From: Candidatus Altimarinota bacterium
Lineage (GTDB): Bacteria > Patescibacteriota > Gracilibacteria > UBA4473
Assembly: GCA_021734395.1 (NCBI GenBank)
Contig: JAIPJB010000002.1
Coordinates: forward strand, 1-64,000
DNA: 64,000 nt
Direction: 5' to 3'
The notes under the pieces are model-generated. The model was given only the letters and a program-made list of their open reading frames with translations. It did not search any database and was not told where the DNA came from. A program made the translations under genes and the position numbers. Each line of letters opens with the position of its first letter. The first letter of the stretch is position 1. Positions 1 through 64,000 of the stretch are shown here, piece after piece.

Positions 1-57
1 GTCTTGAAAGTGGTTTACAAGCTGGATTATAAACCTTTGAAATGCTTAAGAAAATAA
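1..57 (+). CDS. possible 3' end of a gene cut by the window edge
   Basis: Frame 1 is open from the first base to a TAA at 55-57 and would encode 18 C-terminal residues rich in Lys and hydrophobics. There is too little sequence to recognise a family, and an open frame this short can occur by chance. No terminator hairpin is visible directly after it. Confidence 0.2.
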   Translation, partial: VLKVVYKLDYKPLKCLRK

Positions 58-120
58 TATTTCTACGGTGTAACATTTGTAACATTATGAATATTTGATA
101 AAATTAAAATAAGCAAGTTA

Positions 121-490
121 AAGGGTAGGAGTTCTACTGTCTCCGCCAGGAGAAGAGCCGTATGCCACCCTTGTGGTGGCAGGCGGTTCTTCTTTTGAAG
201 AAAGGATTTGAACCTAAGTTCGATGATTTGTACCGAGGAGTGAAACGACGAGGATGTAAATCCCTCTAGCAAGTTCCGCCAAGGCGGGACGAAGTGACGA
301 GTAGCCCTCTCTCTCCGCCATAAAAATAAGCATGAGGCTTGTCCCCATGATGATTTTTATAATGAAAGAATGAGAACCCAAAAACGGGTTCGAGGATTTG
401 CACTGACCCTGAGCGAAGTCGAAGGGGAGGATGCAAATCCCTCAATTTCCCGCTTTAGCGGGATGAGAGTATCCCTCTCTCCGTCAGAAA
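121..490. repeat. tRNA-3'-tail-like repeat array with palindromes
   Basis: This gene-free stretch holds degenerate repeat units. Two end in a tRNA-like 3' tail (CTCTCTCCGCCA ending at 320; CTCTCTCCGTCA ending at 486), and another CTCCGCCA ends near 147. The first two tails are followed by hairpins: one with arms GCCACC/GGTGGC near 160-180 and then a T-rich stretch, and one with ATAAAAAT/ATTTTTAT arms at 322-360. Between them lie inverted arms such as GAGGATTTGCA (392-402) and TGCAAATCCCTC (431-443) around the motif CCCTGAGCGAAGTCGAAGGG, plus the palindromes CCGCCAAGGCGG (about 278-289) and CCCGCTTTAGCGGG (449-462). No intact tRNA can be folded here. It is related to the arrays near 13.8 and 20.3 kb. 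Confidence 0.6.
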
Positions 491-568
491 ATAAGTGATA
501 TCTTTAGGATCTAAAATTTCTGAATTAAAAGAATTTCCTAACAAAGAAAATTACACTAAAATGATAGT

Positions 569-874
569 ATGATAAAAGAATATATCCGCTACTTAAAAGA
601 TAATCCTCAGGGATATTGGTTTAAAGCAAAACTTTATGGTTGGGGTTGGGTGCCAGTTACGTGGCATGGATGGCTCATTATGCTTGTCTATATTGGAGCC
701 GTCATACTTTTTGCTCTTACCATCGACAAAGATTCTTCCGCACGCGAAATTGCTTTTACTTTTATCCTCCCCGCTATTCTCCTCACAGTTACGCTCATCC
801 GTATTTGTTACAAAACTGGTGAGAAACCATGCTGGCATTGGGGGATGCCAGACAAATATAAAACGAAGAAGTAA
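569..874 (+). CDS. small membrane protein, conserved Trp/Gly-rich N-terminus
   Basis: 101 residues. An N-terminal stretch with many aromatic residues (YWFKAKLYGWGWVP, residues 17-30) is followed by two hydrophobic segments at about 34-52 and 62-80 and a basic, Cys/Trp-containing tail. The arrangement resembles short two-TM hypothetical proteins I associate with Patescibacteria, but I know no function. There is no Shine-Dalgarno sequence upstream; a TACACT -10-like box lies about 15 nt before the ATG, so the message may be nearly leaderless. It stands alone between repeats. Confidence 0.7.
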   Translation: MIKEYIRYLKDNPQGYWFKAKLYGWGWVPVTWHGWLIMLVYIGAVILFALTIDKDSSAREIAFTFILPAILLTVTLIRICYKTGEKPCWHWGMPDKYKTKK

Positions 875-1166
875 TTTAACGTAATATAATAAAAAAGCAG
901 AGGGAAGGGAGAAGACCTGTTCTCTCCGCCACCATTCGTTTTGTGATGAATGAAATGAGTCAAAAAACGAGACATCCCTTATTTGATGCAGGATCTGTTG
1001 ATAGCTGGATTCCACATGGCGTTTAAAATGGCGGAAAGTTCTGATTCTTTCCTCGTCAACTATAAATTATGATGCCTCCTTGTGGGGATCGAAAAAAATT
1101 TGAAGAGAGGAATCCTTCTTTTCTTTTTTTTGCTTTTCTCTACAATGCAAACAAAACAAAACTCTT
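875..1166. other. intergenic stretch with one more tRNA-tail-like fragment
   Basis: About 290 bases without a convincing gene. The motif TTCTCTCCGCCA near 915-927 again resembles a tRNA 3' tail, preceded by GGGAGAA that could pair with it as a short hairpin. The opposite-strand frames here and the + frame starting near 1082 lack plausible protein features. The promoter of the FKBP gene should lie in the AT-rich part near 1100-1160, but I cannot assign clear boxes. Confidence 0.4.
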
Positions 1167-1673
1167 ATGAAAAAAACTTTTTTCTCGGCTTTCGTTCTCT
1201 TTTTGTTGCCTATATTTACTGGTTGTCAAAAGGCACAAGCGCCTCAGCCCAGTTCTTCAGAAAAAAATCAAGAGCAACAAGAATCCGAAACCAATACTTC
1301 CCCCGCAACACTTCAAATAGAAGTCTTACGCGAAGGAACCGGAGCACCAGCTCAAAAGGGAGATTTTGTTGTGGTGCACTATGAAGGAACATTCGAAGAT
1401 GGAACAAAGTTTGATTCGAGTCGCGATCGAGGGGCTCCATTTCCTTTTACCGTCGGAGGCGGACAAGTTATTACCGGTTGGGATCAGGGAGTAGAAGGCA
1501 TGAAGGTGGGAGAAGTACGACGATTGATTATTCCTCCACACTTAGCATATGGAGAAGATGGCATCGGTCCTATCCCCCCCGATTCAACACTTATTTTTGA
1601 AGTAGAACTCCTGGAAATAAAGTCTCTGGAAGACATTATCAAAGGAGCCACGGGTCAGAAAACCGAGGAATAA
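1167..1673 (+). CDS. FKBP-type peptidyl-prolyl isomerase lipoprotein
   Basis: 168 residues. A lipoprotein signal peptide ends in the lipobox FTGC (Cys about 20), followed by a Gln/Ser/Glu-rich linker (about 21-50). The FKBP domain spans about 52-155 with VVVHYEGTFEDGTKFDSS, the GGGQVITGWDQGVEGMKVGE segment and an end of the type IPPDSTLIFEVELL. These carry the usual active-site aromatic and Asp positions. It should catalyse proline cis-trans isomerisation for exported proteins at the outer face of the membrane. It is convergent with mraY; a short hairpin (CTGGAT/ATCCAG, about 1701-1717) lies between them. Confidence 0.9.
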   Translation: MKKTFFSAFVLFLLPIFTGCQKAQAPQPSSSEKNQEQQESETNTSPATLQIEVLREGTGAPAQKGDFVVVHYEGTFEDGTKFDSSRDRGAPFPFTVGGGQVITGWDQGVEGMKVGEVRRLIIPPHLAYGEDGIGPIPPDSTLIFEVELLEIKSLEDIIKGATGQKTEE

Positions 1674-1706
1674 TTTCCTTGCTGACAATTTTGAAAAAAC
1701 ACTGGA

Positions 1707-2780
1707 TTAAATATCCAGTATTCCTCCGTGTCCCATGCCAATAATGCCGATAATAAGACCGACCACTCCGGCTCCCGCCCCCAAAATCCAAAATCTCATT
1801 ACCACCTGAGTTTCGGACCAACCCTTCGCTTCAAAATGATGATGAATCGGAGCAATGGCAAAAAGTTTCTTTTTGAAAACCTTTTTCCAAAAAAGTTGGA
1901 GCATGATGGAGAGCGTTTCCAGAACAAAAATAAAACCGATAATAGCCAAGATAATGATTGCATTCGTCAGCATGGCAATCACTCCAAGTGTTGCACCTAG
2001 AGCCAAAGATCCCGTGTCTCCCATGTAAATCTTTGCCGGCGGAACATTAAACCACAAAAAAGCGAGCAAAGCCCCCACGACCACAGCACAGAAAACAGCC
2101 AGTATCGGCAGGCCATAAAAATAAGCAATGACCGAAAATGCGCCATAGGCAATAGCCAAAAGCCCTCCTGCTAGACCATCCAAGCCATCCGTAAAATTCA
2201 CTGAATTAGCCGTCCCTACCAAAATAAAAACAAAGAGGGGCGCATACCACAAACCAATGTCAAAATCCCCCACTCCGGGAACATGAATAATCGACCATTC
2301 GAGTTTAAACGAAAACCACAAAGCCCCAATAATAGAAAAAAGAACCAACGACCAAAATTTTACTTTTGCCGGTAATCCTTTCTGGGCGGAACTTTCACGA
2401 ATATTGAGATAGTCATCAATCATCCCCAAGGCTCCGACCGCTACGAGGGTAATAATCGGGAGATAGGTTTCTCCGCGATTGAGAATGGAGTGCTCGATCA
2501 CTCCGAAATAAGCCAGAATACGAGACAGGACAATCGTTGCCAAAATCGCAAAAAGAATGACCACTCCTCCCATAGTTGGCGTTCCAGATTTGTGCAGATG
2601 AAGCTTGCGAAACACCTGGGCAACTCCTCCACTAAGTCCCTCTTCGCGAATTTTTTTGGTTAATTTATACTCTTGTACAAATCGAATAAAATCCGGAAAC
2701 ACGCTGACCGCCAAAAAGAACGAACATCCCATATACAAAAAAATGGTAATGAGATTGGAAATCAGTACAGGAAGAGACAT
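1707..2780 (-). CDS. mraY: phospho-N-acetylmuramoyl-pentapeptide transferase MraY
   Basis: 357 residues, polytopic, about ten hydrophobic segments. It has the MraY signature KSGTPTMGG (64-72), the Asp pair in GMIDDYLNI (about 119-127), NFTDGLDGLAGG (about 200-211), MGDTGSLALG (about 257-266) and the HHH cluster in PIHHHFEAKGW near residue 315-325. It transfers phospho-MurNAc-pentapeptide to undecaprenyl phosphate, forming lipid I for peptidoglycan. It is the last gene of a leftward envelope operon; its ATG lies 3 nt after the stop of the O-antigen-ligase-like gene. No mur genes flank it here. Confidence 0.96.
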   Translation of the reverse strand: MSLPVLISNLITIFLYMGCSFFLAVSVFPDFIRFVQEYKLTKKIREEGLSGGVAQVFRKLHLHKSGTPTMGGVVILFAILATIVLSRILAYFGVIEHSILNRGETYLPIITLVAVGALGMIDDYLNIRESSAQKGLPAKVKFWSLVLFSIIGALWFSFKLEWSIIHVPGVGDFDIGLWYAPLFVFILVGTANSVNFTDGLDGLAGGLLAIAYGAFSVIAYFYGLPILAVFCAVVVGALLAFLWFNVPPAKIYMGDTGSLALGATLGVIAMLTNAIIILAIIGFIFVLETLSIMLQLFWKKVFKKKLFAIAPIHHHFEAKGWSETQVVMRFWILGAGAGVVGLIIGIIGMGHGGILDI

Positions 2781-2783
2781 AAA

Positions 2784-4013
2784 TTAAGAGGTTTCGAGAC
2801 GCATTGTGCGAATTTTGACAAAAAAATCAAATATGAGGAAAAAGGACAGGGCAATCGGAGTCATGTCCAAAAGAGTCGCCACATTGAAGGCAATTAATAC
2901 AGCGATAAGAAAAGGCCATGCCCGACGATCTGATTCCACAAAAAGAGCGCCAAAAAATCCAACAGCCAAAAGAAATCCTATTATTCCCGTTTGGGCAAAA
3001 TAATCTACAAAAACATTCTCCGCAATAAGCGCCTGATCATCATCTCGTGTGTGCAGGTTATGTATCCTGGCTGCTGGACCGATCTGCCCCAAAGATCCCG
3101 TCAGAGGCTCTTTGAATCCCAGTCGCAATGCCTGCAGGGGGCGGGTGAGATGCTCGGAACTTCCCACTCGCTGGAATATATTTTGTCTCAAATCCTTGTG
3201 AAATGAAAAAATCCCAACGCCTCCTAAAATAAAAATTCCCACAATCAAAAGGATATTTTTTTTATTGAGCCGTACGTATTGGACAGAAAAATACAGCATC
3301 CAGGCAAAAGCAAGAATCCAAGCAGTTCGGGTAAAACTGGCGCCTATACCCCACAAAAAAAGAAAAGAAAGAATGACCTTCCACACTTGAGAAAGACGAG
3401 CAAATGGCAGTAAAAATAGTCCCGCCAAAAGCAAATGGGCAAATTCTGTTGGTCCAGAACTCATTCCCTGCATACGAATAAATGATCCTGTTTCATGGTA
3501 GAGCGGCAATATCTGACCCGGAACCCAAGAAGAAATTGTCGGTGAATAAAAATTTTGAAGGATTTCAAAACCGCCCAAATGTTTTGCCCATATTCCAAAA
3601 AGAACAGAAAAACCACAACCGAGTAAAAACCCACGAAGAAAAAACTGAAAAAAAATCTGGCGGGTTTCAGTTGTATAAGAATTAAGAATCCGAGCAACCG
3701 AAAGAAAGAGCAAAAAGCCCCATCCCAAATACCGCGCTGCAATCAGAGCGGTTGTTTGATCAGAAGCGGTCACGACCAGAAAAAAGAGCCAGATCGAAAA
3801 TAAAAATGCCAAAACCTCGCTCCACAAAAAAGATACTTTTTCTTTTTTTCGAAAACGAATTATTTCTTGCGCGAGTGCAACGCCAACAAAAATCACCAAA
3901 ACTATCTCTTTCCAATATCGCACTTCCGACGGCAAAAAAACTGTCATTGCTCCGTGCAGAGGAAGCAACGCCCCAGTCAGGAAAAACAGACGGGAAAGAA
4001 ATGTTTGCATCAC
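2784..4013 (-). CDS. O-antigen ligase/polymerase-like membrane protein
   Basis: 409 residues with about ten to eleven hydrophobic helices and a large external loop in the C-terminal half (about residues 255-330), the topology of the Wzy_C/WaaL family. Family members polymerise or ligate glycan repeat units on the outer face of the membrane. The short motif SFTRTAWILA (about residue 228) is typical of the helix before the loop. Sequence conservation in this family is low, so the exact substrate cannot be given. It lies between the SDR gene (10 nt away) and mraY, which fits cell-surface glycan assembly. Confidence 0.7.
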   Translation of the reverse strand: MMQTFLSRLFFLTGALLPLHGAMTVFLPSEVRYWKEIVLVIFVGVALAQEIIRFRKKEKVSFLWSEVLAFLFSIWLFFLVVTASDQTTALIAARYLGWGFLLFLSVARILNSYTTETRQIFFQFFLRGFLLGCGFSVLFGIWAKHLGGFEILQNFYSPTISSWVPGQILPLYHETGSFIRMQGMSSGPTEFAHLLLAGLFLLPFARLSQVWKVILSFLFLWGIGASFTRTAWILAFAWMLYFSVQYVRLNKKNILLIVGIFILGGVGIFSFHKDLRQNIFQRVGSSEHLTRPLQALRLGFKEPLTGSLGQIGPAARIHNLHTRDDDQALIAENVFVDYFAQTGIIGFLLAVGFFGALFVESDRRAWPFLIAVLIAFNVATLLDMTPIALSFFLIFDFFVKIRTMRLETS

Positions 4014-4023
4014 CAGTATCCTA

Positions 4024-4989
4024 TCATATTTTTTCCGAGAGAGAATCCTTCAGCGAATCAAACAGAGAAAACTGAGGCGAAAATCCCAGTTGTCGTATTT
4101 TTTGATTGCTATGACACCGACGTTGAAATCCCATAAAAATCTGCTCATACCGAACATTTGGAATCGCAAAAAATTCAGCTCCCCGCGCCAGCAAGGGAAT
4201 TGTTTTTTCCAGCCAGTCAGGCAATACTTTTATACGCACTTTCTGACCCGAAACTTCACTCACCCGGAGAAAGAGTTCCGAGAAAGAAACCGTCTGACTG
4301 CAGACAATATAATTTTCTTTTGGAGGAGATTTTTCGAGAACTAAAACAATCGCTTCGGCAAGATCCCGAACATCGACATAAGAATTACAGCCGGGTGGAA
4401 CAAAGATTTTTTTCTTTCCACGAATATGAGCGAAAAGCTTTTGGGTGCTTTTTTCGTCTCCAGGGCCCAACACCAAAGAAGGATAGAGAATATTTGTGGG
4501 AACAGAACTTGTATCGATCTTCGAAATCGGACGAAATTTGGAGTACGAATAAGGCAATTGTGGATATTTTGACCAGTCAAATTGGTTTGTCTCTGTAATA
4601 TCTTCTGGTCCGAATCCCAGTCCGGCTGTGGATCCCAAGTGAATAAGTCTTTGTACGGAAGAAGAATGTTTTTCGCACAACTGAAGAATATTGAGGGCTC
4701 CCTGATAATTCACTTCGTGTAATTTTTTTTTGTGCCACCGAGAGAAAGAAACAAACCCAGAAAGATTGAGAACGATATCTGCTTCGCGAATAAGAGGCTC
4801 GAGTGTCTCAGGACGAGTGACATCTATACCGGAAAAAAAGCGAACCCCCTTCATCGAATCTGATCCAGAAAAAACACGGCGAGAAGCAACCGTCAAATTC
4901 ATATATTTTTTTTCTCTGAGCACATGCAGAACATGCTGACCGATAAATCCCGTGCCGCCCAAAAGAAGAATCCGTTTATCCTGCCACAT
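4024..4989 (-). CDS. NAD-dependent epimerase/dehydratase (extended SDR)
   Basis: 321 residues. An N-terminal Rossmann fold has GGTGFIGQHV (about 11-20) and a following basic Arg pair (ASRRVF) that could contact NADP. The SDR catalytic pattern YSYSK occurs near residue 148, with upstream Ser residues (LGSTAG) as the third catalytic element. The substrate binding half (about 200-321) resembles nucleoside-diphosphate-sugar epimerases. It overlaps the start-proximal end of the neighbouring pgpA by 14 nt, so the two are co-translated. A role in sugar nucleotide or lipid-linked sugar modification is inferred from the envelope operon. Confidence 0.82.
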   Translation of the reverse strand: MWQDKRILLLGGTGFIGQHVLHVLREKKYMNLTVASRRVFSGSDSMKGVRFFSGIDVTRPETLEPLIREADIVLNLSGFVSFSRWHKKKLHEVNYQGALNILQLCEKHSSSVQRLIHLGSTAGLGFGPEDITETNQFDWSKYPQLPYSYSKFRPISKIDTSSVPTNILYPSLVLGPGDEKSTQKLFAHIRGKKKIFVPPGCNSYVDVRDLAEAIVLVLEKSPPKENYIVCSQTVSFSELFLRVSEVSGQKVRIKVLPDWLEKTIPLLARGAEFFAIPNVRYEQIFMGFQRRCHSNQKIRQLGFSPQFSLFDSLKDSLSEKI

Positions 4990-5455
4990 AGAGAAGTATC
5001 AAAAGACATCCGCCAGCATAACTCCCCGCCACTATATCGTCCAGAAAAACAGAAATCGGTGTGTTTTTCTGATCCAGAAAACGAATCCCCAAAGGCTTAA
5101 CGATATCAAAAAAACGAAAGAGTCCAAATCCTACAAACCACCAATAATCGGTCTCATACCAGAAAAAAAGAGGCGCTAGTGCCAAAATCATTCCCAAAAC
5201 TTCATCCATCACAATCCATGGTTGATCATTTGAGGAAAGTTGTAGTTTGCGAGTAGCAAACAATGACGGAAAAAAAACAAGTGCCCCCAGTATGAACAAA
5301 AAAAGTGTTCGATAAAAAAAATCCAATCCCAAGAGTCCATCCGCCCACACCAAAAGCAGAAGCGCAATGCTACTCGCTACCGTCCCAGGAATAGCCGGCA
5401 CAAATCCTATCCCCCCGAAAGAAAGAAAACCGCGAGCAAGAGTGTTTTTTTTCAT
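4976..5455 (-). CDS. pgpA: phosphatidylglycerophosphatase A
   Basis: 159 residues with four hydrophobic segments. The PgpA pattern is clear: GFVPAIPGTVAS near the N-terminus (about 18-29), DEVLGM (about 83-88), RFFDIVKPLGI (about 117-127) and the metal-binding FLDDIVAGSYAG (about 138-149). It removes the phosphate from phosphatidylglycerophosphate to give phosphatidylglycerol. It is encoded in the same operon as a CDP-alcohol phosphatidyltransferase and a CarS-like enzyme, giving three consecutive steps. Confidence 0.9.
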   Translation of the reverse strand: MKKNTLARGFLSFGGIGFVPAIPGTVASSIALLLLVWADGLLGLDFFYRTLFLFILGALVFFPSLFATRKLQLSSNDQPWIVMDEVLGMILALAPLFFWYETDYWWFVGFGLFRFFDIVKPLGIRFLDQKNTPISVFLDDIVAGSYAGGCLLILLYVAG

Positions 5456-5494
5456 GTATGAATTAAAAATAGAACCAGAAATGTGACCCTCTGA

Positions 5495-5989
5495 TTAATA
5501 CCAGACATCTTTGATTTTGAGAAAATAAGCCCCGATATTGGAAAGGAGACTCAAAAGAGGAGCCAAAATCAAGAGAAAAAGTATTTCCTGCCAAGAAGGG
5601 ACATACCATATCGCGCCGAGGAGAAGGGCTCCTAAAATATAGTCAATGCCGTCCCAGATCGGGAGTGCTTTTCCCGGAGCAATATGGAGCCGACGTTTGA
5701 CAAAACTTTCCACTGCATCTCCCACCAAAGCTCCAAATCCCAAAAGCGCGCCCCACGTCATACCAATCCAGACCCATTGATCCGAGAAGAAAAATTGTAT
5801 CCCCCCTGTGAGCGCTCCCACAATAATCCCTGAGATCATGCCACGCCAGGTTTTATTTGTCCCTAATAAAGAAGCATAAAGAGGTGTGTTCCAGTTGCGA
5901 AACCCCGGTACATGACGGATAACTACGGGAGCCCCATTGGCCAGAAAGGCTGGCAAATAAAGCCAAAAGACGTTCAAAAAAGAATCCAT
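5495..5989 (-). CDS. CarS-like CDP-lipid synthase (CDP-archaeol synthase family)
   Basis: 164 residues, four to five membrane helices. It carries the CarS/DUF46 pattern: YLPAFLANGAPVV (about 11-23), LLGTNKTWRG (about 42-51) and GALVGDAVESFVKRR plus PIWDGIDYILGA in the C-terminal half. Family members activate a lipid phosphate with CTP. In archaea the substrate is digeranylgeranylglyceryl phosphate; in a bacterium it may serve as the CDP-diacylglycerol synthase, as suggested by the adjacent pgsA-like and pgpA genes. Its ATG overlaps the stop of the downstream-numbered pgsA-like gene by one base. Confidence 0.82.
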   Translation of the reverse strand: MDSFLNVFWLYLPAFLANGAPVVIRHVPGFRNWNTPLYASLLGTNKTWRGMISGIIVGALTGGIQFFFSDQWVWIGMTWGALLGFGALVGDAVESFVKRRLHIAPGKALPIWDGIDYILGALLLGAIWYVPSWQEILFLLILAPLLSLLSNIGAYFLKIKDVWY

Positions 5990-6534
5990 TATTTTCGTAA
6001 AAAACGAAAGAAATCACGAGCATATAAAAAAGCACTGACATATGCCAGAACCATAGAAATAGCCGCGGTCACATACACAAAAATCTGCAGTTCAAAAACC
6101 TTCGGAAAAAGAAGCAGCAGCAAACATCCGTGCAACAAAATTACCTGAAATGTAAATTTCCATTTTCCAGATTTCAGAGCCGATATCGGACATCCTTTTC
6201 CCAAGCAAAAATTTTTCATTCCGTCGACCAACATCTCTCTAATAAAAAACAAAACCCAGACCCACAGCGGAAGAATCTCATACGGAATCAGAAGAAGATA
6301 CAAACTCAGCGTGAGAATTTTGTCAAAAAGAGAATCAAAAACAATTCCAAAATCACTCACGGCTTCCCACCGACGAGCGAGATGTCCGTCTAAAAAATCT
6401 GTTAAACTCGCCACAAAAAAGAAAAATAAAATAAACCAAAACCGATACGGAATTGGCAGAAAAAAAAGCAAAATAATACAGATGGTTAAAATTCCTCTCA
6501 AAATAGTCAACGAATTCGGAATGTATTTCTTCAT
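5989..6534 (-). CDS. pgsA: CDP-alcohol phosphatidyltransferase (PgsA-like)
   Basis: 181 residues from the ATG at 6532-6534, chosen because homologues start MKKYIPNSLTILRG; the longer frame adds an implausible tail and the chosen start forms an ATGA overlap with the previous gene. The catalytic CDP-alcohol motif is complete: D-FLDGHLARR...FG-3-D-3-D (about residues 60-85). About five further hydrophobic segments follow. It probably makes phosphatidylglycerophosphate from CDP-diacylglycerol and glycerol 3-phosphate; related enzymes use other alcohols. It is followed by CarS-like and pgpA genes. Confidence 0.85.
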   Translation of the reverse strand: MKKYIPNSLTILRGILTICIILLFFLPIPYRFWFILFFFFVASLTDFLDGHLARRWEAVSDFGIVFDSLFDKILTLSLYLLLIPYEILPLWVWVLFFIREMLVDGMKNFCLGKGCPISALKSGKWKFTFQVILLHGCLLLLLFPKVFELQIFVYVTAAISMVLAYVSAFLYARDFFRFLRK

Positions 6535-7019
6535 AATATGAAAATATAAGCAATCATAAGTGCAATCCAGAGAACTCCCATACACCAGAGCAGACGTCGA
6601 TCTCTCCACCAATTGGCGAAACCTTCTATTCGAAAATCAGAAAAAGGATACAGAGGGCGATGAGCCCATTCTCCGGTATGGCTCGGAATATCCCAGAGAA
6701 TATGCGAAATGTGGCCCACCAAAAAGGCAAATCCTACCGAACTCTGTGTCCAAAAGAAATATATTCCCAAAAGCAAAATCAATACAGGGCTGTGCGCAAA
6801 ATGATAGATCTGAAAACAAAAGGGCGGCGCCGATCCTGTAAATTGTCGTTCGTATCGCCAGAGTTTCCAGTGATGAAGTTGTGCAAAACGATACGCGTAC
6901 CAAGGAATCAATGAAATATCAACGACGACAGCGCCGATCATACAGGCAGTTTTTTGTTCTGGGGTATCAAAAAAAGTAGAAAGAACAAGTCCTGTCGCTA
7001 CATGTGTCCCGATATCCAT
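6531..7019 (-). CDS. membrane-bound metal-dependent hydrolase-like protein (YdjM/DUF457 type)
   Basis: 162 residues from the ATG at 7017-7019; MDIGTHVATG is the usual beginning of this family, so the 10 residues upstream in the frame are dropped. Conserved His/Asp residues lie in GTHVATG (about 4-10), YHFAHSP (about 70-76) and GHISHILWDIPSH (about 102-114), with four hydrophobic segments between. Family members are annotated as putative membrane-bound metal-dependent hydrolases; the substrate is unknown. It is the first gene of the leftward lipid/envelope operon, with an 80 bp divergent spacer to the secreted protein gene. Confidence 0.7.
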   Translation of the reverse strand: MDIGTHVATGLVLSTFFDTPEQKTACMIGAVVVDISLIPWYAYRFAQLHHWKLWRYERQFTGSAPPFCFQIYHFAHSPVLILLLGIYFFWTQSSVGFAFLVGHISHILWDIPSHTGEWAHRPLYPFSDFRIEGFANWWRDRRLLWCMGVLWIALMIAYIFIL

Positions 7020-7099
7020 AGTGCGCGCATAGTAGTAAAAAAGTGTCATCTCTACAACAGAAAATACTTGCGAAAAAAAAATACATTTTTAGGGTGAAG

Positions 7100-9054
<1,955 letters not shown>

Positions 9055-9084
9055 TCAAAATTCTTATTTGAGCAACTCGTGTTA

Positions 9085-9113
9085 TTGACATTTATTAAAA
9101 AAAGTTTATCAAT
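9085..9113 (+). promoter_or_regulatory. promoter of the 9119 gene, probably leaderless mRNA
   Basis: TTGACA at 9085-9090 is followed by 16-17 bp and a weak -10 (TATCAA/ATCAAT, 9107-9113). The expected transcription start falls at or within a base or two of the ATG at 9119, so the message would have no 5' leader. Confidence 0.55.
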
Positions 9114-9118
9114 AAATT

Positions 9119-9472
9119 ATGGACAACAAAATAGACTCTGATCCTCTAAAGGAAACTCGGTACCTAAAAAGAGAAAAAACTGTCTTACAAAAAATTGAAG
9201 ATGGTGATTTTACTCCAATAGAAAAATTAATACTCAAGGTGCTTTTACAAAGACAGTTAATTTCTAATGGGCTCAGTGATTTAGAAATACGTTTAAACAC
9301 AACATATTCTCATCCCCTTGTAAAACTAGCAGATGCACAGGAATTACAAGAAATAAACGCTCACTTATCTTGTAATATTCAAGACATCCTTACAGAAAGC
9401 AATCTTATAACTAAAGAAAGAAGAAACGAATTATTTGATTGGATTATTCAAAATACAAAAAAAGAAGGGTAA
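9119..9472 (+). CDS. hypothetical protein, AT-rich gene
   Basis: 117 residues, charged and largely helical in appearance, no signal peptide, membrane segment or motif I recognise. The codon choice (TTA, ATA, AAT) is more AT-rich than the flanking obg and ribosomal protein genes, which could indicate recent acquisition. A TTGACA promoter lies immediately upstream and there is no Shine-Dalgarno sequence. It ends directly against the stop of rplT on the other strand. Confidence 0.65.
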   Translation: MDNKIDSDPLKETRYLKREKTVLQKIEDGDFTPIEKLILKVLLQRQLISNGLSDLEIRLNTTYSHPLVKLADAQELQEINAHLSCNIQDILTESNLITKERRNELFDWIIQNTKKEG

Positions 9473-9826
9473 TTACTTCACTTTCTTGGCTACCTCAACT
9501 ACCTGCTCGAAAACCTGAGGGTAATTGACCGCCAGTTCGGATAAATTTTTTCGATCGATTTCCATATGAGCGTGCAGCCATTTATTTTTGATTTCTGAAT
9601 ACCTCAATCCCATCGTCCGCAGCGCCGCAGAAATACGAGTAATCCACAGTCGGCGGAAGTCTCTTTTTTTCTGCTTTCGACCGACATACGCATGAAGACC
9701 TGCCTTCATGTGAGCCTGCTGAGCGAGCTTGAATGTTGTATGGTTTTTGTGCCGATATCCTTTCGTCGCTTTGCGAACCTTATTGTGTCGAGCACGTGAT
9801 GCGGGACCGCCTGTGATTCGTACCAT
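9473..9826 (-). CDS. rplT: large-subunit ribosomal protein L20
   Basis: 117 residues, the usual length. The basic N-terminal extension (VRITGGPASRARHNKVRKA) and the conserved RRLWITRISAALR segment (about 58-70) identify it. It binds 23S rRNA early in 50S assembly. Its ATG overlaps the TAA of rpmI by one base, completing an infC-rpmI-rplT operon. Confidence 0.97.
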   Translation of the reverse strand: MVRITGGPASRARHNKVRKATKGYRHKNHTTFKLAQQAHMKAGLHAYVGRKQKKRDFRRLWITRISAALRTMGLRYSEIKNKWLHAHMEIDRKNLSELAVNYPQVFEQVVEVAKKVK

Positions 9827-10023
9827 TATTGGGAAATATTAAGAAGTCGAGCGATTGTTTTTTTTCGAGAAGAAGGAACTTCTATCCCTTGTTGCCCATA
9901 TTTCTTCTGTCGTTTTGATTTAGAACTGAGCAAGTGATTTTTACAGGCTTTGGACATCATCAGTTTTCCTGATCCTGTTTGTTTAAATCTTTTTTTGGTG
10001 CCGGAATGAGTCTTTTGTTTCAT
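9826..10023 (-). CDS. rpmI: large-subunit ribosomal protein L35
   Basis: 65 residues, typical length, highly basic, with the conserved pattern KTHSGTKKRFKQTGSGKL at the N-terminus and the internal HLLSSKSKRQKK motif. Its ATG overlaps the infC stop by 4 nt (ATGA). The overlaps leave no intergenic leader between infC and rpmI in which an L20-binding control site of the known Bacillus or E. coli type could sit. Confidence 0.97.
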   Translation of the reverse strand: MKQKTHSGTKKRFKQTGSGKLMMSKACKNHLLSSKSKRQKKYGQQGIEVPSSRKKTIARLLNISQ

Positions 10024-10580
10024 GACCGAGAAGGGTTGAGAACGGCAATGATTTGGTTGCCGGTAGCTTTGGGAGTGTTATCAAGTTTTGAAACGTCCGC
10101 AAGGGACTCTATAAATGTGTACATTTTTTCCAGGGCAATGTCTCGATGGGCTTTTTCTCTGCCCTTCATCATGAGCTGAATCCGAACCGAATGACCATCA
10201 GTGAGAAATTCTTCTGCTCGATCTCTTTGGCGATCCAAGTCTCCGCTGTCCATTCGAAAGGTCAAACGGATACCTTTTGTCTCATTTGCTTTTTGGGCTT
10301 TCTTCGCCTGCTGCTCTTTCTTCTTGAGCGTGTACAGCATTTTGCCGTAGTCAATAATTTTGCAGACTGGAGGAGAGGCTTTTGCAGAAATTTCTACCAG
10401 GTCTACACCTTTTTCCTGCGCTATTACCAGAGCTTCCTCTGGAGTCATGACCCCGAGCAATCCTCCTTCTTCGTCTAGAACTCGCACTTTGGGCGCACGA
10501 ATTTCTTGGTTTGTACGATGAAGTTTTTTCGGTGCTCGGCGGACAGGTCTGCCTCTGCGTCGTCCACCACGAAATGAGAT
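10020..10580 (-). CDS. infC: translation initiation factor IF-3, non-canonical start likely
   Basis: From a GTG at 10485-10487 the frame encodes 155 residues but lacks part of the canonical N-terminus. In frame upstream the sequence reads HRTNQEIRAPKVRVLDEEGG, the conserved beginning of IF-3, preceded by an Arg-rich stretch (GGRRRGRPVRRAPKK). There is no ATG, GTG or TTG in that part; the candidates are ATC at 10578-10580 (used here, 186 residues) and ATA at 10584-10586. infC is known in other bacteria for rare AUU/AUC/AUA starts that let IF-3 control its own synthesis. The N-domain (about 35-100), lysine-rich linker (KKKEQQAKKAQK) and C-domain are all present. Confidence 0.9.
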   Translation of the reverse strand: MSFRGGRRRGRPVRRAPKKLHRTNQEIRAPKVRVLDEEGGLLGVMTPEEALVIAQEKGVDLVEISAKASPPVCKIIDYGKMLYTLKKKEQQAKKAQKANETKGIRLTFRMDSGDLDRQRDRAEEFLTDGHSVRIQLMMKGREKAHRDIALEKMYTFIESLADVSKLDNTPKATGNQIIAVLNPSRS

Positions 10581-10724
10581 ACCTATGAGAGAGAAATTAT
10601 GGAAAAAAGCCGCCCGATTGTAGGTTCACAAAAAGCTTTGTCAAATATTTTTGAAAATCAGAAGCTCTTTTTTGACGAACGCAAAAAAATGAGTAAAAAG
10701 AAAGGTAACTATATCTTTTTGTAC

Positions 10725-11396
10725 ATGCTTGAAACTCCCATCTGGATCACAAATTTTAAAAACTACGAAAGCTCTGTCGGTCGAAACGGACTAGAGCTGG
10801 CCAAAATCCATGAGCGCGTAGCACAGGAAATGAACATTTCTGTCGGCGTCGCTGTCAGCAATGTAGACCTGTACCGTATTGCAAAGGAAGTGTCGATTCC
10901 AGTGTTGGCTCAACATGTAGATCCTATCGATTATGGAAAATGCACCGGCCACATTCTTCCCCAGGCCGTAAAAAAAGCCGGAGCTATTGGAACACTTCTC
11001 AATCATTCCGAACGACGACTGGATTTGGAAGTACTCGAATACTGTGTTTCTTGCGCACAAAAAGCCACCCTCAAACGCATTATTTGTGCCGAAAGCCCAG
11101 AAGAAGTCGAGCAATTCGTAGGATTGTATCCGGATTTTATCGCCTATGAACCTCCCGAACTTATCGGCTCTAGCAAGGCATCTGTCGCTTCCGCAAAACC
11201 TGATTCTATTCGAAAATCGGTAAAACTTGCCGGTGATATTCCCCTTTTGGTCGGTGCGGGAATCAATACTTCCGAAGACGTAAAAATTTCTTTGGAGCTC
11301 GGCGCAAAAGGATTTCTCGTGGCTTCGGCTATCACAAAAGCGGCAGATCCCGAGAAAAAACTGCGCGAACTTCTCAGCGCATTCCCCACTCGTTAA
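10725..11396 (+). CDS. tpiA: triosephosphate isomerase, archaeal type
   Basis: 223 residues from the ATG at 10725, which gives the normal archaeal length and the usual start MLETPIWITNFKNYE; the frame extends upstream to an ATG at 10599 that would add 42 unusual residues. The catalytic Lys is in NFKNYE, the catalytic His in LLNHSERR (about 92-99), the catalytic Glu in AYEPPELIG (about 137-145) and the phosphate loop in VGAGINTSEDV. It interconverts dihydroxyacetone phosphate and glyceraldehyde 3-phosphate. The short form is characteristic of archaea, unlike the roughly 250-residue bacterial enzyme. It is divergent from infC. Confidence 0.88.
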   Translation: MLETPIWITNFKNYESSVGRNGLELAKIHERVAQEMNISVGVAVSNVDLYRIAKEVSIPVLAQHVDPIDYGKCTGHILPQAVKKAGAIGTLLNHSERRLDLEVLEYCVSCAQKATLKRIICAESPEEVEQFVGLYPDFIAYEPPELIGSSKASVASAKPDSIRKSVKLAGDIPLLVGAGINTSEDVKISLELGAKGFLVASAITKAADPEKKLRELLSAFPTR

Positions 11397-11459
11397 CTCG
11401 TCGACTTGTGGACTCGGAAACTTGTTAAGTTATTAACGCGCAGACTCGTCAACTCGTCT
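11388..11459. repeat. degenerate 8-bp tandem repeat across a gene junction
   Basis: Nine consecutive 8-bp units start at 11388, 11396, 11404 and so on to 11452, with consensus ACTYGTNR. The first units contain the tpiA stop codon and the last ones contain the C-terminal codons of the gene on the other strand, so the repeat fills the whole convergent junction. Confidence 0.75.
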
Positions 11460-13119
11460 CTTCGGTTTCGGTCTGAATCCGGAAATCAATTTGATTGAAA
11501 ATGTCCGGTAGATCTTCAACCCAAAAAGGTGAAATACGAATATCCAAAATATGTTCTATTTCCGGATAATTGGTCAGTATGCTGCGAGCCTGCTGGAGTG
11601 ATTTTCCGGCAATTTCTTTTTTTATTGATTCTCTCCATGCTTGTGCTTCTTGGGTATCGGAATCAATGTCCAGCATCTCCACTCCTTGCATTTCTACTGA
11701 TAACTTGACCCATCTCTGCTCGGGCAATTCTTCTGCTTCCAGTACACGATACGATGCGGATTTGTCGTCGATCGTTACCAGAATTTTTCGATGATCTTGG
11801 GTCTGACGTAATTTTTCCGCTAAAAAATCAGCCACTTCGCTCTGGTCAAAAACAATGCCTGAAAGTTTTAGCTTCCCACTCACTTCAAAAGTTTGAACTT
11901 CCTCTCCGACCAGATCTTCGGGGAATTGTATTTCCAGAATTTCATGCTGCAGCATACGCGGATCGTCCATGAGGATATATTGTTTCCCTTCTCGCTCGGA
12001 ACGACTGATAATTTCATTTCGTAAATACTCAGTCCCTCGTACTCGGAATGTCTCAATCAAAACATCCTGTATTCTTTCGAAATCTTCTTCCTGAACAAAA
12101 TAGTGTGTGAGTGTTGATCCTCCTACCAAGGGACCTTTATTGGCACGAGCATAGTAGAGTTCTTGGGAGACAGAGCTCAAAGCCGGAAAAAAGAGATCTG
12201 TTCCCGCATCAATATTCCCGCGTTCACCAATCGGATCGCCATTTTCATCGTATTCATCGGCCACCACATCTACGACCATTCGTCCCGGTCCTTCTTCTGT
12301 ACGAGCGGGAACCGTCACGTCTTCTTCAAACCGAAAGATAATTCCATCTTTGGTCGACAAACGAGACGGGATAAAAAATTTCGGGCGGGAGGTTTCATTA
12401 AAAAGTGTCACTTTTCCTCGGGCATTCGTCAGATCGTATCGCCGACCGGAAGCCGGAAAAACTTCTGTCCCCGCGACCTCTGTCTGCACAAAAATCCCCT
12501 TCACCTGTGGTAGATTTTTATTTTCATCCGGAACTGTGCTGTCGGGCAAGGTCACCAGAATATTTTGATTCACGGGGACGACGGAAATCGTCGGCTTGAT
12601 AACAATCTGTGCTTTGGGAGAAACCCAAGCCCAGAGTCCTGCTAAAATTAAAATTACCGCTAAAAAACCAAAAAATATCTTTCCTCGGACTGATTTTTCC
12701 GATCCTATATTTTCGATCTTATGTGTTTGAAACTGCGGTTTTTCCGGAATGGCGGCAACCGCCGATGTTTTTTCTTTTTTTTCTTCGGGAGAAGGATTCT
12801 TTTTTGCCTCTGTGTGGGGAAAGATATCCCGAAGTGTTTTTTCCTCCCCTTCTTCAAACTCCTTGGTCACCTGAGAATGAACTCGGAATTTCTGAGATTT
12901 GAGAATATCGCGAATGAATTTCTGTGGCGACACGAACACAATCTTTTTTTTCTGTTCGGAGGCGATCGTTTTTATTCTTTTGAGAAAGGACATATCCGTC
13001 AGCAAAGAGAGATTTCTTGGACAGAGAAAAACAATCTTTTGAGTCTGAATCTTCTCAATACAAGTGATAATATCCCCCACGCTGTCGCCCGAATGCAGCA
13101 GAACTTTCGTATATTCCAT
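11449..13119 (-). CDS. single-pass membrane protein with baseplate-J/gp47-like region
   Basis: 556 residues. The N-terminal part (1-130) looks like a small cytoplasmic alpha/beta domain (KVLLHSGDSVGDIITCI, KIVFLCPRN, KIVFVSPQKFI), followed by a charged linker, one transmembrane helix (about 150-170) and a long beta-rich exported part. In it, GKVTLFNETS, FRFEEDVTVPART and NIDAGT resemble the pattern seen in proteins annotated baseplate J/gp47-like. There is no phage context, so a cell-surface role is more likely. Function unknown. Confidence 0.65.
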   Translation of the reverse strand: MEYTKVLLHSGDSVGDIITCIEKIQTQKIVFLCPRNLSLLTDMSFLKRIKTIASEQKKKIVFVSPQKFIRDILKSQKFRVHSQVTKEFEEGEEKTLRDIFPHTEAKKNPSPEEKKEKTSAVAAIPEKPQFQTHKIENIGSEKSVRGKIFFGFLAVILILAGLWAWVSPKAQIVIKPTISVVPVNQNILVTLPDSTVPDENKNLPQVKGIFVQTEVAGTEVFPASGRRYDLTNARGKVTLFNETSRPKFFIPSRLSTKDGIIFRFEEDVTVPARTEEGPGRMVVDVVADEYDENGDPIGERGNIDAGTDLFFPALSSVSQELYYARANKGPLVGGSTLTHYFVQEEDFERIQDVLIETFRVRGTEYLRNEIISRSEREGKQYILMDDPRMLQHEILEIQFPEDLVGEEVQTFEVSGKLKLSGIVFDQSEVADFLAEKLRQTQDHRKILVTIDDKSASYRVLEAEELPEQRWVKLSVEMQGVEMLDIDSDTQEAQAWRESIKKEIAGKSLQQARSILTNYPEIEHILDIRISPFWVEDLPDIFNQIDFRIQTETEETS

Positions 13120-13394
13120 CAGGAGCTAATGTATCGAATTTAAACAAAAAAGAAAACTTGATTTTGAAGCTGATACTCGTACAATCCTGCGGCTTTTTGA
13201 GAAGAAGATTCTGCTTTGTGCAAGGTACAAAAAAGAATTTCCCCTAATTCCCAAAGAAAAAATTTGGGGGGCCCGACCCGCTGTAGCGGGATGGGGGCGT
13301 AGTCCCGCCAAGGCGGGATAAGGCACCAGAAGCTCTTTAAAAAAGTATGCTTAACAAAATAGAAAAGAGATATCTATACTTATATACTTAATAT
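13120..13394. other. intergenic repeats including a tRNA-Gln 5'-half copy
   Basis: No credible gene. The stretch contains the palindrome CCCGCTGTAGCGGG (about 13277-13290) and, directly after it, a partial tRNA-Gln copy (separate entry). A TATACT/TATATAC-rich block at about 13373-13390 lies just before the GIY-YIG gene and could be its -10 region, which would make that message nearly leaderless. Confidence 0.45.
13292..13329 (+). repeat. tRNA-Gln 5'-half copy with palindrome in the D-arm
   Basis: The sequence matches the first part of the intact tRNA-Gln at 13786: TGGGG(G)CGTAG, then TAAGGCACCAG. In between, the D-arm bases CCAAGTGG are replaced by the 16-bp palindrome TCCCGCCAAGGCGGGA. The anticodon arm and 3' half are absent. 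Confidence 0.65.
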
Positions 13395-13646
13395 ATGGAT
13401 TACACAGTCTATGTATTACAAAGCTTAAAAGATAAAAAATATTATATTGGACAAACAAACGATTTTAATTATCGAATACAGTGTCACAATGAAGGACTTG
13501 TAAAGTCTACTAAGCACAGAAAGCCTTTCATACTTATTCATAAAGAAATATATAAAACTCGATCAGAAGCAATGAAAAGAGAACAATATCTGAAATCTTT
13601 GAAGGGAGGAAACGGGTGGAAAAGTCTTTTATATCAATGGAAATAA
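13395..13646 (+). CDS. GIY-YIG endonuclease domain protein
   Basis: 83 residues, a stand-alone GIY-YIG domain. The first motif is TVYVLQSLKDKKYYIGQT (residues 4-21), followed by the conserved Arg (YRIQCHNEG) and the Glu-containing REQYLKSLKGG near 63-73. Such small UvrC-like nucleases are common and often lie in repeat-rich or recently rearranged regions; the substrate is unknown. The gene is AT-rich relative to its neighbours and sits between copies of tRNA-Gln-derived repeats. Confidence 0.88.
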   Translation: MDYTVYVLQSLKDKKYYIGQTNDFNYRIQCHNEGLVKSTKHRKPFILIHKEIYKTRSEAMKREQYLKSLKGGNGWKSLLYQWK

Positions 13647-13785
13647 GGAGCCTAATTCCCTTTAAAAAAGAAGTATAAATGAAAATCAAAACGAAAAAGT
13701 TCTTTCAGAAAAATAAAATTAATATGGGCGTAATCCCGCCAAGGCGGGATAAGGCAACAGGTTCTCTTTCGGAGGAAAATATTAA
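13647..13785. repeat. intergenic stretch with a second tRNA-Gln 5'-half copy
   Basis: From about 13725 the sequence TGGGCGTAA, TCCCGCCAAGGCGGGA, TAAGGCAACAGG repeats the arrangement seen at 13292-13329: tRNA-Gln 5' bases with a palindrome replacing the D-arm. The copy lies only 20-60 bp before the intact tRNA-Gln gene. Confidence 0.6.
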
Positions 13786-13860
13786 TGGGGCGTAGCCAAG
13801 TGGTAAGGCACCAGGTTTTGGTCCTGGCATGCGTAGGTTCGAATCCTACCGCCCCAGCCA
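13786..13860 (+). tRNA. tRNA-Gln (anticodon TTG)
   Basis: A complete cloverleaf can be drawn: acceptor TGGGGCG/CGCCCCA, D-arm region with GTGGTAAGGC, anticodon stem CCAGG/CCTGG with loop TTTTGGT (anticodon TTG), T-arm GTAGG-TTCGAAT-CCTAC, discriminator G and encoded CCA (13858-13860). A hairpin with a T-tract follows at 13868-13901. Confidence 0.96.
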
Positions 13861-13867
13861 AAAAATA

Positions 13868-13901
13868 TCGGCAGACTCTTGTAGTCTGGCGATGTTTTTT
13901 A
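13868..13901 (+). terminator. terminator of tRNA-Gln(TTG)
   Basis: Hairpin with inner arms CAGACT/AGTCTG around CTTGT, extended by ATCG/CGAT, followed by a run of T residues. It starts 7 nt after the tRNA CCA end. Confidence 0.8.
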
Positions 13902-14237
13902 TCGGGAGGATGAGAACCCGAATATGTTCGAGGTTCGATACGAGGAGCAAAGAAAAGAAAGCGGCCGAAGGACATTTTCTTTTCGTGCGACGACGTCACG
14001 AAGTAATCCTACCGCCCCAGCCAGCGCAAAAGAAGGCAGGGCTTGTCCCTGTATTTTTTTGCCCGACCGAAGGTCGAGAGGATTTGAACCAGTAGGTTCG
14101 CTCTGAACCATTTTGCTTCGCAAAATGTGTGAAGAGTTTTTGATTCAAGTCCGCTAAAGCGGACGCAGAGAGAATATCCTCCCCTGCCTGCCGGCAGGCA
14201 GACGCCCCAGAAAACAAAAAAAACGACTCTTTCATAT
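13902..14237. repeat. tRNA-Gln tail repeat and palindromes
   Basis: A gene-free repeat block. At 14006-14068 the 3' end of tRNA-Gln (ATCCTACCGCCCCAGCCA) recurs with a CAGGG-CTTGT-CCCTG hairpin and T-run, matching the tail of the tRNA-Gln(CTG) gene at 20.3 kb. The stretch to about 14165 (GGATTTGAACC, GGTTCGCTCTGAACC, CCGCTAAAGCGGAC) is shared with 20.38-20.47 kb. CCTGCCTGCCGGCAGGCAG near 14184-14202 is another palindrome. Confidence 0.7.
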
Positions 14238-15047
14238 TTATTGATCCATTGCTTCTCTCTCTTCTTCCGTCAAAAACTCCAACGTCCTCTCCCACGCAAG
14301 TTTCGCGGCTGGGGGATTATAGGATTCCGGATTGTCTTCATTCGCAAAAGCGTGTCCTGCATTGGGATAAATATACACTTCGTGATCTCCGGAAGCTGTT
14401 TTTAGATTGGCTCGAAATACTCGTACATCATCCACACTGATCGAACGATCTTCCTCTCCGAAGTGTCCCAGAATCGTCGCCTTCATCTGCTCGAAGTCGG
14501 CTTCCGGATCGAAATGCCCGTAGTACATCACCGAAGCCTCGACACCGAGATCATTTTTGGCCATTTGATAGGCCCAGCCGCCACCAAAACACCAGCCCAC
14601 TGAAGCTAAGAAATTTTCATCGACTTCTTCTCTGTCTCGCAAAAAATCAATCGCTTGTCGAAGATTTTGGAAAGCCGGATCTGTATTTGAGCGCACTTGC
14701 CCAGCGAGTTCTCCGGCTCGCTCCCCGGATTCAGCGACCTCTCCTTCGTAGAGATCTACCGCTAAAGCCACATACCCCTGACGAGCAAAACGATCCGCAA
14801 AGTCTCGGATATTTTCATTTAGTCCCCACCACTCGTGGATCAAAATCAAAGCTGGGAAAGGACCTTCCCCTTCAGGAGCGGCCAAATATCCCGTCACATT
14901 TTCATTCTCAGGAAAATAGTCTACTTCCGATGTTGTAATCGTTCTCTGATCATTTTCAGAATGATAACTTTTATCCGATGAAGGTGCTTGAGCTGTACAT
15001 CCCAAAACCAAAAAACACACCACCGATGCCAGTATTTTTTTCTTCAT
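14238..15047 (-). CDS. dienelactone hydrolase family lipoprotein
   Basis: 269 residues from the ATG at 15045-15047, which gives a lipoprotein signal with lipobox FLVLGC (Cys about 16). The alpha/beta-hydrolase domain has the dienelactone-hydrolase triad: nucleophile Cys in SVGWCFGG (about residue 152), Asp in the EEDRSISVDD region (about 200) and His in NAGHAFAN (about 230). It probably hydrolyses an ester outside the cytoplasmic membrane; the substrate is unknown. It is divergent from alr, with an exact 25-bp palindrome in between. Confidence 0.88.
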   Translation of the reverse strand: MKKKILASVVCFLVLGCTAQAPSSDKSYHSENDQRTITTSEVDYFPENENVTGYLAAPEGEGPFPALILIHEWWGLNENIRDFADRFARQGYVALAVDLYEGEVAESGERAGELAGQVRSNTDPAFQNLRQAIDFLRDREEVDENFLASVGWCFGGGWAYQMAKNDLGVEASVMYYGHFDPEADFEQMKATILGHFGEEDRSISVDDVRVFRANLKTASGDHEVYIYPNAGHAFANEDNPESYNPPAAKLAWERTLEFLTEEEREAMDQ

Positions 15048-15085
15048 GTATATAAAAAACATACCAAAATCTGATATATTTTCAA

Positions 15086-15110
15086 TATTGAACACATTTT
15101 TTGTTCAATA
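15086..15110. repeat. 25-bp palindrome, copy 1 of 3
   Basis: Perfect inverted arms TATTGAACA and TGTTCAATA around the 7-bp centre CATTTTT. It lies between the divergent starts of the dienelactone hydrolase (15047) and alr (15167). An identical 25-bp copy occurs at 23604-23628 and the central 21 bp recurs at 35701-35721. Confidence 0.85.
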
Positions 15111-15166
15111 ATTCATTGCTATCTCTCCCCTCTCTTGCTAGATTATACTCTGCGTAATCGAAGAAA

Positions 15167-16321
15167 ATGCTCAGCACGTCCTACATCGAACTCAGTAAAA
15201 AAGCCCTCAAAAGCAACCTCCAATTTGTGAAAAATCGTCTACAGCCTGGCGTCAAGCTGTGCTCAATTATCAAGGGAAATGCCTACGGACACGGGATTGA
15301 ACTTTTCGTCCCTTTGGCAGAAAAGTGTGGCGTGAGACGGTTCGGTGTTTTTAGTGCGGACGAAGCCTTTCGTACAAGCAAAGTCCAGCAGAAAAAATCT
15401 CATATTATGATTATGGGAATGATCGATGAGGCAGCGCTTGAATGGGCTATCGAAAACGACATTGAATTTTTTGTGTTTGATCTAGGGCGCCTGGAAAAAT
15501 CGATTCAGATCGCCCGACAAATGGACAAAAAAGCTCGCATCCACGTAGAGCTGGAAACGGGAATGAATCGTACCGGATTCGAAAAAAAACTGATCCCCCA
15601 AGTCGTGGAAACAATCCAAGAAAATGCTTCTTTTCTCAAATTGATGGGCATCTGCACGCATCTCGCCGGAGCCGAAAGCATTGCCAATTACTATCGAGTT
15701 AAAAAACAACGCGAGTTATTCCATAAAATCAAACGACCTTTTCAAAATCTCTCGATCAAACCACACTTCTATCATATGGCTTCCTCCGCTGCCACAATGC
15801 GATATCCGAAGGCACAGCTTGATATGGTGCGAGTGGGGATTCTGCAATACGGATTTTTTCCGAGCCAGGAAATCCGCATTGAGTCATTCCAAAAAATAAA
15901 AAAAGATCCCAATCCTCTCCAACGAATTCTCAGCTGGAAAAGCAGCGTGATGTCACTCAAAACCGTCAAAAAAGGAAGCTTTATCGGCTACGGAAATGCT
16001 TTTTTGGCGAGTGAAGATATGCGGATCGCGAGTGTTCCGGTGGGATATTTTCACGGATTCAGTCGATCACTGAGTAATAAAGGCCGTGTTTTGATCCACG
16101 GTCATCCAGCCAATGTCGTGGGGACGGTGAATATGAATATGATGCTGGTGGACGTCAGTCATCTGGTCGGAGTCAAACCCGGAGACGAAGTGGTTCTTAT
16201 TGGAAATCAAGATGAAAGTGAACTGAGTGTGACGTCTTTTGCTGGGCAGACCGGCGAGCAAATGAATTATGAATTACTGACCCGGCTTCCGGAAAATATT
16301 CCTCGCCAAATAACAGCGTAG
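15167..16321 (+). CDS. alr: alanine racemase
   Basis: 384 residues. The PLP lysine is in IIKGNAYGHG (about 38-47), the catalytic tyrosine in FIGYGNAFLA (about 271-280), and the C-terminal beta domain has VGTVNMNMMLVDVSH (about 317-331). It makes D-alanine for peptidoglycan. ATG at 15167 is preceded by CGAAGAAA and by the TTATACT box near 15140. The glycosylase gene follows after 2 nt, so alr and mpg are co-transcribed. Confidence 0.95.
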   Translation: MLSTSYIELSKKALKSNLQFVKNRLQPGVKLCSIIKGNAYGHGIELFVPLAEKCGVRRFGVFSADEAFRTSKVQQKKSHIMIMGMIDEAALEWAIENDIEFFVFDLGRLEKSIQIARQMDKKARIHVELETGMNRTGFEKKLIPQVVETIQENASFLKLMGICTHLAGAESIANYYRVKKQRELFHKIKRPFQNLSIKPHFYHMASSAATMRYPKAQLDMVRVGILQYGFFPSQEIRIESFQKIKKDPNPLQRILSWKSSVMSLKTVKKGSFIGYGNAFLASEDMRIASVPVGYFHGFSRSLSNKGRVLIHGHPANVVGTVNMNMMLVDVSHLVGVKPGDEVVLIGNQDESELSVTSFAGQTGEQMNYELLTRLPENIPRQITA

Positions 16322-16323
16322 AA

Positions 16324-16863
16324 ATGAAAGAAGAAATGTTGTCGCGCTCCTTTTTTTCCCGCCCGACACTCAATGTAGCTCAAGAATTGCTGGGAAAAAT
16401 ATTGGTCGTCGGAGAGCAGAAACTCCTGATCACTGAAACCGAAGCGTACTGTGGCGATGATCCGGCCAGTCATGGAGCACGAGGAAAAACACTTCGCAAT
16501 GCCCCGATGTTCGGGAAACCGGGGCTTCTGTATGTCTATTTAACGTACGGTATTCATCACTGCGTCAATATCGTGACCGATCGAGAAGGATTTCCTGCGG
16601 CAGTTTTGCTCCGAGGGGGACTGTTTCTGAAACCGGAGAAAAAATATATCGATGGTCCTGGTCGTCTCTGCAAACAATTACAACTGAATCGGGAACACAA
16701 TCTCATCGATGTGTGCGAAGCTGATAACTTTTTTATTCTGAATACAGAATATAACTTTTCTTATCAGGAAACCCCACGTATTGGCATCAAAAAGGCCACC
16801 GAAAAACGCTGGCGTTTTTTTGTTCCGAAGTCAGAATGGCAATTTTTGACAGAGAGAAACTGA
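16324..16863 (+). CDS. mpg: 3-methyladenine DNA glycosylase (AAG/MPG family)
   Basis: 179 residues. The family signature is present: TETEAYCGDDPASHGARGKT (about 37-56), the catalytic Glu in it, MFGKPGLLYVYLTYGIHHCVNIV (motif around 60-82) and AVLLRGG (about 91-97). It excises alkylated purines. It follows alr after 2 nt. It ends in TGA, which shows that TGA is a stop in this genome. Confidence 0.93.
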   Translation: MKEEMLSRSFFSRPTLNVAQELLGKILVVGEQKLLITETEAYCGDDPASHGARGKTLRNAPMFGKPGLLYVYLTYGIHHCVNIVTDREGFPAAVLLRGGLFLKPEKKYIDGPGRLCKQLQLNREHNLIDVCEADNFFILNTEYNFSYQETPRIGIKKATEKRWRFFVPKSEWQFLTERN

Positions 16864-16913
16864 AGTGATATCAATAAAAACCCCTTTTTATTTTTTTTAC
16901 CCTTCTTTTTCTG

Positions 16914-17324
16914 ATGAGTTTTGAATATTTTTTGGCTCCGTACGACGAGACAATACTCTTTCTCTGCCGTATTTTGGTAGGATTGATTTTTCTCTATTTT
17001 GGCTGGCCCAAGATCAAAGATCTGCGCAAAAACGCCGAACACTTCAGCGGCATGGGTTTTAAGCCTGGCATCTTCTGGGGTACCATCGTAGCCCTGCTGG
17101 AATTTTTCGGAGGGCTGGCTCTGATCTTCGGTATTCTGCCGAGTCTCTTTGCTCTTCTCTTTGTAGTCCATATGTTGGTCGGAACCGCCTGGAAAATGTT
17201 CGGCACCGACAAAAAATTTCCGGACTATTCCTACGATCTGACTCTTTTAGCAATTCTTCTCTTGCTTTTGGCTTTCGGCAATGGATGGGGCGTTATTTTG
17301 GAAAAAACCCCAATGATTGCATAA
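16914..17324 (+). CDS. DoxX family membrane protein
   Basis: 136 residues, four hydrophobic helices, with the DoxX pattern RILVGLIFLYFGWPKI (about 22-37) and a GFALIFG-like helix (GGLALIFGILPSL). DoxX proteins are membrane proteins linked to redox or thiol metabolism, with no well-defined reaction. The gene overlaps the 3' end of the convergent VKOR gene by 32 nt, a link that may be meaningful since both families relate to disulfide chemistry. Confidence 0.82.
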   Translation: MSFEYFLAPYDETILFLCRILVGLIFLYFGWPKIKDLRKNAEHFSGMGFKPGIFWGTIVALLEFFGGLALIFGILPSLFALLFVVHMLVGTAWKMFGTDKKFPDYSYDLTLLAILLLLLAFGNGWGVILEKTPMIA

Positions 17325-17679
17325 AAAGCAGAATATTGATCAAATAAACAGACGTACACACAATACAAAAATCTCGGAGTTTCCCGTAGAGCAAATATGC
17401 CAGTATCAGGGAAGCTAAAACCGATATTCCCGAAAGCACGAGAAATATTTGTTCCCCCCAAAACGGAATACTCCCATACCAAACCAAACCATATACAGGA
17501 TTGGGAATACCGAATAATTTTCCGTACTGACTTCCGAAAACACGAGAGCAGGAAGCATTTTTTCCGAAATCACACCAAGCCTGATATCCTTTTTCGGAAG
17601 ATCGAATGTGCACCCACAGGGCGTACAGAGAAAACAAAAAACCAACACTCGCGAGCAAAAACCGAAGGCTATTTTCCAT
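17293..17679 (-). CDS. vitamin K epoxide reductase family protein
   Basis: 128 residues from the ATG at 17677-17679 (homologues begin near MENSLRFLL; the longer frame would add 44 residues inside the previous gene). Four helices. The first Cys pair lies in the loop YQAWCDFGKNASCSRV (about 31-46), the SQYGKLFGIPNPVYG motif follows, and the active CxxC is in FCIVCTSVYL (about 107-116). VKOR homologues reoxidise DsbA-like partners using quinone. It overlaps the upstream lipoprotein gene by 11 nt, so both are one unit; the partner's six conserved Cys residues could be its client. Confidence 0.85.
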   Translation of the reverse strand: MENSLRFLLASVGFLFSLYALWVHIRSSEKGYQAWCDFGKNASCSRVFGSQYGKLFGIPNPVYGLVWYGSIPFWGEQIFLVLSGISVLASLILAYLLYGKLRDFCIVCTSVYLINILLFMQSLGFFPK

Positions 17680-19420
17680 CGAAAAACCGAACGGGTATCT
17701 CAATAGATTCTGCGTTTTCCGGTAGTCCGGAAGGATTACTTTTTTCGAGGATAAGCATTCCGGTATCGGTTTCTGGACGCTCAAATTCCAGAGACGTCTC
17801 AAATGGTACAAAGTCTTCGGTCATCCATTCGCCTTCTGCCTGAACAGAAGTCCTGATAATTCGATTGCCATTCCCATCCTGCAGTTCTAGAGGAAAACTC
17901 GCTTCAAAATACCATGGTCCTCTGGCTTTTCCAGACACCGTCAGGGGAGAAGAAATCTGCTGATTGGGAAGAGGATTCGCGACACGAATCATATCCGTCG
18001 AAACAGGATCATTCGGTTGATCTTCTCCATTCCCATCATCACCATTCATATCCGAAGAAAGAGTCGTCAGGCGATAAATCACTCCTCTGTCATCATCCGT
18101 AATGTACAAAATCCCTCCCGGCTGAGCTAAAAGATCCACCGGTCGTCCGAGAACATTGCCTTCTTCTGTCAGCCATCCACTGAGGAAGTCTTGCATTTCA
18201 CCCTCAGGGCGTGCTTGATCGTTGAGAGAAATACGGGCAACTTTGTACCCGACTTTATTGGAACGATTCCATGATCCGTGCAGCGCTACGAGTAAATCGA
18301 GTCGATATTCTGCAGGCCATCCCTCCTCTGGAATAAAAGTTAATCCTAGAGGCGCTACATGGGCGGGCAGATTAAAGACCGGAGCTTTTGTTTCTTCACA
18401 GAATGAAGCTTCCTTGTCGTGTTCAGAAGCAAACTCCGTATCGAATATCTGATCTCCGTAGCAATACGGCCAGCCATAGTGAGCATCTTGCTGAAGAATA
18501 TTGATCTCATCTGGTGGCAATGTGTCACCCAGATAATCGCGACCCATTTCGGTCACCCAAATATCGCCAAAGATAGGTTCTGTTGCGAAAAATACCGCGT
18601 TACGCAAACCCTCAGCAAAAAGTTCAAATTCTGATCCATCAGGATTCATTCTGTATACCGTCGCATATAAATCATTTTCTTCGATACAAGTATCACATGA
18701 ACTTCCGATTGAAATATAGATTTTGTCGTCCGGCCCCCAGTGCAGTGTTCGGGTAAAATGACGATCCCCTTCGGGAAACTCGGCTAAAACTTCTGGCGTG
18801 TCTTCTGTATAGAGCTGAACTCGCTTCAATGCTTCTTCTTCTGTAAAATATAAAACCGTGGGATTATAAGGATCGATCAGTAATCCATGAGGATTTTTCA
18901 GACCCCGAAAAATATCATCTATATTTTCGACACCTCCGTGATCATTGGTGGTAATCAGTGTAATAACTCCCTGATCCGTACGGCTGACCCAGTAATTTCC
19001 AAGACCATCAGGGCCTTCGATATCTCGCACTCCATCCAGATTGTCAGCCCAGATATCCAGCTTCATACCTTCGGGAACCGATAATGGTAAAGGGGTGTTA
19101 TTGACGCCGTGTGTCGAATTTTCTGCTGTGTCTTTTTTGGTATCGGAATCTTGAGAGGATTCAAATTGACACACCGGGACACAAACCGTCGTACAAACTT
19201 CTGCATCCGGAGCACAACTATTTCCACAGGGGTCAAATGTTCCATTTTTATTTTGACAATGCTGTCGAATCGCCGCCTCATCAGCTCCTTGGGTATAGAC
19301 AATTTTTTGATCAAAACGAGACTGAATCAATGTATCAATGTTTTGACCATTTTCCGGTGTATACGTGCATCCTGATAGAAGAAGGAGAAAAAAAACCGAT
19401 ATTGTTGAAAGTATTCTCAT
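17669..19420 (-). CDS. Cys-rich sugar-dehydrogenase-like propeller lipoprotein with Gmad2 domain
   Basis: 583 residues. Lipobox LSGC (Cys 18) follows a signal peptide. Residues 50-85 form a Cys-rich module with spacing C-x9-C-x3-C-x6-C-x3-C-x3-C, also found in the next gene. Residues about 110-465 resemble glucose/sorbosone-dehydrogenase beta-propellers (DPYNPTVLYFTEE, GRPVDLLAQPGGILYITDD). Residues about 480-575 look like a Gmad2 immunoglobulin-like domain (SSPLTVSGKARGPWYFEASF). It may oxidise a sugar or only bind one on the cell surface; whether PQQ is used is unknown. Confidence 0.8.
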   Translation of the reverse strand: MRILSTISVFFLLLLSGCTYTPENGQNIDTLIQSRFDQKIVYTQGADEAAIRQHCQNKNGTFDPCGNSCAPDAEVCTTVCVPVCQFESSQDSDTKKDTAENSTHGVNNTPLPLSVPEGMKLDIWADNLDGVRDIEGPDGLGNYWVSRTDQGVITLITTNDHGGVENIDDIFRGLKNPHGLLIDPYNPTVLYFTEEEALKRVQLYTEDTPEVLAEFPEGDRHFTRTLHWGPDDKIYISIGSSCDTCIEENDLYATVYRMNPDGSEFELFAEGLRNAVFFATEPIFGDIWVTEMGRDYLGDTLPPDEINILQQDAHYGWPYCYGDQIFDTEFASEHDKEASFCEETKAPVFNLPAHVAPLGLTFIPEEGWPAEYRLDLLVALHGSWNRSNKVGYKVARISLNDQARPEGEMQDFLSGWLTEEGNVLGRPVDLLAQPGGILYITDDDRGVIYRLTTLSSDMNGDDGNGEDQPNDPVSTDMIRVANPLPNQQISSPLTVSGKARGPWYFEASFPLELQDGNGNRIIRTSVQAEGEWMTEDFVPFETSLEFERPETDTGMLILEKSNPSGLPENAESIEIPVRFFDGK

Positions 19421-19465
19421 AAAAAAATGAAAAAGAATATATTTTTTATCTGAAAAAAGAACTTT

Positions 19466-20128
19466 TTATTCTGCACCAAAGGAAAACCAGCTTTTAATTG
19501 CCAGCCAGAAATCCACAAAGAAGTTGGTGTCTGTATCGACTTCTGTCTCAGCATCAACATCTGCCTCGGTATTACTCTCCATGTTTGCATCCGCATCAAC
19601 ATTCATGTTCGCTTCGGTTTCTGCTTCCATATTTTTCTCCATATTTCCATTCTTTTCTGTTCCCATATTTGCGTCAACTTCCATATTCATTTTTGCGTCT
19701 GTATCAACATCCAGCTCACAAACAGGGACACAGAGCGCTATACACATCGCATCATCCGGTCCACAACCACTTCCACAAGAGTCATAGGTTCCGCCTTGCT
19801 CTTCACAATGTTCTCGCGCTTCTTCCTCGGGAGCATCCTGAGAATATACGATTTTTGTTTCAAATTTATTTTCTATTAAAACATATCCCTCTCCATCAGG
19901 ATCAGTCTTAAAAGAATCTTCCGATTGGTTTTCCATTTTCATCTCTGCTTTTGTTTCAGCATCAATAGTGACACTGGCATCACTTTCCGCAGAGCCAGAG
20001 GAGTCCTCCATCATCATTTTCGCCTCCCCTTCTGTTTTTGAGTCGGCGTTTATTTGAGCTACGGCAAAAACAGGAGAAAAAGAAAAAAGAAACACCCCCA
20101 AAACGGTTCCGATAATATATCTATTCAT
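19466..20128 (-). CDS. secreted acidic Met-rich protein with the same six-Cys module
   Basis: 220 residues from the ATG at 20126-20128, which gives a signal peptide ending near VFAVAQ (about 25). The mature protein is very acidic and rich in Met, Asn, Glu and Asp, with irregular repeats of the type DANM/EAETEANM. In the middle lies C-x9-C-x3-C-x6-C-x3-C-x3-C with GPDDAMC and CVPVC, closely similar in sequence and identical in spacing to the module of the neighbouring propeller lipoprotein. A Trp/Phe-rich C-terminus (FWLAIKSWFSFG) could associate with the membrane. No function known; Met-rich acidic sequence could bind metal. Confidence 0.72.
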   Translation of the reverse strand: MNRYIIGTVLGVFLFSFSPVFAVAQINADSKTEGEAKMMMEDSSGSAESDASVTIDAETKAEMKMENQSEDSFKTDPDGEGYVLIENKFETKIVYSQDAPEEEAREHCEEQGGTYDSCGSGCGPDDAMCIALCVPVCELDVDTDAKMNMEVDANMGTEKNGNMEKNMEAETEANMNVDADANMESNTEADVDAETEVDTDTNFFVDFWLAIKSWFSFGAE

Positions 20129-20250
20129 AAATAAAGATCTTAAAATTAAAAAATCACTTTTGACGCTAGCAAAATGACTTCTCTCTGTCAAACACCCAAA
20201 AGAGAGCAAGACTTGAAAAAAATAAAAAACTGATTACGCTTCTCGCGTTC
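20129..20250. other. spacer upstream of tRNA-Gln(CTG)
   Basis: About 120 bases between the secreted protein start and the tRNA. I see no gene and no certain promoter; AT-rich tracts near 20140-20155 and 20215-20235 could serve the two divergent units. Confidence 0.3.
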
Positions 20251-20325
20251 TGGGGCGTAGCCAAGTGGTAAGGCAGTGGGTTCTGGTCCCACGATGCGTA
20301 GGTTCGAATCCTACCGCCCCAGCCA
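20251..20325 (+). tRNA. tRNA-Gln (anticodon CTG)
   Basis: Complete cloverleaf: acceptor TGGGGCG/CGCCCCA, anticodon stem GTGGG/CCCAC with loop TTCTGGT (anticodon CTG), T-arm GTAGG-TTCGAAT-CCTAC and encoded CCA (20323-20325). Except for the anticodon arm it is almost identical to tRNA-Gln(TTG) at 13786. Confidence 0.96.
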
Positions 20326-20735
20326 GCGCAAAAGGAAACAGGGCTTGTCCCTGTATTTTTTTGTGCCCGACCGAAGGTCGAAAGGATTTGAACCGAAAGG
20401 TTCGCTCTGAACCATTTTGCTTCGCAAAATGTGTGAAGAGTTTTCGATTCAAGTCCGCTAAAGCGGACACAGAGAGAATATCCTACCGCTACGAAATAGA
20501 AGGGATTCTACAACCGAAAGGTTCGATAATTTGTACCGACCCTGAGAGTAGTCGAATGGGGAGGATACAAATTCCTCGATTCAATTTTTGTAAAAAAATT
20601 GTGAGAGTATCCTACCGCCCCAGCCAGCGCAAAAGGAAACAGGGCTTGTCCCTGTATTTTTTTTGTGCCCGACCAAAAATTGAAGGAAAATTTGATCCCA
20701 AATTCTATAGATTTCATTACGAATCTCGCAAATAA
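20326..20735. repeat. duplicated tRNA-Gln tail and palindromic units
   Basis: A gene-free block. The sequence from ATCCTACC of the tRNA through CCA, hairpin and GTGCCCGACC (20308-20371) recurs at 20609-20673, offset 301 bp, as a direct repeat. Between the copies are AACCGAAAGGTT units, the palindrome CCGCTAAAGCGGAC (about 20454-20467), and the arms GATTTGTACC (reads ATAATTTGTACC here) and GGATACAAATT around CCCTGAGAGTAGTCGAAT. The unit resembles that at 200-440. Confidence 0.75.
20338..20362 (+). terminator. terminator of tRNA-Gln(CTG)
   Basis: Hairpin ACAGGG-CTTGT-CCCTGT followed by A and seven T. It is part of a block that recurs at 14006-14068 and 20609-20673. Confidence 0.85.
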
Positions 20736-20743
20736 AGAGTCCC

Positions 20744-20773
20744 TTGACTTGAGTTTTTATTAAAAAATAATAA
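20744..20773 (+). promoter_or_regulatory. promoter of the first leader-cassette gene
   Basis: TTGACT (20744-20749), 18 bp, TAATAA (20768-20773). The same arrangement, TTACTT-18-TAATAA, is found at 21713-21742 before the second cassette. The 85-nt leader after it is strongly conserved between the two copies and contains the palindrome AGAACATGTTCT just before the start codon. Confidence 0.6.
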
Positions 20774-20861
20774 AAATAGTAAGTTGTAAATAAACATGTA
20801 ATGGTTCGCTTGTATATGCGGTTTGTTTGCGTTTTAAATTATAAAAGAACATGTTCTCGGT

Positions 20862-21437
20862 ATGAAGTATTTTTATACGGCTTTCGCATTTTTCTTAGTT
20901 TCAATGATTTTTGCGCCACTCTCTATGGCACTTCAGCGAAACGTACATCTTGGAGCAAATCCTATCGACGGATCGTTTGCCATTGCTCTCTATGATGGAT
21001 CAAGAATTCTTCCCTTAAATTATTACCAAAAGGGAGATCCAGAAAAAGGATCATATAAGAATCTTATATTCACAAAAGCAAACACAAACACCAAGAAAAC
21101 CCAAAGAGCGCCCATTCAGCGGAATGTTCATCTTGGTTCCTTTTCTGTTGATGGATCGACAATTATAGCTCGATATAATGGAGCAAACGTTCTTCCATCA
21201 GATTATTATTTGGGGGTAGAAAAACAAGGATACTATGATGACTTCTTGTTTAAAAACTCAAACGCCACAATGCAAAAATATTCTCAAATGAAACTGGTGA
21301 GCCAATCATTTTTGGAAGCAAAAGAATACGAAGAAGACGAAATGAAATTTCTTCGAAAGGATTCTCATCATCGTCTTTCTCAACTTCCTTCTCGCTCACT
21401 TCGTCTTCTGTATGCTTGGGCAAACAAGTTTGAATAA
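20862..21437 (+). CDS. secreted protein with two internal repeats (leader cassette 1)
   Basis: 191 residues. Signal peptide MKYFYTAFAFFL... with cleavage near SMALQ (about 24). Two internal repeats start QRNVHLG at about 25 and 86, each continuing with DGS..IA.Y.G...LP..YY. The rest is charged (KEYEEDEMKF) and ends with an aromatic tail. No family recognised. The signal peptide and 5' leader are almost identical to those of the next gene although the mature proteins are unrelated. No Shine-Dalgarno sequence precedes the ATG. Confidence 0.75.
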   Translation: MKYFYTAFAFFLVSMIFAPLSMALQRNVHLGANPIDGSFAIALYDGSRILPLNYYQKGDPEKGSYKNLIFTKANTNTKKTQRAPIQRNVHLGSFSVDGSTIIARYNGANVLPSDYYLGVEKQGYYDDFLFKNSNATMQKYSQMKLVSQSFLEAKEYEEDEMKFLRKDSHHRLSQLPSRSLRLLYAWANKFE

Positions 21438-21712
21438 TATTTTCACAATTACAAAAAATCCTTCAAGAAAAACCTCGGAGGATTTTTTGCATTTCCCTTG
21501 TAAATTTCAATAAATCCAGCCATTCGGCTCATCCCGCGAAACGGGGTTTTCTCATGATCTGTGACCAGAGTGTTTTTGAATATGATAAAAGCGAGTCGAA
21601 TAGTTCTGAGTTTGACCGAAAGAGACAGAGAGAGCACCTCAATAGAAGACCAAAAGAAGATTTGACCCCGAATCTCATAAATCGTTACGGATCTCACGAA
21701 TAAAGAATCATC
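21438..21712. other. spacer with weak terminator and start of the duplicated block
   Basis: A hairpin with arms AAAATCC/GGATTTT at about 21457-21488 may terminate the upstream gene. From about 21650 (AGAAGATTTGACCCC) the sequence matches that before the first cassette (from about 20685), so the duplication includes about 60 bp upstream of the promoter. No gene is supported here. Confidence 0.45.
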
Positions 21713-21742
21713 TTACTTTGAATTTTTATTAAAAAATAATAA
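21713..21742 (+). promoter_or_regulatory. promoter of the second leader-cassette gene
   Basis: TTACTT (21713-21718), 18 bp, TAATAA (21737-21742), copied from the first cassette with a changed -35 box. The leader that follows, to the ATG at 21831, keeps GGAACATGTTCT and most other bases of copy 1. Confidence 0.55.
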
Positions 21743-21830
21743 AAATGACAAGTTGTAAATAAACATGTAATGGTTCGCTTGTATATGCGGTTTACTTGTG
21801 TTTCAAGTCATAAAGGAACATGTTCTCGGT

Positions 21831-22646
21831 ATGAAGTATTTTTATACGGCTTTCGCACTTTTTCTATTTGTTCAATTCGCTTTTGAAATACCAGTTTCTG
21901 CAATCTCTGCAAAAACAACACAACAAAATAGAGAAAAACTTTATTTGTTAGAACACAGCACGTTTAATCCTGAATTCCAAGGAGAAACTGCCGCCGAATC
22001 GAATGGCATCAATATTCTCAATGATCTTGACAGCGACGTTGGGGATCAGTATCGACTAGAACACAGTACCGCCAATCCTGAGTTTCAAGGAGAAACTTCT
22101 GCAGAATCAGATGGCATCAATGTTCGCAATGACTTTGGAAGCGATGCTGGAGATCAGTATCGACTAGAACACAGTACCGCCAATCCTGAGTTTCAAGGAG
22201 AAACTTCTGTAGAATCGAATGGCATCAATGTTCGCAATGACTTTGGAAGCGATGCTGGAGATCAGTATCGACTAGAACACAGTACCGCCAATCCTGAGTT
22301 TCAAGGAGAAACTTCTGCAGAATTAGACAATGTCAATATAAACGATGTTAATAGTAGTGCAGGAATTCAATATCGGCTAAAGCACAGCACCGCCAATCCA
22401 GAATTCCAAGGAAAAACATCTGTAGAACTCGATGAAGCCAGCATCTATAGATTAGAAAACAGCACGTTTAATACACAGTTTCAGAGGGAATACTCTCCTT
22501 TGGAGATCTATCCACCAAGAGTAAAAAATCGAAATACCGTTCTTTCTATCATAGAGAATGTTTTTTTGGGAAGAAATCGAGTCATACGACCATCCCTCCC
22601 ATCAATCAGAGCCGATTTTGGAGCTATCCGACCAGTAAACCAGTAA
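21831..22646 (+). CDS. secreted repeat protein (leader cassette 2)
   Basis: 271 residues from the ATG at 21831, which restores the signal peptide MKYFYTAFALFLF shared with the previous gene. The mature protein is built from about six repeats of roughly 36 residues: HST.NPEFQGET.(A/V)E(S/L).G.N...., each ending in DQY or similar. The middle three units are nearly identical at DNA level with a 108-bp period (about 22049, 22157, 22265); the last two are degenerate. Surface or adhesin-like function is inference. A strong bidirectional hairpin follows. Confidence 0.78.
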   Translation: MKYFYTAFALFLFVQFAFEIPVSAISAKTTQQNREKLYLLEHSTFNPEFQGETAAESNGINILNDLDSDVGDQYRLEHSTANPEFQGETSAESDGINVRNDFGSDAGDQYRLEHSTANPEFQGETSVESNGINVRNDFGSDAGDQYRLEHSTANPEFQGETSAELDNVNINDVNSSAGIQYRLKHSTANPEFQGKTSVELDEASIYRLENSTFNTQFQREYSPLEIYPPRVKNRNTVLSIIENVFLGRNRVIRPSLPSIRADFGAIRPVNQ

Positions 22647-22705
22647 AAAAAATACAAACAAATAAGTGATTTGAGTTCTTTCGTTCTCATTTCGAAACAA
22701 ATAAA

Positions 22706-22740
22706 GAAAAAATAGTACCCCCAAGGGGTGCTATTTTTTG
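22706..22740. terminator. bidirectional terminator
   Basis: Arms AAAAAATAGTACCCC and GGGGTGCTATTTTTT around CAA, with A-run on one side and T-run on the other. It serves both the repeat protein (+) and the acyltransferase-like gene (-). Confidence 0.85.
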
Positions 22741-23489
22741 AGAAAAGACAACATTATTCGAACCATCACAAAAAGCACCGGAAAATGAAGAACATAGACC
22801 CATAAAGCATTTCTCCCGCTCCACAAAAAAGGAGAAAGAATATTTGGTGGGGAAAGAGGAAAAAGATATGTTCGTTTGCCTTGAGGAAAAAGAAAGTGCC
22901 CCAAGAGACCTCCCCAAAAAATAGCCGCAAGCCACGGAATAAGCGGGAAGTAATCGGACCGAATCCAGTATTGAGGACTGGTGCCGATGATATATCCCCA
23001 CAGTGAATCTGTTGTGAAAAAATTATCTCCGTATATATGCACGAGTAAAATTCCTGCTCCACAAAGAAAGAGTGTCCATGCCCAGCGTATAAATGGCATA
23101 ACCAAAAGTATCCCCAATCCAATAAACGACAGCACGCCAAAAAAGATAATCCGATCAGGAGTAAAAATCATACTCAAAAACGTAACCCCTGCCCCAAGAA
23201 AAAGAAGGAGAAAAGCTCGTTTCGTATGGCGAAGATAAAATGCTTTCGAATACTTAGATTTCTGCCATGATAAAAATAAGCTTATCCCTACCAGAAGAAA
23301 AAAAGTATTTCGCACAATATCTCCAAAAAACTTCCATCCCCCAGAAAAAAGCGAATACGAGGTAATCTCATACCAATCTAGCAAATAAAACAGATGAAAA
23401 GCTATCATCCCCCAAACAGCCAGCCCCCGCAAAAAATCAATTTCCCAAAAACGATCTCCAAAAGATGTATATATGTTTTTCGTTTTCAT
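22731..23489 (-). CDS. DUF1624 / heparan-acetyltransferase-like membrane protein
   Basis: 252 residues from the ATG at 23487-23489 (MKTKNIYTSFGDRFWEIDFLRG); the longer frame adds 31 residues without support. Seven to eight hydrophobic segments. The N-terminal motif EIDFLRGLAVWGMIAFHLFY (about 14-33) with the conserved Asp, Arg and His is typical of DUF1624 and related acyltransferases that modify surface glycans. Target unknown. Confidence 0.78.
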   Translation of the reverse strand: MKTKNIYTSFGDRFWEIDFLRGLAVWGMIAFHLFYLLDWYEITSYSLFSGGWKFFGDIVRNTFFLLVGISLFLSWQKSKYSKAFYLRHTKRAFLLLFLGAGVTFLSMIFTPDRIIFFGVLSFIGLGILLVMPFIRWAWTLFLCGAGILLVHIYGDNFFTTDSLWGYIIGTSPQYWIRSDYFPLIPWLAAIFWGGLLGHFLFPQGKRTYLFPLSPPNILSPFLWSGRNALWVYVLHFPVLFVMVRIMLSFLKK

Positions 23490-23603
23490 TTTTAAATTTT
23501 CTGTAAAAAAAACGAACTTTTTTCTCTCTCTTGTTGCAAGCAAATATAAATGATTATAGGAAGAATTTCTTTTATTTTTCAATATGTTTTAAAGAGAAGT
23601 ATT

Positions 23604-23628
23604 TATTGAACACATTTTTTGTTCAATA
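23604..23628. repeat. 25-bp palindrome, copy 2 of 3
   Basis: Identical over all 25 bp to 15086-15110, again in a divergent intergenic region (between 23489 and 23689). Confidence 0.85.
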
Positions 23629-23688
23629 ATTGTTTGAGAGGGAGTCGAAAATTTGATATAGTCAGAATAGTTTCATTGTTTCTTTCTC

Positions 23689-24141
23689 ATGCAAATACCT
23701 CAGACACAGGTCGGTTTTGATATTCCCACGTATTTTGTAGTTCTCGACGGAACGACGGCAAAGTTTTTTTTGGCTCATCGTCATATTTTCGAACAACAAG
23801 ATGAATTTCAGACGGATGATTTTCAACTCGATGATACTGAAAAGAATATGACCGTCGATACCTCTACCGGCATCCATGATGGACTCGAAGATGAAAATAT
23901 AAAAAACAGAGTCCGACAAAAATTTTTTTCCAAAATTGCTCACATTCTCTTCAAAAGAAAGCAGGAAGGAAAATACAAAAAATTAATCGTCGTTCTCCCC
24001 CAAGAACATAAAAAAGAATTTCTCGAGAAACTCCATCCGGAAGTATCGAGCATTCTCAGTCAGGTGATTCCCAAAATCATGACCAAAACAAAATCCGATG
24101 AGCTTTTGACTCAGCTGCAAAAAACACGAAAAGATGCTTAG
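23689..24141 (+). CDS. host-attachment-protein-like (baeRF-related) protein
   Basis: 150 residues. The pattern YFVVLDGTTAKFFLAH (about 15-30), the E/D-rich middle, then KFFSKIAHIL, KKLIVVLPQEHKKEFLEKL (about 100-118) and a KIMTKTKSDELLTQL end resemble the host attachment protein/baeRF family, which is related to eRF1 domain folds. The name comes from one symbiont; the biochemical role is not settled. A TATAGT box about 25 nt upstream suggests its own promoter. The stop overlaps that of hflX by 4 nt. Confidence 0.68.
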   Translation: MQIPQTQVGFDIPTYFVVLDGTTAKFFLAHRHIFEQQDEFQTDDFQLDDTEKNMTVDTSTGIHDGLEDENIKNRVRQKFFSKIAHILFKRKQEGKYKKLIVVLPQEHKKEFLEKLHPEVSSILSQVIPKIMTKTKSDELLTQLQKTRKDA

Positions 24142-25265
24142 GCAAGAGCCAGAGATTTTTTATCCAGAATGCACGATATTTTTCGTTTGAGAAAATTCAG
24201 ATTTTTTTCGCGCATACAGGAAATCAATATTGGGCTGTGCTGAGCATACGCTCCAGAAAAATCTTCAAAATCAAAATTTTGAGCGACATCCATTTTATTG
24301 CAGACGTACAGCTGTGGCATATCTTCACACCCCAGTTGTTGCAGAATTTCTTGGACGACCTGAATTTTCTGTTGGTATTTGGGATCGCTGATATCGATCA
24401 CATGCAGGAGTAAATCTGCATTGCGCGCTTCTTCCAATGTCGTCAGAAAGGAGGAAATAAGTGTCGGCGGGACATCAGCAATAAATCCAATCGTATCCGC
24501 CACCAGTACTTCCTGATCCGAATCCGGTAGCCAGGTTTTCCCGATACGCGTGTCGAGCGTGGTAAAAAGTGCATTATTGGCCACGACATTTTCTTTTTCT
24601 GTGAGGAGTTGCATCAGAGAAGACTTTCCCGCATTGGTATAGCCAATGAGTGAAATCGTCGGGAGACCGTTTTTGATGCGGCGATGACGCTGAGCAGAAT
24701 GGGTTCGCTGGAGTGTCTGTATTTTTTTGTCGATCTGTTTGATCTGGGAGCGAATGTGTCGCTTTTCCGCTTCGATTCCTTTTTCTCCTGGTCCTCGAGT
24801 TCCGATTCCCGCTCCAGCTCGCTCAAAAAGGGTTGTCGCCTGACGCGCATAAAGTTTGGGAATCTCGTGCTGGAGACGTGCGAGTTTAATTTGTAATTGC
24901 GCCAACCGCGAAGAAGCATGCTTGTCAAAGATACCGAGAATCAGATCCGTCCGATCCCACAGCATTTTTTTAGGAAAAGCATGCTGAAGGTGCAGGTATT
25001 GATTGGGCTTGAGGAGGCCGTTGACAATCACTAGATCAATATCTTTTTCTTTCGCGATCATTGAAGCTTCTTGGATTTTTCCCGTACCCAAAAATGTCTT
25101 CGCCGAAGGTCGTCCGCGCTTTTGGATGATTTTTTTGATGACAATCCCTCCAGCCGTACGAATAAGATTCCGTAATTCGACGAGGCGTTCTTCCGCATCT
25201 TCACGCGAAACACCCTTATCCACGATGTCGAGGATAAGAGTTCTGAGAATTCGGGGACGCGCCAT
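24138..25265 (-). CDS. hflX: GTPase HflX
   Basis: 375 residues. N-terminal HflX domain with RGRPSAKTFLGTGKIQE (about 50-66) and GERGPGEKGIE-like sequence (GTRGPGEKGIEAEKRHI), followed by a coiled coil and the G domain with GYTNAGKSS (about 205-213), DTIGFIADVPPTLISSF and NKMD. HflX splits or rescues stalled and heat-damaged 70S ribosomes. Confidence 0.95.
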   Translation of the reverse strand: MARPRILRTLILDIVDKGVSREDAEERLVELRNLIRTAGGIVIKKIIQKRGRPSAKTFLGTGKIQEASMIAKEKDIDLVIVNGLLKPNQYLHLQHAFPKKMLWDRTDLILGIFDKHASSRLAQLQIKLARLQHEIPKLYARQATTLFERAGAGIGTRGPGEKGIEAEKRHIRSQIKQIDKKIQTLQRTHSAQRHRRIKNGLPTISLIGYTNAGKSSLMQLLTEKENVVANNALFTTLDTRIGKTWLPDSDQEVLVADTIGFIADVPPTLISSFLTTLEEARNADLLLHVIDISDPKYQQKIQVVQEILQQLGCEDMPQLYVCNKMDVAQNFDFEDFSGAYAQHSPILISCMREKNLNFLKRKISCILDKKSLALA

Positions 25266-25332
25266 GCGGGAGGAGTGAGAAAATTATTGTTCGATTTGAT
25301 TATGACCAGAGAAAAGAAAATTTCAAGATGTC

Positions 25333-25359
25333 TTGACGAAAGAAAAAATAAGTTATAAA
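25333..25359 (+). promoter_or_regulatory. promoter and hairpin leader of a 54-residue membrane peptide
   Basis: TTGACG (25333-25338) and TATAAA (25354-25359) form a promoter with a short 15-bp spacer. The roughly 75-nt leader holds the hairpin GAGAAAG-ACGTT-CTTTCTC near 25401-25420, then the consensus Shine-Dalgarno GGAGGTGA. Confidence 0.5.
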
Positions 25360-25441
25360 AAGAAACATGTTCTTTGGAATTTCGGAGCATTTCAGGAGAA
25401 AGACGTTCTTTCTCTCACAAAAAAAATCACGGAGGTGAATT

Positions 25442-25606
25442 ATGCGAGAAACAAAACACACAGGATTAAAAGTTTTTGGATTTGTGGCAATACTCGCTCT
25501 TATTATTTGGTATTTTTTTGCACTACCAAATAATGAGAATATAAATCCAGCCGTAGATTCAACGGTGCCTCCCTATCTTGATACACTAAAGACTCCTCCC
25601 TACTAA
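25442..25606 (+). CDS. 54-residue single-pass membrane peptide
   Basis: ATG at 25442 is preceded by GGAGGTGA with a 6-nt spacing, one of the strongest ribosome-binding sites in the window, although most genes here lack one. The product has a short basic N-terminus, one hydrophobic helix (about residues 11-29, FGFVAILALIIWYFFALP) and a short Asn/Pro-rich outside tail ending PPY. No family recognised. Hairpin CTCCCGA/TCGGGAG follows at 25617-25647 without a clear T-run. Confidence 0.68.
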   Translation: MRETKHTGLKVFGFVAILALIIWYFFALPNNENINPAVDSTVPPYLDTLKTPPY

Positions 25607-25616
25607 ACATTCCTTC

Positions 25617-25647
25617 TCCCGAGGCCTTGCAAAAGTGCTTCGGGAGA
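25617..25647 (+). terminator. hairpin after the 54-residue peptide
   Basis: Arms CTCCCGA and TCGGGAG with a partly paired interior; no T-tract, so it may be an mRNA 3' stabiliser or a Rho-type end instead of an intrinsic terminator. Confidence 0.45.
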
Positions 25648-25677
25648 TGAATTTCGAGAGAAATCCAAACGTCTTTC

Positions 25678-26508
25678 TCAACTCCTCAAGTGCTCCTGTA
25701 TCAGTTCCGCCGCTCCTACAGCTGAGGCATCCGGAAAATCGCTGACGACTATTTCACATTTCAGCGGATAGTCATGGGCTTTTATTCGTTCATGAAGCTT
25801 CGCCCCTAAGTCCGCTAAAAAATCCGTATAGATATGCGTTCCGACTCCTCCACCGAGAAAAATATTTTCAGGATTGTAGGCAAAAAGAAGACTGTGCAGC
25901 CAATCTGCAAAAATATCCAGCACCGGCTCGATCTGCGAAAGAGTTATTTTTTCTCCTCGCAATGAATCGCGACCGAGAAATTTTTTGAGTGCGGGGCCGG
26001 ATAATTGATCTTCGATTTCAATACCGGAAAATTTCATATGCCCGACTTCTCCGGCAAAATTCTGACTGCCGCGCAAAAGATGCCCATCCACGATGGCTCC
26101 CGATCCCACTCCCGTCCCCAGTACAATCCCTAGGAGATTGGAAATGTTGTATTTTTTATAGTGCGCCAGAGCAAAAAGCCGCGCATCATTTTCGATTTGG
26201 ATGGGCAGGTGAAACGTCTTTTCCGCCCATTTCTGAAGTGCAAAATTTGAAAATCCGGAAATATTCGGAGCATGATGAACAATCCCCTTTTGTGCATCCA
26301 CAAACCCCGCCCAGGAGAACCCAATGCCAATCGTCTGTGATGTACGTACTTTTTCGACCGCAAAAGCAATATTTTTGAGTACTCTTTCTTGGCTTTCTGC
26401 CGCTTCAGTAGGAATCTTGTATTCTTGTTCAATCTTTCCCGAAGCACTCATGCGAACCGCAAAAATCTTGGTTCCTCCAATATCGATTCCCAAAAAATTC
26501 TGGACCAT
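25678..26508 (-). CDS. ROK family sugar kinase
   Basis: 276 residues from the ATG at 26506-26508 (MVQNFLGIDIGGTK); the longer frame adds 33 unlikely residues. ATP-binding GIDIGGTK (about 6-13), sugar-binding region HHAPNISGF and ENDARLFALAHYKK (about 110-125, with the catalytic Asp), LGTGVGSGAIVDG and GEVGHMKF. The Cys-rich zinc motif CxCGxxGCxE of most ROK kinases is missing after GHM, where FSGIEIEDQLSG occurs instead. It likely phosphorylates a hexose and is divergent from the sucrose-type cluster. Confidence 0.85.
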   Translation of the reverse strand: MVQNFLGIDIGGTKIFAVRMSASGKIEQEYKIPTEAAESQERVLKNIAFAVEKVRTSQTIGIGFSWAGFVDAQKGIVHHAPNISGFSNFALQKWAEKTFHLPIQIENDARLFALAHYKKYNISNLLGIVLGTGVGSGAIVDGHLLRGSQNFAGEVGHMKFSGIEIEDQLSGPALKKFLGRDSLRGEKITLSQIEPVLDIFADWLHSLLFAYNPENIFLGGGVGTHIYTDFLADLGAKLHERIKAHDYPLKCEIVVSDFPDASAVGAAELIQEHLRS

Positions 26509-26538
26509 GTATCTTTTATTATAACCCGCCAAACACAA

Positions 26539-26580
26539 TCTCCCAAGAGAAGTTTGGGAGGAAAGAGAAAAGAAGTATAC
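26539..26580. promoter_or_regulatory. divergent control region with palindrome
   Basis: Between the ROK kinase and the glycosyltransferase. Arms CTCCCAA and TTGGGAG with a 7-bp centre lie at about 26540-26560, followed by TATACT (about 26574-26579). The position fits an operator with a -10 box for the rightward operon, whose ATG is at 26595. Confidence 0.4.
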
Positions 26581-26594
26581 TGGCGCTGAATTAC

Positions 26595-27881
26595 ATGAAA
26601 CAACCAATAGACGATACCTCGTCCAAAGGTTCGATTCTGATGATCAGCGACCATTCAGATCCGCTGGCCAAAATCGGCGGGGGTGAAACCGGAGGACAGA
26701 ATGTGTATGTCCGTGAACTGGCTGATAAACTCGTAGAAAAAGGATATCGCGTGGATATTTTTACCCGCCTATCGGATGAATTACTCCCCAGAGAAGAATA
26801 TTCCAAAAAAGGATTTCGCGTAATCCGTATTCCCTTCGGACCCAAAGGATTTTTATCCAAACACGAAATTTTTCTCCACAAAGATGAATTTGTCCGAGCC
26901 GCAAAAGACTATATCCAAAAAAACAATCTCCACTACGATATATTACACGGACATTACTGGCTCTCGGGACTCGTAGGGCTTCAACTGAAAAAATTATTTT
27001 CAATCCCTCTCGTTCAAACCTTTCATTCGCTCGGAAAAGTAAAACACGATTATTTACAGGAAAAAACACCAGACGGAGAAGCCCGGGAAAAAGCCGAAAC
27101 ACAGATCGCCCAAAATTGCGATACCGTTATCGCCACTTGCCCAGAAGAAAAGCGAGTTTTGACACAAGAATACAAAATCAATCCAGAAAAAATTACAATT
27201 ATTCCTGTGGGAGTTAATACGGAACGATTTCAGCCGTATGGATTTTCTGTGGCTCGGGCAAAAACAAAAATCCCAATCGACAGAAATGTCATTCTTTTTG
27301 TTGGACGACTGGTGCCCCAAAAAGATGTGCCGACACTCGTTCGTGCTTTTGGCATAATGCACAAAAAGCTTCCTTCCGACGAACGAGAAAAAACATTCCT
27401 CTATATCTGCGGAGGAAGTGCTCTGCATGCGCGCAACATTCCCGAAGAAGAAAAAGAAGAACGCACAAAAATAAAAGCCGCATTGCGGGAAACAGGTTGT
27501 AAAAAGTATGTACATTTCGTGGGACGGGTGCCCAATAAAAAACTTCCCTACTATTACTCTGCGGCAAATTTTTGCGTCGTTCCTTCCGGCTATGAACCTT
27601 TTGGTATTGTGCCGTTGGAAGCCATGGCCTGTAGTACGCCGGTGATAGTATCTCAGGTAGGAGGACTCCAGTTTAGCGTGAAAGACGGGGAAACTGGACT
27701 CCACGCTCAAGCCCAAAACCACGAAGATTTTGCCCAAAAAATACAGACTCTTTTGCAGGACAAAAAACACCAGGTACAATACGGAAAGAATGGACGTCAA
27801 AGAATTCTAGATATGTTCTCATGGGACTCCATTAGTGATAAAATCATAACCACATATAGACAACACAGAGACCGCATATGA
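26595..27881 (+). CDS. GT4 glycosyltransferase, sucrose-phosphate-synthase-like
   Basis: 428 residues, a complete GT-B fold. The N-terminal part has DPLAKIGGGETGGQNVYVRE (about 22-41), typical of the SPS/MshA branch of GT4. The C-terminal half has VGRLVPQKDV (about 236-245) and the EX7E motif in PSGYEPFGIVPLEAMACSTP (about 331-350). Its neighbours are an invertase-like hydrolase and an S6PP-like phosphatase, which favours sucrose 6-phosphate or a related phosphorylated disaccharide as product. Mannosyl or glucosylglycerate-type products cannot be excluded. Confidence 0.82.
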   Translation: MKQPIDDTSSKGSILMISDHSDPLAKIGGGETGGQNVYVRELADKLVEKGYRVDIFTRLSDELLPREEYSKKGFRVIRIPFGPKGFLSKHEIFLHKDEFVRAAKDYIQKNNLHYDILHGHYWLSGLVGLQLKKLFSIPLVQTFHSLGKVKHDYLQEKTPDGEAREKAETQIAQNCDTVIATCPEEKRVLTQEYKINPEKITIIPVGVNTERFQPYGFSVARAKTKIPIDRNVILFVGRLVPQKDVPTLVRAFGIMHKKLPSDEREKTFLYICGGSALHARNIPEEEKEERTKIKAALRETGCKKYVHFVGRVPNKKLPYYYSAANFCVVPSGYEPFGIVPLEAMACSTPVIVSQVGGLQFSVKDGETGLHAQAQNHEDFAQKIQTLLQDKKHQVQYGKNGRQRILDMFSWDSISDKIITTYRQHRDRI

Positions 27882-29110
27882 AACTTTTTTCCGAAGGTTA
27901 CGAAAAAGCAATCCAGCTTCTGCAGAATATAAGTACTCCTCAAGGATTTACTGCGTCCAATACAGATCGCGATAATTATTATCGTATTTGGGGACGAGAC
28001 GGCGTTATTATCGGACTGGCAACGCTTCTCACCGGAGATAAAAAATTTCAAGAAACCTTTCGAAAAACACTTTTTACTCTGTCTGAGCATCAAGGAGAAC
28101 ACGGTGAAATCCCCAGCAATGTCGATCCCCAAGGGAATCATGTCAGTTATGGCGGAACAGCTGGGCGTGTTGATGCGACACTTTGGTTTGTTATTGGTTG
28201 CGGACAGTACTTCAAGAGAACAGAAGATATTTCTTTCCTCAAAGCCCTCTGGCCTCACATAGAAAAATGCATTTTTTTACTTGGGGCCTGGGAATTCAAT
28301 CAAAAAGGATTTCTCTATGTTCCTCCTACTGGAGATTGGTCGGATGAATACATTCAGCAGGGATACGTTCTCTATGATCAAGTTCTGTATTATCAAGCTC
28401 TTCGAGAATACAGAGATATTGCTCGTGTAATGGGGAAAAAAATCCCTCGTCAGCAATCACAAAAAATAGATCATCTCAAGGAACAAATCCGAGCAAATTT
28501 TTGGATCTGCGAAACCCCAAAAGACGATCCGGCCATTTATCATCCGGTTCTTTTTGAGAAAGGACAACAATACTGCAATCAAAAACCACATTGGTTGCCC
28601 TTTTTTACTCCTTTTGGATACGGATTTCGTTTCGATGTATTAGCGAATGTACTCGTCTCGCTCTTCGATATCGCTGACGAAAAACAGCGTACTGATGTCG
28701 ATGACTGTATCAAAAGCCGATTCGACAGAAAAACAAATAATCTTCTGCCGGCTTTCGATCCCATCATTCAGCCAGTCGATGATGAATGGAAACATCTCCA
28801 GATTTCTTTTTCTTATACCTTCAAAAATAAACCCTATGAATACCATAACGGAGGTCTCTGGCCCATGGTAACAGGATTTTATGTAGCAGACTTGGCTCGT
28901 CGAGGAAAGAAAGAAGAAGCCGAAGCGTATGCGCGAGGAATTGACCAGGCGAATAAAAAATCAACGGAAAAAGGGAAAGAATGGGGATTCGCTGAATTTC
29001 TCCACGGAAAAAATTATACCCCCATGGGAACCTCTCATCAGGGGTGGAGTGCGGGAGCAGCCGTATGGGCTCATCATGCTTTAGATAATCCGAAGAATTT
29101 ATTTCTCTAA
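27878..29110 (+). CDS. alpha/alpha-barrel glycoside hydrolase, GH100 invertase-like
   Basis: 410 residues, ATGA overlap with the glycosyltransferase. Motifs include YYRIWGRDGVIIGLAT (about 31-46), HGEIPSNVD, GGTAGRVDATLWFVIG (about 91-106), PPTGDWSDEY (about 150-159, probable acid Asp) and HNGGLWPMVTGFYV (about 323-336). These fit the (alpha/alpha)6 barrel of neutral/alkaline invertases (GH100) or glycogen-debranching-like enzymes. In this operon sucrose hydrolysis is the simplest reading. Confidence 0.75.
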   Translation: MKLFSEGYEKAIQLLQNISTPQGFTASNTDRDNYYRIWGRDGVIIGLATLLTGDKKFQETFRKTLFTLSEHQGEHGEIPSNVDPQGNHVSYGGTAGRVDATLWFVIGCGQYFKRTEDISFLKALWPHIEKCIFLLGAWEFNQKGFLYVPPTGDWSDEYIQQGYVLYDQVLYYQALREYRDIARVMGKKIPRQQSQKIDHLKEQIRANFWICETPKDDPAIYHPVLFEKGQQYCNQKPHWLPFFTPFGYGFRFDVLANVLVSLFDIADEKQRTDVDDCIKSRFDRKTNNLLPAFDPIIQPVDDEWKHLQISFSYTFKNKPYEYHNGGLWPMVTGFYVADLARRGKKEEAEAYARGIDQANKKSTEKGKEWGFAEFLHGKNYTPMGTSHQGWSAGAAVWAHHALDNPKNLFL

Positions 29111-29114
29111 ATTT

Positions 29115-29942
29115 ATGACCCAAAAGCTCCTCTTGGCATGTGATATGGATCGAACAGTCCTTCCAAATGGTCAACAGCCCATTTCACCTCAGGCTCTGGC
29201 TCGATTTCGCGCTTTTACTGAACGCCCGGAAGTGACATTGGCGTATCTCACGGGACGCGATCTGGGGTTGATTCGCAAAGGAATCCAAGAATACAAAATT
29301 CCTCTCCCCGATCTGGCAGTCGGTGACGTAGGGACAACTGTATACATCCGAAAAGATGATCATTTCGAAGAAGATACCAATTGGGCTTGCATTATCGGCA
29401 AAGACTGGAACGGATATACGAATGAGAGTATTGGTGAGCTTTTGCAGTCAATCCCTGAGCTTACCCCACAAGAACCAGAAAAACAAAATACTTTCAAGCG
29501 AAGCTATTACACTGATGAGAATATTGAAAAGCAAAAACTCATTCGCCAAGTGCGAGAAATCCTCGAAGCAAAAAATATCAAAGCCGCTATTATCTTCAGT
29601 ATTGACGAGCAAATGCACAAAGGACTTCTCGATATCCTACCTCTTTCCGCGACCAAAGAAGACGCTCTGAAATATCTCTGCCATAATTTTGGCTTTGGAG
29701 AAAATGAGACGGTCTATGCCGGTGATAGCGGAAATGATATCCAACCTCTCACGAGTGGCTATCGGGCAATTTTGGTAGCGAATGCTCGAGACGAAGTACG
29801 CAGAGAAATTTTAGAAATCGGAAAGAAGAAAGAAATTCTCGAAAAAATTTATTGTGCACAAGGAAACTGGGAAAACATGAATGGAAATTATACTGCTGGT
29901 ATTTTGGAAGGCCTGGCTCACTTTGGACATAAAACAGAGTAA
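29115..29942 (+). CDS. HAD phosphatase, sucrose-6-phosphate phosphatase-like
   Basis: 275 residues. HAD motif I is ACDMDRTVLPNG (about 8-19), motif II YLTGRD (about 44-49), the conserved Lys is in LPLSATKEDALKYL (about 173-186) and motif IV GDSGNDIQPL (about 204-213). The cap resembles the S6PP type. It should remove phosphate from the product of the GT4 enzyme two genes upstream. It follows the GH100-like gene after 4 nt. Confidence 0.82.
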   Translation: MTQKLLLACDMDRTVLPNGQQPISPQALARFRAFTERPEVTLAYLTGRDLGLIRKGIQEYKIPLPDLAVGDVGTTVYIRKDDHFEEDTNWACIIGKDWNGYTNESIGELLQSIPELTPQEPEKQNTFKRSYYTDENIEKQKLIRQVREILEAKNIKAAIIFSIDEQMHKGLLDILPLSATKEDALKYLCHNFGFGENETVYAGDSGNDIQPLTSGYRAILVANARDEVRREILEIGKKKEILEKIYCAQGNWENMNGNYTAGILEGLAHFGHKTE

Positions 29943-29948
29943 AAAATT

Positions 29949-29977
29949 TTGACAAAAAAAGAAGAGTCCCCACAATA
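29949..29977 (+). promoter_or_regulatory. promoter of the Ile/Leu-rich leader peptide
   Basis: TTGACA (29949-29954), 17 bp, then ACAATA (29972-29977). Transcription would begin about 29984, five bases before the ATG at 29989. Confidence 0.55.
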
Positions 29978-29988
29978 ACAAACAAGAA

Positions 29989-30105
29989 ATGCACGCACAG
30001 GAAAATGTTGCCGTTTTGAAAAACTTCAGCCCTGCTGAAAGTGCATTCTTTGTCATTCTTGCTCTCATTCTCATTCTCTCCGGTCGAGCGGGAATGTTGG
30101 CATAA
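29989..30105 (+). CDS. 38-residue leader peptide rich in Ile and Leu (candidate)
   Basis: Short frame from ATG 29989 to TAA 30103-30105, without a Shine-Dalgarno sequence. Residues 23-33 are FVILALILILS, with four Leu and four Ile codons clustered at 30053-30080, as in ilv/leu leader peptides. Immediately after, the mRNA can form alternative hairpins (next entry). It could instead be an independent small membrane protein, since the same residues make a short hydrophobic helix. Confidence 0.55.
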   Translation: MHAQENVAVLKNFSPAESAFFVILALILILSGRAGMLA

Positions 30106-30159
30106 GATAAAAATTATCGCCACATCATTACCCCGCTCTGGATTCGAGCGGAGGTTTTT
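30086..30159 (+). promoter_or_regulatory. candidate attenuator: antiterminator versus terminator
   Basis: Segment 2 (GAGCGGG, 30086-30092, inside the end of the peptide ORF) can pair with segment 3 (CCCGCTC, 30132-30138), extended by AATG/CATT and GGC/GCC. Segment 3 can instead pair with segment 4 (GAGCGG, 30146-30151), giving a hairpin followed by TTTTT (30155-30159). The two structures exclude each other. The next gene is the zinc-ribbon protein at 30333. Confidence 0.6.
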
Positions 30160-30332
30160 CTTTGTTCTTTTACAGATCGATGATCAGATTCCGAGCCTTC
30201 TGTGCTCTTGTAATCTCGGGAAATTCTGAATGTTTTCAGCAATTGTCGGGGCAAGAACACACAAATTTTCGGAGTCTGAAGAAAAAATTTAACGACTTAT
30301 CAATCCAATCATAAACAAAAAAGGAGGCCGCT
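30160..30332. other. leader region before the zinc-ribbon gene
   Basis: No clear structure or second promoter is visible. A 44-codon frame (30180-30314) without ribosome-binding site is not supported. AAAAAAGGAGG directly before 30333 is a strong Shine-Dalgarno. Confidence 0.35.
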
Positions 30333-30536
30333 ATGGCTGAGAAAAATGAAAGAAAAAGAGTTGTCGTTTCTTTTCCTTGGGACACACATCCTTTAGGAGA
30401 AAGCACAACAAAATGTCCCTGCTGTGGAGAAGAAAATGCAGTTCATGGCATGGAAGAATCACACACCTGCTCAAATTCAGAATGCAACAAAGAATTTGAT
30501 GTAGAACCAGAATTAAAGCACTTTCCACTCGTTTAA
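30333..30536 (+). CDS. small zinc-ribbon protein
   Basis: 67 residues, preceded by AAAGGAGG. Four Cys arranged CPCC (28-31) and C-x4-C (46-51) form a treble-clef or zinc-ribbon pattern (CSNSECNKEF). Such small proteins often accompany nucleic acid or protein binding; no specific family is recognised. If the upstream attenuator works, this gene is controlled by branched-chain amino acid supply. The hairpin at 30580-30615 ends the transcript. Confidence 0.75.
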   Translation: MAEKNERKRVVVSFPWDTHPLGESTTKCPCCGEENAVHGMEESHTCSNSECNKEFDVEPELKHFPLV

Positions 30537-30579
30537 GAAATTCTTCAGATCCTCCAGTCCCACGACCCGGGACAATTCT

Positions 30580-30615
30580 GCGGCATACCAGTGATCCTGG
30601 ATGCCGCATTTTTTT
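30580..30615 (+). terminator. terminator of the zinc-ribbon gene
   Basis: Arms GCGGCAT (30580-30586) and ATGCCGC (30601-30607), then seven T. The T-run touches the stop codon of the convergent RND gene. Confidence 0.85.
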
Positions 30616-33600
30616 ATCGACGAGAAAAAACTGGGCGCAAATGTCGCCCCAACCACTGGCGACTCCGACGAATCATCAATAAAAAACAAGGAATCAATAC
30701 CAGTGTGAGAACCGTCGAAAGCATCATTCCGTACACAATCGCGAATCCCAGTCCTCCCCACACTTCATCCGAAAGTGACAGCGGAAGCATCCCGACGACC
30801 GTCGTTACTGAAGTCAGGAAAATTGGCTGCAGACGTTCCTTTCCTGCGTCAATATAGGCTTCTACCGCATGCAAGCCATCAGCAAGTCGATGATTAATTT
30901 GGTCAATGAGGACAATCGCGTCATTCACAATAATACCCGCCAAAGAAACAATTCCGATCATCGTCGGAAAACTAATCGGTAATCCCATAATCCCAAAACC
31001 AATAAAAACTCCTGTCAGAGATAAAGGAACAATCAATAAGATAGAAAGTGGCTGAGAAAAAGAATTAAACTGCCAGACCAAAACAAGAAAAATCAAAAGT
31101 GCCGCCGCGAGCATGGCCTGAGACATTTCCTGAATGAGACGATTCCCCTCTTCGTTTTCTCCCCCAATCTCGATAATTTCACCGGTATGTTTTCCGAGTT
31201 CCTCGATCGCTTTTTTTATTTGAGGAGCAAATTGAGAAGCCGTCATTCCTTGTTGCAAATCAGATCGAACATACAGGATGCGCATTCCATTCCGATGTTC
31301 GATGCGAGACAATTCTGAAGAAAGATGGGCTTCTGCTACTTGGCTCAGCGTAATAAATTCTCCCGATGGTATCTTGATCGGAATCCGTTCCAAAGCATCC
31401 AAAGACTGCGGATCATCCCACCTTCGAGTTCCATCCCAGTCCACGCGTAAGTCCACATCGATTTCTTCGTCTCCTTCGGTCAATTTGATAACCGTCGTCC
31501 CATTGACCGAAGCTCGAAGTGCTTCCATGATTCGAACAGGCGTGAGGCCAAACTGCGCCAAAATATCACGATCAAATCGCCAAGTTACTTGCGTCACCGG
31601 ATCAGATCGAGAATCGCGAACATTCTCTGTTCCTTCAAACACTTCTATTTTTTCCTTGAGAGCATCGGCCATATTTTCTAAATGCTCCAGATCTTGTCCC
31701 ATCAGTCGCACTTCGATAGGAGCCCCAGTGGGAGGACCTCCTTCCTCTTCAACAAAACGAAATTCTACATGAGACGGGATCACAGAACGTAATTCTTTCT
31801 GAATAATTGGTACGATTTCAAAAGATCGCATTTCGCGTTCTTCTTTGTCGGTCAGATTAATGGTAATGCCCAATACATTTTCTTCTGGCATGTTGCCCGG
31901 TCCATCAAAATTTGATACAGCATCTGAAGCCCGACCAACTGTGAAGACAAAATTTTTCAGAAAAACATCTCCGTTTTCTTGTGGCGCAAAATACTGCCGG
32001 AGAACTTCCTCAATAGGATCGACGAGCTTTCGAGTTTCTTCTAGCTTTGTTCCTACGGGTAGTTCTGCTTTCGCCGCAAAAAAAGTCTGATCCGAAGATG
32101 GAAAAACTTCGATCGGTACTCGACCCGTAACGACCAACCCCACAGAGGCAAGAAAAAATCCTAGCGCGATCGCTAAGGTGAGGGCTAACTTTCCTTTGGA
32201 AGCCAGAATTGCTTTCATTTTTTCCCCATACCAACGCTGCGCTTTTTTGAGCGTTCGGGATTCACGGTGAACTTTGGGAGGAAGAATCTGAAAAAATTTC
32301 ATCCCCAAAGCCGGAAGCAAAAACAAAGCCACAAAGAGAGCTCCCGTCAAACCCGCCATGACCGTAATTGGAATAACCGAAACATACTGCCCACTCACCC
32401 CTGAAATAAAAAGGAGCATCGGCAGAAAAGCAAAAAGTGTTGTCAGGGTTCCCGTAATAATCGGCCAGCGAAACGTATGCAGTGTATAAACAGCCGCCTC
32501 GTACGGCGTCATTTTATTTTCATGAATACCATACGACATCCCTTCTACGATAATAATAGCATTGTCCACCAAAAGTCCGACTGATAAGACAAGTGCAAAA
32601 AGTGACACTCCATTGAAGGTCTGCCCCATAAAAAAGAGAGTTGTAATCGCAATAAGAAGGGACAAAGGAATAGCGAGTGCAGCCAATAAAGACTCTCTCC
32701 ATCCAAGCGCAATCAACATGACAATAGCAATCAAAATGAGTGTCTGTTGTCCACTATTGGTAAGCGTGTTAAGACTTTCACGAATATCATCACCGCGGTT
32801 GTAAGTGACATCGACATTCAGATCGAAAGGAATATTTCCATTTTGCTTGAGACTTTCTACTCGTCCCAAAACTTCTCCTACCATCTGGATGACATTTCCC
32901 TTCGAACCAGATTTGATCACATCGATGAGTATTGCTGGTTCGGTTTGTTTTTCTGTCGCGAAGTAGGTTTCGACTTCAAATTTATCAAACTCCCGTCGAA
33001 CAACCGCAAAATCTCCCAATCGAATATTGCTACTTTTCACTTTCTTTATCGGAATCGCCATAAACTCTGAAGCTTCCTCAAGCTCTGACCGGACGGTTAC
33101 TTCGATTTTTTGTCCGGCGACTGAAATCTGCCCCAAAGGCATATCCCGATGATGCTGTCGAATAGTATCGATCACTTCACTCAAACCAATACCTTTGGCC
33201 TGCATTTTGATCGGATCAATCAGAATATGAACTTCGTCTTTCGGAGCTCCCTTGACCGACACATCTTTTACCTTGGGAACACTTTCAAATTCATCTTCCA
33301 AAACTTCGGCAAAACTCTTCAATTCTGACCAAGAAAAATCTCCTGAAAGAGTCAAGGAGACAATCGGAATATCTGTAACACTAATTTCTGTCATCTCCGG
33401 CTCATCGACTATCGTATCGGGAAGGTCTTTTTCGGCTTTATCGAGTTCTTCTCGGAGTTTCTGCATATTTTCCGATTTATCCGTGTCGATATCAAATTCC
33501 ACACTGACAACCGAAATGCCCGACATCGAAAAAGAAGTATATTCATCTACATTGTCGAGATTTTTGATCTCTTTTTCGATTTTATTGGTGACGAGCTTTT

Positions 33601-33832
33601 CGACGTCTCCCGGACTCGCACCAGGCCAGACCGTCACAATAGTAGCAGCCGGAATATCAATGGTTGGAGTAATCTCACGCGGAATATTGAGAAAAGCATT
33701 GGCTCCGTATACCAATATAAAAATCGTGAACAGAATCGTGACTTTAAATTTATTCAAGAACAACATCCATCCTGATCCCAGATGAGGAACCGAAGGTTTT
33801 TCTGTCTCTGGGCTGGATGAATGATTATTCAT
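30614..33832 (-). CDS. RND superfamily efflux transporter (AcrB/MexB-like)
   Basis: 1072 residues, with the duplicated RND layout: one N-terminal helix, a large periplasmic-type loop (about 45-330), six helices, a second loop (about 570-870) and six helices. Conserved elements include PTIDIPAATIVTVWPGASP (about 36-54), the helix-4 Asp in LVDNAIIIVEGM (about 415-426) and the GPPTGAPIEV segment in the second loop. It likely exports drugs, lipids or peptides by proton antiport. It overlaps the adaptor gene by 8 nt. No TolC-like outer membrane gene is near. Confidence 0.93.
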   Translation of the reverse strand: MNNHSSSPETEKPSVPHLGSGWMLFLNKFKVTILFTIFILVYGANAFLNIPREITPTIDIPAATIVTVWPGASPGDVEKLVTNKIEKEIKNLDNVDEYTSFSMSGISVVSVEFDIDTDKSENMQKLREELDKAEKDLPDTIVDEPEMTEISVTDIPIVSLTLSGDFSWSELKSFAEVLEDEFESVPKVKDVSVKGAPKDEVHILIDPIKMQAKGIGLSEVIDTIRQHHRDMPLGQISVAGQKIEVTVRSELEEASEFMAIPIKKVKSSNIRLGDFAVVRREFDKFEVETYFATEKQTEPAILIDVIKSGSKGNVIQMVGEVLGRVESLKQNGNIPFDLNVDVTYNRGDDIRESLNTLTNSGQQTLILIAIVMLIALGWRESLLAALAIPLSLLIAITTLFFMGQTFNGVSLFALVLSVGLLVDNAIIIVEGMSYGIHENKMTPYEAAVYTLHTFRWPIITGTLTTLFAFLPMLLFISGVSGQYVSVIPITVMAGLTGALFVALFLLPALGMKFFQILPPKVHRESRTLKKAQRWYGEKMKAILASKGKLALTLAIALGFFLASVGLVVTGRVPIEVFPSSDQTFFAAKAELPVGTKLEETRKLVDPIEEVLRQYFAPQENGDVFLKNFVFTVGRASDAVSNFDGPGNMPEENVLGITINLTDKEEREMRSFEIVPIIQKELRSVIPSHVEFRFVEEEGGPPTGAPIEVRLMGQDLEHLENMADALKEKIEVFEGTENVRDSRSDPVTQVTWRFDRDILAQFGLTPVRIMEALRASVNGTTVIKLTEGDEEIDVDLRVDWDGTRRWDDPQSLDALERIPIKIPSGEFITLSQVAEAHLSSELSRIEHRNGMRILYVRSDLQQGMTASQFAPQIKKAIEELGKHTGEIIEIGGENEEGNRLIQEMSQAMLAAALLIFLVLVWQFNSFSQPLSILLIVPLSLTGVFIGFGIMGLPISFPTMIGIVSLAGIIVNDAIVLIDQINHRLADGLHAVEAYIDAGKERLQPIFLTSVTTVVGMLPLSLSDEVWGGLGFAIVYGMMLSTVLTLVLIPCFLLMIRRSRQWLGRHLRPVFSRR

Positions 33833-35507
33833 TCTCTTCTGGTTCTAATGATTCTCCCAAAGGCGAACTTTCAATCTCCTGAATAAATTCTCCTGCATGA
33901 GCTCTATTTCGGTACTTCAGAATTTTTTGTCCTTTTTCTAAACCACCCAAAATCTCCACAGCATCTGAAATAATTTTTCCGTATTGAACTTTTTTTCGGC
34001 GAGCAATATTTTCCGAATCCAAAATCAAAACTTCTGCCCCATCCGGTTCAAAAGAAAGTGCGGTGATCGGGACCAGATTTACTTTTCCGTTTTGAGTGGG
34101 AACCAAAATCTTCGCAAAACTTCCCAAAAGAACGCCTTCCGGAAAAGTGTCGAGTTGAAATTCTACTCGAATTTTTTGACTGGAAGGATCGGTTTTGTAA
34201 CTGAGAAATGAATGATCTACCCGCACTTTATTTCCATTGGAAAGCTGAATGTCAATATGCGAAGCCGAAAGGATACGATCCAATTCGTCGCTCGTCACAT
34301 ACCCCACAACTTTTGGATTGACCGTCGGAGAAACAATCGAAAATAAAGGCTGTCCGGCATTTACTTGGTCGAAATCTGATATTTCTTTGGCAGTGATTCG
34401 TCCCGAAAAAGGAGCCCTCACTTCCAAATCAGACTGAGAAACACTCGCCGAAGCAACCTGACTCTGAGCTGCCGAAAGAGAAGATCCGGCCTGAGCTCGG
34501 GCAAGATCAAGTGAGGCTTCAGCACTTTTGACCGCATTTTCAGCATTTACCAAAGAGAGTCTTTTGTTCTGATTCTGAGTTTTTGCAGTCTCTATTTTTG
34601 ATTCCAGAGAAAGAATTTCCGCGTCTACTTTGGAAGAAAAAGATTCTGCTTCAGCTTTGTAAGCTGTGCGATCTGAAATAGAAAAATTCTCAGCTGGAGT
34701 TGTGCGCCGAATTAAATCGTCCATATTTCGCACAACTTTCTGAACATCCCTCAAAAATTTGAGACGCTCCTGTGCATAGTACAAAATATCAGCATCCGCA
34801 GGACGAAAAGACGGAACCTGCGGCAAAGAATCTTGTTGACGAACTAATTCTCCGACCATAGTTTTTGTCGTTTGTTTTTTTACTTGATCAATGTTTCCGA
34901 TATGAGCATCTGTGAAATCAAACTGATAGCGAAATCGAGGCGACGCTCCCAAAATTTTGTCCGCCCAATCCAGAGCATTGGAAGCCACCGTTTCGGAATT
35001 TCTGGCCTGTGTTCGAAGTGTTTCAAAAACCTGTTTGTATGATTGTTCTTCGGTATCACGCGTTTGCTCCAATTTTCGCAGTGCTGTCTGCAGGCTTGTT
35101 TCTGCCGAAGCAACCGAATTTTGAGATGAAATTTTTGTCACTGTTAAATTACGAAGAGCATTTTCATAGGCTGTTTGAGTTGCATCATTAAAACGCTGGA
35201 ACAAAGCCAAAAGCTGTCCTTTTTCTACTTCATCGCCAATACGAACAAATGTTTCCGCAATCGTTCCGTTTATTTCCGAAACAATATTTATATCTCCAGA
35301 AGATTGAAGTGTTCCCAAAACTTCCCTGACACTTTCTGGACGCCACTCTCCAAAAGCAATTGTTTGGGCTGATTTTTCTTTTCGTTGCACTTGGGTTTCC
35401 TGAGGTTCGGGAGAAGAGGTAAATTTGTACCCCATCCAGATCAGGAGTAATCCCCCAAAAGCAATACCGATATTTTTGAGGGTCAGATACGAGGCAATTT
35501 TTTTCAT
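33825..35507 (-). CDS. RND/HlyD-type membrane fusion protein
   Basis: 560 residues, an N-terminal membrane anchor (about 10-27), then SSGDINIVSEINGTIAETFV and GDEVEKGQLLALF (barrel-sandwich half, about 68-107), a very long coiled-coil region (about 110-355), and the second half VRAPFSGRITAKEIS (about 362-376) with a beta-barrel. It links the RND pump to the outside. The hairpin is longer than in standard AcrA (about 250 residues between the half-motifs), which may suit a different cell envelope. Confidence 0.9.
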   Translation of the reverse strand: MKKIASYLTLKNIGIAFGGLLLIWMGYKFTSSPEPQETQVQRKEKSAQTIAFGEWRPESVREVLGTLQSSGDINIVSEINGTIAETFVRIGDEVEKGQLLALFQRFNDATQTAYENALRNLTVTKISSQNSVASAETSLQTALRKLEQTRDTEEQSYKQVFETLRTQARNSETVASNALDWADKILGASPRFRYQFDFTDAHIGNIDQVKKQTTKTMVGELVRQQDSLPQVPSFRPADADILYYAQERLKFLRDVQKVVRNMDDLIRRTTPAENFSISDRTAYKAEAESFSSKVDAEILSLESKIETAKTQNQNKRLSLVNAENAVKSAEASLDLARAQAGSSLSAAQSQVASASVSQSDLEVRAPFSGRITAKEISDFDQVNAGQPLFSIVSPTVNPKVVGYVTSDELDRILSASHIDIQLSNGNKVRVDHSFLSYKTDPSSQKIRVEFQLDTFPEGVLLGSFAKILVPTQNGKVNLVPITALSFEPDGAEVLILDSENIARRKKVQYGKIISDAVEILGGLEKGQKILKYRNRAHAGEFIQEIESSPLGESLEPEENE

Positions 35508-35527
35508 GAAGTGACAATAATCTCTTT

Positions 35528-35556
35528 ATTATACATTATTTTGCACAAAAAGGCAA
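35528..35556 (-). promoter_or_regulatory. promoter of the RND operon
   Basis: On the minus strand TTGCCT (35556-35551), 17 bp, TATAAT (35533-35528), a consensus -10 box; the adaptor ATG begins at 35507. Confidence 0.65.
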
Positions 35557-35622
35557 TGCATTTCGAAAGAGCCGGAACTCTACCGAAATATGTCCGGAAG
35601 TCAATCCTCGAGGTAATCCAAG

Positions 35623-36996
35623 CTACAGTTTTTTTTCCAATACTGCCTGCAATGTATCACGCGAAATCTCCTCTTGGTCGCCGATCTTCATGTTCTTTAG
35701 TTGAACACATTTTTTGTTCAATTCATCTTCCCCGACCACGATCACATACGGGATTCCAAGCTTATTCGCATAATCAAACTGCTTAGCGAGTTTTTTGTCT
35801 TCGAGATAATTTTCGACTGGGTATCCCCAAGAGCGAATTTGAGAAGAGAGAGCCAGACATTCTTTTTCCGCTTTTTCGCTGGCTGAAACAATCAAAATTT
35901 CACTCGGCGAACTCCGATCCACATCAATTAATTTTGCTTCAAAAAGCTGTGAGAGAAGTCTCGTGAGACCGATCGAAATACCAACACCAGGAAGTTTTTT
36001 GCCAGTAAAAACCTCTGCCAAATCGTCATACCGACCTCCAGAGCAGATCGAACCGAGCGATTCATAGCCGACTAAATGGGTCTCGTACACCGTGCCGGTG
36101 TAGTAGTCTAAGCCGCGAGCAATGGAGAAATCTGGTTCGAATTGCTTTGGAGAAATTCCAAGATCATTTCTCAAAATTCGACAAACAGTAATTAATTCTT
36201 CTGCTCCTTCCGCCGACTCCTTATTCAACATTCCAAAAGTTTTGTGAACATCAAACCAATTTTCCCAATCAGAAGAGTGCCAAACATTTGGATTTTTCTT
36301 CTGTGTAATTGCAAAATCACAAATCTCTCTGAATTTCTCTTTTTTTCCACTAGGCACTAATTCATTTAATTTTTTATTAAATTCCTCTCCTGTTACTTTC
36401 TCCCTATGATCCCAAATTTCTAAAAATTTCTGTGATGAAATGTTTAAAAAATTAGCAATTCCTGTTAGTATTTTTCGATTATTAATCCTCACTATAAATT
36501 TCTGTTCTGGCATTAATCTTTCAAATATCTGAATAATCACGGCCGCGACCATCGCATCATTTTTGAGCGATAGATTTTCACTTCCCACCACATCGATATC
36601 GCACTGATCAAATTGGCGAAACCGTCCCTTTTGGGCGCGCTCTCCCCGAAGTACGGGACCAATCGCATATCGACGGAAAGGAAAACTCAGTTCATTGAAA
36701 TGTCGCGCCACATAGAGCGCCAGAGGCACCGTGTGATCAAACCGCAGAGCGTTCCCCGAATGCGACGAATCCCCTTCTTCGTCCAAAATTCTCTTCAGAA
36801 CATACATTTCTTTGGGATTCCCTCCTTTGGAAAGAAGATTTTCTTCTCTCTCTACCAAAGGGGTCGTAATCGGCATAAATCCGTTTTTTTCAAAGACATC
36901 CCGAATAGTCGCAATCCATTTTTGCGCCACTCTTTCCTGGGCAGGAGTCCACTCAGGAAATCCGCTCGGACAAGACGTGTTGAATTTTGCCATCAT
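35623..36996 (-). CDS. hisS: histidyl-tRNA synthetase
   Basis: 457 residues from the ATG at 36994-36996 (a second ATG follows directly; a TTG further up is less likely). Class II motifs: motif 1 region near 30-60, motif 2 FRRYAIGPVLRGERAQKGRFRQ (about 108-129, given in part), the HisA signature RGLDYYTGTVYE (about 290-301) and motif 3 GVGISIGLTRL. The anticodon-binding domain covers the last 100 residues. A TACAAT box at 37006-37001 puts transcription start at the ATG. The 3' part contains the third palindrome copy at 35701-35721. Confidence 0.95.
   Translation of the reverse strand: MMAKFNTSCPSGFPEWTPAQERVAQKWIATIRDVFEKNGFMPITTPLVEREENLLSKGGNPKEMYVLKRILDEEGDSSHSGNALRFDHTVPLALYVARHFNELSFPFRRYAIGPVLRGERAQKGRFRQFDQCDIDVVGSENLSLKNDAMVAAVIIQIFERLMPEQKFIVRINNRKILTGIANFLNISSQKFLEIWDHREKVTGEEFNKKLNELVPSGKKEKFREICDFAITQKKNPNVWHSSDWENWFDVHKTFGMLNKESAEGAEELITVCRILRNDLGISPKQFEPDFSIARGLDYYTGTVYETHLVGYESLGSICSGGRYDDLAEVFTGKKLPGVGISIGLTRLLSQLFEAKLIDVDRSSPSEILIVSASEKAEKECLALSSQIRSWGYPVENYLEDKKLAKQFDYANKLGIPYVIVVGEDELNKKCVQLKNMKIGDQEEISRDTLQAVLEKKL
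35701..35721. repeat. palindrome copy 3 of 3, inside hisS
   Basis: The central 21 bp (TTGAACA, 7-bp centre CATTTTT, TGTTCAA) of the element at 15086 and 23604 recur exactly within hisS, coding for LNKKCVQ in the anticodon-binding domain without breaking the frame. Confidence 0.8.
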
Positions 36997-37000
36997 CAGG

Positions 37001-37028
37001 ATTGTACCCAAAGAACGTTTCTTGTCAT
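37001..37028 (-). promoter_or_regulatory. leaderless promoter of hisS
   Basis: Minus strand ATGACA (37028-37023), 16 bp, TGGGTACAAT with -10 TACAAT at 37006-37001. The start codon begins 5 nt downstream of the -10 box, so the mRNA should start at the ATG. Confidence 0.55.
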
Positions 37029-37045
37029 CTCGTTACTCTTTCTTT

Positions 37046-37079
37046 GGATACGAACTCTTGATGCTTGGAGTTCGTATCC
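37046..37079. repeat. inverted repeat between divergent promoters
   Basis: Perfect 12-bp arms GGATACGAACTC and GAGTTCGTATCC separated by 10 bp. It lies between the hisS promoter and the Phe-leader promoter. The same arms (one base changed) form the terminator at 37775-37815. Confidence 0.75.
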
Positions 37080-37101
37080 TGTCTCTATGACGAGAGAAAA
37101 T

Positions 37102-37130
37102 TTGACAATAAAATGTTTCTCTGGACAATA
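37102..37130 (+). promoter_or_regulatory. promoter of the Phe leader peptide
   Basis: TTGACA (37102-37107), 17-18 bp, ACAATA/CAATAC (37125-37131). Transcription would start at about 37137, at the ATG of the leader ORF (37138). Confidence 0.6.
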
Positions 37131-37137
37131 CACACCG

Positions 37138-37206
37138 ATGATATCAAACACTTTCTTTTTCTTCTTTTTCTGGAAACTGGCTGAGCCGGTGCATTCTGGT
37201 ATGTAA
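37138..37206 (+). CDS. 22-residue Phe-rich leader peptide
   Basis: ATG at 37138, TAA at 37204-37206. Codons 6-11 are six consecutive Phe codons (37153-37170), followed by Trp; the rest is KLAEPVHSGM. This matches the logic of pheA/pheST leader peptides, where ribosomes stall when charged tRNA-Phe is scarce. The ORF begins at the predicted transcription start, so it would be translated leaderless. Confidence 0.7.
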   Translation: MISNTFFFFFFWKLAEPVHSGM

Positions 37207-37255
37207 AAAAAGAAGAAATCCAGAAAGTAAGCCGGCTCGAAAGCCGGTTTTTTTT
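37184..37255 (+). promoter_or_regulatory. candidate phenylalanine attenuator
   Basis: Segment 2: AGCCGG (37184-37189) and TTCTGG (37194-37199), within the last codons of the leader ORF. Segment 3: CCAGAA (37220-37225) and CCGGCT (37232-37237). Segment 4: AGCCGG (37242-37247) plus eight T. Pairing 2-3 gives a nested 6+6 bp antiterminator; pairing 3-4 gives the hairpin CCGGCT-CGAA-AGCCGG with T-run, an intrinsic terminator. A ribosome stalled on the last Phe codon would leave segment 2 just free; one reaching the stop would cover it. Confidence 0.7.
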
Positions 37256-37276
37256 ATTTTTTTATTCCCATTTCTT

Positions 37277-37747
37277 ATGAAATATATCATTCACCGTCAT
37301 CAGATATCTTCTCCGCAATTCATTTTCAAAATAGAAAACGATATTTTCCTAGGAGGAAGCCAAACAAAAGCGGGCATGGACGCTGATAAATGGAGTTCTA
37401 TCGAGCGAGAAGATGAGCGCAAAAAACAAGAGGAAAAAATTGCGATCTCCGTCAGCATTGGTATTGCCGATATCATAACAAAAGATGCAAACAAAAAAGA
37501 GGAAGATATGCAAAAAATAAAAGAATTACGATCTCAAATATCAGAGCAATATAAAGCCGAAATACAACAATTAGCCGAATCGAACGACCCCGTAGAAATA
37601 GGAAAAATTCTTCGAGAAATACTAAAAAAATTAGAAGCTCACAATCGCCCAAAGTCAGCCGAAATCATCGATAACATGCTGAGCGATATTTGCGAACTAA
37701 AAAATATCGTGCAGGAAAATGTTTCGCAAGTAATGAAATCTGCCTAA
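37277..37747 (+). CDS. unknown protein, coiled-coil, downstream of the Phe attenuator
   Basis: 156 residues. The first 35 residues look like a small beta-rich N-terminus (YIIHRHQISSPQFIFKIEND); from about 40 on the sequence is Lys/Glu-rich and helical with heptad character (about 75-110 and 118-150). No signal peptide or membrane helix. A second ATG at residue 34 is a possible start. No family recognised. It is the first gene after the attenuator and is followed by the hairpin at 37775. Confidence 0.6.
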   Translation: MKYIIHRHQISSPQFIFKIENDIFLGGSQTKAGMDADKWSSIEREDERKKQEEKIAISVSIGIADIITKDANKKEEDMQKIKELRSQISEQYKAEIQQLAESNDPVEIGKILREILKKLEAHNRPKSAEIIDNMLSDICELKNIVQENVSQVMKSA

Positions 37748-37774
37748 TGTAGGGAGAAAATTTCCCCCCAATAG

Positions 37775-37815
37775 GGATATGAACTCCAAATATCGAGAGT
37801 TCGTATCCTTTTTTT
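37775..37815 (+). terminator. terminator of the 37277 gene
   Basis: Arms GGATATGAACTC (37775-37786) and GAGTTCGTATCC (37797-37808) followed by seven T. Confidence 0.85.
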
Positions 37816-37824
37816 AAAAAAACT

Positions 37825-37855
37825 TTGACAAAATTTTTCCTATGATTACTTTATT
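37825..37855 (+). promoter_or_regulatory. promoter of the YerC-like gene
   Basis: TTGACA at 37825-37830 and a weak -10 (TTTATT, 37850-37855, spacer 19). The ATG at 37872 follows about 10 nt after the expected transcription start. Confidence 0.45.
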
Positions 37856-37871
37856 AGAGTAAAGTGTTTTT

Positions 37872-38186
37872 ATGAATCTCAATTCTCCGCTCTCCAAAGA
37901 TCTCTTCCGCGCAATTCTTTCTCTTCAAAACGAGGATGAAGCGCGGAGATTTTTGCGTGATCTTCTGACAGAAGGAGAAATAGAAGAATTTTCTCGCCGG
38001 TGGCAAGTCGCCCAGATGCTTGAGAAAAAAATGCCCTACACTCAGATTGAAAAAAAAACCGGCATGAGCTCTCGCACCATTGCGCGCGTATCACAATTTC
38101 TGAATGGTGTTTTTGGCGGGTACAAAATCGTGCTCAAAAGATTCCATCATCACAACGACAAGGCTTCGCCGGTGCGTCGTGGTTAG
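37872..38186 (+). CDS. YerC/YecD-type TrpR-related regulator
   Basis: 104 residues. The helix-turn-helix part is typical of the TrpR-like YerC/YecD family: FLRDLLTEGEIEEFSRRWQV (about 32-51), AQMLEKKMPYTQIEKKTGMS (about 52-71) and SRTIARVSQFL (about 72-82). Known as a DNA-binding protein in firmicutes with no settled target. It lacks an obvious effector domain. Its last codons contain one arm of an alternative hairpin (see 38162-38236). Confidence 0.88.
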   Translation: MNLNSPLSKDLFRAILSLQNEDEARRFLRDLLTEGEIEEFSRRWQVAQMLEKKMPYTQIEKKTGMSSRTIARVSQFLNGVFGGYKIVLKRFHHHNDKASPVRRG

Positions 38187-38236
38187 GAAATAATTTCGTA
38201 ATCAAAACATGCCGGCGAAGCCGGTATGATTTTTTG
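38162..38236 (+). promoter_or_regulatory. terminator with competing upstream arm
   Basis: Terminator CCGGC-GAA-GCCGG (38212-38224) with T-run 38230-38235. The sequence CCGGCGAAGCC (38212-38222) is also perfectly complementary over 11 bp to GGCTTCGCCGG (38162-38172) at the 3' end of the YerC-like ORF. The long pairing would prevent the terminator and allow read-through into 38313. Confidence 0.5.
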
Positions 38237-38312
38237 TACACCTGGATTTCAGCGTGTGCAGAAACATTTTGTGTTGCGTTCTTTTACAAATCAAAAATAA
38301 AGGAGAAAAAAA

Positions 38313-38654
38313 ATGAAAATCGCAAAAAACCAAAATCGAAATATCCCTGAGATGGACAAAAACTCATTCGATACCATTCTGTTTAAAAGAAAAATTGCTG
38401 CATTTTTGAGAATGAATAAGCCGACTCTTGCGAATGAGTTTGCAGGACAAATGGCTCTTTTCTTTCCTCAAAATGCGCGCCAAATATTTATGATGACCCA
38501 TGCTTTGATCCAAAGTCGCATGAGAGTACTCAAAATCCAGACACTGGTTCAGTCAATGATTGAATCTCGTTTTTCTACAACCGATCAAATCGAAACAGGA
38601 AAATACAAAATCGTCGAAGGAGCTGGAGCTCCTTGGGCGAAAATCAAATCATAA
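38313..38654 (+). CDS. hypothetical protein
   Basis: 113 residues, preceded by AAAGGAG. Basic, helical in appearance (FKRKIAAFLRMNKPTLANEF, FPQNARQIFMMTHALIQSRM), no membrane segment, ending GAGAPWAKIKS. No family recognised. It forms a small unit with the 35-residue ORF after it. Confidence 0.6.
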   Translation: MKIAKNQNRNIPEMDKNSFDTILFKRKIAAFLRMNKPTLANEFAGQMALFFPQNARQIFMMTHALIQSRMRVLKIQTLVQSMIESRFSTTDQIETGKYKIVEGAGAPWAKIKS

Positions 38655-38667
38655 GAAAGGAGGCACT

Positions 38668-38775
38668 ATGCATTTCCCACAAGCAAGTATGTCAATTGAA
38701 AATGACGATGAACCCCATCACCAAACTTTCTTGCTGCAATTCTGGTTTCATTTTCCCCGAAGAGAATTGCATTAA
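38668..38775 (+). CDS. 35-residue small protein
   Basis: ATG at 38668 is preceded by GAAAGGAGG, a strong Shine-Dalgarno, 13 nt after the stop of the previous gene. The peptide is rich in His and Phe (HHQTFLLQFWFHFPRRELH). It ends just before a strong terminator. Small size makes it uncertain, but spacing, binding site and terminator position all agree. Confidence 0.5.
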   Translation: MHFPQASMSIENDDEPHHQTFLLQFWFHFPRRELH

Positions 38776-38793
38776 AACGCAACACAATTAAAA

Positions 38794-38821
38794 AACCCTC
38801 CGCCTGAGGCGGAGGGTTTTT
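38794..38821 (+). terminator. strong intrinsic terminator
   Basis: Arms AACCCTCCGCC and GGCGGAGGGTT around TGA, followed by T residues. Confidence 0.9.
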
Positions 38822-38823
38822 AT

Positions 38824-38875
38824 GTAGGGTCCAGACATGTCTGGACCTCTGGGAACACACATGTGTGTTCCCTAC
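38824..38875. repeat. pair of palindromes enclosed by GTAGGG/CCCTAC
   Basis: Two adjacent perfect palindromes: GTCCAGACATGTCTGGAC (38829-38846) and one with arm GGGAACACACA (38851-38872). Outer arms GTAGGG and CCCTAC enclose both. Confidence 0.7.
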
Positions 38876-38953
38876 AAAATACATTCTTATTACAAAAGCT
38901 TATTTTTGGATCCAAAATCCAAATCTCAAACATTCGTATCCTTTTTTCAAGAT

Positions 38954-40717
38954 TTATAGTGCGCTGATCTCTTTGGCGACTTCTTCTCGCAGGTTTTCAA
39001 AAGGCGACGTATCACCATCTTTGAGTTCCAAAGTTTTGACTTTGGCGATTTTTTCGATCACGGGGAGTCCTTCGATTTTGGAGAAATCAAAGTCTTCTCG
39101 ATCGACCAACTTCAATCCTTCATGGTAGACAGAGAGAATCGTCTTGAGCATCTGATACTGCTTCTCAGCAGAAGTATAGGCATCCGTATCACTGAAAGAA
39201 TCCTGGTACAAATAGTCTTCTCGAATGGATTTTGAGACCAGAAGGATGAGTTTTTCTCGTGTAGAAAGCGCATCCGGTCCGACCAATTTTACGATTTCCT
39301 CGAGTTTTGACTCTTGTTGCAGCAAACTCATCGCCAAGTTTCGGACATCCCAGTAGTCAGCCGCGATATTTTCGCGCATATACTTGTCCAAGTTTGGCAG
39401 ATACAGTGAATAACTCTTGAGCCAGTTAATAGCCGGGAAGTGTCGTTGATAAGCGAGTTTTGAATCCAATCCCCAGAAAGTTTTGGTCACACGAAGTGTG
39501 TTTTGAGAGACGGGTTCGGACAAATCTCCTCCAGGAGGCGATACTGCTCCGACAACGGTCAAAGTTCCTTCGCGATCATCACCGCCCAAACATTGTACTG
39601 ATCCGGCACGTTCATAGAACTCTGCTGTTTTAGACCCCAAGTATGCCGGATATCCTTCTTCTCCGGGCATTTCTTCCAGACGTCCTGAAATCTCACGCAT
39701 AGCCTCAGCCCATCGAGAAGTCGAGTCGGCCATAAGCGCTACATTGTAGCCCATATCGCGGTAGAATTCGGCAATGGTAATTCCGGTATACACCGATGCT
39801 TCACGAGCAGCCACCGGCATGTTGGAGGTGTTCGCGATCATCACCGTACGTCGCATCAGAGGCTCTCCGGTATTGGGATCAATCAAGTGAGGAAATTCAT
39901 TCAAAACTTCCGTCATTTCGTTTCCTCGCTCTCCACAACCGATATAAACGATTACCTGGGCATCACAAAATTTAGCCAGTGATTGCTGGGTAACGGTTTT
40001 TCCTGATCCAAACGGCCCTGGAATACATCCAGCACCTCCTTTGGCAAGCGGAAAAAACATGTCGATTGATCGACATCCAGTTTTGAGTGGTGTTTCGGGA
40101 ATAATTTTTTTCTTCACTTTTCGTGGTGTACGAATCGGCCAATACTGACGCATCGTCACCTCGTGTTTTTTATCTCCTTCTTTGAGCGTGGCAATCGTCT
40201 CCAGAACCGTAAATTTTCCTTTTTCGATCGATTCGATTTTTGCGTTCTGAATACCAACCTGCACCATCACTTTGTGTTCGATCAGAGATGTTTCTTGTAC
40301 TGTTCCCAAGATATCACCTTCACTGACGGTGTCCCCTTTGGAAACAGTCGGGACAAAGTCCCATTTCTTTTCATGGTCCAGACCGTCCGCCTGAATACCA
40401 CGTGCCAAAAACATACCTGATTTTTCCTCTAAAATTTTGAGCGGGCGTTGAATCCCATCGTAAATCGTCTGTAGCAATCCCGGGCCGAGCTCTACCGACA
40501 GAGTCTGTCCCGTTGGTTTGACGGGCTCCCCTGGACCGATTCCGGCGGTTTCTTCATACACTTGGATCGAGGCATTGCCCTCTTCCAGTCGGATAATTTC
40601 ACCGACCAATCCTTCTTCTCCCACACGCACAACTTCGTACATCTGAGAACTATGCATATTTTCCGCTACCACCAAAGGGCCGGAAACTTTTACGATAACG
40701 GGTTCTTTTTCGCTCAT
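38954..40717 (-). CDS. atpA: V/A-type ATPase catalytic subunit A
   Basis: 587 residues from the ATG at 40715-40717 ([20 protein letters not shown]), normal length. Walker A is GPFGSGKTV (about 234-242), preceded by the non-homologous region characteristic of A subunits (about 110-200); the catalytic Glu is in GCGERGNEM, and [27 protein letters not shown] is visible (motif region about 335-360). It hydrolyses or makes ATP. It is separated from the other V-ATPase genes by two unrelated + strand genes, and no B or D gene follows in the window. Confidence 0.95.
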
Positions 40718-40821
40718 ACAAGAGAAAGAAATAAATCGGCGGTATTTTCGAGAAAGACCTATAAATGTCAAGTGTTTGGATGAGTTTTTGAAAAGAGAAA
40801 GAAAATTGTGTCCTGCCTCTC

Positions 40822-40850
40822 TTGATTTTTATTTTTATTTGTGATATAAT
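40822..40850 (+). promoter_or_regulatory. promoter of the LysM repeat protein
   Basis: TTGATT (40822-40827), 17 bp, consensus TATAAT (40845-40850), followed by AAGGAG before the ATG at 40872. Confidence 0.7.
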
Positions 40851-40871
40851 AAGGAGATTTACATCATTTCT

Positions 40872-42122
40872 ATGACAAATCAGGAACAGTATCGGCTTAT
40901 TACTAGCGCAGAAGCGCAAAATCGTGAAAAAGATCAGACACTCCGCTGGTCCACAGAATCACAAAATAAACTTGCTCAAGAAATCCAATCCAAAACCGAA
41001 AAAGACAAACAAAATATCCGAGAAGTCGCTGATGGCGATACCCTAGGAGCAATTGTAAAAGGACTCAATGGAAAACTAGATTATTCGATGGCAGTCGAAT
41101 ACCGAAGTAGAAAAATCGAGCAAGAGAAAAAACCCACCGTCCTCGCTGATGTCAGTCTGATCTATCCCGGACAAAAAGTCTGGGTCGAAAATGGAGTGGT
41201 CATTATTGATGATGCTGAAAAAGAAAAACCCCAGAACGGCATTAATGGAGATAAAAATACTGATGGCCAAAATGGCATTGATATAGAGAAAGATAAAAAC
41301 CAAGATTTTTCTAATGGAGTTGATCTAGAAACAGAGAAAGAGGATTCTCAAAATGGTATTGATCTCGAGAAAGAGAAAAATGGCCAAAATGGTATCGATG
41401 GTGATAAAGATAAGGATCAGGATTTTTCCAATGGAGTGGATCTAGAAAAAGAGAAAGAGGGGCAGGATGATGCTGACTTAAACAAAGACAGGGATCTTTC
41501 CGGTGGAATTGATTTAGATGATCCCAATAAAAATGACACTCAAAATGGAACTGATCTTGAAGAAAGGAAAGAAGGAGGAAATGGCGTCGATATAGACAAA
41601 GACAAAGATCTTTCTGGTGGAGTTGATCTAGAAACAGAGAAAAACGATCCCCAAAATGGTACTGATCTTGAGAAAAAGAAAGAGGATCCGAATGGTGCTG
41701 ACTTAGACAAAGACAAAAACCTCTCTGGTGGAGAGGATCTAGAAACAGAAAAAAATGATAGTCAAAATGAAAATGATCTCGAGAAAAAAAAGAGTTTTGA
41801 AAAAAAAGAAGAGAAAGAGACTAAGGAAGCAAAATTAATTGAGTTTGTAAAAAACAGAATCAAAGAAAAAATAGAAGGAACAAAATCTCGATATATTGAT
41901 TGGGACAGTAAAAAACCCTTTAAAAGTGAACACACACAAATCAAAGGAAATCCCAACATTTCAAAAAGTGGATTTTGGAATGTTGTTGGAAATTTTTCTG
42001 GATTTAGCTTTATGACAAAGCAAGAGGTAGAAGATTTAGGATTTTCCAATTGCATGGAAGCCGCAAATTTTCTGAATGAAAAGAAAGAAATATTCCGATC
42101 GTTTGAGGAAAATGAACTATAA
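40872..42122 (+). CDS. LysM-like protein with acidic tandem repeats
   Basis: 416 residues. Residues about 45-110 resemble a LysM domain (REVADGDTLGAIVKGL ... VSLIYPGQKVWV), which in this family binds peptidoglycan. Residues about 118-305 are irregular repeats of QNG(I/T)DLEKEK, NGVDLETEK and DKDKDLSGG, strongly charged with Asn-Gly pairs, DNA at 41225-41790. The C-terminal 100 residues contain FWNVVGNFSGFSFMTKQEV, possibly a small globular domain. No signal peptide. Its position interrupts the V-ATPase cluster on the opposite strand. Confidence 0.75.
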   Translation: MTNQEQYRLITSAEAQNREKDQTLRWSTESQNKLAQEIQSKTEKDKQNIREVADGDTLGAIVKGLNGKLDYSMAVEYRSRKIEQEKKPTVLADVSLIYPGQKVWVENGVVIIDDAEKEKPQNGINGDKNTDGQNGIDIEKDKNQDFSNGVDLETEKEDSQNGIDLEKEKNGQNGIDGDKDKDQDFSNGVDLEKEKEGQDDADLNKDRDLSGGIDLDDPNKNDTQNGTDLEERKEGGNGVDIDKDKDLSGGVDLETEKNDPQNGTDLEKKKEDPNGADLDKDKNLSGGEDLETEKNDSQNENDLEKKKSFEKKEEKETKEAKLIEFVKNRIKEKIEGTKSRYIDWDSKKPFKSEHTQIKGNPNISKSGFWNVVGNFSGFSFMTKQEVEDLGFSNCMEAANFLNEKKEIFRSFEENEL

Positions 42123-42127
42123 AATAC

Positions 42128-42156
42128 TTGACATTATGTAGAAATTATTTTTATAT
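42128..42156 (+). promoter_or_regulatory. promoter of a long structured leader
   Basis: TTGACA (42128-42133), 17 bp, TTATAT (42151-42156). The transcript would have about 210 nt before the ATG of the gene at 42375. Confidence 0.65.
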
Positions 42157-42184
42157 AAATACTGCTCTTTCAAAAAACGGCACC

Positions 42185-42356
42185 TTCAGTCCTCCACAGT
42201 GGGATTTGATGTCTCTGAGAAAGGTTTCCCCTTTCAAAAGGATTCGAATCTCTCTCCCGAGGACTGAAAATGAATGAACATTATTTGCGTGAGCTTCAAT
42301 GGGAAATGAAATCTTCATTTTCTTTGGAAGCTCACAAAAAATTCATTCATTCATAA
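42185..42356 (+). promoter_or_regulatory. structured 5' region with nested hairpins
   Basis: Arm TTCAGTCCTC (42185-42194) pairs with GAGGACTGAA (42259-42268), which contains the Shine-Dalgarno of a 28-codon ORF. A second nested stem has arms GTGAGCTTC/GAAGCTCAC with AAATGAA/TTCATTT inside and ATGAATGAA/TTCATTCAT outside, all within that ORF. The region may be a riboregulator or attenuator-like leader. It does not match a riboswitch class I know. Confidence 0.6.
42270..42356 (+). CDS. 28-residue upstream ORF
   Basis: ATG at 42270, TAA at 42354-42356, with GAGGA six bases upstream. The peptide is charged (MNEHYLRELQWEMKSS...), without an amino acid run. Its ribosome-binding site would be closed by the hairpin arm at 42185. 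It ends 18 nt before the next gene, so its translation could open or close that gene's start. Confidence 0.45.
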   Translation: MNEHYLRELQWEMKSSFSLEAHKKFIHS

Positions 42357-42374
42357 AAACTATGAGGTAAAAAA

Positions 42375-42833
42375 ATGGCACAAGGTCAAATGTCACCAGG
42401 TCAAAAAGCAGCTCTTATCATTGTCGGAATTATTGCCTTATTATTAGCCGGGTGGTTAGTAACAAGCTTACTTTCTTCTAACGATGATGAAATAAGAGGC
42501 GGAGGCGCTTATGTGCGCTTCCAGATAATCGAAAATCCTGAAACAGGAAATCCTTATTTGGACCCCGTAGAGGGATCTACAGCGAAAGATTTCGGAAGCT
42601 TAAAATTCCGCAAAAGCGAACTCACTTTTGAAAAGGTCTCAAAGGAGATCACAAAAGTAACCGCTCGCAAAGGAGGAATCCTTTACGTTGCAGAGTTTCT
42701 AAATCCGGAAAATTACTCAATCGGCCAATACTTTAACCGGCCTGTCACTTATGTTTTACTTTCTTCCCAGAAAGTAAATCAAGAGCCGGGAGTTGTTACT
42801 CCTCGGCAAGAAAATAAAATTACCGAATGGTAA
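42375..42833 (+). CDS. membrane-anchored protein of unknown function
   Basis: 152 residues. One N-terminal hydrophobic helix (about 12-32, ALIIVGIIALLLAGWLVTSL), then a soluble part of about 120 residues, mostly beta in appearance, with GGAYVRFQI and TYVLLSSQ near its ends. GAGGT precedes the ATG. No family recognised. It is under a strong promoter with a 210-nt structured leader and ends in an intrinsic terminator, suggesting tightly controlled expression. Confidence 0.7.
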   Translation: MAQGQMSPGQKAALIIVGIIALLLAGWLVTSLLSSNDDEIRGGGAYVRFQIIENPETGNPYLDPVEGSTAKDFGSLKFRKSELTFEKVSKEITKVTARKGGILYVAEFLNPENYSIGQYFNRPVTYVLLSSQKVNQEPGVVTPRQENKITEW

Positions 42834-42847
42834 TCCTCGGGATCTAT

Positions 42848-42883
42848 GAGCGGTCATGACTTCTGTCTGGCCGCTCTCTTTTT
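42848..42883 (+). terminator. terminator of the 42375 gene
   Basis: Arms GAGCGG (42848-42853) and CCGCTC (42871-42876), then T-rich sequence. Confidence 0.8.
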
Positions 42884-42898
42884 TATATATTTGCTTTT

Positions 42899-43010
42899 GT
42901 CATCCCCGCGTAGGCGGGGATCCAAGACTTCTATTACAAAAGCGATAACAAAATAGCATTTCTCTTTTTTTATTTGAGAAGATTTCAATTCTTGTTTTCG
43001 CGGGAATGAC
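42899..43010. repeat. REP-like inverted element
   Basis: Starts GTCATCCCCGCG and ends CGCGGGAATGAC, arms of an interspersed repeat type known from many bacteria, with CCCCGCGTAGGCGGGG at the left end. It separates the + strand inserted genes from the V-ATPase operon. Confidence 0.7.
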
Positions 43011-43074
43011 AAAAGAATAAAAGTTTTGCCCAGAAGACTTACTTATTCTTTTTTTATTCTTTCCCCAAATAAAT

Positions 43075-43437
43075 CTAGCTCAGAATATCACTCCCTATCG
43101 CTCGTTCAACGATCTTGGAGATACGCTTAGCGCCAAAATCTTTGTCCTCTGAATCCGGCGATGGGACTGGGACAACCGCTGGAAGCGGTTTTTTGGCGAG
43201 TTTGTTGAGCAGATCTTCGGGTAACTTTTTGTAGTAATTTTCTTCGACAAAAACCACCGCGTATTCAGCTGTTTGGTGCTCATCACCCATATCCTTGGCA
43301 GCGAGTTCCTGCAGCTTTTCTCGAGCCCCGGCAGCATCTGTCACACTATAAGTCTCCGTGCCCAAAGCGCGATAAATGAGGATCGAGCTTTCAGTCCCGA
43401 TCACAGCCAGTTTGAAATTTTTTTTATTCTGTTCCAT
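43075..43437 (-). CDS. atpF: V/A-type ATPase subunit F
   Basis: 120 residues with the short Rossmann-like fold of subunit F: KLAVIGTESSILIYRALGTE (about 9-28) and YAVVFVEENYYKKL (about 60-73). It is part of the central rotor stalk. Its ATG directly follows the stop of the subunit C gene. Here, not in front of A, the gene order breaks. Confidence 0.88.
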   Translation of the reverse strand: MEQNKKNFKLAVIGTESSILIYRALGTETYSVTDAAGAREKLQELAAKDMGDEHQTAEYAVVFVEENYYKKLPEDLLNKLAKKPLPAVVPVPSPDSEDKDFGAKRISKIVERAIGSDILS

Positions 43438-44445
43438 TTAAAATTGTTTGAGCGTTTGATAGATAGTTTCAGGTTTGAGCCCATGAAATTTTGCAAACAT
43501 GATAAATTTCAGCATTCGAGCATTCTGCAGACGTTTTTCGAAATACGCCAGCGGTACCTGGATACTGTCGATTTCTCCTTCCTGCGCCTGATGTAAAAAG
43601 GACTTATAGACACGATCACATTCTTTTTCTACTTTGAGCAACTTATCCTCATCGGAATCATTTTCTTTGATCACGGATCGGATATTTGAAAAATCTGTGT
43701 ATTTGATAAATTCTAAAAACTGTTCCCAGTTTTCGATTTTTCGAATTTTTTCCCATGTATAACTTCCTCCTTCGAGAAATGCTTCTTGGGGAATCTTTTC
43801 TTCACGCATTAGAAGCAAACGAGCCAATGAACGAGCATTCACCATATCGATCTGAAGCTGAAGCCAATTCTTGAGAAAAGAAGATGCCTCCCGACGAGCA
43901 ATCTTCTGTAAAATTGCAAAATAAGCTTGGTCGAGCGCAAACTCAACCGACCGAAACTCTTGTTTTTCCTCATACAGAGAAGGGATTTTTTCAATGATTC
44001 CTCGGTATTCAGATGGAAAGTTTTCAGGAAATTTTCCTTCGAAGACAATCATTTGCAAATCTTCCGGTGAAATTTCTCCCAGAGGAGAAAACCCATTCTC
44101 ATTGGTAAACTCAGGAAGTTCGGATTTCTTTTGGACGAGCTTAAGCTTGAGGGCCCGTTTTAGATTATTGGTATCAGCTCTCCACCATAAAAATTGAAAT
44201 CCGGGATGATTGTCGGTTCCACGAAGTAAGAGATCTTTCGTTTCTTGTAATCCCTGATCAATAATACGAGAAAAATCTTGTGGGGTTGCCTTTTCGTCTA
44301 CGTATTCTGCATATTGTAATTCCACCAAAACACGAAATGCTTCCTCGGGACTGCGAGCCCCGATCATACGATCACATCGATTCACATCCAGGAGACGAGA
44401 CTCCATGGCACGAATCTGACCGTTAATAAAGAGAAAAGAAGACAT
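43438..44445 (-). CDS. atpC: V/A-type ATPase subunit C
   Basis: 335 residues from the ATG at 44443-44445 (MSSFLFINGQIRAMESRLLD). All-helical, with the repeated pattern of the AtpC/d family (for example RMIGARSPEEAFRVL and WWRADTNNLKRALKLKL). It forms the funnel connecting the rotor stalk to the c-ring. Gene order E-C-F is conserved. Confidence 0.88.
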   Translation of the reverse strand: MSSFLFINGQIRAMESRLLDVNRCDRMIGARSPEEAFRVLVELQYAEYVDEKATPQDFSRIIDQGLQETKDLLLRGTDNHPGFQFLWWRADTNNLKRALKLKLVQKKSELPEFTNENGFSPLGEISPEDLQMIVFEGKFPENFPSEYRGIIEKIPSLYEEKQEFRSVEFALDQAYFAILQKIARREASSFLKNWLQLQIDMVNARSLARLLLMREEKIPQEAFLEGGSYTWEKIRKIENWEQFLEFIKYTDFSNIRSVIKENDSDEDKLLKVEKECDRVYKSFLHQAQEGEIDSIQVPLAYFEKRLQNARMLKFIMFAKFHGLKPETIYQTLKQF

Positions 44446-44564
44446 AGTATTTAGAAGCAAGTATTAAGTATCGAGAAGCAATGAAAATTGAAAAAAGAAA
44501 CTGTGATTTGGAAATTTTTAGTTTTCATGGTTCATACTTCATTAATCATTAATCATTGCTTACA
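44446..44564. repeat. degenerate heptad repeats between atpE and atpC
   Basis: The spacer parses into 17 consecutive 7-bp words. The last ones are TTTCATG, GTTCATA, CTTCATT, AATCATT, AATCATT; the first are AGTATTT, AGAAGCA, AGTATTA, AGTATCG, AGAAGCA. The repeat reaches into the stop codon of atpE. Confidence 0.7.
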
Positions 44565-45117
44565 CAAGTTTGAGTTGTTCGGCAAAATACGAAACCAATT
44601 CCGATCGAAACTCCCCAAAAACTAAATTCCGAAACGAATTATCGATTTCTGAACCGCCTGCTCGGACGATAAATCCACCATGAACATCTTTGTGGGCCAC
44701 CACATCAAATCCTCCTGGAGCAAACTGGGAAGTAATTTCCAGACGTTTCGGAGGTGCGAAAACCTTTCCCGAAGAAAGCGGGAGTGCATCAAAAAGCTTT
44801 TCCAGTATCTGACCGTACATTTTGTCATTCGCATTCTCCAAACTTTTGAGAAATTCCTCCATCGCCTGATGGATTAATTTCTGTTTGGTAGCGAGTAGCA
44901 ACTGAGCATTTTCTCGACGAGCCATAGACTGCATTTTGTTTTCCACAGAATCCAAAACGGTCTGTGTTTTTTTATTCAGAGCTTCGAGCTCTTTTTTCTC
45001 CATTTGGTCAGATTCTTCGCGGAGAACTTTTTTTTGCTTTTCAGCATCATCCTGAATTTTTTTCACTTCCGCGTGAGCCTCATCGAGAATGCGTTTGAGG
45101 ATGTCCTGCAATGCCAT
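44560..45117 (-). CDS. atpE: V/A-type ATPase subunit E
   Basis: 185 residues. Long N-terminal coiled coil (about 1-85, EVKKIQDDAEKQKKVLREES) and a C-terminal globular part with GGFIVRAGGSEIDNSF (about 147-162), the family hallmark. It is the peripheral stator stalk partner of the H/G-type subunit. Confidence 0.9.
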   Translation of the reverse strand: MALQDILKRILDEAHAEVKKIQDDAEKQKKVLREESDQMEKKELEALNKKTQTVLDSVENKMQSMARRENAQLLLATKQKLIHQAMEEFLKSLENANDKMYGQILEKLFDALPLSSGKVFAPPKRLEITSQFAPGGFDVVAHKDVHGGFIVRAGGSEIDNSFRNLVFGEFRSELVSYFAEQLKLV

Positions 45118-45120
45118 GGT

Positions 45121-45211
45121 GTAAAATTACAAATTAAGAATTATAGATGATGAATGAAGAATTTTTATTGTTTATTACTCATTCTTCATTGATCATTCTT
45201 CATTATTTACA
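45121..45211. repeat. degenerate heptad repeats between atpK and atpE
   Basis: Thirteen consecutive 7-bp words fill the spacer without a break: six ending in AAT/GAT (GTAAAAT, TACAAAT, TAAGAAT, ...) and then TTTTATT, GTTTATT, ACTCATT, CTTCATT, GATCATT, CTTCATT, ATTTACA. Confidence 0.8.
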
Positions 45212-45680
45212 GCTGAATCGAATTCACGATCAGAAGAGAAACCAAAAGCCCAAAAATAGCGTAGGTTTCAATAATAACCGACAGAACAATCGCCTTTCCG
45301 GCAACTGATTCATCACGGCCTACTGCGCCAATACCAGCCGCAGCAACTCGTCCTTGGAGCCATCCGGAAGCCAGTCCCGAAACACCCATAAGAATTCCGG
45401 CCCAAAAAATCTGTTGTCCGACTTCCGTCGAAACTTCAGCCAAACCGCCGAACAGACCAATCTTGGCGAGTGCCAAAATAGCGATCAGCAATCCGTACAC
45501 ACCCTGCGAACCGGGCAGAGCGGTAATGACCAAGATCTTTCCAAAAAGATCTGGTTTTTCAGATAAAACACCAGCACCTTTGGTACCAGCAGTATACACA
45601 CCGATACCAGAGCCGATACCGGCGAGAACGGCGGCAATAGTTGCGCCGATGATAGAGAGAACGATTCCTGACTCAAACAT
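45207..45680 (-). CDS. atpK: V/A-type ATPase proteolipid subunit K
   Basis: 157 residues, four helices formed by two hairpins. The first hairpin has LPGSQGVYG (55-63), the second SGWLQGRVAAAGIG (105-118) and VIIETYAIFG (135-144) with the ion-binding Glu138. The positions Leu55, Ser58, Gln59, Gln109 and Glu138 have the same spacing as the sodium ligands of the Enterococcus hirae K subunit (L61, T64, Q65, Q110, E139), so this ring is likely sodium-specific. Confidence 0.92.
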   Translation of the reverse strand: MFESGIVLSIIGATIAAVLAGIGSGIGVYTAGTKGAGVLSEKPDLFGKILVITALPGSQGVYGLLIAILALAKIGLFGGLAEVSTEVGQQIFWAGILMGVSGLASGWLQGRVAAAGIGAVGRDESVAGKAIVLSVIIETYAIFGLLVSLLIVNSIQL

Positions 45681-45706
45681 GAGAAAAAAGGGTTAAAAAA
45701 TAGGAA

Positions 45707-47734
45707 TCAAGAGTTTCGGAAAAAAAGATATTTTTTTTCACGGACAAAAGGGCGAAACTTTCGCCCACCTCCTTCAAAGAATTTTCCGAAAAATTCAATG
45801 AATTGGAGACGTCCTGAATGCACAAATGCGCCCAAAAGAGAGAGCGCAAAATTTAAACTATGACCAAAAAGTAAAAAGGCCACCGCAACAATAAACCCAA
45901 GAATAGGATGGGGCATCATGCCTCCCAAAATTCCAGCGGTCAGGTTCATGGCAAAACCAATCACCCCTGTGGCAAGTCCCAGAGCCATAATACGAGAATA
46001 ACTCAGTATATCTGAGACATATCCCGTAATATTATAGAGTCCCAAGACTCCTGAAATAGGCTTGAGGAACCAGTTCTTTTGATGACGACCCTGAGTCATC
46101 ACCAAAACAATAGCCCCCGCAATGGAAAGATTTTTGAATGTTTCTTTCGGAAGACCAACCTGATCGGCGAGTGCAAAACCCACCAACATTAACAAGAAGA
46201 AAAACCAGGCCAGAGGATCACAAAATGCCCCCACATAATCGCCAATTTTGAGCCGACGAACAAAATCAAGCAAAACTCCCGTTAAAAGTTGTATAACTCC
46301 GAGGGACATGGCAACAATTAAAAAGAGAATTGGACCACTCCCTTTCATTGGGTCGAGTAACTGTCCCTTAAATGGCATCGCTTCTTCAATCCCAGATTTA
46401 TAATCCGCGCTCAACAGAAATGAAGGAGCCTGTTCGGGGGTCATTCCGAAATATCCTCCCACAATAATTCCACCCAGAAATGCGCCAATACCACAAAAGA
46501 GGAGAAGTTTTAGCCCCACTTTTGCTGAAGGAGTAAATTGTCCGAAGAAGAGGAAGAAAGCCGCAATCAAAGACAAAATAAGTCCATAGCCTACATCCGA
46601 CAAACACAATCCGAAAAAGATAAAGAAGAAGGGCATTAGATATGGTGTTGGATCGATATCTTTGTTCCCGGGCGTTCCAAACATCTCGGTAATGGGCTGA
46701 TAAGAATCAGCGCCTTTTTTATTTTCTACCAACACAGGAGGTTCTTCGTTTTCCTCGGACTCTATTTTTTCAAGCGCCACTTCTCCTACAAAAATATCTC
46801 GAATCCATTTTTCTAATCGGTCAGAATCACGCAATGGCATCCAGGCCTCAAAAGCAAAAATATTTTTTGTTTTGAGAATCTTGTATTGGAGATCATTCTT
46901 CTTTTTTCGCCAGGTATTATAGTCTGCCAGAATCCGAAGATCATCCAAATAAGCAGCCAGTTCATATTTTCTTTTTTCCGTTTTTTCAAGTTTTGCTTGT
47001 ATTTCTGCCTCTTCTCTTTCAAGAGAACGAAGAATTTCTCGTGGTTTCTGATCATAAAATTCTAAAAACTCATTGGTAATATCAAGTTCATCAAACCCAT
47101 ACGACTGGAGTAATTCGGCTGTTCGAGGAGCAATCTCTTCGGCAGCTGTCAGACGAATATAAATCTTCCCTTCATCTTCGTTAAGAATCTCCAGATCTAC
47201 CAGATTTGACTCTGTTGCGACCGCTTCCACAAAAACTTCTTTTTTTGAAGCACGAACAGATCCCAACCAAGTTTGAGTTTTCGGCGTATGAAATGCTTTC
47301 TGAAGCGGTGTATGAAAAAGACGAAAAGGTGCAAGAAGTGCTTTTTTGTGTCGTATTTTTTCGAGTTGATTTTTGTCGCGTACGGTTTCCTCTTCTATTT
47401 GTTCACATTCAGAAAGAACATCTTCCGACTTTGGAGAAAAATTCTTCAGTCGTAGTTTTGCATCCTCTTCACTAATAATAAGCTTCCCTCCCGACAAAAG
47501 AGAATCCATTTTTGCTTTTGCCGTCTCATAAGGAGCCAAAAAACGAAGTGTAAAATTGATACGTGCCAGGTCAAAAACTCCAAAATATTCTTCGGCTTGT
47601 TCTTTGGATCGTTCGATAAATTCCGGGGTCTGAATAATTTCCAAGATTCCCCAACGATGCAATTCCTGCATGAGGATTTTATAATGTCCTCTCATGCCCG
47701 TAATGCGTATTTTTTGAAGGGGTATTTTTGCCAT
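45707..47734 (-). CDS. atpI: V/A-type ATPase subunit I (a-type)
   Basis: 675 residues. Cytoplasmic N-terminal half with coiled coils (about 1-340), then seven to eight membrane helices starting near DIDPTPYLMPFFFIFFGLCL (about 356-375). SYSRIMALGLATGVIGFAMN (about 576-595) contains the conserved Arg needed for ion transfer. It forms the two half channels of the ion path. The gene starts overlapping the preceding stalk gene by one base. Confidence 0.93.
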   Translation of the reverse strand: MAKIPLQKIRITGMRGHYKILMQELHRWGILEIIQTPEFIERSKEQAEEYFGVFDLARINFTLRFLAPYETAKAKMDSLLSGGKLIISEEDAKLRLKNFSPKSEDVLSECEQIEEETVRDKNQLEKIRHKKALLAPFRLFHTPLQKAFHTPKTQTWLGSVRASKKEVFVEAVATESNLVDLEILNEDEGKIYIRLTAAEEIAPRTAELLQSYGFDELDITNEFLEFYDQKPREILRSLEREEAEIQAKLEKTEKRKYELAAYLDDLRILADYNTWRKKKNDLQYKILKTKNIFAFEAWMPLRDSDRLEKWIRDIFVGEVALEKIESEENEEPPVLVENKKGADSYQPITEMFGTPGNKDIDPTPYLMPFFFIFFGLCLSDVGYGLILSLIAAFFLFFGQFTPSAKVGLKLLLFCGIGAFLGGIIVGGYFGMTPEQAPSFLLSADYKSGIEEAMPFKGQLLDPMKGSGPILFLIVAMSLGVIQLLTGVLLDFVRRLKIGDYVGAFCDPLAWFFFLLMLVGFALADQVGLPKETFKNLSIAGAIVLVMTQGRHQKNWFLKPISGVLGLYNITGYVSDILSYSRIMALGLATGVIGFAMNLTAGILGGMMPHPILGFIVAVAFLLFGHSLNFALSLLGAFVHSGRLQFIEFFGKFFEGGGRKFRPFVREKKYLFFRNS

Positions 47735-48057
47735 CAGGAAATCAAATCATTGAGAAAATACAGAAAAGCCGTAGAAAGAACTTTCCCTATTTTTGGCTGA
47801 CACTCATTCTCTAGATTTTGTGCATTTTTCTGACCTTCTTGTTGCAGTTTTTCATATTTTGTACGCATTTCTTTTTGCTTTTCTGTTACAATCAATTTCG
47901 CTTTTTCTCGAGCTGTCTGAAGATTTTTCTCACGCTGACGTGCCAGTTTCTGCTTTTCATCCTGAATATCTTTTTGAGCTTTTTGATGAGCTTTTTCTAC
48001 AAGGCGTTCTGCCTCTTTTTCTGTGGTCTGGATTTGGGTCAAAAAATCGTTACTCAT
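47734..48057 (-). CDS. atpH: V/A-type ATPase stalk subunit H/G
   Basis: 107 residues from the ATG at 48055-48057, almost entirely a charged coiled coil (EKEAERLVEKAHQKAQKDIQ), the form of archaeal/bacterial AhaH-type peripheral stalk subunits. It is the first gene of the leftward V-ATPase operon, which fits; sequence alone would not separate it from other coiled coils. Confidence 0.75.
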   Translation of the reverse strand: MSNDFLTQIQTTEKEAERLVEKAHQKAQKDIQDEKQKLARQREKNLQTAREKAKLIVTEKQKEMRTKYEKLQQEGQKNAQNLENECQPKIGKVLSTAFLYFLNDLIS

Positions 48058-48144
48058 GGGAAGTATCAAAATTTGTCGCGCGTAGTTTCACAAAGTTTCT
48101 ACAAATGTCAACTGTTTTAGAGAAATTCAAAAAGAAAAAAGTAT

Positions 48145-48172
48145 TTGAAAAAAACAGGTTCCTTCCTACAAT
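48145..48172 (+). promoter_or_regulatory. promoter of the TPR gene, probably leaderless
   Basis: TTGAAA (48145-48150), 16 bp, TACAAT (48167-48172). The ATG at 48181 lies 8 nt past the -10 box. Confidence 0.6.
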
Positions 48173-48180
48173 CAAGCCCG

Positions 48181-49710
48181 ATGAGCAAATCAACATTCTG
48201 GACGGTTTCGGGGGTGGTACTCATTTTTATATTCGGGGCAGTCATCTGGATATTCCAGGATCCCTTTCTGCAACTTCTGAAACAAACAACTGCTTCTACT
48301 ATCCAAGTACAAGAACCTCAAGGGATAAAACGGAAAACATCCTATATTGGGCAAATCAGAGAAGCACAAAAACTTATCGAGCACGAATATTATTCTCTCG
48401 CAACCATTGAATTATCAAGCGCGATCAGCGAGCGCCCTAATATTATTCAGCCCTATCTTTTATTGGGAGAAATCTATCTTCGACAGCAAGAACAAGAAAA
48501 ACTTTCGAATCTTATTGCTGAACTCAAAAATCGATTTTCTTCTGACCCTGCGATCGCCGTACTAGAAGGACGAGGTCTGATCGCACAGAAAAATTTTCAA
48601 GAAGCTCTCCAAACGCTCAATGCTCTTGGAGATAATCTCCCTCCCGCCTTAAAACTCTACCGAGCTATTCTTTTGGCACTGCAAAATAATCACACAGAAG
48701 CTCAAGAAATAATCCAGCAGCTCACCCAAGTTCCCGTACAAGAACACGAACTCAGTATTGGAAGCGAAGGCGTAGAAGATTCCTTTGAAGGAGAGCACTT
48801 TCTTACTCCCGAGCAAGCACAAAAAGTACAAGATATTGCCATCGTGTACGAAGAATTTGATAGTCTCAGTGAAGGAAAAAATCCGCATCTTTTTGCGCTT
48901 CTGGCCAAAGCACTCGCCCAAAATAATGAAGCTGTACTCGCAAAAGAATTTGCTGATGTCGCTATCCGAGAAGATATTCAATATATTGATGCTTGGATTC
49001 TTCGGGGATATGCACACCTCCAACTCAAGCAATATACTGAAGCACTCAAGGACCTACAACATGCATACGAAATGGATCCTCTGCGTCCTCAGACACACTA
49101 TTTTTTAGCACTTGCTCTGAGCGAGACAGGTCATAATGAAGAAGCCGCTCTTTTCTTTGAAAAATCACTCCAACATGATTTTGAATTTTCTGATGAAGTT
49201 CGATGGAAACTGATCGAAATATTCGGAGCACAAAAAAAGTACGATCGTGTACTGGAATTATACGAAGAGCTCCTGACAGCTGAAAGCGAAGAAGAACATT
49301 TTGTATCAGCTCTGCATACCGCGATTGACATCGTCAAAAAACCAGAATTGGCACTCGAATTTTCCGAAAAATTAGTCCAGGAAAAACCGGAAGATGATTT
49401 TACATTGAATATGCATGGATGGGCTCTGATTGCTAACAAGCAGTTTCTCCAAGCAGAAGATGTTCTCCTCAAAGCCGAAGAAATCAATCCTCAAAACCCT
49501 CGAACATATCTCAATCTCGGATTGCTTCGCGAAAAACAAAACCTTTTTTCTGAAGCAAAAGAATACTATAAAAAAAGTTATGATATCGGGAAAAATGGTC
49601 CGCCAAACACCATTGTCAATCTCGCCGCAGAGAAATACAACGAACTTCTCGCGCGAACAGAAAAACCGGAAGAACCAGAAGCTTCCACAAAGCCTGAAAA
49701 TTCACCGTAA
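48181..49710 (+). CDS. membrane-anchored TPR protein
   Basis: 509 residues from the ATG at 48181. One N-terminal helix (about 7-28) is followed by a signal-anchor boundary and at least eight TPR-like units (for example EYYSLATIELSSAISERPNI, AYEMDPLRPQTHYFLALALS, INPQNPRTYLNLGLLREKQN) up to about 490, then a Pro/Glu-rich tail. It is likely a scaffold on the outer side of the membrane; partners are unknown. It is divergent from the V-ATPase operon. Confidence 0.85.
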   Translation: MSKSTFWTVSGVVLIFIFGAVIWIFQDPFLQLLKQTTASTIQVQEPQGIKRKTSYIGQIREAQKLIEHEYYSLATIELSSAISERPNIIQPYLLLGEIYLRQQEQEKLSNLIAELKNRFSSDPAIAVLEGRGLIAQKNFQEALQTLNALGDNLPPALKLYRAILLALQNNHTEAQEIIQQLTQVPVQEHELSIGSEGVEDSFEGEHFLTPEQAQKVQDIAIVYEEFDSLSEGKNPHLFALLAKALAQNNEAVLAKEFADVAIREDIQYIDAWILRGYAHLQLKQYTEALKDLQHAYEMDPLRPQTHYFLALALSETGHNEEAALFFEKSLQHDFEFSDEVRWKLIEIFGAQKKYDRVLELYEELLTAESEEEHFVSALHTAIDIVKKPELALEFSEKLVQEKPEDDFTLNMHGWALIANKQFLQAEDVLLKAEEINPQNPRTYLNLGLLREKQNLFSEAKEYYKKSYDIGKNGPPNTIVNLAAEKYNELLARTEKPEEPEASTKPENSP

Positions 49711-49713
49711 GTT

Positions 49714-51810
49714 TTAGACTCTTCGGCGAGCCAAAACCAAAACAGATCCTCCCGCTATCAAAGCAAAAATAACCGCCCACACAGACCCTGATCCTGATTT
49801 TTCGAGTTGTTTTGGCGCTGATTGGTGCATAGCTTCCTGGGCTCCCTGCGTCAATCCTTCGATGACATCACTCGCCATACTTTCATTTCCAGATGAATCA
49901 ATCGCTACGACGCGAAAGAAATATTTCTTATCGTCGTCGAGATTATCGATATACCATTGAGTACGGTTGTCCGGAACCGTGTTAAATTGATCGAAGGAAA
50001 GATTTTCATTTCCTGCTCCCTGTCCAGAAGAAAGTGATCCCTGAGAAAGAGGAACTGTCGCAAATTCTACACGATAATTTTGAATTCCGGAATTATCCTC
50101 TGCCGGCGACCAGAAAAGAGTCACTTTTCCTTCCCCGCTTTGCGCCTGAAGGTTTGACACCGGCAATGGACGGACAGTGTCTTCGCCATTTTCTCCGGTA
50201 TTATTTACCTCGGAATCTTCCCCGCATACACGGATAAGAGCGGCTTTAGGAAATTGACTTTCATTTCCCAAAAGATCTATAGCGGTAACGTCTACAGGAT
50301 ATTCACCACATTCAGAAGGAGCGATCAAAGAAGCCACAAATGCCTCCCCTTCCGACTCGTGCTCAGTCAGAACGTCCAGAAATATAGATTGTGCACCAGA
50401 CAAAGGTTCTTCTGCTGTCACGATCACTTCAAAAGGCTGTCCCTGTTCCAAATCTCCGGCAGGCTCAACGATGACATTTATATTTTGAGGTGCCTCCCGA
50501 TCAATTGAAATGGATAATTCATTGGAAACCAAAGATTCATTCCCGATACAAAGAGCGATAAATTTATGAACACCACTCGCTAAAACTGGTGTCTGATAGA
50601 CAAAATTTCCAGCGCCATCAACCTCCTGCCCATCCACCAGAACATTAGAACCGTCCATGATTTTTACCGCTTCACAGCCTCCACTTTCTCCCGTAATAGT
50701 AACTCGTGAAGAGCGATATGTTCCTGGCCGAGGTGTCAATAATGTAATAAATTCATCTTCCGGAGGAACCAATACTTCCCCCTGCCCCATGCTGACCTCA
50801 ATATCCAATTCTCCCGAAATCCGAAAATCATCCAGGTCGTGAACCGCAAGCGTATGAGTACCAGGCGTACGAAAACGAATCGCCAAGAAAAACGTATGCG
50901 AGCCCTGATCTTCTGGAGTAAAACGGTAATCTGTCGGCAATTCTGCCTGATCGTCACTCGAAGAAAAACGAATTGTTCCCTGATAATTTTCAACAATATT
51001 CCCGTTTTCATCTTTTGCTACAATCTTTACGGTCAAATTTTCATCGACGGTAACTTCTCGCTTTATATTTTCGAGAGAAAAGTAAGCGGCATCACTCTCC
51101 ATATCTTCTCCGAAAAGCTGTGTTTTGAGATAATCTCCAAATGAGGGATTATCACTCGAACCAATTCCGGAATTCGAAATATCTGCGAGATAGAAAACGA
51201 TTTCTGGTTTTTCAAAAACAACGATGTCCCCTACTACCGCCGACAGTGTTGAAATACCAGGTGTAGCGGAAACCACCTTCCCCTGAGCAACTCCTTTCGA
51301 GTCAGTGCGAAGCTGTGCTGTTAATTGATCTTCGTTTCGAGAAGAAACGATTCTTACATTTTTACCAGCAATGGGATTATCAAATGCGTCTCGCAGTACA
51401 ACCCGAAATCTAGCCTGCTGTTCTCCATCAGCCATGACTGAAGGGGAATCAAGGACAATGTCTGAACGATAAGCAGAAACCGAACTCGGGGAAACCTGGA
51501 ATGATGTTTCTTTTATTTCTGTATTGCGAATAACCGATACTTCATACATTCCAGCTTTTCGAACGTGAAGTCCGGAAAGAGTCGTATTTACAATACCCTC
51601 CATATCCGCTTGATATTCAAAAAACAACTGCGATCCCCCCGGACGTTCCAGCTTGACACCAACATTTTCCTCTGCCAAAAGCCCTGAAATTCTGAGTGAC
51701 ACATCTTGACCTGCGACAGAATCAGAAACGTTGATAAATGAATTTTGTGCGAAAACTGTCCCCGTCCCGCAAAAGAGAGAAAAAAGAAACACAAAAATTT
51801 TTGTTTTCAT
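49714..51810 (-). CDS. surface protein with Ig-like and FN3 domains
   Basis: 698 residues from the ATG at 51808-51810, which places a signal peptide ending at VFAQ (about 21). Several Ig-like domains follow, including a Big-1/invasin type (about 115-215, ADGEQQARFRVVLRDAFDNP) and a second with VDENLTVKIVAKDENGNIVE. Near 570-655 an FN3 domain is seen (VTLFWSPAEDNSGIQNYRVE). The C-terminus has a hydrophobic helix and RRRV, a membrane anchor. No LPXTG motif. Probable adhesion or surface-layer role. Confidence 0.82.
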   Translation of the reverse strand: MKTKIFVFLFSLFCGTGTVFAQNSFINVSDSVAGQDVSLRISGLLAEENVGVKLERPGGSQLFFEYQADMEGIVNTTLSGLHVRKAGMYEVSVIRNTEIKETSFQVSPSSVSAYRSDIVLDSPSVMADGEQQARFRVVLRDAFDNPIAGKNVRIVSSRNEDQLTAQLRTDSKGVAQGKVVSATPGISTLSAVVGDIVVFEKPEIVFYLADISNSGIGSSDNPSFGDYLKTQLFGEDMESDAAYFSLENIKREVTVDENLTVKIVAKDENGNIVENYQGTIRFSSSDDQAELPTDYRFTPEDQGSHTFFLAIRFRTPGTHTLAVHDLDDFRISGELDIEVSMGQGEVLVPPEDEFITLLTPRPGTYRSSRVTITGESGGCEAVKIMDGSNVLVDGQEVDGAGNFVYQTPVLASGVHKFIALCIGNESLVSNELSISIDREAPQNINVIVEPAGDLEQGQPFEVIVTAEEPLSGAQSIFLDVLTEHESEGEAFVASLIAPSECGEYPVDVTAIDLLGNESQFPKAALIRVCGEDSEVNNTGENGEDTVRPLPVSNLQAQSGEGKVTLFWSPAEDNSGIQNYRVEFATVPLSQGSLSSGQGAGNENLSFDQFNTVPDNRTQWYIDNLDDDKKYFFRVVAIDSSGNESMASDVIEGLTQGAQEAMHQSAPKQLEKSGSGSVWAVIFALIAGGSVLVLARRRV

Positions 51811-51880
51811 TCTATAAAATTGTAGCACAAAAGCCCTAAAAACAAATTTTTTCTGAAAAAGCAATTTTCCAAAACAGAGG

Positions 51881-51911
51881 TTGTCATCTGTTTTATTTTT
51901 TGAAACAATAT
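51881..51911 (+). promoter_or_regulatory. promoter of the aldolase gene
   Basis: TTGTCA (51881-51886), 18-19 bp, ACAATA/CAATAT (51905-51911). The ATG at 51938 follows about 20 nt after the likely start. Confidence 0.45.
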
Positions 51912-51937
51912 CAACGAACCCTAACCACTCATTTCCC

Positions 51938-52951
51938 ATGGATACCCAGACTCTGAGTTCCGTAGCCAAAAGCATGGTCGCTGCCGGAAAAGGCATTTTG
52001 GCGGCCGATGAATCCCATAAAACCTGTCAAAAACGATTCGATTCGGTCGGCATAGAATTTACCGAAGAAAACCGACGAAAATACAGACAAACTCTCATTA
52101 CTGCTGAGGGACTGGAGGAATTTATCAGTGGAATAATCCTTTTCGATGAAACTCTCCGTCAAAAAGCTGATGACGGTACTTCTTTTGTCGATATTCTCAA
52201 TAAAAAAAATATTCTCCCTGGTATTAAAGTTGATGCCGGTGCGAAACCACTCGCTCTTCATGAAGGCGAAAAAGTGACCGAAGGGCTTGATGGACTACGC
52301 GAAAGACTGATTGAATATAAAGAATTAGGTGCCCAATTTGCGAAATGGCGATCAGTCATTACGATCGGAAAAGACATACCCTCACAGGCTTGTTTAGAAG
52401 CAAATGTACACGGACAAGCGAGATATGCAGCCCTCTGTCAGGAGGCTGGCATTGTGCCAATTGTAGAACCGGAGGTTCTCATCAACGGAGAACACAGTAT
52501 TGAACGATGTTATGAAATCACAACTCTGACGCTCAAAATGCTCTACCAGCAGCTGAAAGTTCAGGGGGTCTATCTGCCAGGGACAGTTCTCAAGGCTAGC
52601 ATGGTCATAGCCGGAAAAGAATCTCCCGAGCAATCAAGTGTTCAGGATGTAGCGGAAATGACGGTCAAGTGTTTGCGTGAATCCGTCCCCAGCGAAGTCC
52701 CTGGAATTGTCTTTTTGTCCGGAGGACAAGGGGATATTCAGGCAACTGAAAATCTGAATATGATGAATAAGCTTCACGACGATCTTCCTTGGAATTTGAG
52801 CTTTTCTTACGGTCGAGCTCTCCAGGCACCGGCACTCAAACTTTGGTCGGAAGGAAAATCTGATGAAGCAGCTCAAGCACTCGTCCACCGAGCCAAAATG
52901 AATGGACTCGCAACACTTGGGAAATATGGGAGTGAGCTGGAAAACGAATAA
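51938..52951 (+). CDS. fructose-bisphosphate aldolase class I
   Basis: 337 residues from the ATG at 51938 (MDTQTLSSVAKSMVAAGKGI). Class I (Schiff-base) aldolase: GILAADESHKTCQKRF (about 19-34), KVDAGAKPL (about 97-105), AKWRSVI (about 134-140), EPEVLINGEHS (about 178-188), the lysine in PGTVLKASMV (about 217-226) and FLSGGQGDIQATENLN. It splits fructose 1,6-bisphosphate in glycolysis and matches the archaeal-type TIM in the same window for the following step. Confidence 0.94.
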   Translation: MDTQTLSSVAKSMVAAGKGILAADESHKTCQKRFDSVGIEFTEENRRKYRQTLITAEGLEEFISGIILFDETLRQKADDGTSFVDILNKKNILPGIKVDAGAKPLALHEGEKVTEGLDGLRERLIEYKELGAQFAKWRSVITIGKDIPSQACLEANVHGQARYAALCQEAGIVPIVEPEVLINGEHSIERCYEITTLTLKMLYQQLKVQGVYLPGTVLKASMVIAGKESPEQSSVQDVAEMTVKCLRESVPSEVPGIVFLSGGQGDIQATENLNMMNKLHDDLPWNLSFSYGRALQAPALKLWSEGKSDEAAQALVHRAKMNGLATLGKYGSELENE

Positions 52952-52955
52952 GAAT

Positions 52956-53951
52956 TTATGATTTTTTGAGACTCCACCAATCCAAAATCCAGATTGAAAT
53001 CATCACAACAACCAGAATAAGAATTTTCTGGAGGCCTACTAAAAAAATTCCCACAGAAGCGAGTACTGCTGAAAGAAAGAGCAGAAGGAAAGCTGTTTTT
53101 TGGGGACCAATCTGACGGGACAGATTATGATGCAAATGCCGAGTGTCCCCTTTGAAAGGGGATTTCCGATCGAGAACAATACGCCGAAAAACCACAAAAA
53201 CAGAATCCAAAATAGGAAGCCCTAATACCAAGAGAGTCGTCGCAATTTTTGTTCCGGCAAAGATAGAAAGAACCGCCAGTAAAAACCCCAGAATTTGCGA
53301 CCCCGTATCACCGAGGATAATTTTATCCCGCAGAAAAAAAAGAAATGCGCCTACGCAAATACCAGCCAAGTAAAAACTCGTGCGTAAAAATTCCGGCAGA
53401 GAAGATTCCCATGCTACCTCCTGACGAACCAAACCAAAAACGCCCAGAGCTATAAATCCTATAGCCGCTACCCCCACAGACAATCCTGGGACTCCGTCAA
53501 ACCAGTTGAGAGCGTTCTGAATAACGACAATCCACAGTATGGTCAGAAATGCAGAAAGAAGAGGAAGTGAGGTAAAATCAAAACTTTCGCCAGCGGAAAA
53601 GGGATTTCCAATAAATTCAATACGAATTCCCTGCCAAAAAATAAATGCCGCGACACAAACATGGATCACCCCTCTGCCCCAAGCAGGAAGAGGTCGCATA
53701 TCATCCCAAAAACTCACCATTCCCAGCGCTAAAATTGCCGCACCAAAAAACGGCAAAGACGAGAATCCAAAAAAGAAAATAAGCGCCAAGACCCAGAATA
53801 CGAGTCCTCCTGGATAAGGTTTGGGGGAACGCAAAAGCTGATAGCGTTCCGGGAAATCAAGAAGTTTCCAGCGGGGAAAAAAGAAGAGCGCCAAACCAGT
53901 CAGGATAGCTGACACTCCAACGCCTGTAATTCCCAATGTCCAGAGATCCAT
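52956..53951 (-). CDS. WecA/TagO-type polyprenyl-phosphate sugar-phosphate transferase
   Basis: 331 residues, about ten helices. The family motifs are MVSFWDDMRPLP (about 77-88), NWFDGVPGLSVG (about 148-159), ILGDTGSQILGF (about 212-223) and the HLHHNLSRQIG motif (about 284-294) of the GlcNAc-1-P transferase branch. It loads the first sugar of a surface glycan on undecaprenyl phosphate. Convergent with the aldolase gene with only 4 nt between stops. Confidence 0.88.
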   Translation of the reverse strand: MDLWTLGITGVGVSAILTGLALFFFPRWKLLDFPERYQLLRSPKPYPGGLVFWVLALIFFFGFSSLPFFGAAILALGMVSFWDDMRPLPAWGRGVIHVCVAAFIFWQGIRIEFIGNPFSAGESFDFTSLPLLSAFLTILWIVVIQNALNWFDGVPGLSVGVAAIGFIALGVFGLVRQEVAWESSLPEFLRTSFYLAGICVGAFLFFLRDKIILGDTGSQILGFLLAVLSIFAGTKIATTLLVLGLPILDSVFVVFRRIVLDRKSPFKGDTRHLHHNLSRQIGPQKTAFLLLFLSAVLASVGIFLVGLQKILILVVVMISIWILDWWSLKKS

Positions 53952-53981
53952 CGGGAACTATCATAGCATATTGAAAAAAAA

Positions 53982-56408
53982 TTAACCGCGAAGATGCTCC
54001 ATCACCAAAATATCATCGTATCGATCTGCCAAAGCATATAAATGCTTGAGTTCTTCGAGTATGTTTTGGGGAAGAGAAGATAGTTTCTGAGAAGAATAAA
54101 TCTGCTGAGGTCGCAGGATATGAGCCACTCGATTGGAAACTTCAAAACGAATTTCACGAGTCAATGTGTCACGAATTTCTTGAGGAGCTCTGTCTAGCAT
54201 ATGAAAAGCCGCCTTCGAAAGAGAACGATCAGACCCAAAAAGAATTCTCAGTAAACCAGGAATACAATGCTCATCATTAATTTTGGCCAGAGCAATAAGT
54301 GCGTGCAATTGAATCCAATGGTCTTCATCGTGCATCAATCGGTAGAGATTGTCCCGATAGCATCGCGCTTTGACTTCTCCAATCGTATAGAGTGCGGAAA
54401 TTTTTTCATCTTTCGTCCCTTCGAGCAATTGATCCAAAAGTGTTTGTAATTTCTGACGATCATGGAATTTCCACAGAGCAATAATCGCGTGTCCTTGTAT
54501 ACGAGGATCTGAGTGATCCAAATAATCACGCACATAAAAAGCGATCGCAGGATCGTCAAACATCTGACATGAACGCAGATAAACAGACTGCAATTTTACG
54601 TCCGCCCGGTTCATTGTTTCTAAGAAAAAAGGCGCTATTTCATGACTTGGCTGATGACGAAAAATATTCATTACGATGAGCTTTCTCATATGCGAATGCT
54701 CATGAACAGAGAAAAGTGATTTCAAAATCTCCAAAAGATTATAGCGAGTAAACGCATGATCTTGCCAATAGGATTCTGATATTTTGATATGAAAAAGAGA
54801 ATCCAAAACCGCCATTTTTATTTCAAAATCTTCTTTTTTATCCCGAAGAATTTCCAAATATGTATGGATCGAACGCGGATCATTAACAACTGTAAGCGTA
54901 CGAATGATTTTTTGTCGAATTACTGGAGGAAGTTCTTTTTTCTGCAATTCCTGTGACAAAAGAAGACCTCTGTCGGTATGTCCTCGCTGTCCCAAAACTT
55001 CGATGGAATGGAGTTTTCCTTCGATTTCATCATCTGAATCTAGGTTCGCTTCTGAAAGGGCTGTAAAACTTTTCTTGAGCGGCCAACTCAATATCAAAAG
55101 TCCTCCGCAAGCCGCCAAAGCAAACCAAAAAACAATATTCGAAGGGAACAAGAAAAAACTTATAACCGCCAGTAAAATCCCTATAGGACGAATAATCCCT
55201 TCTAGAAAAAGACGAACTGATTCTCTCCCGTGAGAAAAAATCGAATAGAATGTCAAATGATAAGGGGCTTCACCCAAAGAGTGCGTTCCGTGCTGAATCA
55301 TCCGCACGGTATTGACTGTTCCATACCCCAAAAGAAAGGAAAGAAAAGTCACACTTAAAATTAAAAAATAGGAAAACATTGTTCCTATAACCCCAAATTT
55401 CTGAAGTAATTTGGGAGTAAAAAACTGAACTACCAAAGCCAAAAGTCCAAACAATAAATGAAAAGCTCCCAAATCATGCGCGAGTGTTTTGTGCATGATG
55501 AAACCGGACGAAATCTCTTCGACGTTGTGTTTTATAGTGGAACCAATTTTCCCTAAAGTTTCTTTTGTTTCTTGAAAAAGTGATGCCTGCAGATGCTGGG
55601 GTTGTATATGAGAGGTTATTTCATGATGAGGGACGATATGACTCTGAACATCTTTCGTAAACTCAAATTCCACGATAGTAAAAACAGCCGTCTGCAATAA
55701 AAGAATCACGGCAATATGCCGAAGAAAAGGGATTCTTTGAAGTCCGTGAATAGCTTCTTTGAGAGGATTGGGAAAATCCTTTTTGGGCTGAGAAGGCAAA
55801 GAAAAACGAGGAAGAGTGTGAAGAATCTGAGGTGTAAAAAATATCACTGCTCCAATGCCAAAGAGCATTGCCAACCACAAAAACAACACAAACTGGGCGG
55901 GCATAATATCCAAAAAGATCAGCATAAGTGTGGCTCCGACAACTGCCCCTACCGTAATTGCTGATTCAACCAAAGGCATGAACCGTTGAGCCTCGGAAGG
56001 AGAAAAAAGATGTTCACTTCGACGATACAGGGCAATACTCAGCTGACTAAAAAACAAATCTTTCGCTGCAAGGATACAAACAAAGAAAAGAATGTTTTCG
56101 GGAGAAAAAAAGAGAGAAGCCCCTACCAAGAGCGAAGTTGCGACAATATTGAAAAATAAAAAACGACGAAGACTGATCCGAGGGATCAAAAAACTCGCCA
56201 AAAAAGCTCCTAATGCATAGAGAACTCCATCACAGAGAAATAACAACAAAAGTGCTTGAATTCCGAATTGCTCAACAAAAAGAGCCGTTACAATAGTCCA
56301 AGCGACCACAAATCCAATCTGAAAAAAGAATCGAGTGATCCAGTTGAGATATACTCTGGGAGATTCGAGCTGAGAAATTCCGAGTTTTTTGTTGATTTGT
56401 CTTATCAT
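53982..56408 (-). CDS. transporter-like membrane protein fused to HEAT repeats
   Basis: 808 residues. The first half (about 10-450) has ten to twelve hydrophobic helices and resembles the MFS/nucleotide-transporter (NTT)-like architecture. From about 480 to 790 short helical repeats of HEAT type follow (for example QGHAIIALWKFHDRQKLQTL, IQLHALIALAKINDEHCIPG). Such fusions occur in poorly known families and could connect nucleotide uptake with a cytoplasmic scaffold; this is inference. Confidence 0.7.
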   Translation of the reverse strand: MIRQINKKLGISQLESPRVYLNWITRFFFQIGFVVAWTIVTALFVEQFGIQALLLLFLCDGVLYALGAFLASFLIPRISLRRFLFFNIVATSLLVGASLFFSPENILFFVCILAAKDLFFSQLSIALYRRSEHLFSPSEAQRFMPLVESAITVGAVVGATLMLIFLDIMPAQFVLFLWLAMLFGIGAVIFFTPQILHTLPRFSLPSQPKKDFPNPLKEAIHGLQRIPFLRHIAVILLLQTAVFTIVEFEFTKDVQSHIVPHHEITSHIQPQHLQASLFQETKETLGKIGSTIKHNVEEISSGFIMHKTLAHDLGAFHLLFGLLALVVQFFTPKLLQKFGVIGTMFSYFLILSVTFLSFLLGYGTVNTVRMIQHGTHSLGEAPYHLTFYSIFSHGRESVRLFLEGIIRPIGILLAVISFFLFPSNIVFWFALAACGGLLILSWPLKKSFTALSEANLDSDDEIEGKLHSIEVLGQRGHTDRGLLLSQELQKKELPPVIRQKIIRTLTVVNDPRSIHTYLEILRDKKEDFEIKMAVLDSLFHIKISESYWQDHAFTRYNLLEILKSLFSVHEHSHMRKLIVMNIFRHQPSHEIAPFFLETMNRADVKLQSVYLRSCQMFDDPAIAFYVRDYLDHSDPRIQGHAIIALWKFHDRQKLQTLLDQLLEGTKDEKISALYTIGEVKARCYRDNLYRLMHDEDHWIQLHALIALAKINDEHCIPGLLRILFGSDRSLSKAAFHMLDRAPQEIRDTLTREIRFEVSNRVAHILRPQQIYSSQKLSSLPQNILEELKHLYALADRYDDILVMEHLRG

Positions 56409-56507
56409 TTTTTGAAATGTTTTTTTATTTTGTCAATTTTTCCTGCCTATTACTTTATATTATAACATATTATGAAGGATGAAGCAAATATTTTCTTTAA
56501 AAATCCA

Positions 56508-56537
56508 TTGCTGTTTTTCTTGGATTTGTGCTATAAA
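56508..56537 (+). promoter_or_regulatory. promoter of the PP2C-like gene
   Basis: TTGCTG (56508-56513), 18 bp, TATAAA (56532-56537); ATG at 56564. Confidence 0.55.
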
Positions 56538-56563
56538 ATAATGGATTTTAAGTTATCGCAATA

Positions 56564-58516
56564 ATGTCTTTTTCTGCCCACACTTTCGAAGTTCATCCTC
56601 CAGAAGGAAATCTCGGGTTTTCATTCCATGAAACGGTCAGCGAAGGCCGAGAGATTTACTTTTTAGCAAAATTCGATGCAAAAACAAAAGAAGCCCAGAT
56701 GTGCGCCGAATCTATATTTGGTGCTATTGTCGAAACACTCACCGAAGCAAAAACCGGAGATGTCTATGATCTTTTTGAGGATGCTCTCAAATCAGCCAAT
56801 AAAGAAGCTCAAAAACTCCGAGCAAATATGCCCCAAAACCCAGAAATAGTGGTGGCTTTTTTTGATTTTCACAATCTCTATCTTTCTCAATCCGGAGAAT
56901 CAGAGGCATATCTCGTACGAGGGACTAATATTTCCCAGATTACCGAAACACCCGAAAGTGAAAAAGTTTTATTTTCGAACATTCTCAGCGGACAAGTCTC
57001 GGTCGACGATACCGTACTTTTGTGCAGCAAAAGGATATTACGATTTCTAACCGCTAATCAAATCGTAGATGTATTTGGTCGGAGTGATTTCCAAGGAGCC
57101 GTCAGCATGTTCCGTCATGAATTAAGTGCCGCTTCCGAAGAAGACATCCTGGTCACTGCTATCGGTATTGGAAAGCAGGAAGAAGAAGCATCGAGTGCGG
57201 GATTCCTCTCCAAAGTCATATCCAAAAGCAAAAAAGCACTGGCAAAAGAAGAGTCTCTCACCGAAATAAAAGAAGAGAATCAAGAGTCAGAGCCGCTTGA
57301 AGAAGAGCTCGAAAAAGATGATTTTGAAGACGAATCATTTGGAAATGAAGAGGAAGCAAGAGAAGAAAAAGAATCACTCAAAGTCGGGGATCTCTTCAAA
57401 TGGATCCCATCGTTTACAATAAAGCCAAAGAAAAACCTTCTTATTATCGCCGGAACAGTCCTGGGAGTCATTATTTTGAGTATCGGCATCAAATTTATTG
57501 CGAGTTACGAATCGGCCGATACAAAAGAATTACGGGAGCAATTATCAATCGCCCGTGAAGCACTCGTGCAAGCCGATACGTTTTTGATTCAGGGAGAACG
57601 ACAGATGGCTTCCGAATATCTTGAAAAATCAAAAGAAGCGGTACAAACCGTTTTGAATTCTCGATCGAAAAATTTTCGCTCTGATGCACAGTTCTTATTG
57701 GCGGACATTGAGGAAAAACAACTCCAGGTAGAAAATGCTCGAAAGGTCAACCCTCAGCTACTTGCCGATCTGGGAGTCAAGAATGACAATCTCGACGCAG
57801 TCGGGCTTCTGGCTCTCAAAGGAAACCTCTTTGTCTATGATCTTAATAATGTCTATAAAACTGTTCGAAATATCGTAGAAAAAGGACTTCCTATTTCTGA
57901 CCAGGAAACCCTTGTTTCGGCTGCAGTTCGAGAAGATCAAAACACTCTCCTTTTTCTTACCGATACTCCTCGTATTATTGAATATCGCGAAGGACTTATT
58001 ACTCCTATGAGCACTGAAGATGACACATGGAAACGAGGAATCGACATTCAGACCTATGGTCGCTTTGCTTATATTTTGGATCCGGTAGAAAACCAAATCT
58101 GGAAATACGAGCGAAAGAGAAGTCAATATTCTCCTGCTGTCGCTTATAATCAAGGAGCCGATCTTTCCCGATCCGTGAGTATGACGATTGATGGATCGAT
58201 CTATATTTTGTCCGATGATGGTACCATCCAAAAATTATTTCGAGGCAGCAAAGTCGATTATGCTTTTCGTGATCTCCCCTCTGTTCCTTTTAGTGGAAAA
58301 AATCTCAAAATCTATACGACTCCCGAACTCGACTTTTTGTATGTATTGGATCCGACAAACGCTCGTATTTTAGTTTTTGTAAAAGGTGATCGATTCGCCA
58401 CATATAAAAAACAAGTCCTCTTTGATCTTCCTGATGCTCGTGATTTTCACATAGACGATTCTGGACAAAAAGTAAACGTACTGACCACCGATAAAATCTA
58501 TGAATTCCCGCTTTAA
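56564..58516 (+). CDS. membrane protein with PP2C-like and beta-propeller-like parts
   Basis: 650 residues. Residues 1-205 resemble a degenerate PP2C-type phosphatase domain (GFSFHETVSEGREIYFLAKF, SGQVSVDDTVLLCSKRILRF); the metal-binding Asp residues of active enzymes are not clear. An acidic linker (about 220-280) precedes one helix (about 289-311). The outer half has a coiled coil (about 320-400) and a repetitive beta part (about 405-650) with SVSMTIDGSIYILSDDG, likely a propeller. It starts a rightward operon with the iron-sulfur genes. Confidence 0.7.
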   Translation: MSFSAHTFEVHPPEGNLGFSFHETVSEGREIYFLAKFDAKTKEAQMCAESIFGAIVETLTEAKTGDVYDLFEDALKSANKEAQKLRANMPQNPEIVVAFFDFHNLYLSQSGESEAYLVRGTNISQITETPESEKVLFSNILSGQVSVDDTVLLCSKRILRFLTANQIVDVFGRSDFQGAVSMFRHELSAASEEDILVTAIGIGKQEEEASSAGFLSKVISKSKKALAKEESLTEIKEENQESEPLEEELEKDDFEDESFGNEEEAREEKESLKVGDLFKWIPSFTIKPKKNLLIIAGTVLGVIILSIGIKFIASYESADTKELREQLSIAREALVQADTFLIQGERQMASEYLEKSKEAVQTVLNSRSKNFRSDAQFLLADIEEKQLQVENARKVNPQLLADLGVKNDNLDAVGLLALKGNLFVYDLNNVYKTVRNIVEKGLPISDQETLVSAAVREDQNTLLFLTDTPRIIEYREGLITPMSTEDDTWKRGIDIQTYGRFAYILDPVENQIWKYERKRSQYSPAVAYNQGADLSRSVSMTIDGSIYILSDDGTIQKLFRGSKVDYAFRDLPSVPFSGKNLKIYTTPELDFLYVLDPTNARILVFVKGDRFATYKKQVLFDLPDARDFHIDDSGQKVNVLTTDKIYEFPL

Positions 58517-58795
58517 ATGGGGGACCAAAAAAGAATCGTAAAAGTATGTGAAGGTCCTGCCTGCACCAAAAACATGGCACGCTACACAGTAGAGCGTGCA
58601 AGCAATGATATTCGAAATAAAAAAATAAAAGATATTGATATACAACGATGTCCATGTCAGGGAAATTGCGAATCAGGGCCAACTATTGTTGTCATGCAAG
58701 GAGAGAAGGAAACACGACATTCTCATATGACTCCACTAGAAATCAGTCGTCTGCTGGATACAATCCAGAATGATAATTCTCGTCGAAAAAAATGA
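58517..58795 (+). CDS. thioredoxin-like [2Fe-2S] ferredoxin
   Basis: 92 residues, ATG directly after the stop of the previous gene. Cys 11 and 16 (CEGPAC) and Cys 47 and 51 (CQGNC) form the cluster-binding set of NuoE-type thioredoxin-fold ferredoxins; Cys45 is extra. It probably passes electrons to or from the FAD reductase encoded next, with which it overlaps by 4 nt. Confidence 0.85.
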   Translation: MGDQKRIVKVCEGPACTKNMARYTVERASNDIRNKKIKDIDIQRCPCQGNCESGPTIVVMQGEKETRHSHMTPLEISRLLDTIQNDNSRRKK

Positions 58796-59493
58796 ATTTT
58801 TCTGAAGGGACGCTTACCGTCACAGAAGTACAAGATGTCGCTCGTGAAACAAAACTTTTCCGATTTTCATCGGATCCAAAAATAAATTTTCAGGCAGGAC
58901 AATTTTTGTCTCTGCAGTTTTCCCCAACTGCCTGGCGAGCCTACTCGATTGCTTCCGCCCCAAGCGAAAAAGAAATAGAGTTTGTTGTGCGGTTGGTTCC
59001 AGGAGGGGCGGCTTCTGAAATATTCAAAAATACAAAAGTCGGCGACACGTTTCCTTTCAAGGGACCATTTGGAAATTTTCTCTTATCAAAAAACAAGGAT
59101 GCCAATCTCATTTTTTGTGGCACAGGAACCGGTATTGCGCCCTTGCGATCGATGATTATTACAGAGGGCGAAACAAAATCACCTCGACCGATGAAACTCC
59201 TTTACGGCGGCAGAAATCCCGACGATATCGCCTATCTGGATCAACTAGAAGACTGGGGCAAAAATCTAAATGTACAACTGGGATTTTCCCGAGAAATACA
59301 AGGATTTGAACCGAAAAAAACGGAAACAGAAATCCAGAATACCCGCATCACAAAATTTTTAGAAACACTCTCTCCAGACGAAAACAATGAATTCTATATC
59401 TGTGGAAATGGCGACATGGTGCAATCGGTAACACAGATGCTTCAATCTCAAGGAGTCTCTCGTGAGCAAATTTTCATGGAGCGATTCAATTGA
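58792..59493 (+). CDS. FAD/NAD(P)-binding oxidoreductase (ferredoxin reductase family)
   Basis: 233 residues. FAD-binding barrel with RAYSIAS (49-55) and GPFGNF (91-96), nucleotide-binding part with GTGTGIAPLRSM (110-121) and a final CGNGDMVQSV (about 203-212). No own iron-sulfur cluster; the preceding ferredoxin probably fills that role. Substrate and pathway are unknown. Confidence 0.9.
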   Translation: MNFSEGTLTVTEVQDVARETKLFRFSSDPKINFQAGQFLSLQFSPTAWRAYSIASAPSEKEIEFVVRLVPGGAASEIFKNTKVGDTFPFKGPFGNFLLSKNKDANLIFCGTGTGIAPLRSMIITEGETKSPRPMKLLYGGRNPDDIAYLDQLEDWGKNLNVQLGFSREIQGFEPKKTETEIQNTRITKFLETLSPDENNEFYICGNGDMVQSVTQMLQSQGVSREQIFMERFN

Positions 59494-59532
59494 CATTGTT
59501 TTCAGAAGCTTGGCGGTGGTATGATAGGAAAG

Positions 59533-59982
59533 ATGAAAAAAATTTTGGCGTGCTGTTTCTGTTTTTTATTCTTCTTTTTTGGAGAGCAGGCTGTTTTTGC
59601 TCAAGAAGAAGATCTCACCCCAGAGCAACAGAAAGAGAAACTCAAAGAAAACATGGAAAAATTACAAACTGATACGGGATCTTTTGATGTCGGAATCTTG
59701 TCTGTGGGAAACGAAAAAAATCTGACTATCATTGATCCAGAGACAGGCAGTCCTGATAATATTCTGAATCGCATTGTGAAACTTTTTGCTCAGATTCTGG
59801 GAACATTGGGAATTTTGATGCTGGTCATCGGAGGACTCATAATGATTACTTCCGAAGGCGATGAAAACCGTCTTCAGAGAGGGAAAAATATTTTTTTCTA
59901 CACCATCGTCGGACTCTTGGTCGGTTTTGCGAGTTTTATCGCTGTTCAATTTGTTATTTCTGTTATTTTCCTTTCCGCATGA
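59533..59982 (+). CDS. VirB2/TrbC-like small membrane protein 1
   Basis: 149 residues from ATG 59533 (AGGAAAG just before; ATG 59521 is an alternative). A signal peptide ends near AVFAQ, an acidic linker follows, then two helices (about 88-108 and 122-145) with the loop SEGDENRLQRGKNIFFYTIVG typical of VirB2/TrbC-like proteins of Patescibacteria. Pilin-like or pore-like function is possible but unproven. Confidence 0.75.
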   Translation: MKKILACCFCFLFFFFGEQAVFAQEEDLTPEQQKEKLKENMEKLQTDTGSFDVGILSVGNEKNLTIIDPETGSPDNILNRIVKLFAQILGTLGILMLVIGGLIMITSEGDENRLQRGKNIFFYTIVGLLVGFASFIAVQFVISVIFLSA

Positions 59983-60446
59983 AAAAAACACTCTTCTTTT
60001 TCTGCGCTCTTCTCTCTCTCTGTATCCCCTCTTTGGTTTTCGGACAAGATGGCAATGAAGAAGGAGGTGAAAATGCTGGATATCGTATTGAGCTTCGAGA
60101 GCCTCTGGGGAGTGAAAATATAGAAGACAAAGATGGAGAAAAAGTACAGGTCATCGAAGGGCAAACTGGTGCCGAATTAGTAAAGAATTATATTCAATTG
60201 GTTTATACATATCTGGCTTCTATTATTGGCATTGTGGCAGTATTGATCATCGTCGTGTCAGGTGTACAGATGATGATGGGTGGTGCTGATCCGGACATGG
60301 TCACCCAGGCAAAAACTCGAATATTCCAAGCTATTTTGAGTTTGATTCTTCTCTTTTTATCGGCGGCCATACTCTATACAGTGAATCCCGGATTTTTTAC
60401 TCGAGATACAGAGCAAAACGAAAACGGAGGCGGCGAAGGGGGTTAA
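59979..60446 (+). CDS. VirB2/TrbC-like small membrane protein 2
   Basis: 155 residues, ATGA overlap with the previous gene. Signal peptide (cleavage near VFGQ), an acidic stretch, then two helices with the loop GGADPDMVTQAKTRIFQAIL (about 100-119) between them. It is a paralogue of the previous product. Its stop is overlapped by that of pyrC on the other strand. Confidence 0.72.
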   Translation: MKKTLFFFCALLSLCIPSLVFGQDGNEEGGENAGYRIELREPLGSENIEDKDGEKVQVIEGQTGAELVKNYIQLVYTYLASIIGIVAVLIIVVSGVQMMMGGADPDMVTQAKTRIFQAILSLILLFLSAAILYTVNPGFFTRDTEQNENGGGEGG

Positions 60447-61684
60447 AACTGAACTTCCGAGGCTCGAAAATCCGGAGCCACTATTTTTCCTTTATCATAT
60501 ACCAAGGTTCCACTCACAAATGTCTGTTCTATCTTTCCCTTTATATTCCAACCGGAAAAGGGGGACCACTTGGCTTTAGAATAAAATTGTGCAGGATCAA
60601 TCTGCCATTTTGCTTGAGGATCGACGAAGACAACATCGGCATCCCATCCTTCTTCAATTCGTCCTTTTTTATCAGCCATATGAAATATGTCGCGGGTACG
60701 AAAACTGGTCATTTGAACAAACTTTTGGAGCGATAGGTTCCGGCGTTGAAATTCTGTCCACAAAAGCGGAAAAAATGTCTCTACTCCCGAAATCCCAAAG
60801 GGCGGAAAAGTACTCTTTTTTTCGGTTAAGGTATGAGGAGCGTGGTCGGTCGCCAGAATATCAATCGTCCCATCTTCTACCCCGCGCCACAATCCCACAC
60901 GATCTTCATCGGTTCCAATTTCCGGTTTCATAAGTGCCAAAGCCCCCTGATCTTCAACATCCAACAAAGTCAGTAATAAATGATGCGGACATACTTCAGC
61001 GGAAATTTTTTGAGCGGTCGAAGAATCTTTTTTGAGAGTGCGCAATAATGCCACTTCCGAAGTACGACTGGTGTGACATAAATGCAATTCACAGGGCATC
61101 TTTTCTTCCTGCCAAACTTCAATTGCACGGGCAAAAGTCTGATCTTCCGCATGCAGAGAAACCTTCCGACCCAGACGAAATATTTTCCGCCAGGTTTCCT
61201 CCTGATCCATCTTGAGATGACCGGTCGTTTCATTCAGATATAATTTTACTCCGGGAATATTTTGAGCGGCTGCTATTTCGTCATGATTAGATTCTCCCGC
61301 CCCAAAATAAAAGGCCCAGTGCACACACGATTTTTTTCGTGAGAGAGAACGTTTGAACTCCAAATTCTCACAGGTAAAAGTAGGCGGCTTGGTATTGGGC
61401 ATATCAAAAAAAGTCGTCACTCCTCCAGCCGCTGCAGCCTGAGATCCAGACTGAAGATCTTCCTTTTCCGAAAACCCGGGATCGCGAAAATGTACATGCG
61501 GATCGATGAGGCCAGGCAGGAGAATTTTCGTAGATTCTTTTTTTTTGAGTGCGGACTCCAAAATCCCAGAATCCGAATTCTTTCTTTTAACAGATGAAAT
61601 CTTTCCCCCCCGAAGAACAACGTCTCCGATAAATTGTTCGTCAGGATTTATGACGACAACGTCTTTAAATTGAACAGTATCCAT
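60443..61684 (-). CDS. pyrC: dihydroorotase
   Basis: 413 residues. Metal-binding DPHVHFRDPGF (about 61-71), the Asp/His-rich SLHAEDQ (about 175-181), and ATDHAPHT (about 279-286) are all present, as in class I (PyrC, about 420 residues) enzymes. It closes carbamoyl aspartate to dihydroorotate. It starts 2 nt after the pyrB stop, so both pyrimidine genes are one unit. Confidence 0.93.
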   Translation of the reverse strand: MDTVQFKDVVVINPDEQFIGDVVLRGGKISSVKRKNSDSGILESALKKKESTKILLPGLIDPHVHFRDPGFSEKEDLQSGSQAAAAGGVTTFFDMPNTKPPTFTCENLEFKRSLSRKKSCVHWAFYFGAGESNHDEIAAAQNIPGVKLYLNETTGHLKMDQEETWRKIFRLGRKVSLHAEDQTFARAIEVWQEEKMPCELHLCHTSRTSEVALLRTLKKDSSTAQKISAEVCPHHLLLTLLDVEDQGALALMKPEIGTDEDRVGLWRGVEDGTIDILATDHAPHTLTEKKSTFPPFGISGVETFFPLLWTEFQRRNLSLQKFVQMTSFRTRDIFHMADKKGRIEEGWDADVVFVDPQAKWQIDPAQFYSKAKWSPFSGWNIKGKIEQTFVSGTLVYDKGKIVAPDFRASEVQF

Positions 61685-61686
61685 AA

Positions 61687-62589
61687 TCAGAGATTGAGAG
61701 CCCGAGCAATAAGCGCCATACGAAGGGGAACTCCATTGCGAGCTTGTTCGAAATATTTTGCCTGAGGCAGACTGTCTACTTCTGAAGTAATTTCATTCAC
61801 CCGTGGCAGAGGATGTAAAAGAAGAGCATTGCTTTTCATCATCGAAACCTTTTCCCGATCAAAAATAAAGCTGTCCCGCAATCGCAAGTACTCATCACGA
61901 TCCTCAAACCGTTCTTCCTGGACTCGTGTCGCATAGACCACATCTGAAGTCTGTAAAATATCATTCTGGAGCTCTGTATGTTTCTGATCTCCCGCAGACG
62001 CTTGAAAATGTTTTTCAGGAATTTGCAAAACTTCTGGCGCTACAAAATGCATTTGAATGTGTGGAAAATTTCGCAGAATAGTTTCCAGTGAATGAACAGT
62101 TCGTCCGTATTTGAGATCTCCCACAAAGGTCACTGTGAGCGGTTTTTGAATATCAAAATATTTACTGATCGTAAAAAGATCAAGTAATGATTGCGTCGGA
62201 TGCTCTCCTGGTCCATCACCAGCATTGAGAATAGGAACCGAAGACACTTTGGCGGCGCGCTCTGCATAACCTACATCTTTGGACCTCATAGCGATAACAT
62301 CCGCATAACCGGACAAAATACGCGTTGTATCTTCCACGGTCTCCCCTTTTCGAACCGAGGACACAGCGGCATCGGGAGTGGAAATAACTTTTCCTCCCAG
62401 TCGATGCATTGCTGTTTCAAAACTCAGACGCGTACGCGTCGAAGGTTCATAAAAAAAGGTCGCTAATATTTTCCCCTGCGCCAAATCACTTGTCCCTTTG
62501 GCGAGTATTTTTTCCATCTCTTGAGCTTGTTTTAATATTTCCAAAAGCTGCTTTTGATCAAACTGAGCTGCATTGAGAACATGATTCAT
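61687..62589 (-). CDS. pyrB: aspartate carbamoyltransferase catalytic subunit
   Basis: 300 residues from the ATG at 62587-62589, the normal size; the frame extends up to 53 residues further but into sequence of the divergent spacer. The carbamoyl-phosphate motif is STRTR (about 49-53) and HPLPR (about 260-264) is present. It makes carbamoyl aspartate. No pyrI regulatory gene is adjacent. Confidence 0.94.
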   Translation of the reverse strand: MNHVLNAAQFDQKQLLEILKQAQEMEKILAKGTSDLAQGKILATFFYEPSTRTRLSFETAMHRLGGKVISTPDAAVSSVRKGETVEDTTRILSGYADVIAMRSKDVGYAERAAKVSSVPILNAGDGPGEHPTQSLLDLFTISKYFDIQKPLTVTFVGDLKYGRTVHSLETILRNFPHIQMHFVAPEVLQIPEKHFQASAGDQKHTELQNDILQTSDVVYATRVQEERFEDRDEYLRLRDSFIFDREKVSMMKSNALLLHPLPRVNEITSEVDSLPQAKYFEQARNGVPLRMALIARALNL

Positions 62590-62718
62590 TTGAAATAAAT
62601 TGTAGAGGAACATTTGACAGAGAGCAAAAAAAAAGTACTCTGCCGCCGCTTTCTGCGTTCCCGGGAAAAGTATCTCTGTCATTACGAGATCTCCGATACG
62701 CGAATAACCCATTCTCTT

Positions 62719-63177
62719 ATGATTGCAGTAATACAAATCGGCGGACATCAGGCTCTGGTGAGCGAAGGCGATGTTTTGGAAATAGATAAACTCGACTCAG
62801 AAGCTGGAAAAACCGTTTCTTTTGAGGCACTTCTTGTTTCTGAAGAAGACGGAACCAACTGTAAAATTGGCGCTCCGCTCCTGGAAGGAGTGCGCGTCGA
62901 AGCCAAAGTTCTCGAGCATGATCGAGCAAAAAAAATTCGGGTTTTCAAAATGAAACCCCGCAAACGATATCGTCGAACAAAAGGACACCGTCAGGATTAT
63001 ACGGTAATCGAAATTACAAAGATCGGTAGTGGTACCAAAAAATCCGAACCCAAAAAAGAATCTTCAGAAAAAAAGACTGACAAAAAATCAACTTCTCAAA
63101 AACCGAAACAAGCAACCGAATCAAAAAAACCAACCACAAAAAAGAAAACAGTTGCGAAAAAGAAGAAAAAATCGTAG
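62719..63177 (+). CDS. rplU: ribosomal protein L21 with Lys-rich C-terminal extension
   Basis: 152 residues from the ATG at 62719 (MIAVIQIGGHQALVSEGDVL). The L21 core covers about 1-103 (KMKPRKRYRRTKGHRQDYT). About 50 extra residues follow, consisting of Lys, Ser, Thr, Pro and Glu, which is unlike the usual L21 end. No rpmA follows, although L21 and L27 are normally adjacent. Confidence 0.93.
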   Translation: MIAVIQIGGHQALVSEGDVLEIDKLDSEAGKTVSFEALLVSEEDGTNCKIGAPLLEGVRVEAKVLEHDRAKKIRVFKMKPRKRYRRTKGHRQDYTVIEITKIGSGTKKSEPKKESSEKKTDKKSTSQKPKQATESKKPTTKKKTVAKKKKKS

Positions 63178-63189
63178 CCTTTCTTCGGC

Positions 63190-63606
63190 ATGACTGATGA
63201 TAATTCACCGGTAGATCCAGCTGACAACCATCAAGGAGGACAAAATTCCACAGGCGGAAAACATGTTTTTCAGATTCCTCCTCATCCCAAGACTGAATTT
63301 GATGAAGAGTCTTTTTTGACATTGCTGGAGGGATCGATTTCTCTGACCATGGAGGAAAAACGACGAGTCATCGATGCGATCCCTCGCTTAGAAATCGAGC
63401 AGATCAACGAGCTCATAAAAATATTCGAGGAAGAAAAAGCAAAATTCGCAGATCTGGAAAAAGAGTTCTCTGACGATGTCGCCAAACTCAAAGCCCAGCG
63501 CGAAAAAGAAATCGAGATGGCACAAATAAAAGAAGAGGAAAAACAATCCTCCACAGCCGAAGAAGACGAAGCTACGGCACTCAAGAAAAAGCTTCTGGGA
63601 GAGTAG
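63190..63606 (+). CDS. hypothetical coiled-coil protein
   Basis: 138 residues. Disordered N-terminus (about 1-30), a helical segment FLTLLEGSISLTMEEKRRVI (about 43-62), then a strong Lys/Glu coiled coil (about 75-125). It follows rplU after 12 nt and may belong to its operon. No family recognised. Confidence 0.6.
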   Translation: MTDDNSPVDPADNHQGGQNSTGGKHVFQIPPHPKTEFDEESFLTLLEGSISLTMEEKRRVIDAIPRLEIEQINELIKIFEEEKAKFADLEKEFSDDVAKLKAQREKEIEMAQIKEEEKQSSTAEEDEATALKKKLLGE

Positions 63607-63615
63607 AATATTTCC

Positions 63616-64000
63616 TTATTTTTGTTTAACAAAATAAATCAAATCTCCTGTACCATACGGTTTTTTTTGTTCTTCCGTACATTTTTCAGCAAAATGATAA
63701 ATAGCTGGTTCACTGAGCTCTGTCGGTCTAAAAACCCTGCATAATTCATAATGCTGATCGTTAATAAACCAATTATTGCCCGCATCTGTGTAATATAAGT
63801 AAGTTCCATCATCAGCTGTTAAAAAGAGATTTCCGACTTCCACTATTGCTGTTTTTTCTTCTTCGGAGAGAACTTCTCCAGAATACAGAAGTGAAATAAC
63901 TGTTTTTACCACAACAAACGAACCAATAATAACGATCAGTCCAATAAGCGACCACATAATTCCCTTTTTTGCATTCGAAACCGCCTCTCCTCCAGCCGCC
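63616..64000 (-). CDS. VirB2/TrbC-like membrane protein, N-terminus beyond the window
   Basis: An ATG at 63955-63957 gives 113 residues, but the frame is open upstream to the window edge, reading AGGEAVSNAKKGIMWSLIG. This is the loop and second helix pattern (GG-x-E-x-V-x-x-AKK) of the two VirB2/TrbC-like proteins at 59.5-60.4 kb, so the true start lies beyond base 64000. After the helix (about 63870-63950) follow about 85 residues with two Cys, not present in the other two proteins. Confidence 0.6.
   Translation of the reverse strand, partial: AAGGEAVSNAKKGIMWSLIGLIVIIGSFVVVKTVISLLYSGEVLSEEEKTAIVEVGNLFLTADDGTYLYYTDAGNNWFINDQHYELCRVFRPTELSEPAIYHFAEKCTEEQKKPYGTGDLIYFVKQK

Follow-up and report, generated by a model that had tools for sequence, protein, structure and literature searches.

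Positions 37102-37255 of the analysed window, a stretch of 64,000 nucleotides, very probably form a phenylalanine-responsive, ribosome-mediated transcription attenuator, whose transcript would start near the ATG of a short leader peptide and which has a paralogue, a histidine attenuator, in the tail of a nearby hisR-like gene. The attenuator is real and well supported by computation, which covers its parts, their conservation in the only other genome of the genus, a codon-exact switch in folding and the paralogy with the hisR tail; phenylalanine is its likely signal. The element probably turns on the downstream gene when phenylalanine runs out, and its added value beyond a single attenuator lies in the family of re-specified modules to which it appears to belong.

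The phenylalanine leader and its alternative folds

The initial annotation had proposed a promoter, a Phe-rich leader peptide and alternative stems at 37102-37276, and all of these parts were found in place on the plus strand, as are the other features mapped below. Only the promoter required correction: TTGACA (37102-37107) stands as the -35 element, but the -10 element, formerly read as ACAATA, is best placed one base away as GACAAT (37124-37129), giving a sigma-70-like promoter (37102-37129) with 16-nt spacing that is kept in the second genome of the genus (G001). The leader reading frame, MISNTFFFFFFWKLAEPVHSGM followed by a stop codon (37138-37206), begins with an ATG at 37138-37140, 8 nt downstream of the -10 element; there is no Shine-Dalgarno sequence between the promoter and this ATG, and the leader, which has a homologue in G001, is predicted to be essentially leaderless. 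The earlier suggestion that the start point falls at an ATG agrees with this arrangement, as the predicted start coincides with the ATG or misses it by only a few nucleotides. Six Phe codons (segment 1, 37153-37170) constitute the predicted stall site and are followed directly by a Trp codon (37171-37173). Segment 2 (37183-37199), the 5' arm of the antiterminator, comprises GAGCCGG and TTCTGG, with AGCCGG at 37184-37189 and TTCTGG at 37194-37199, and is common to the hisR tail. Segment 3 (37220-37238), comprising CCAGAA (37220-37225) and CCGGCTC (CCGGCT at 37232-37237), serves in the folding calculations either as the 3' arm of the antiterminator or as the 5' arm of an intrinsic terminator hairpin. 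The latter (37229-37255) includes a second AGCCGG (37242-37247) and ends in T8 (37248-37255).

This combination is more than chance. The folding energy of the element RNA has a z-score of -3.9, a value equalled in none of 200 shuffles. Six TTY codons alone are not rare, with 15 exact matches, some overlapping, in the 1.02 Mb source genome (G000), yet a short leader reading frame with a Phe run and CCGGC is present in only two of the 353 genomes of the class, G000 and G001. In G001 the element occupies the homologous place, divergent from hisS, and has the order TTGACA, 16 nt, CACAAT, 9 nt, ATG, the leader MIQNVFFFFFFFGLALSPVRSGV with its stop codon, antiterminator and terminator. Promoter, leader and segment 2 are conserved in the alignment of the two genomes; the spacer and segment 3 have diverged and still pair, so that the antiterminator stems differ in sequence and form in both, and the element is kept although flanking and downstream sequence diverges. 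Differences among the first six Phe codons are synonymous (TTT/TTC), and the G001 leader has Phe at the Trp codon of G000. G001 thus keeps both the Phe run and the alternative stems, which upholds the initial reading; since the Phe version exists in two genomes only, the covariation is anecdotal.

No Phe element was found at hisS in other genomes of the family where the region was readable, and a scan of the genome collection for a Phe run with GCACCGGC gave no further leader among the matches listed. One such match, in Peregrinibacteria (L121), proved to be a coding region with no leader. Elsewhere in the family, most poly-Phe patterns fall within other reading frames, frequently on the strand opposite a Glu/Lys-rich coding sequence.

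The switch was followed by folding the RNA at 37 C with the A site placed at each codon in turn and the nucleotides under the ribosome held unpaired, a thermodynamic rather than kinetic calculation. In both genomes antiterminator and terminator are mutually exclusive: the antiterminator forms when the ribosome occupies any of the Phe codons, and the terminator forms once it has left the run or reached the stop codon. For G000 the probabilities are 0.96-0.99 for the antiterminator and 0.00-0.03 for the terminator on the Phe codons, with the terminator at 0.97 from the Trp codon through the stop; for G001 the corresponding values are 0.66-0.997 and 0.00-0.02, with the terminator at 0.90 at the stop. 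When the assumed 3' footprint is varied over 8-16 nt, the switch point stays no more than one to three codons from the end of the Phe run, and shuffling the sequence that follows the run reproduced a stall-dependent terminator switch in only 10 of 500 (G000) and 21 of 500 (G001) cases. Structure prediction thus yields the alternative hairpins that the initial annotation had expected from the motifs, and folding with a placed ribosome supports its mechanism with Phe as the sensed amino acid. Some features are particular to G001: at 20 C some footprints move the switch to the final Phe codons, the U tract of the terminator is imperfect (GGTTTTTC), and RNA free of ribosomes favours the antiterminator, so that low translation would leave the downstream gene on.

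From these features we infer that transcription starts at the leader ATG or a few bases away from it, so that a ribosome could enter at the 5' end with no need of a Shine-Dalgarno sequence. With sufficient Phe-tRNA the ribosome would pass the six Phe codons to the stop and cover segment 2, leaving segment 3 to pair with segment 4 as the terminator. A shortage of Phe-tRNA would stall the ribosome on the Phe run, segment 2 would remain free to pair with segment 3, and readthrough into the gene at 37277 would follow.

Histidine and tryptophan-tyrosine versions of the module

Two components missed by the initial annotation, a His attenuator at 38145-38235 in hisR and a third genomic copy, place the Phe leader in a wider setting. 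The hisR-like gene (37872-38186) encodes a 104-aa protein of the YerC/YecD-type TrpR family, homologues of which head hisG-hisD operons in relatives. Its C-terminus, RFHHHNDKASPVRRG before the stop codon, contains three His codons (38145-38153), the predicted stall site, and segment 2 (GGCTTCGCCGG, 38162-38172) lies within the coding sequence; the terminator, with T6, follows at 38208-38235, its segment 3 being CCGGCGAAGCC (38212-38222). Folding of the hisR 3' end with the next 50 nt gives the antiterminator with a ribosome on the His codons and the terminator with a ribosome beyond them. Similar switches with different stems are found in the hisR tails of G001, G018, G003 and G016, and the His runs of the paralogues read HHH, HYH or HRH. 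The best functional anchor is G015, a genome that has hisD: hisR, with the tail AHHHTNT before its stop codon, stands there directly upstream of hisG-hisD, and a similar switch lies between hisR and hisG. In auxotrophs the gene behind the hisR attenuator encodes a D-Ala-D-Ala dipeptidase-like protein (G012, G018), a radical-SAM protein (G016) or, elsewhere, orphans.

The generality of the hisR attenuator was assessed over 74 loci, with a mixed outcome. Among all loci the switch is found in 12 of 18 compact His tails versus 1 of 45 otherwise; in the later set of 40 loci alone the counts are 1 of 5 versus 1 of 24, which is not significant, and a simple test of tail His codons against a terminator gives P 0.05. 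An attenuator in every His-tailed HisR gene was not upheld; a paralogue with long HRHH tails has no switch.

The Phe and hisR modules are related beyond their common layout. The 21-nt segment-2 motif GGCTTCGCCGGTGCGTYSTGG occurs twice in the window and in none of 100 shuffles, and in both genomes the copies of its 15-nt core, exact or with one mismatch, are those in the Phe leader and the hisR tail. In each within-genus pairing the two modules can be aligned over segment 2 and everything up to and including the terminator, with a score that none of 1000 shuffles reached, and the downstream half of the Phe element aligns with the tails of hisR genes from two genera, again with 0 of 1000 shuffles in all comparisons but one. 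A covariance model built from six module copies finds both window copies, which belong to its training set, and two copies outside that set, G000:C6:223860-223944 (L304/L311; E 1e-8) and G016:C1:189118-189201 (L296/L312; E 6e-8). The leaders of this third module, MKIFLFCFWYWKAPVLPVRICA and MHTLFFSFLYWQSRFRR, each closed by a stop codon, contain FWYW or end in FLYWQSRFRR; their ATG lies 8 nt after a -10 element with 16-nt promoter spacing, and folding places the switch at the WYW/YW codons, on the last Trp codon or immediately behind it. They precede genes for a 290-298-aa orphan and a radical-SAM protein that is nearest to ThiH/HydG and falls below the cut-offs of those models. Taken together, the four homologous leaders (two Phe, two WYW/YW) have an ATG 8-9 nt after the -10 element and 16-nt spacing, a promoter geometry that fits leaderless mRNA.

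Segment 2, antiterminator and terminator are common to all three modules, and the sensing codons differ. We read the modules as a duplicated and re-specified attenuator cassette in which sensing codons would have been exchanged between copies. Such tails are found on hisR genes of three genera and the Phe leader in a single genus, from which we infer that duplication ran from the hisR tail to the Phe leader, which would then be a copy of the His attenuator with His codons exchanged for Phe and a leaderless start added.

The same comparisons bear on other explanations of the Phe run. It could be thought of as one arm of a long hairpin between U/C-rich and A/G-rich strands in front of a constitutive terminator, with no coding role; the run of G000 is indeed fully paired with 37207-37218 when no ribosome is present, and this AT-rich genome has many TTY runs. 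G001, however, keeps the run although its A-rich partner has degenerated, and also keeps the reading frame, the stop position and the codon-exact switch, and in the paralogous modules this position is taken by His or WYW codons and no such arm exists, which makes a purely structural role very unlikely. Arrest by the nascent chain, of the drug or polyamine type, would make the run an arrest motif instead of a starvation sensor. A hydrophobic Phe run could in principle contact the exit tunnel, and segments 2-4 would then act alike, but runs as different as HHH, HYH, HRH or WYW in the paralogues are expected of codon-supply sensing and not of one arrest sequence, so we give this mechanism hardly any credence.

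A further alternative is a general aromatic or Trp sensor, in which stalling at the Trp codon (37171-37173) counts as well. The answer depends on the footprint assumed, because a ribosome at this codon gives the antiterminator with 8-12 nt and the terminator with 14-16 nt. The third module, with its F, Y and W codons, speaks for such breadth, and the Phe that replaces Trp in G001 speaks against it; on balance we regard broader sensing as unlikely and retain phenylalanine as the signal.

Relation to known attenuators

Gene regulation in CPR bacteria is, to our knowledge, little known, and no attenuators in these bacteria were described in the open-access literature found. The Phe element resembles the enterobacterial pheA and pheST attenuators in its Phe-codon-rich leader peptide, competing antiterminator and terminator and stall-dependent readthrough, and differs from them in its predicted leaderless start, in place of a Shine-Dalgarno sequence, and in a target that is an orphan gene instead of one for Phe biosynthesis or tRNA charging. 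An Rfam search of the window returned only two tRNAs, and no Phe leader covariance model matched at its gathering score.

Leaderless short reading frames with polycysteine runs act as attenuators in mycobacteria (Canestrari et al. 2020, cited in PMC9031893). As these are presented in PMC9031893, the likeness lies in a leaderless short reading frame whose consecutive codons for the same amino acid control downstream genes; phylum and amino acid are different, and the Phe element shows a classical three-segment switch in a module duplicated with other codons. Histidine attenuators and the TrpR-family regulator HisR are both known, each serving in place of the other in different genomes; in that study attenuators were searched for in genomes without HisR (PMC9413887). 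The window has a gene of that family with His codons in its tail before an attenuator, but here, unlike in those systems, the sensing codons sit within hisR itself. Neither a sensing run inside hisR nor a codon-swapped duplicate was found in the open-access papers searched.

If the reading holds, classical attenuation would occur in CPR bacteria, in leaderless form and on genes outside biosynthesis, and attenuators could point to starvation-response genes with no known function. The modules would also show, in a natural setting, how an attenuator is copied and then re-specified by a change of codon run, and how the final codons of a regulator gene can serve as a leader peptide as well. We lean, by a modest degree, towards a scenario in which a duplicable cassette with swapped runs (His, Phe or Trp-Tyr) lets host-dependent, pathway-losing CPR bacteria switch on non-biosynthetic genes when an amino acid is short, hisR being both DNA-binding regulator and leader. 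The genes so switched would be those for orphan proteins, the D-Ala-D-Ala dipeptidase-like protein and radical-SAM enzymes.

Controlled genes, auxotrophy and surroundings

Downstream of the Phe attenuator stands an orphan gene (37277-37747), with no pheA, pheST or aromatic pathway gene there. It encodes a 156-aa protein, with an uncertain start codon and no Shine-Dalgarno sequence before the ATG at 37277; no family assignment was found for it, nor any credible relative in 60 related genomes or the genome collection. A single-sequence structure model was low-confidence and all-helical (pLDDT 53), too poor to use. At the same place G001 has proteins of 108 aa and about 94 aa, unlike the 156-aa protein. 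The controlled gene is thus, by comparison of the two loci, variable and outside the conserved unit, so that no conserved target backs phenylalanine as the signal; because it also lacks detectable relatives, the name of Phe-starvation response factor proposed earlier is speculation.

The suggestion that the organism is an amino acid auxotroph fared better. Prephenate dehydratase (the pheA homologue) is absent from both genomes of the genus, with all 14 of 14 controls positive, and chorismate synthase is present, which makes Phe auxotrophy likely; histidinol dehydrogenase (hisD) is likewise absent from both. These gaps fit Phe and His auxotrophy, with the caveat that the G000 assembly of 1.02 Mb is incomplete (81%). 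The pheS gene of the source genome has no such leader. Homologues of the TrpR-family gene in class relatives contain in-frame TGA, which points to a CPR/Patescibacteria lineage near Gracilibacteria; the source genome itself appears to use the standard code.

An inverted repeat, GGATACGAACTC..GAGTTCGTATCC, flanks the Phe-controlled unit with copies at 37046-37079 and 37775-37808, the second followed by a T run; this second copy with its T run (37775-37816) is the probable end of the unit. A different inverted repeat occupies the position in G001 that matches 37046-37079. Beyond it hisR has a promoter region of its own, where the palindrome ACTTTA-N6-TAAAGT (37848-37865), kept in G000, G001, G018 and G016, is a probable HisR operator and a candidate for autoregulation.

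Boxes resembling boxA (GTTCTTTTA/GTTCTTTGACA) are seen at 38278-38287 and recur some 40-70 nt behind hisR and third-module terminators in G000, G001, G003, G016, G012 and G018, which suggests that NusB-type antitermination may follow readthrough. Between 38313 and 38776 lie a 113-aa gene ending in YKIVEGAGAPWAKIKS and a 35-aa H/F/W-rich reading frame (..DDEPHHQTFLLQFWFHFPRRELH), both kept in G001. A GAGAP stretch in the same region, similar to the N-terminus of the dipeptidase-like proteins encoded in G012 and G018, spans a small hairpin.
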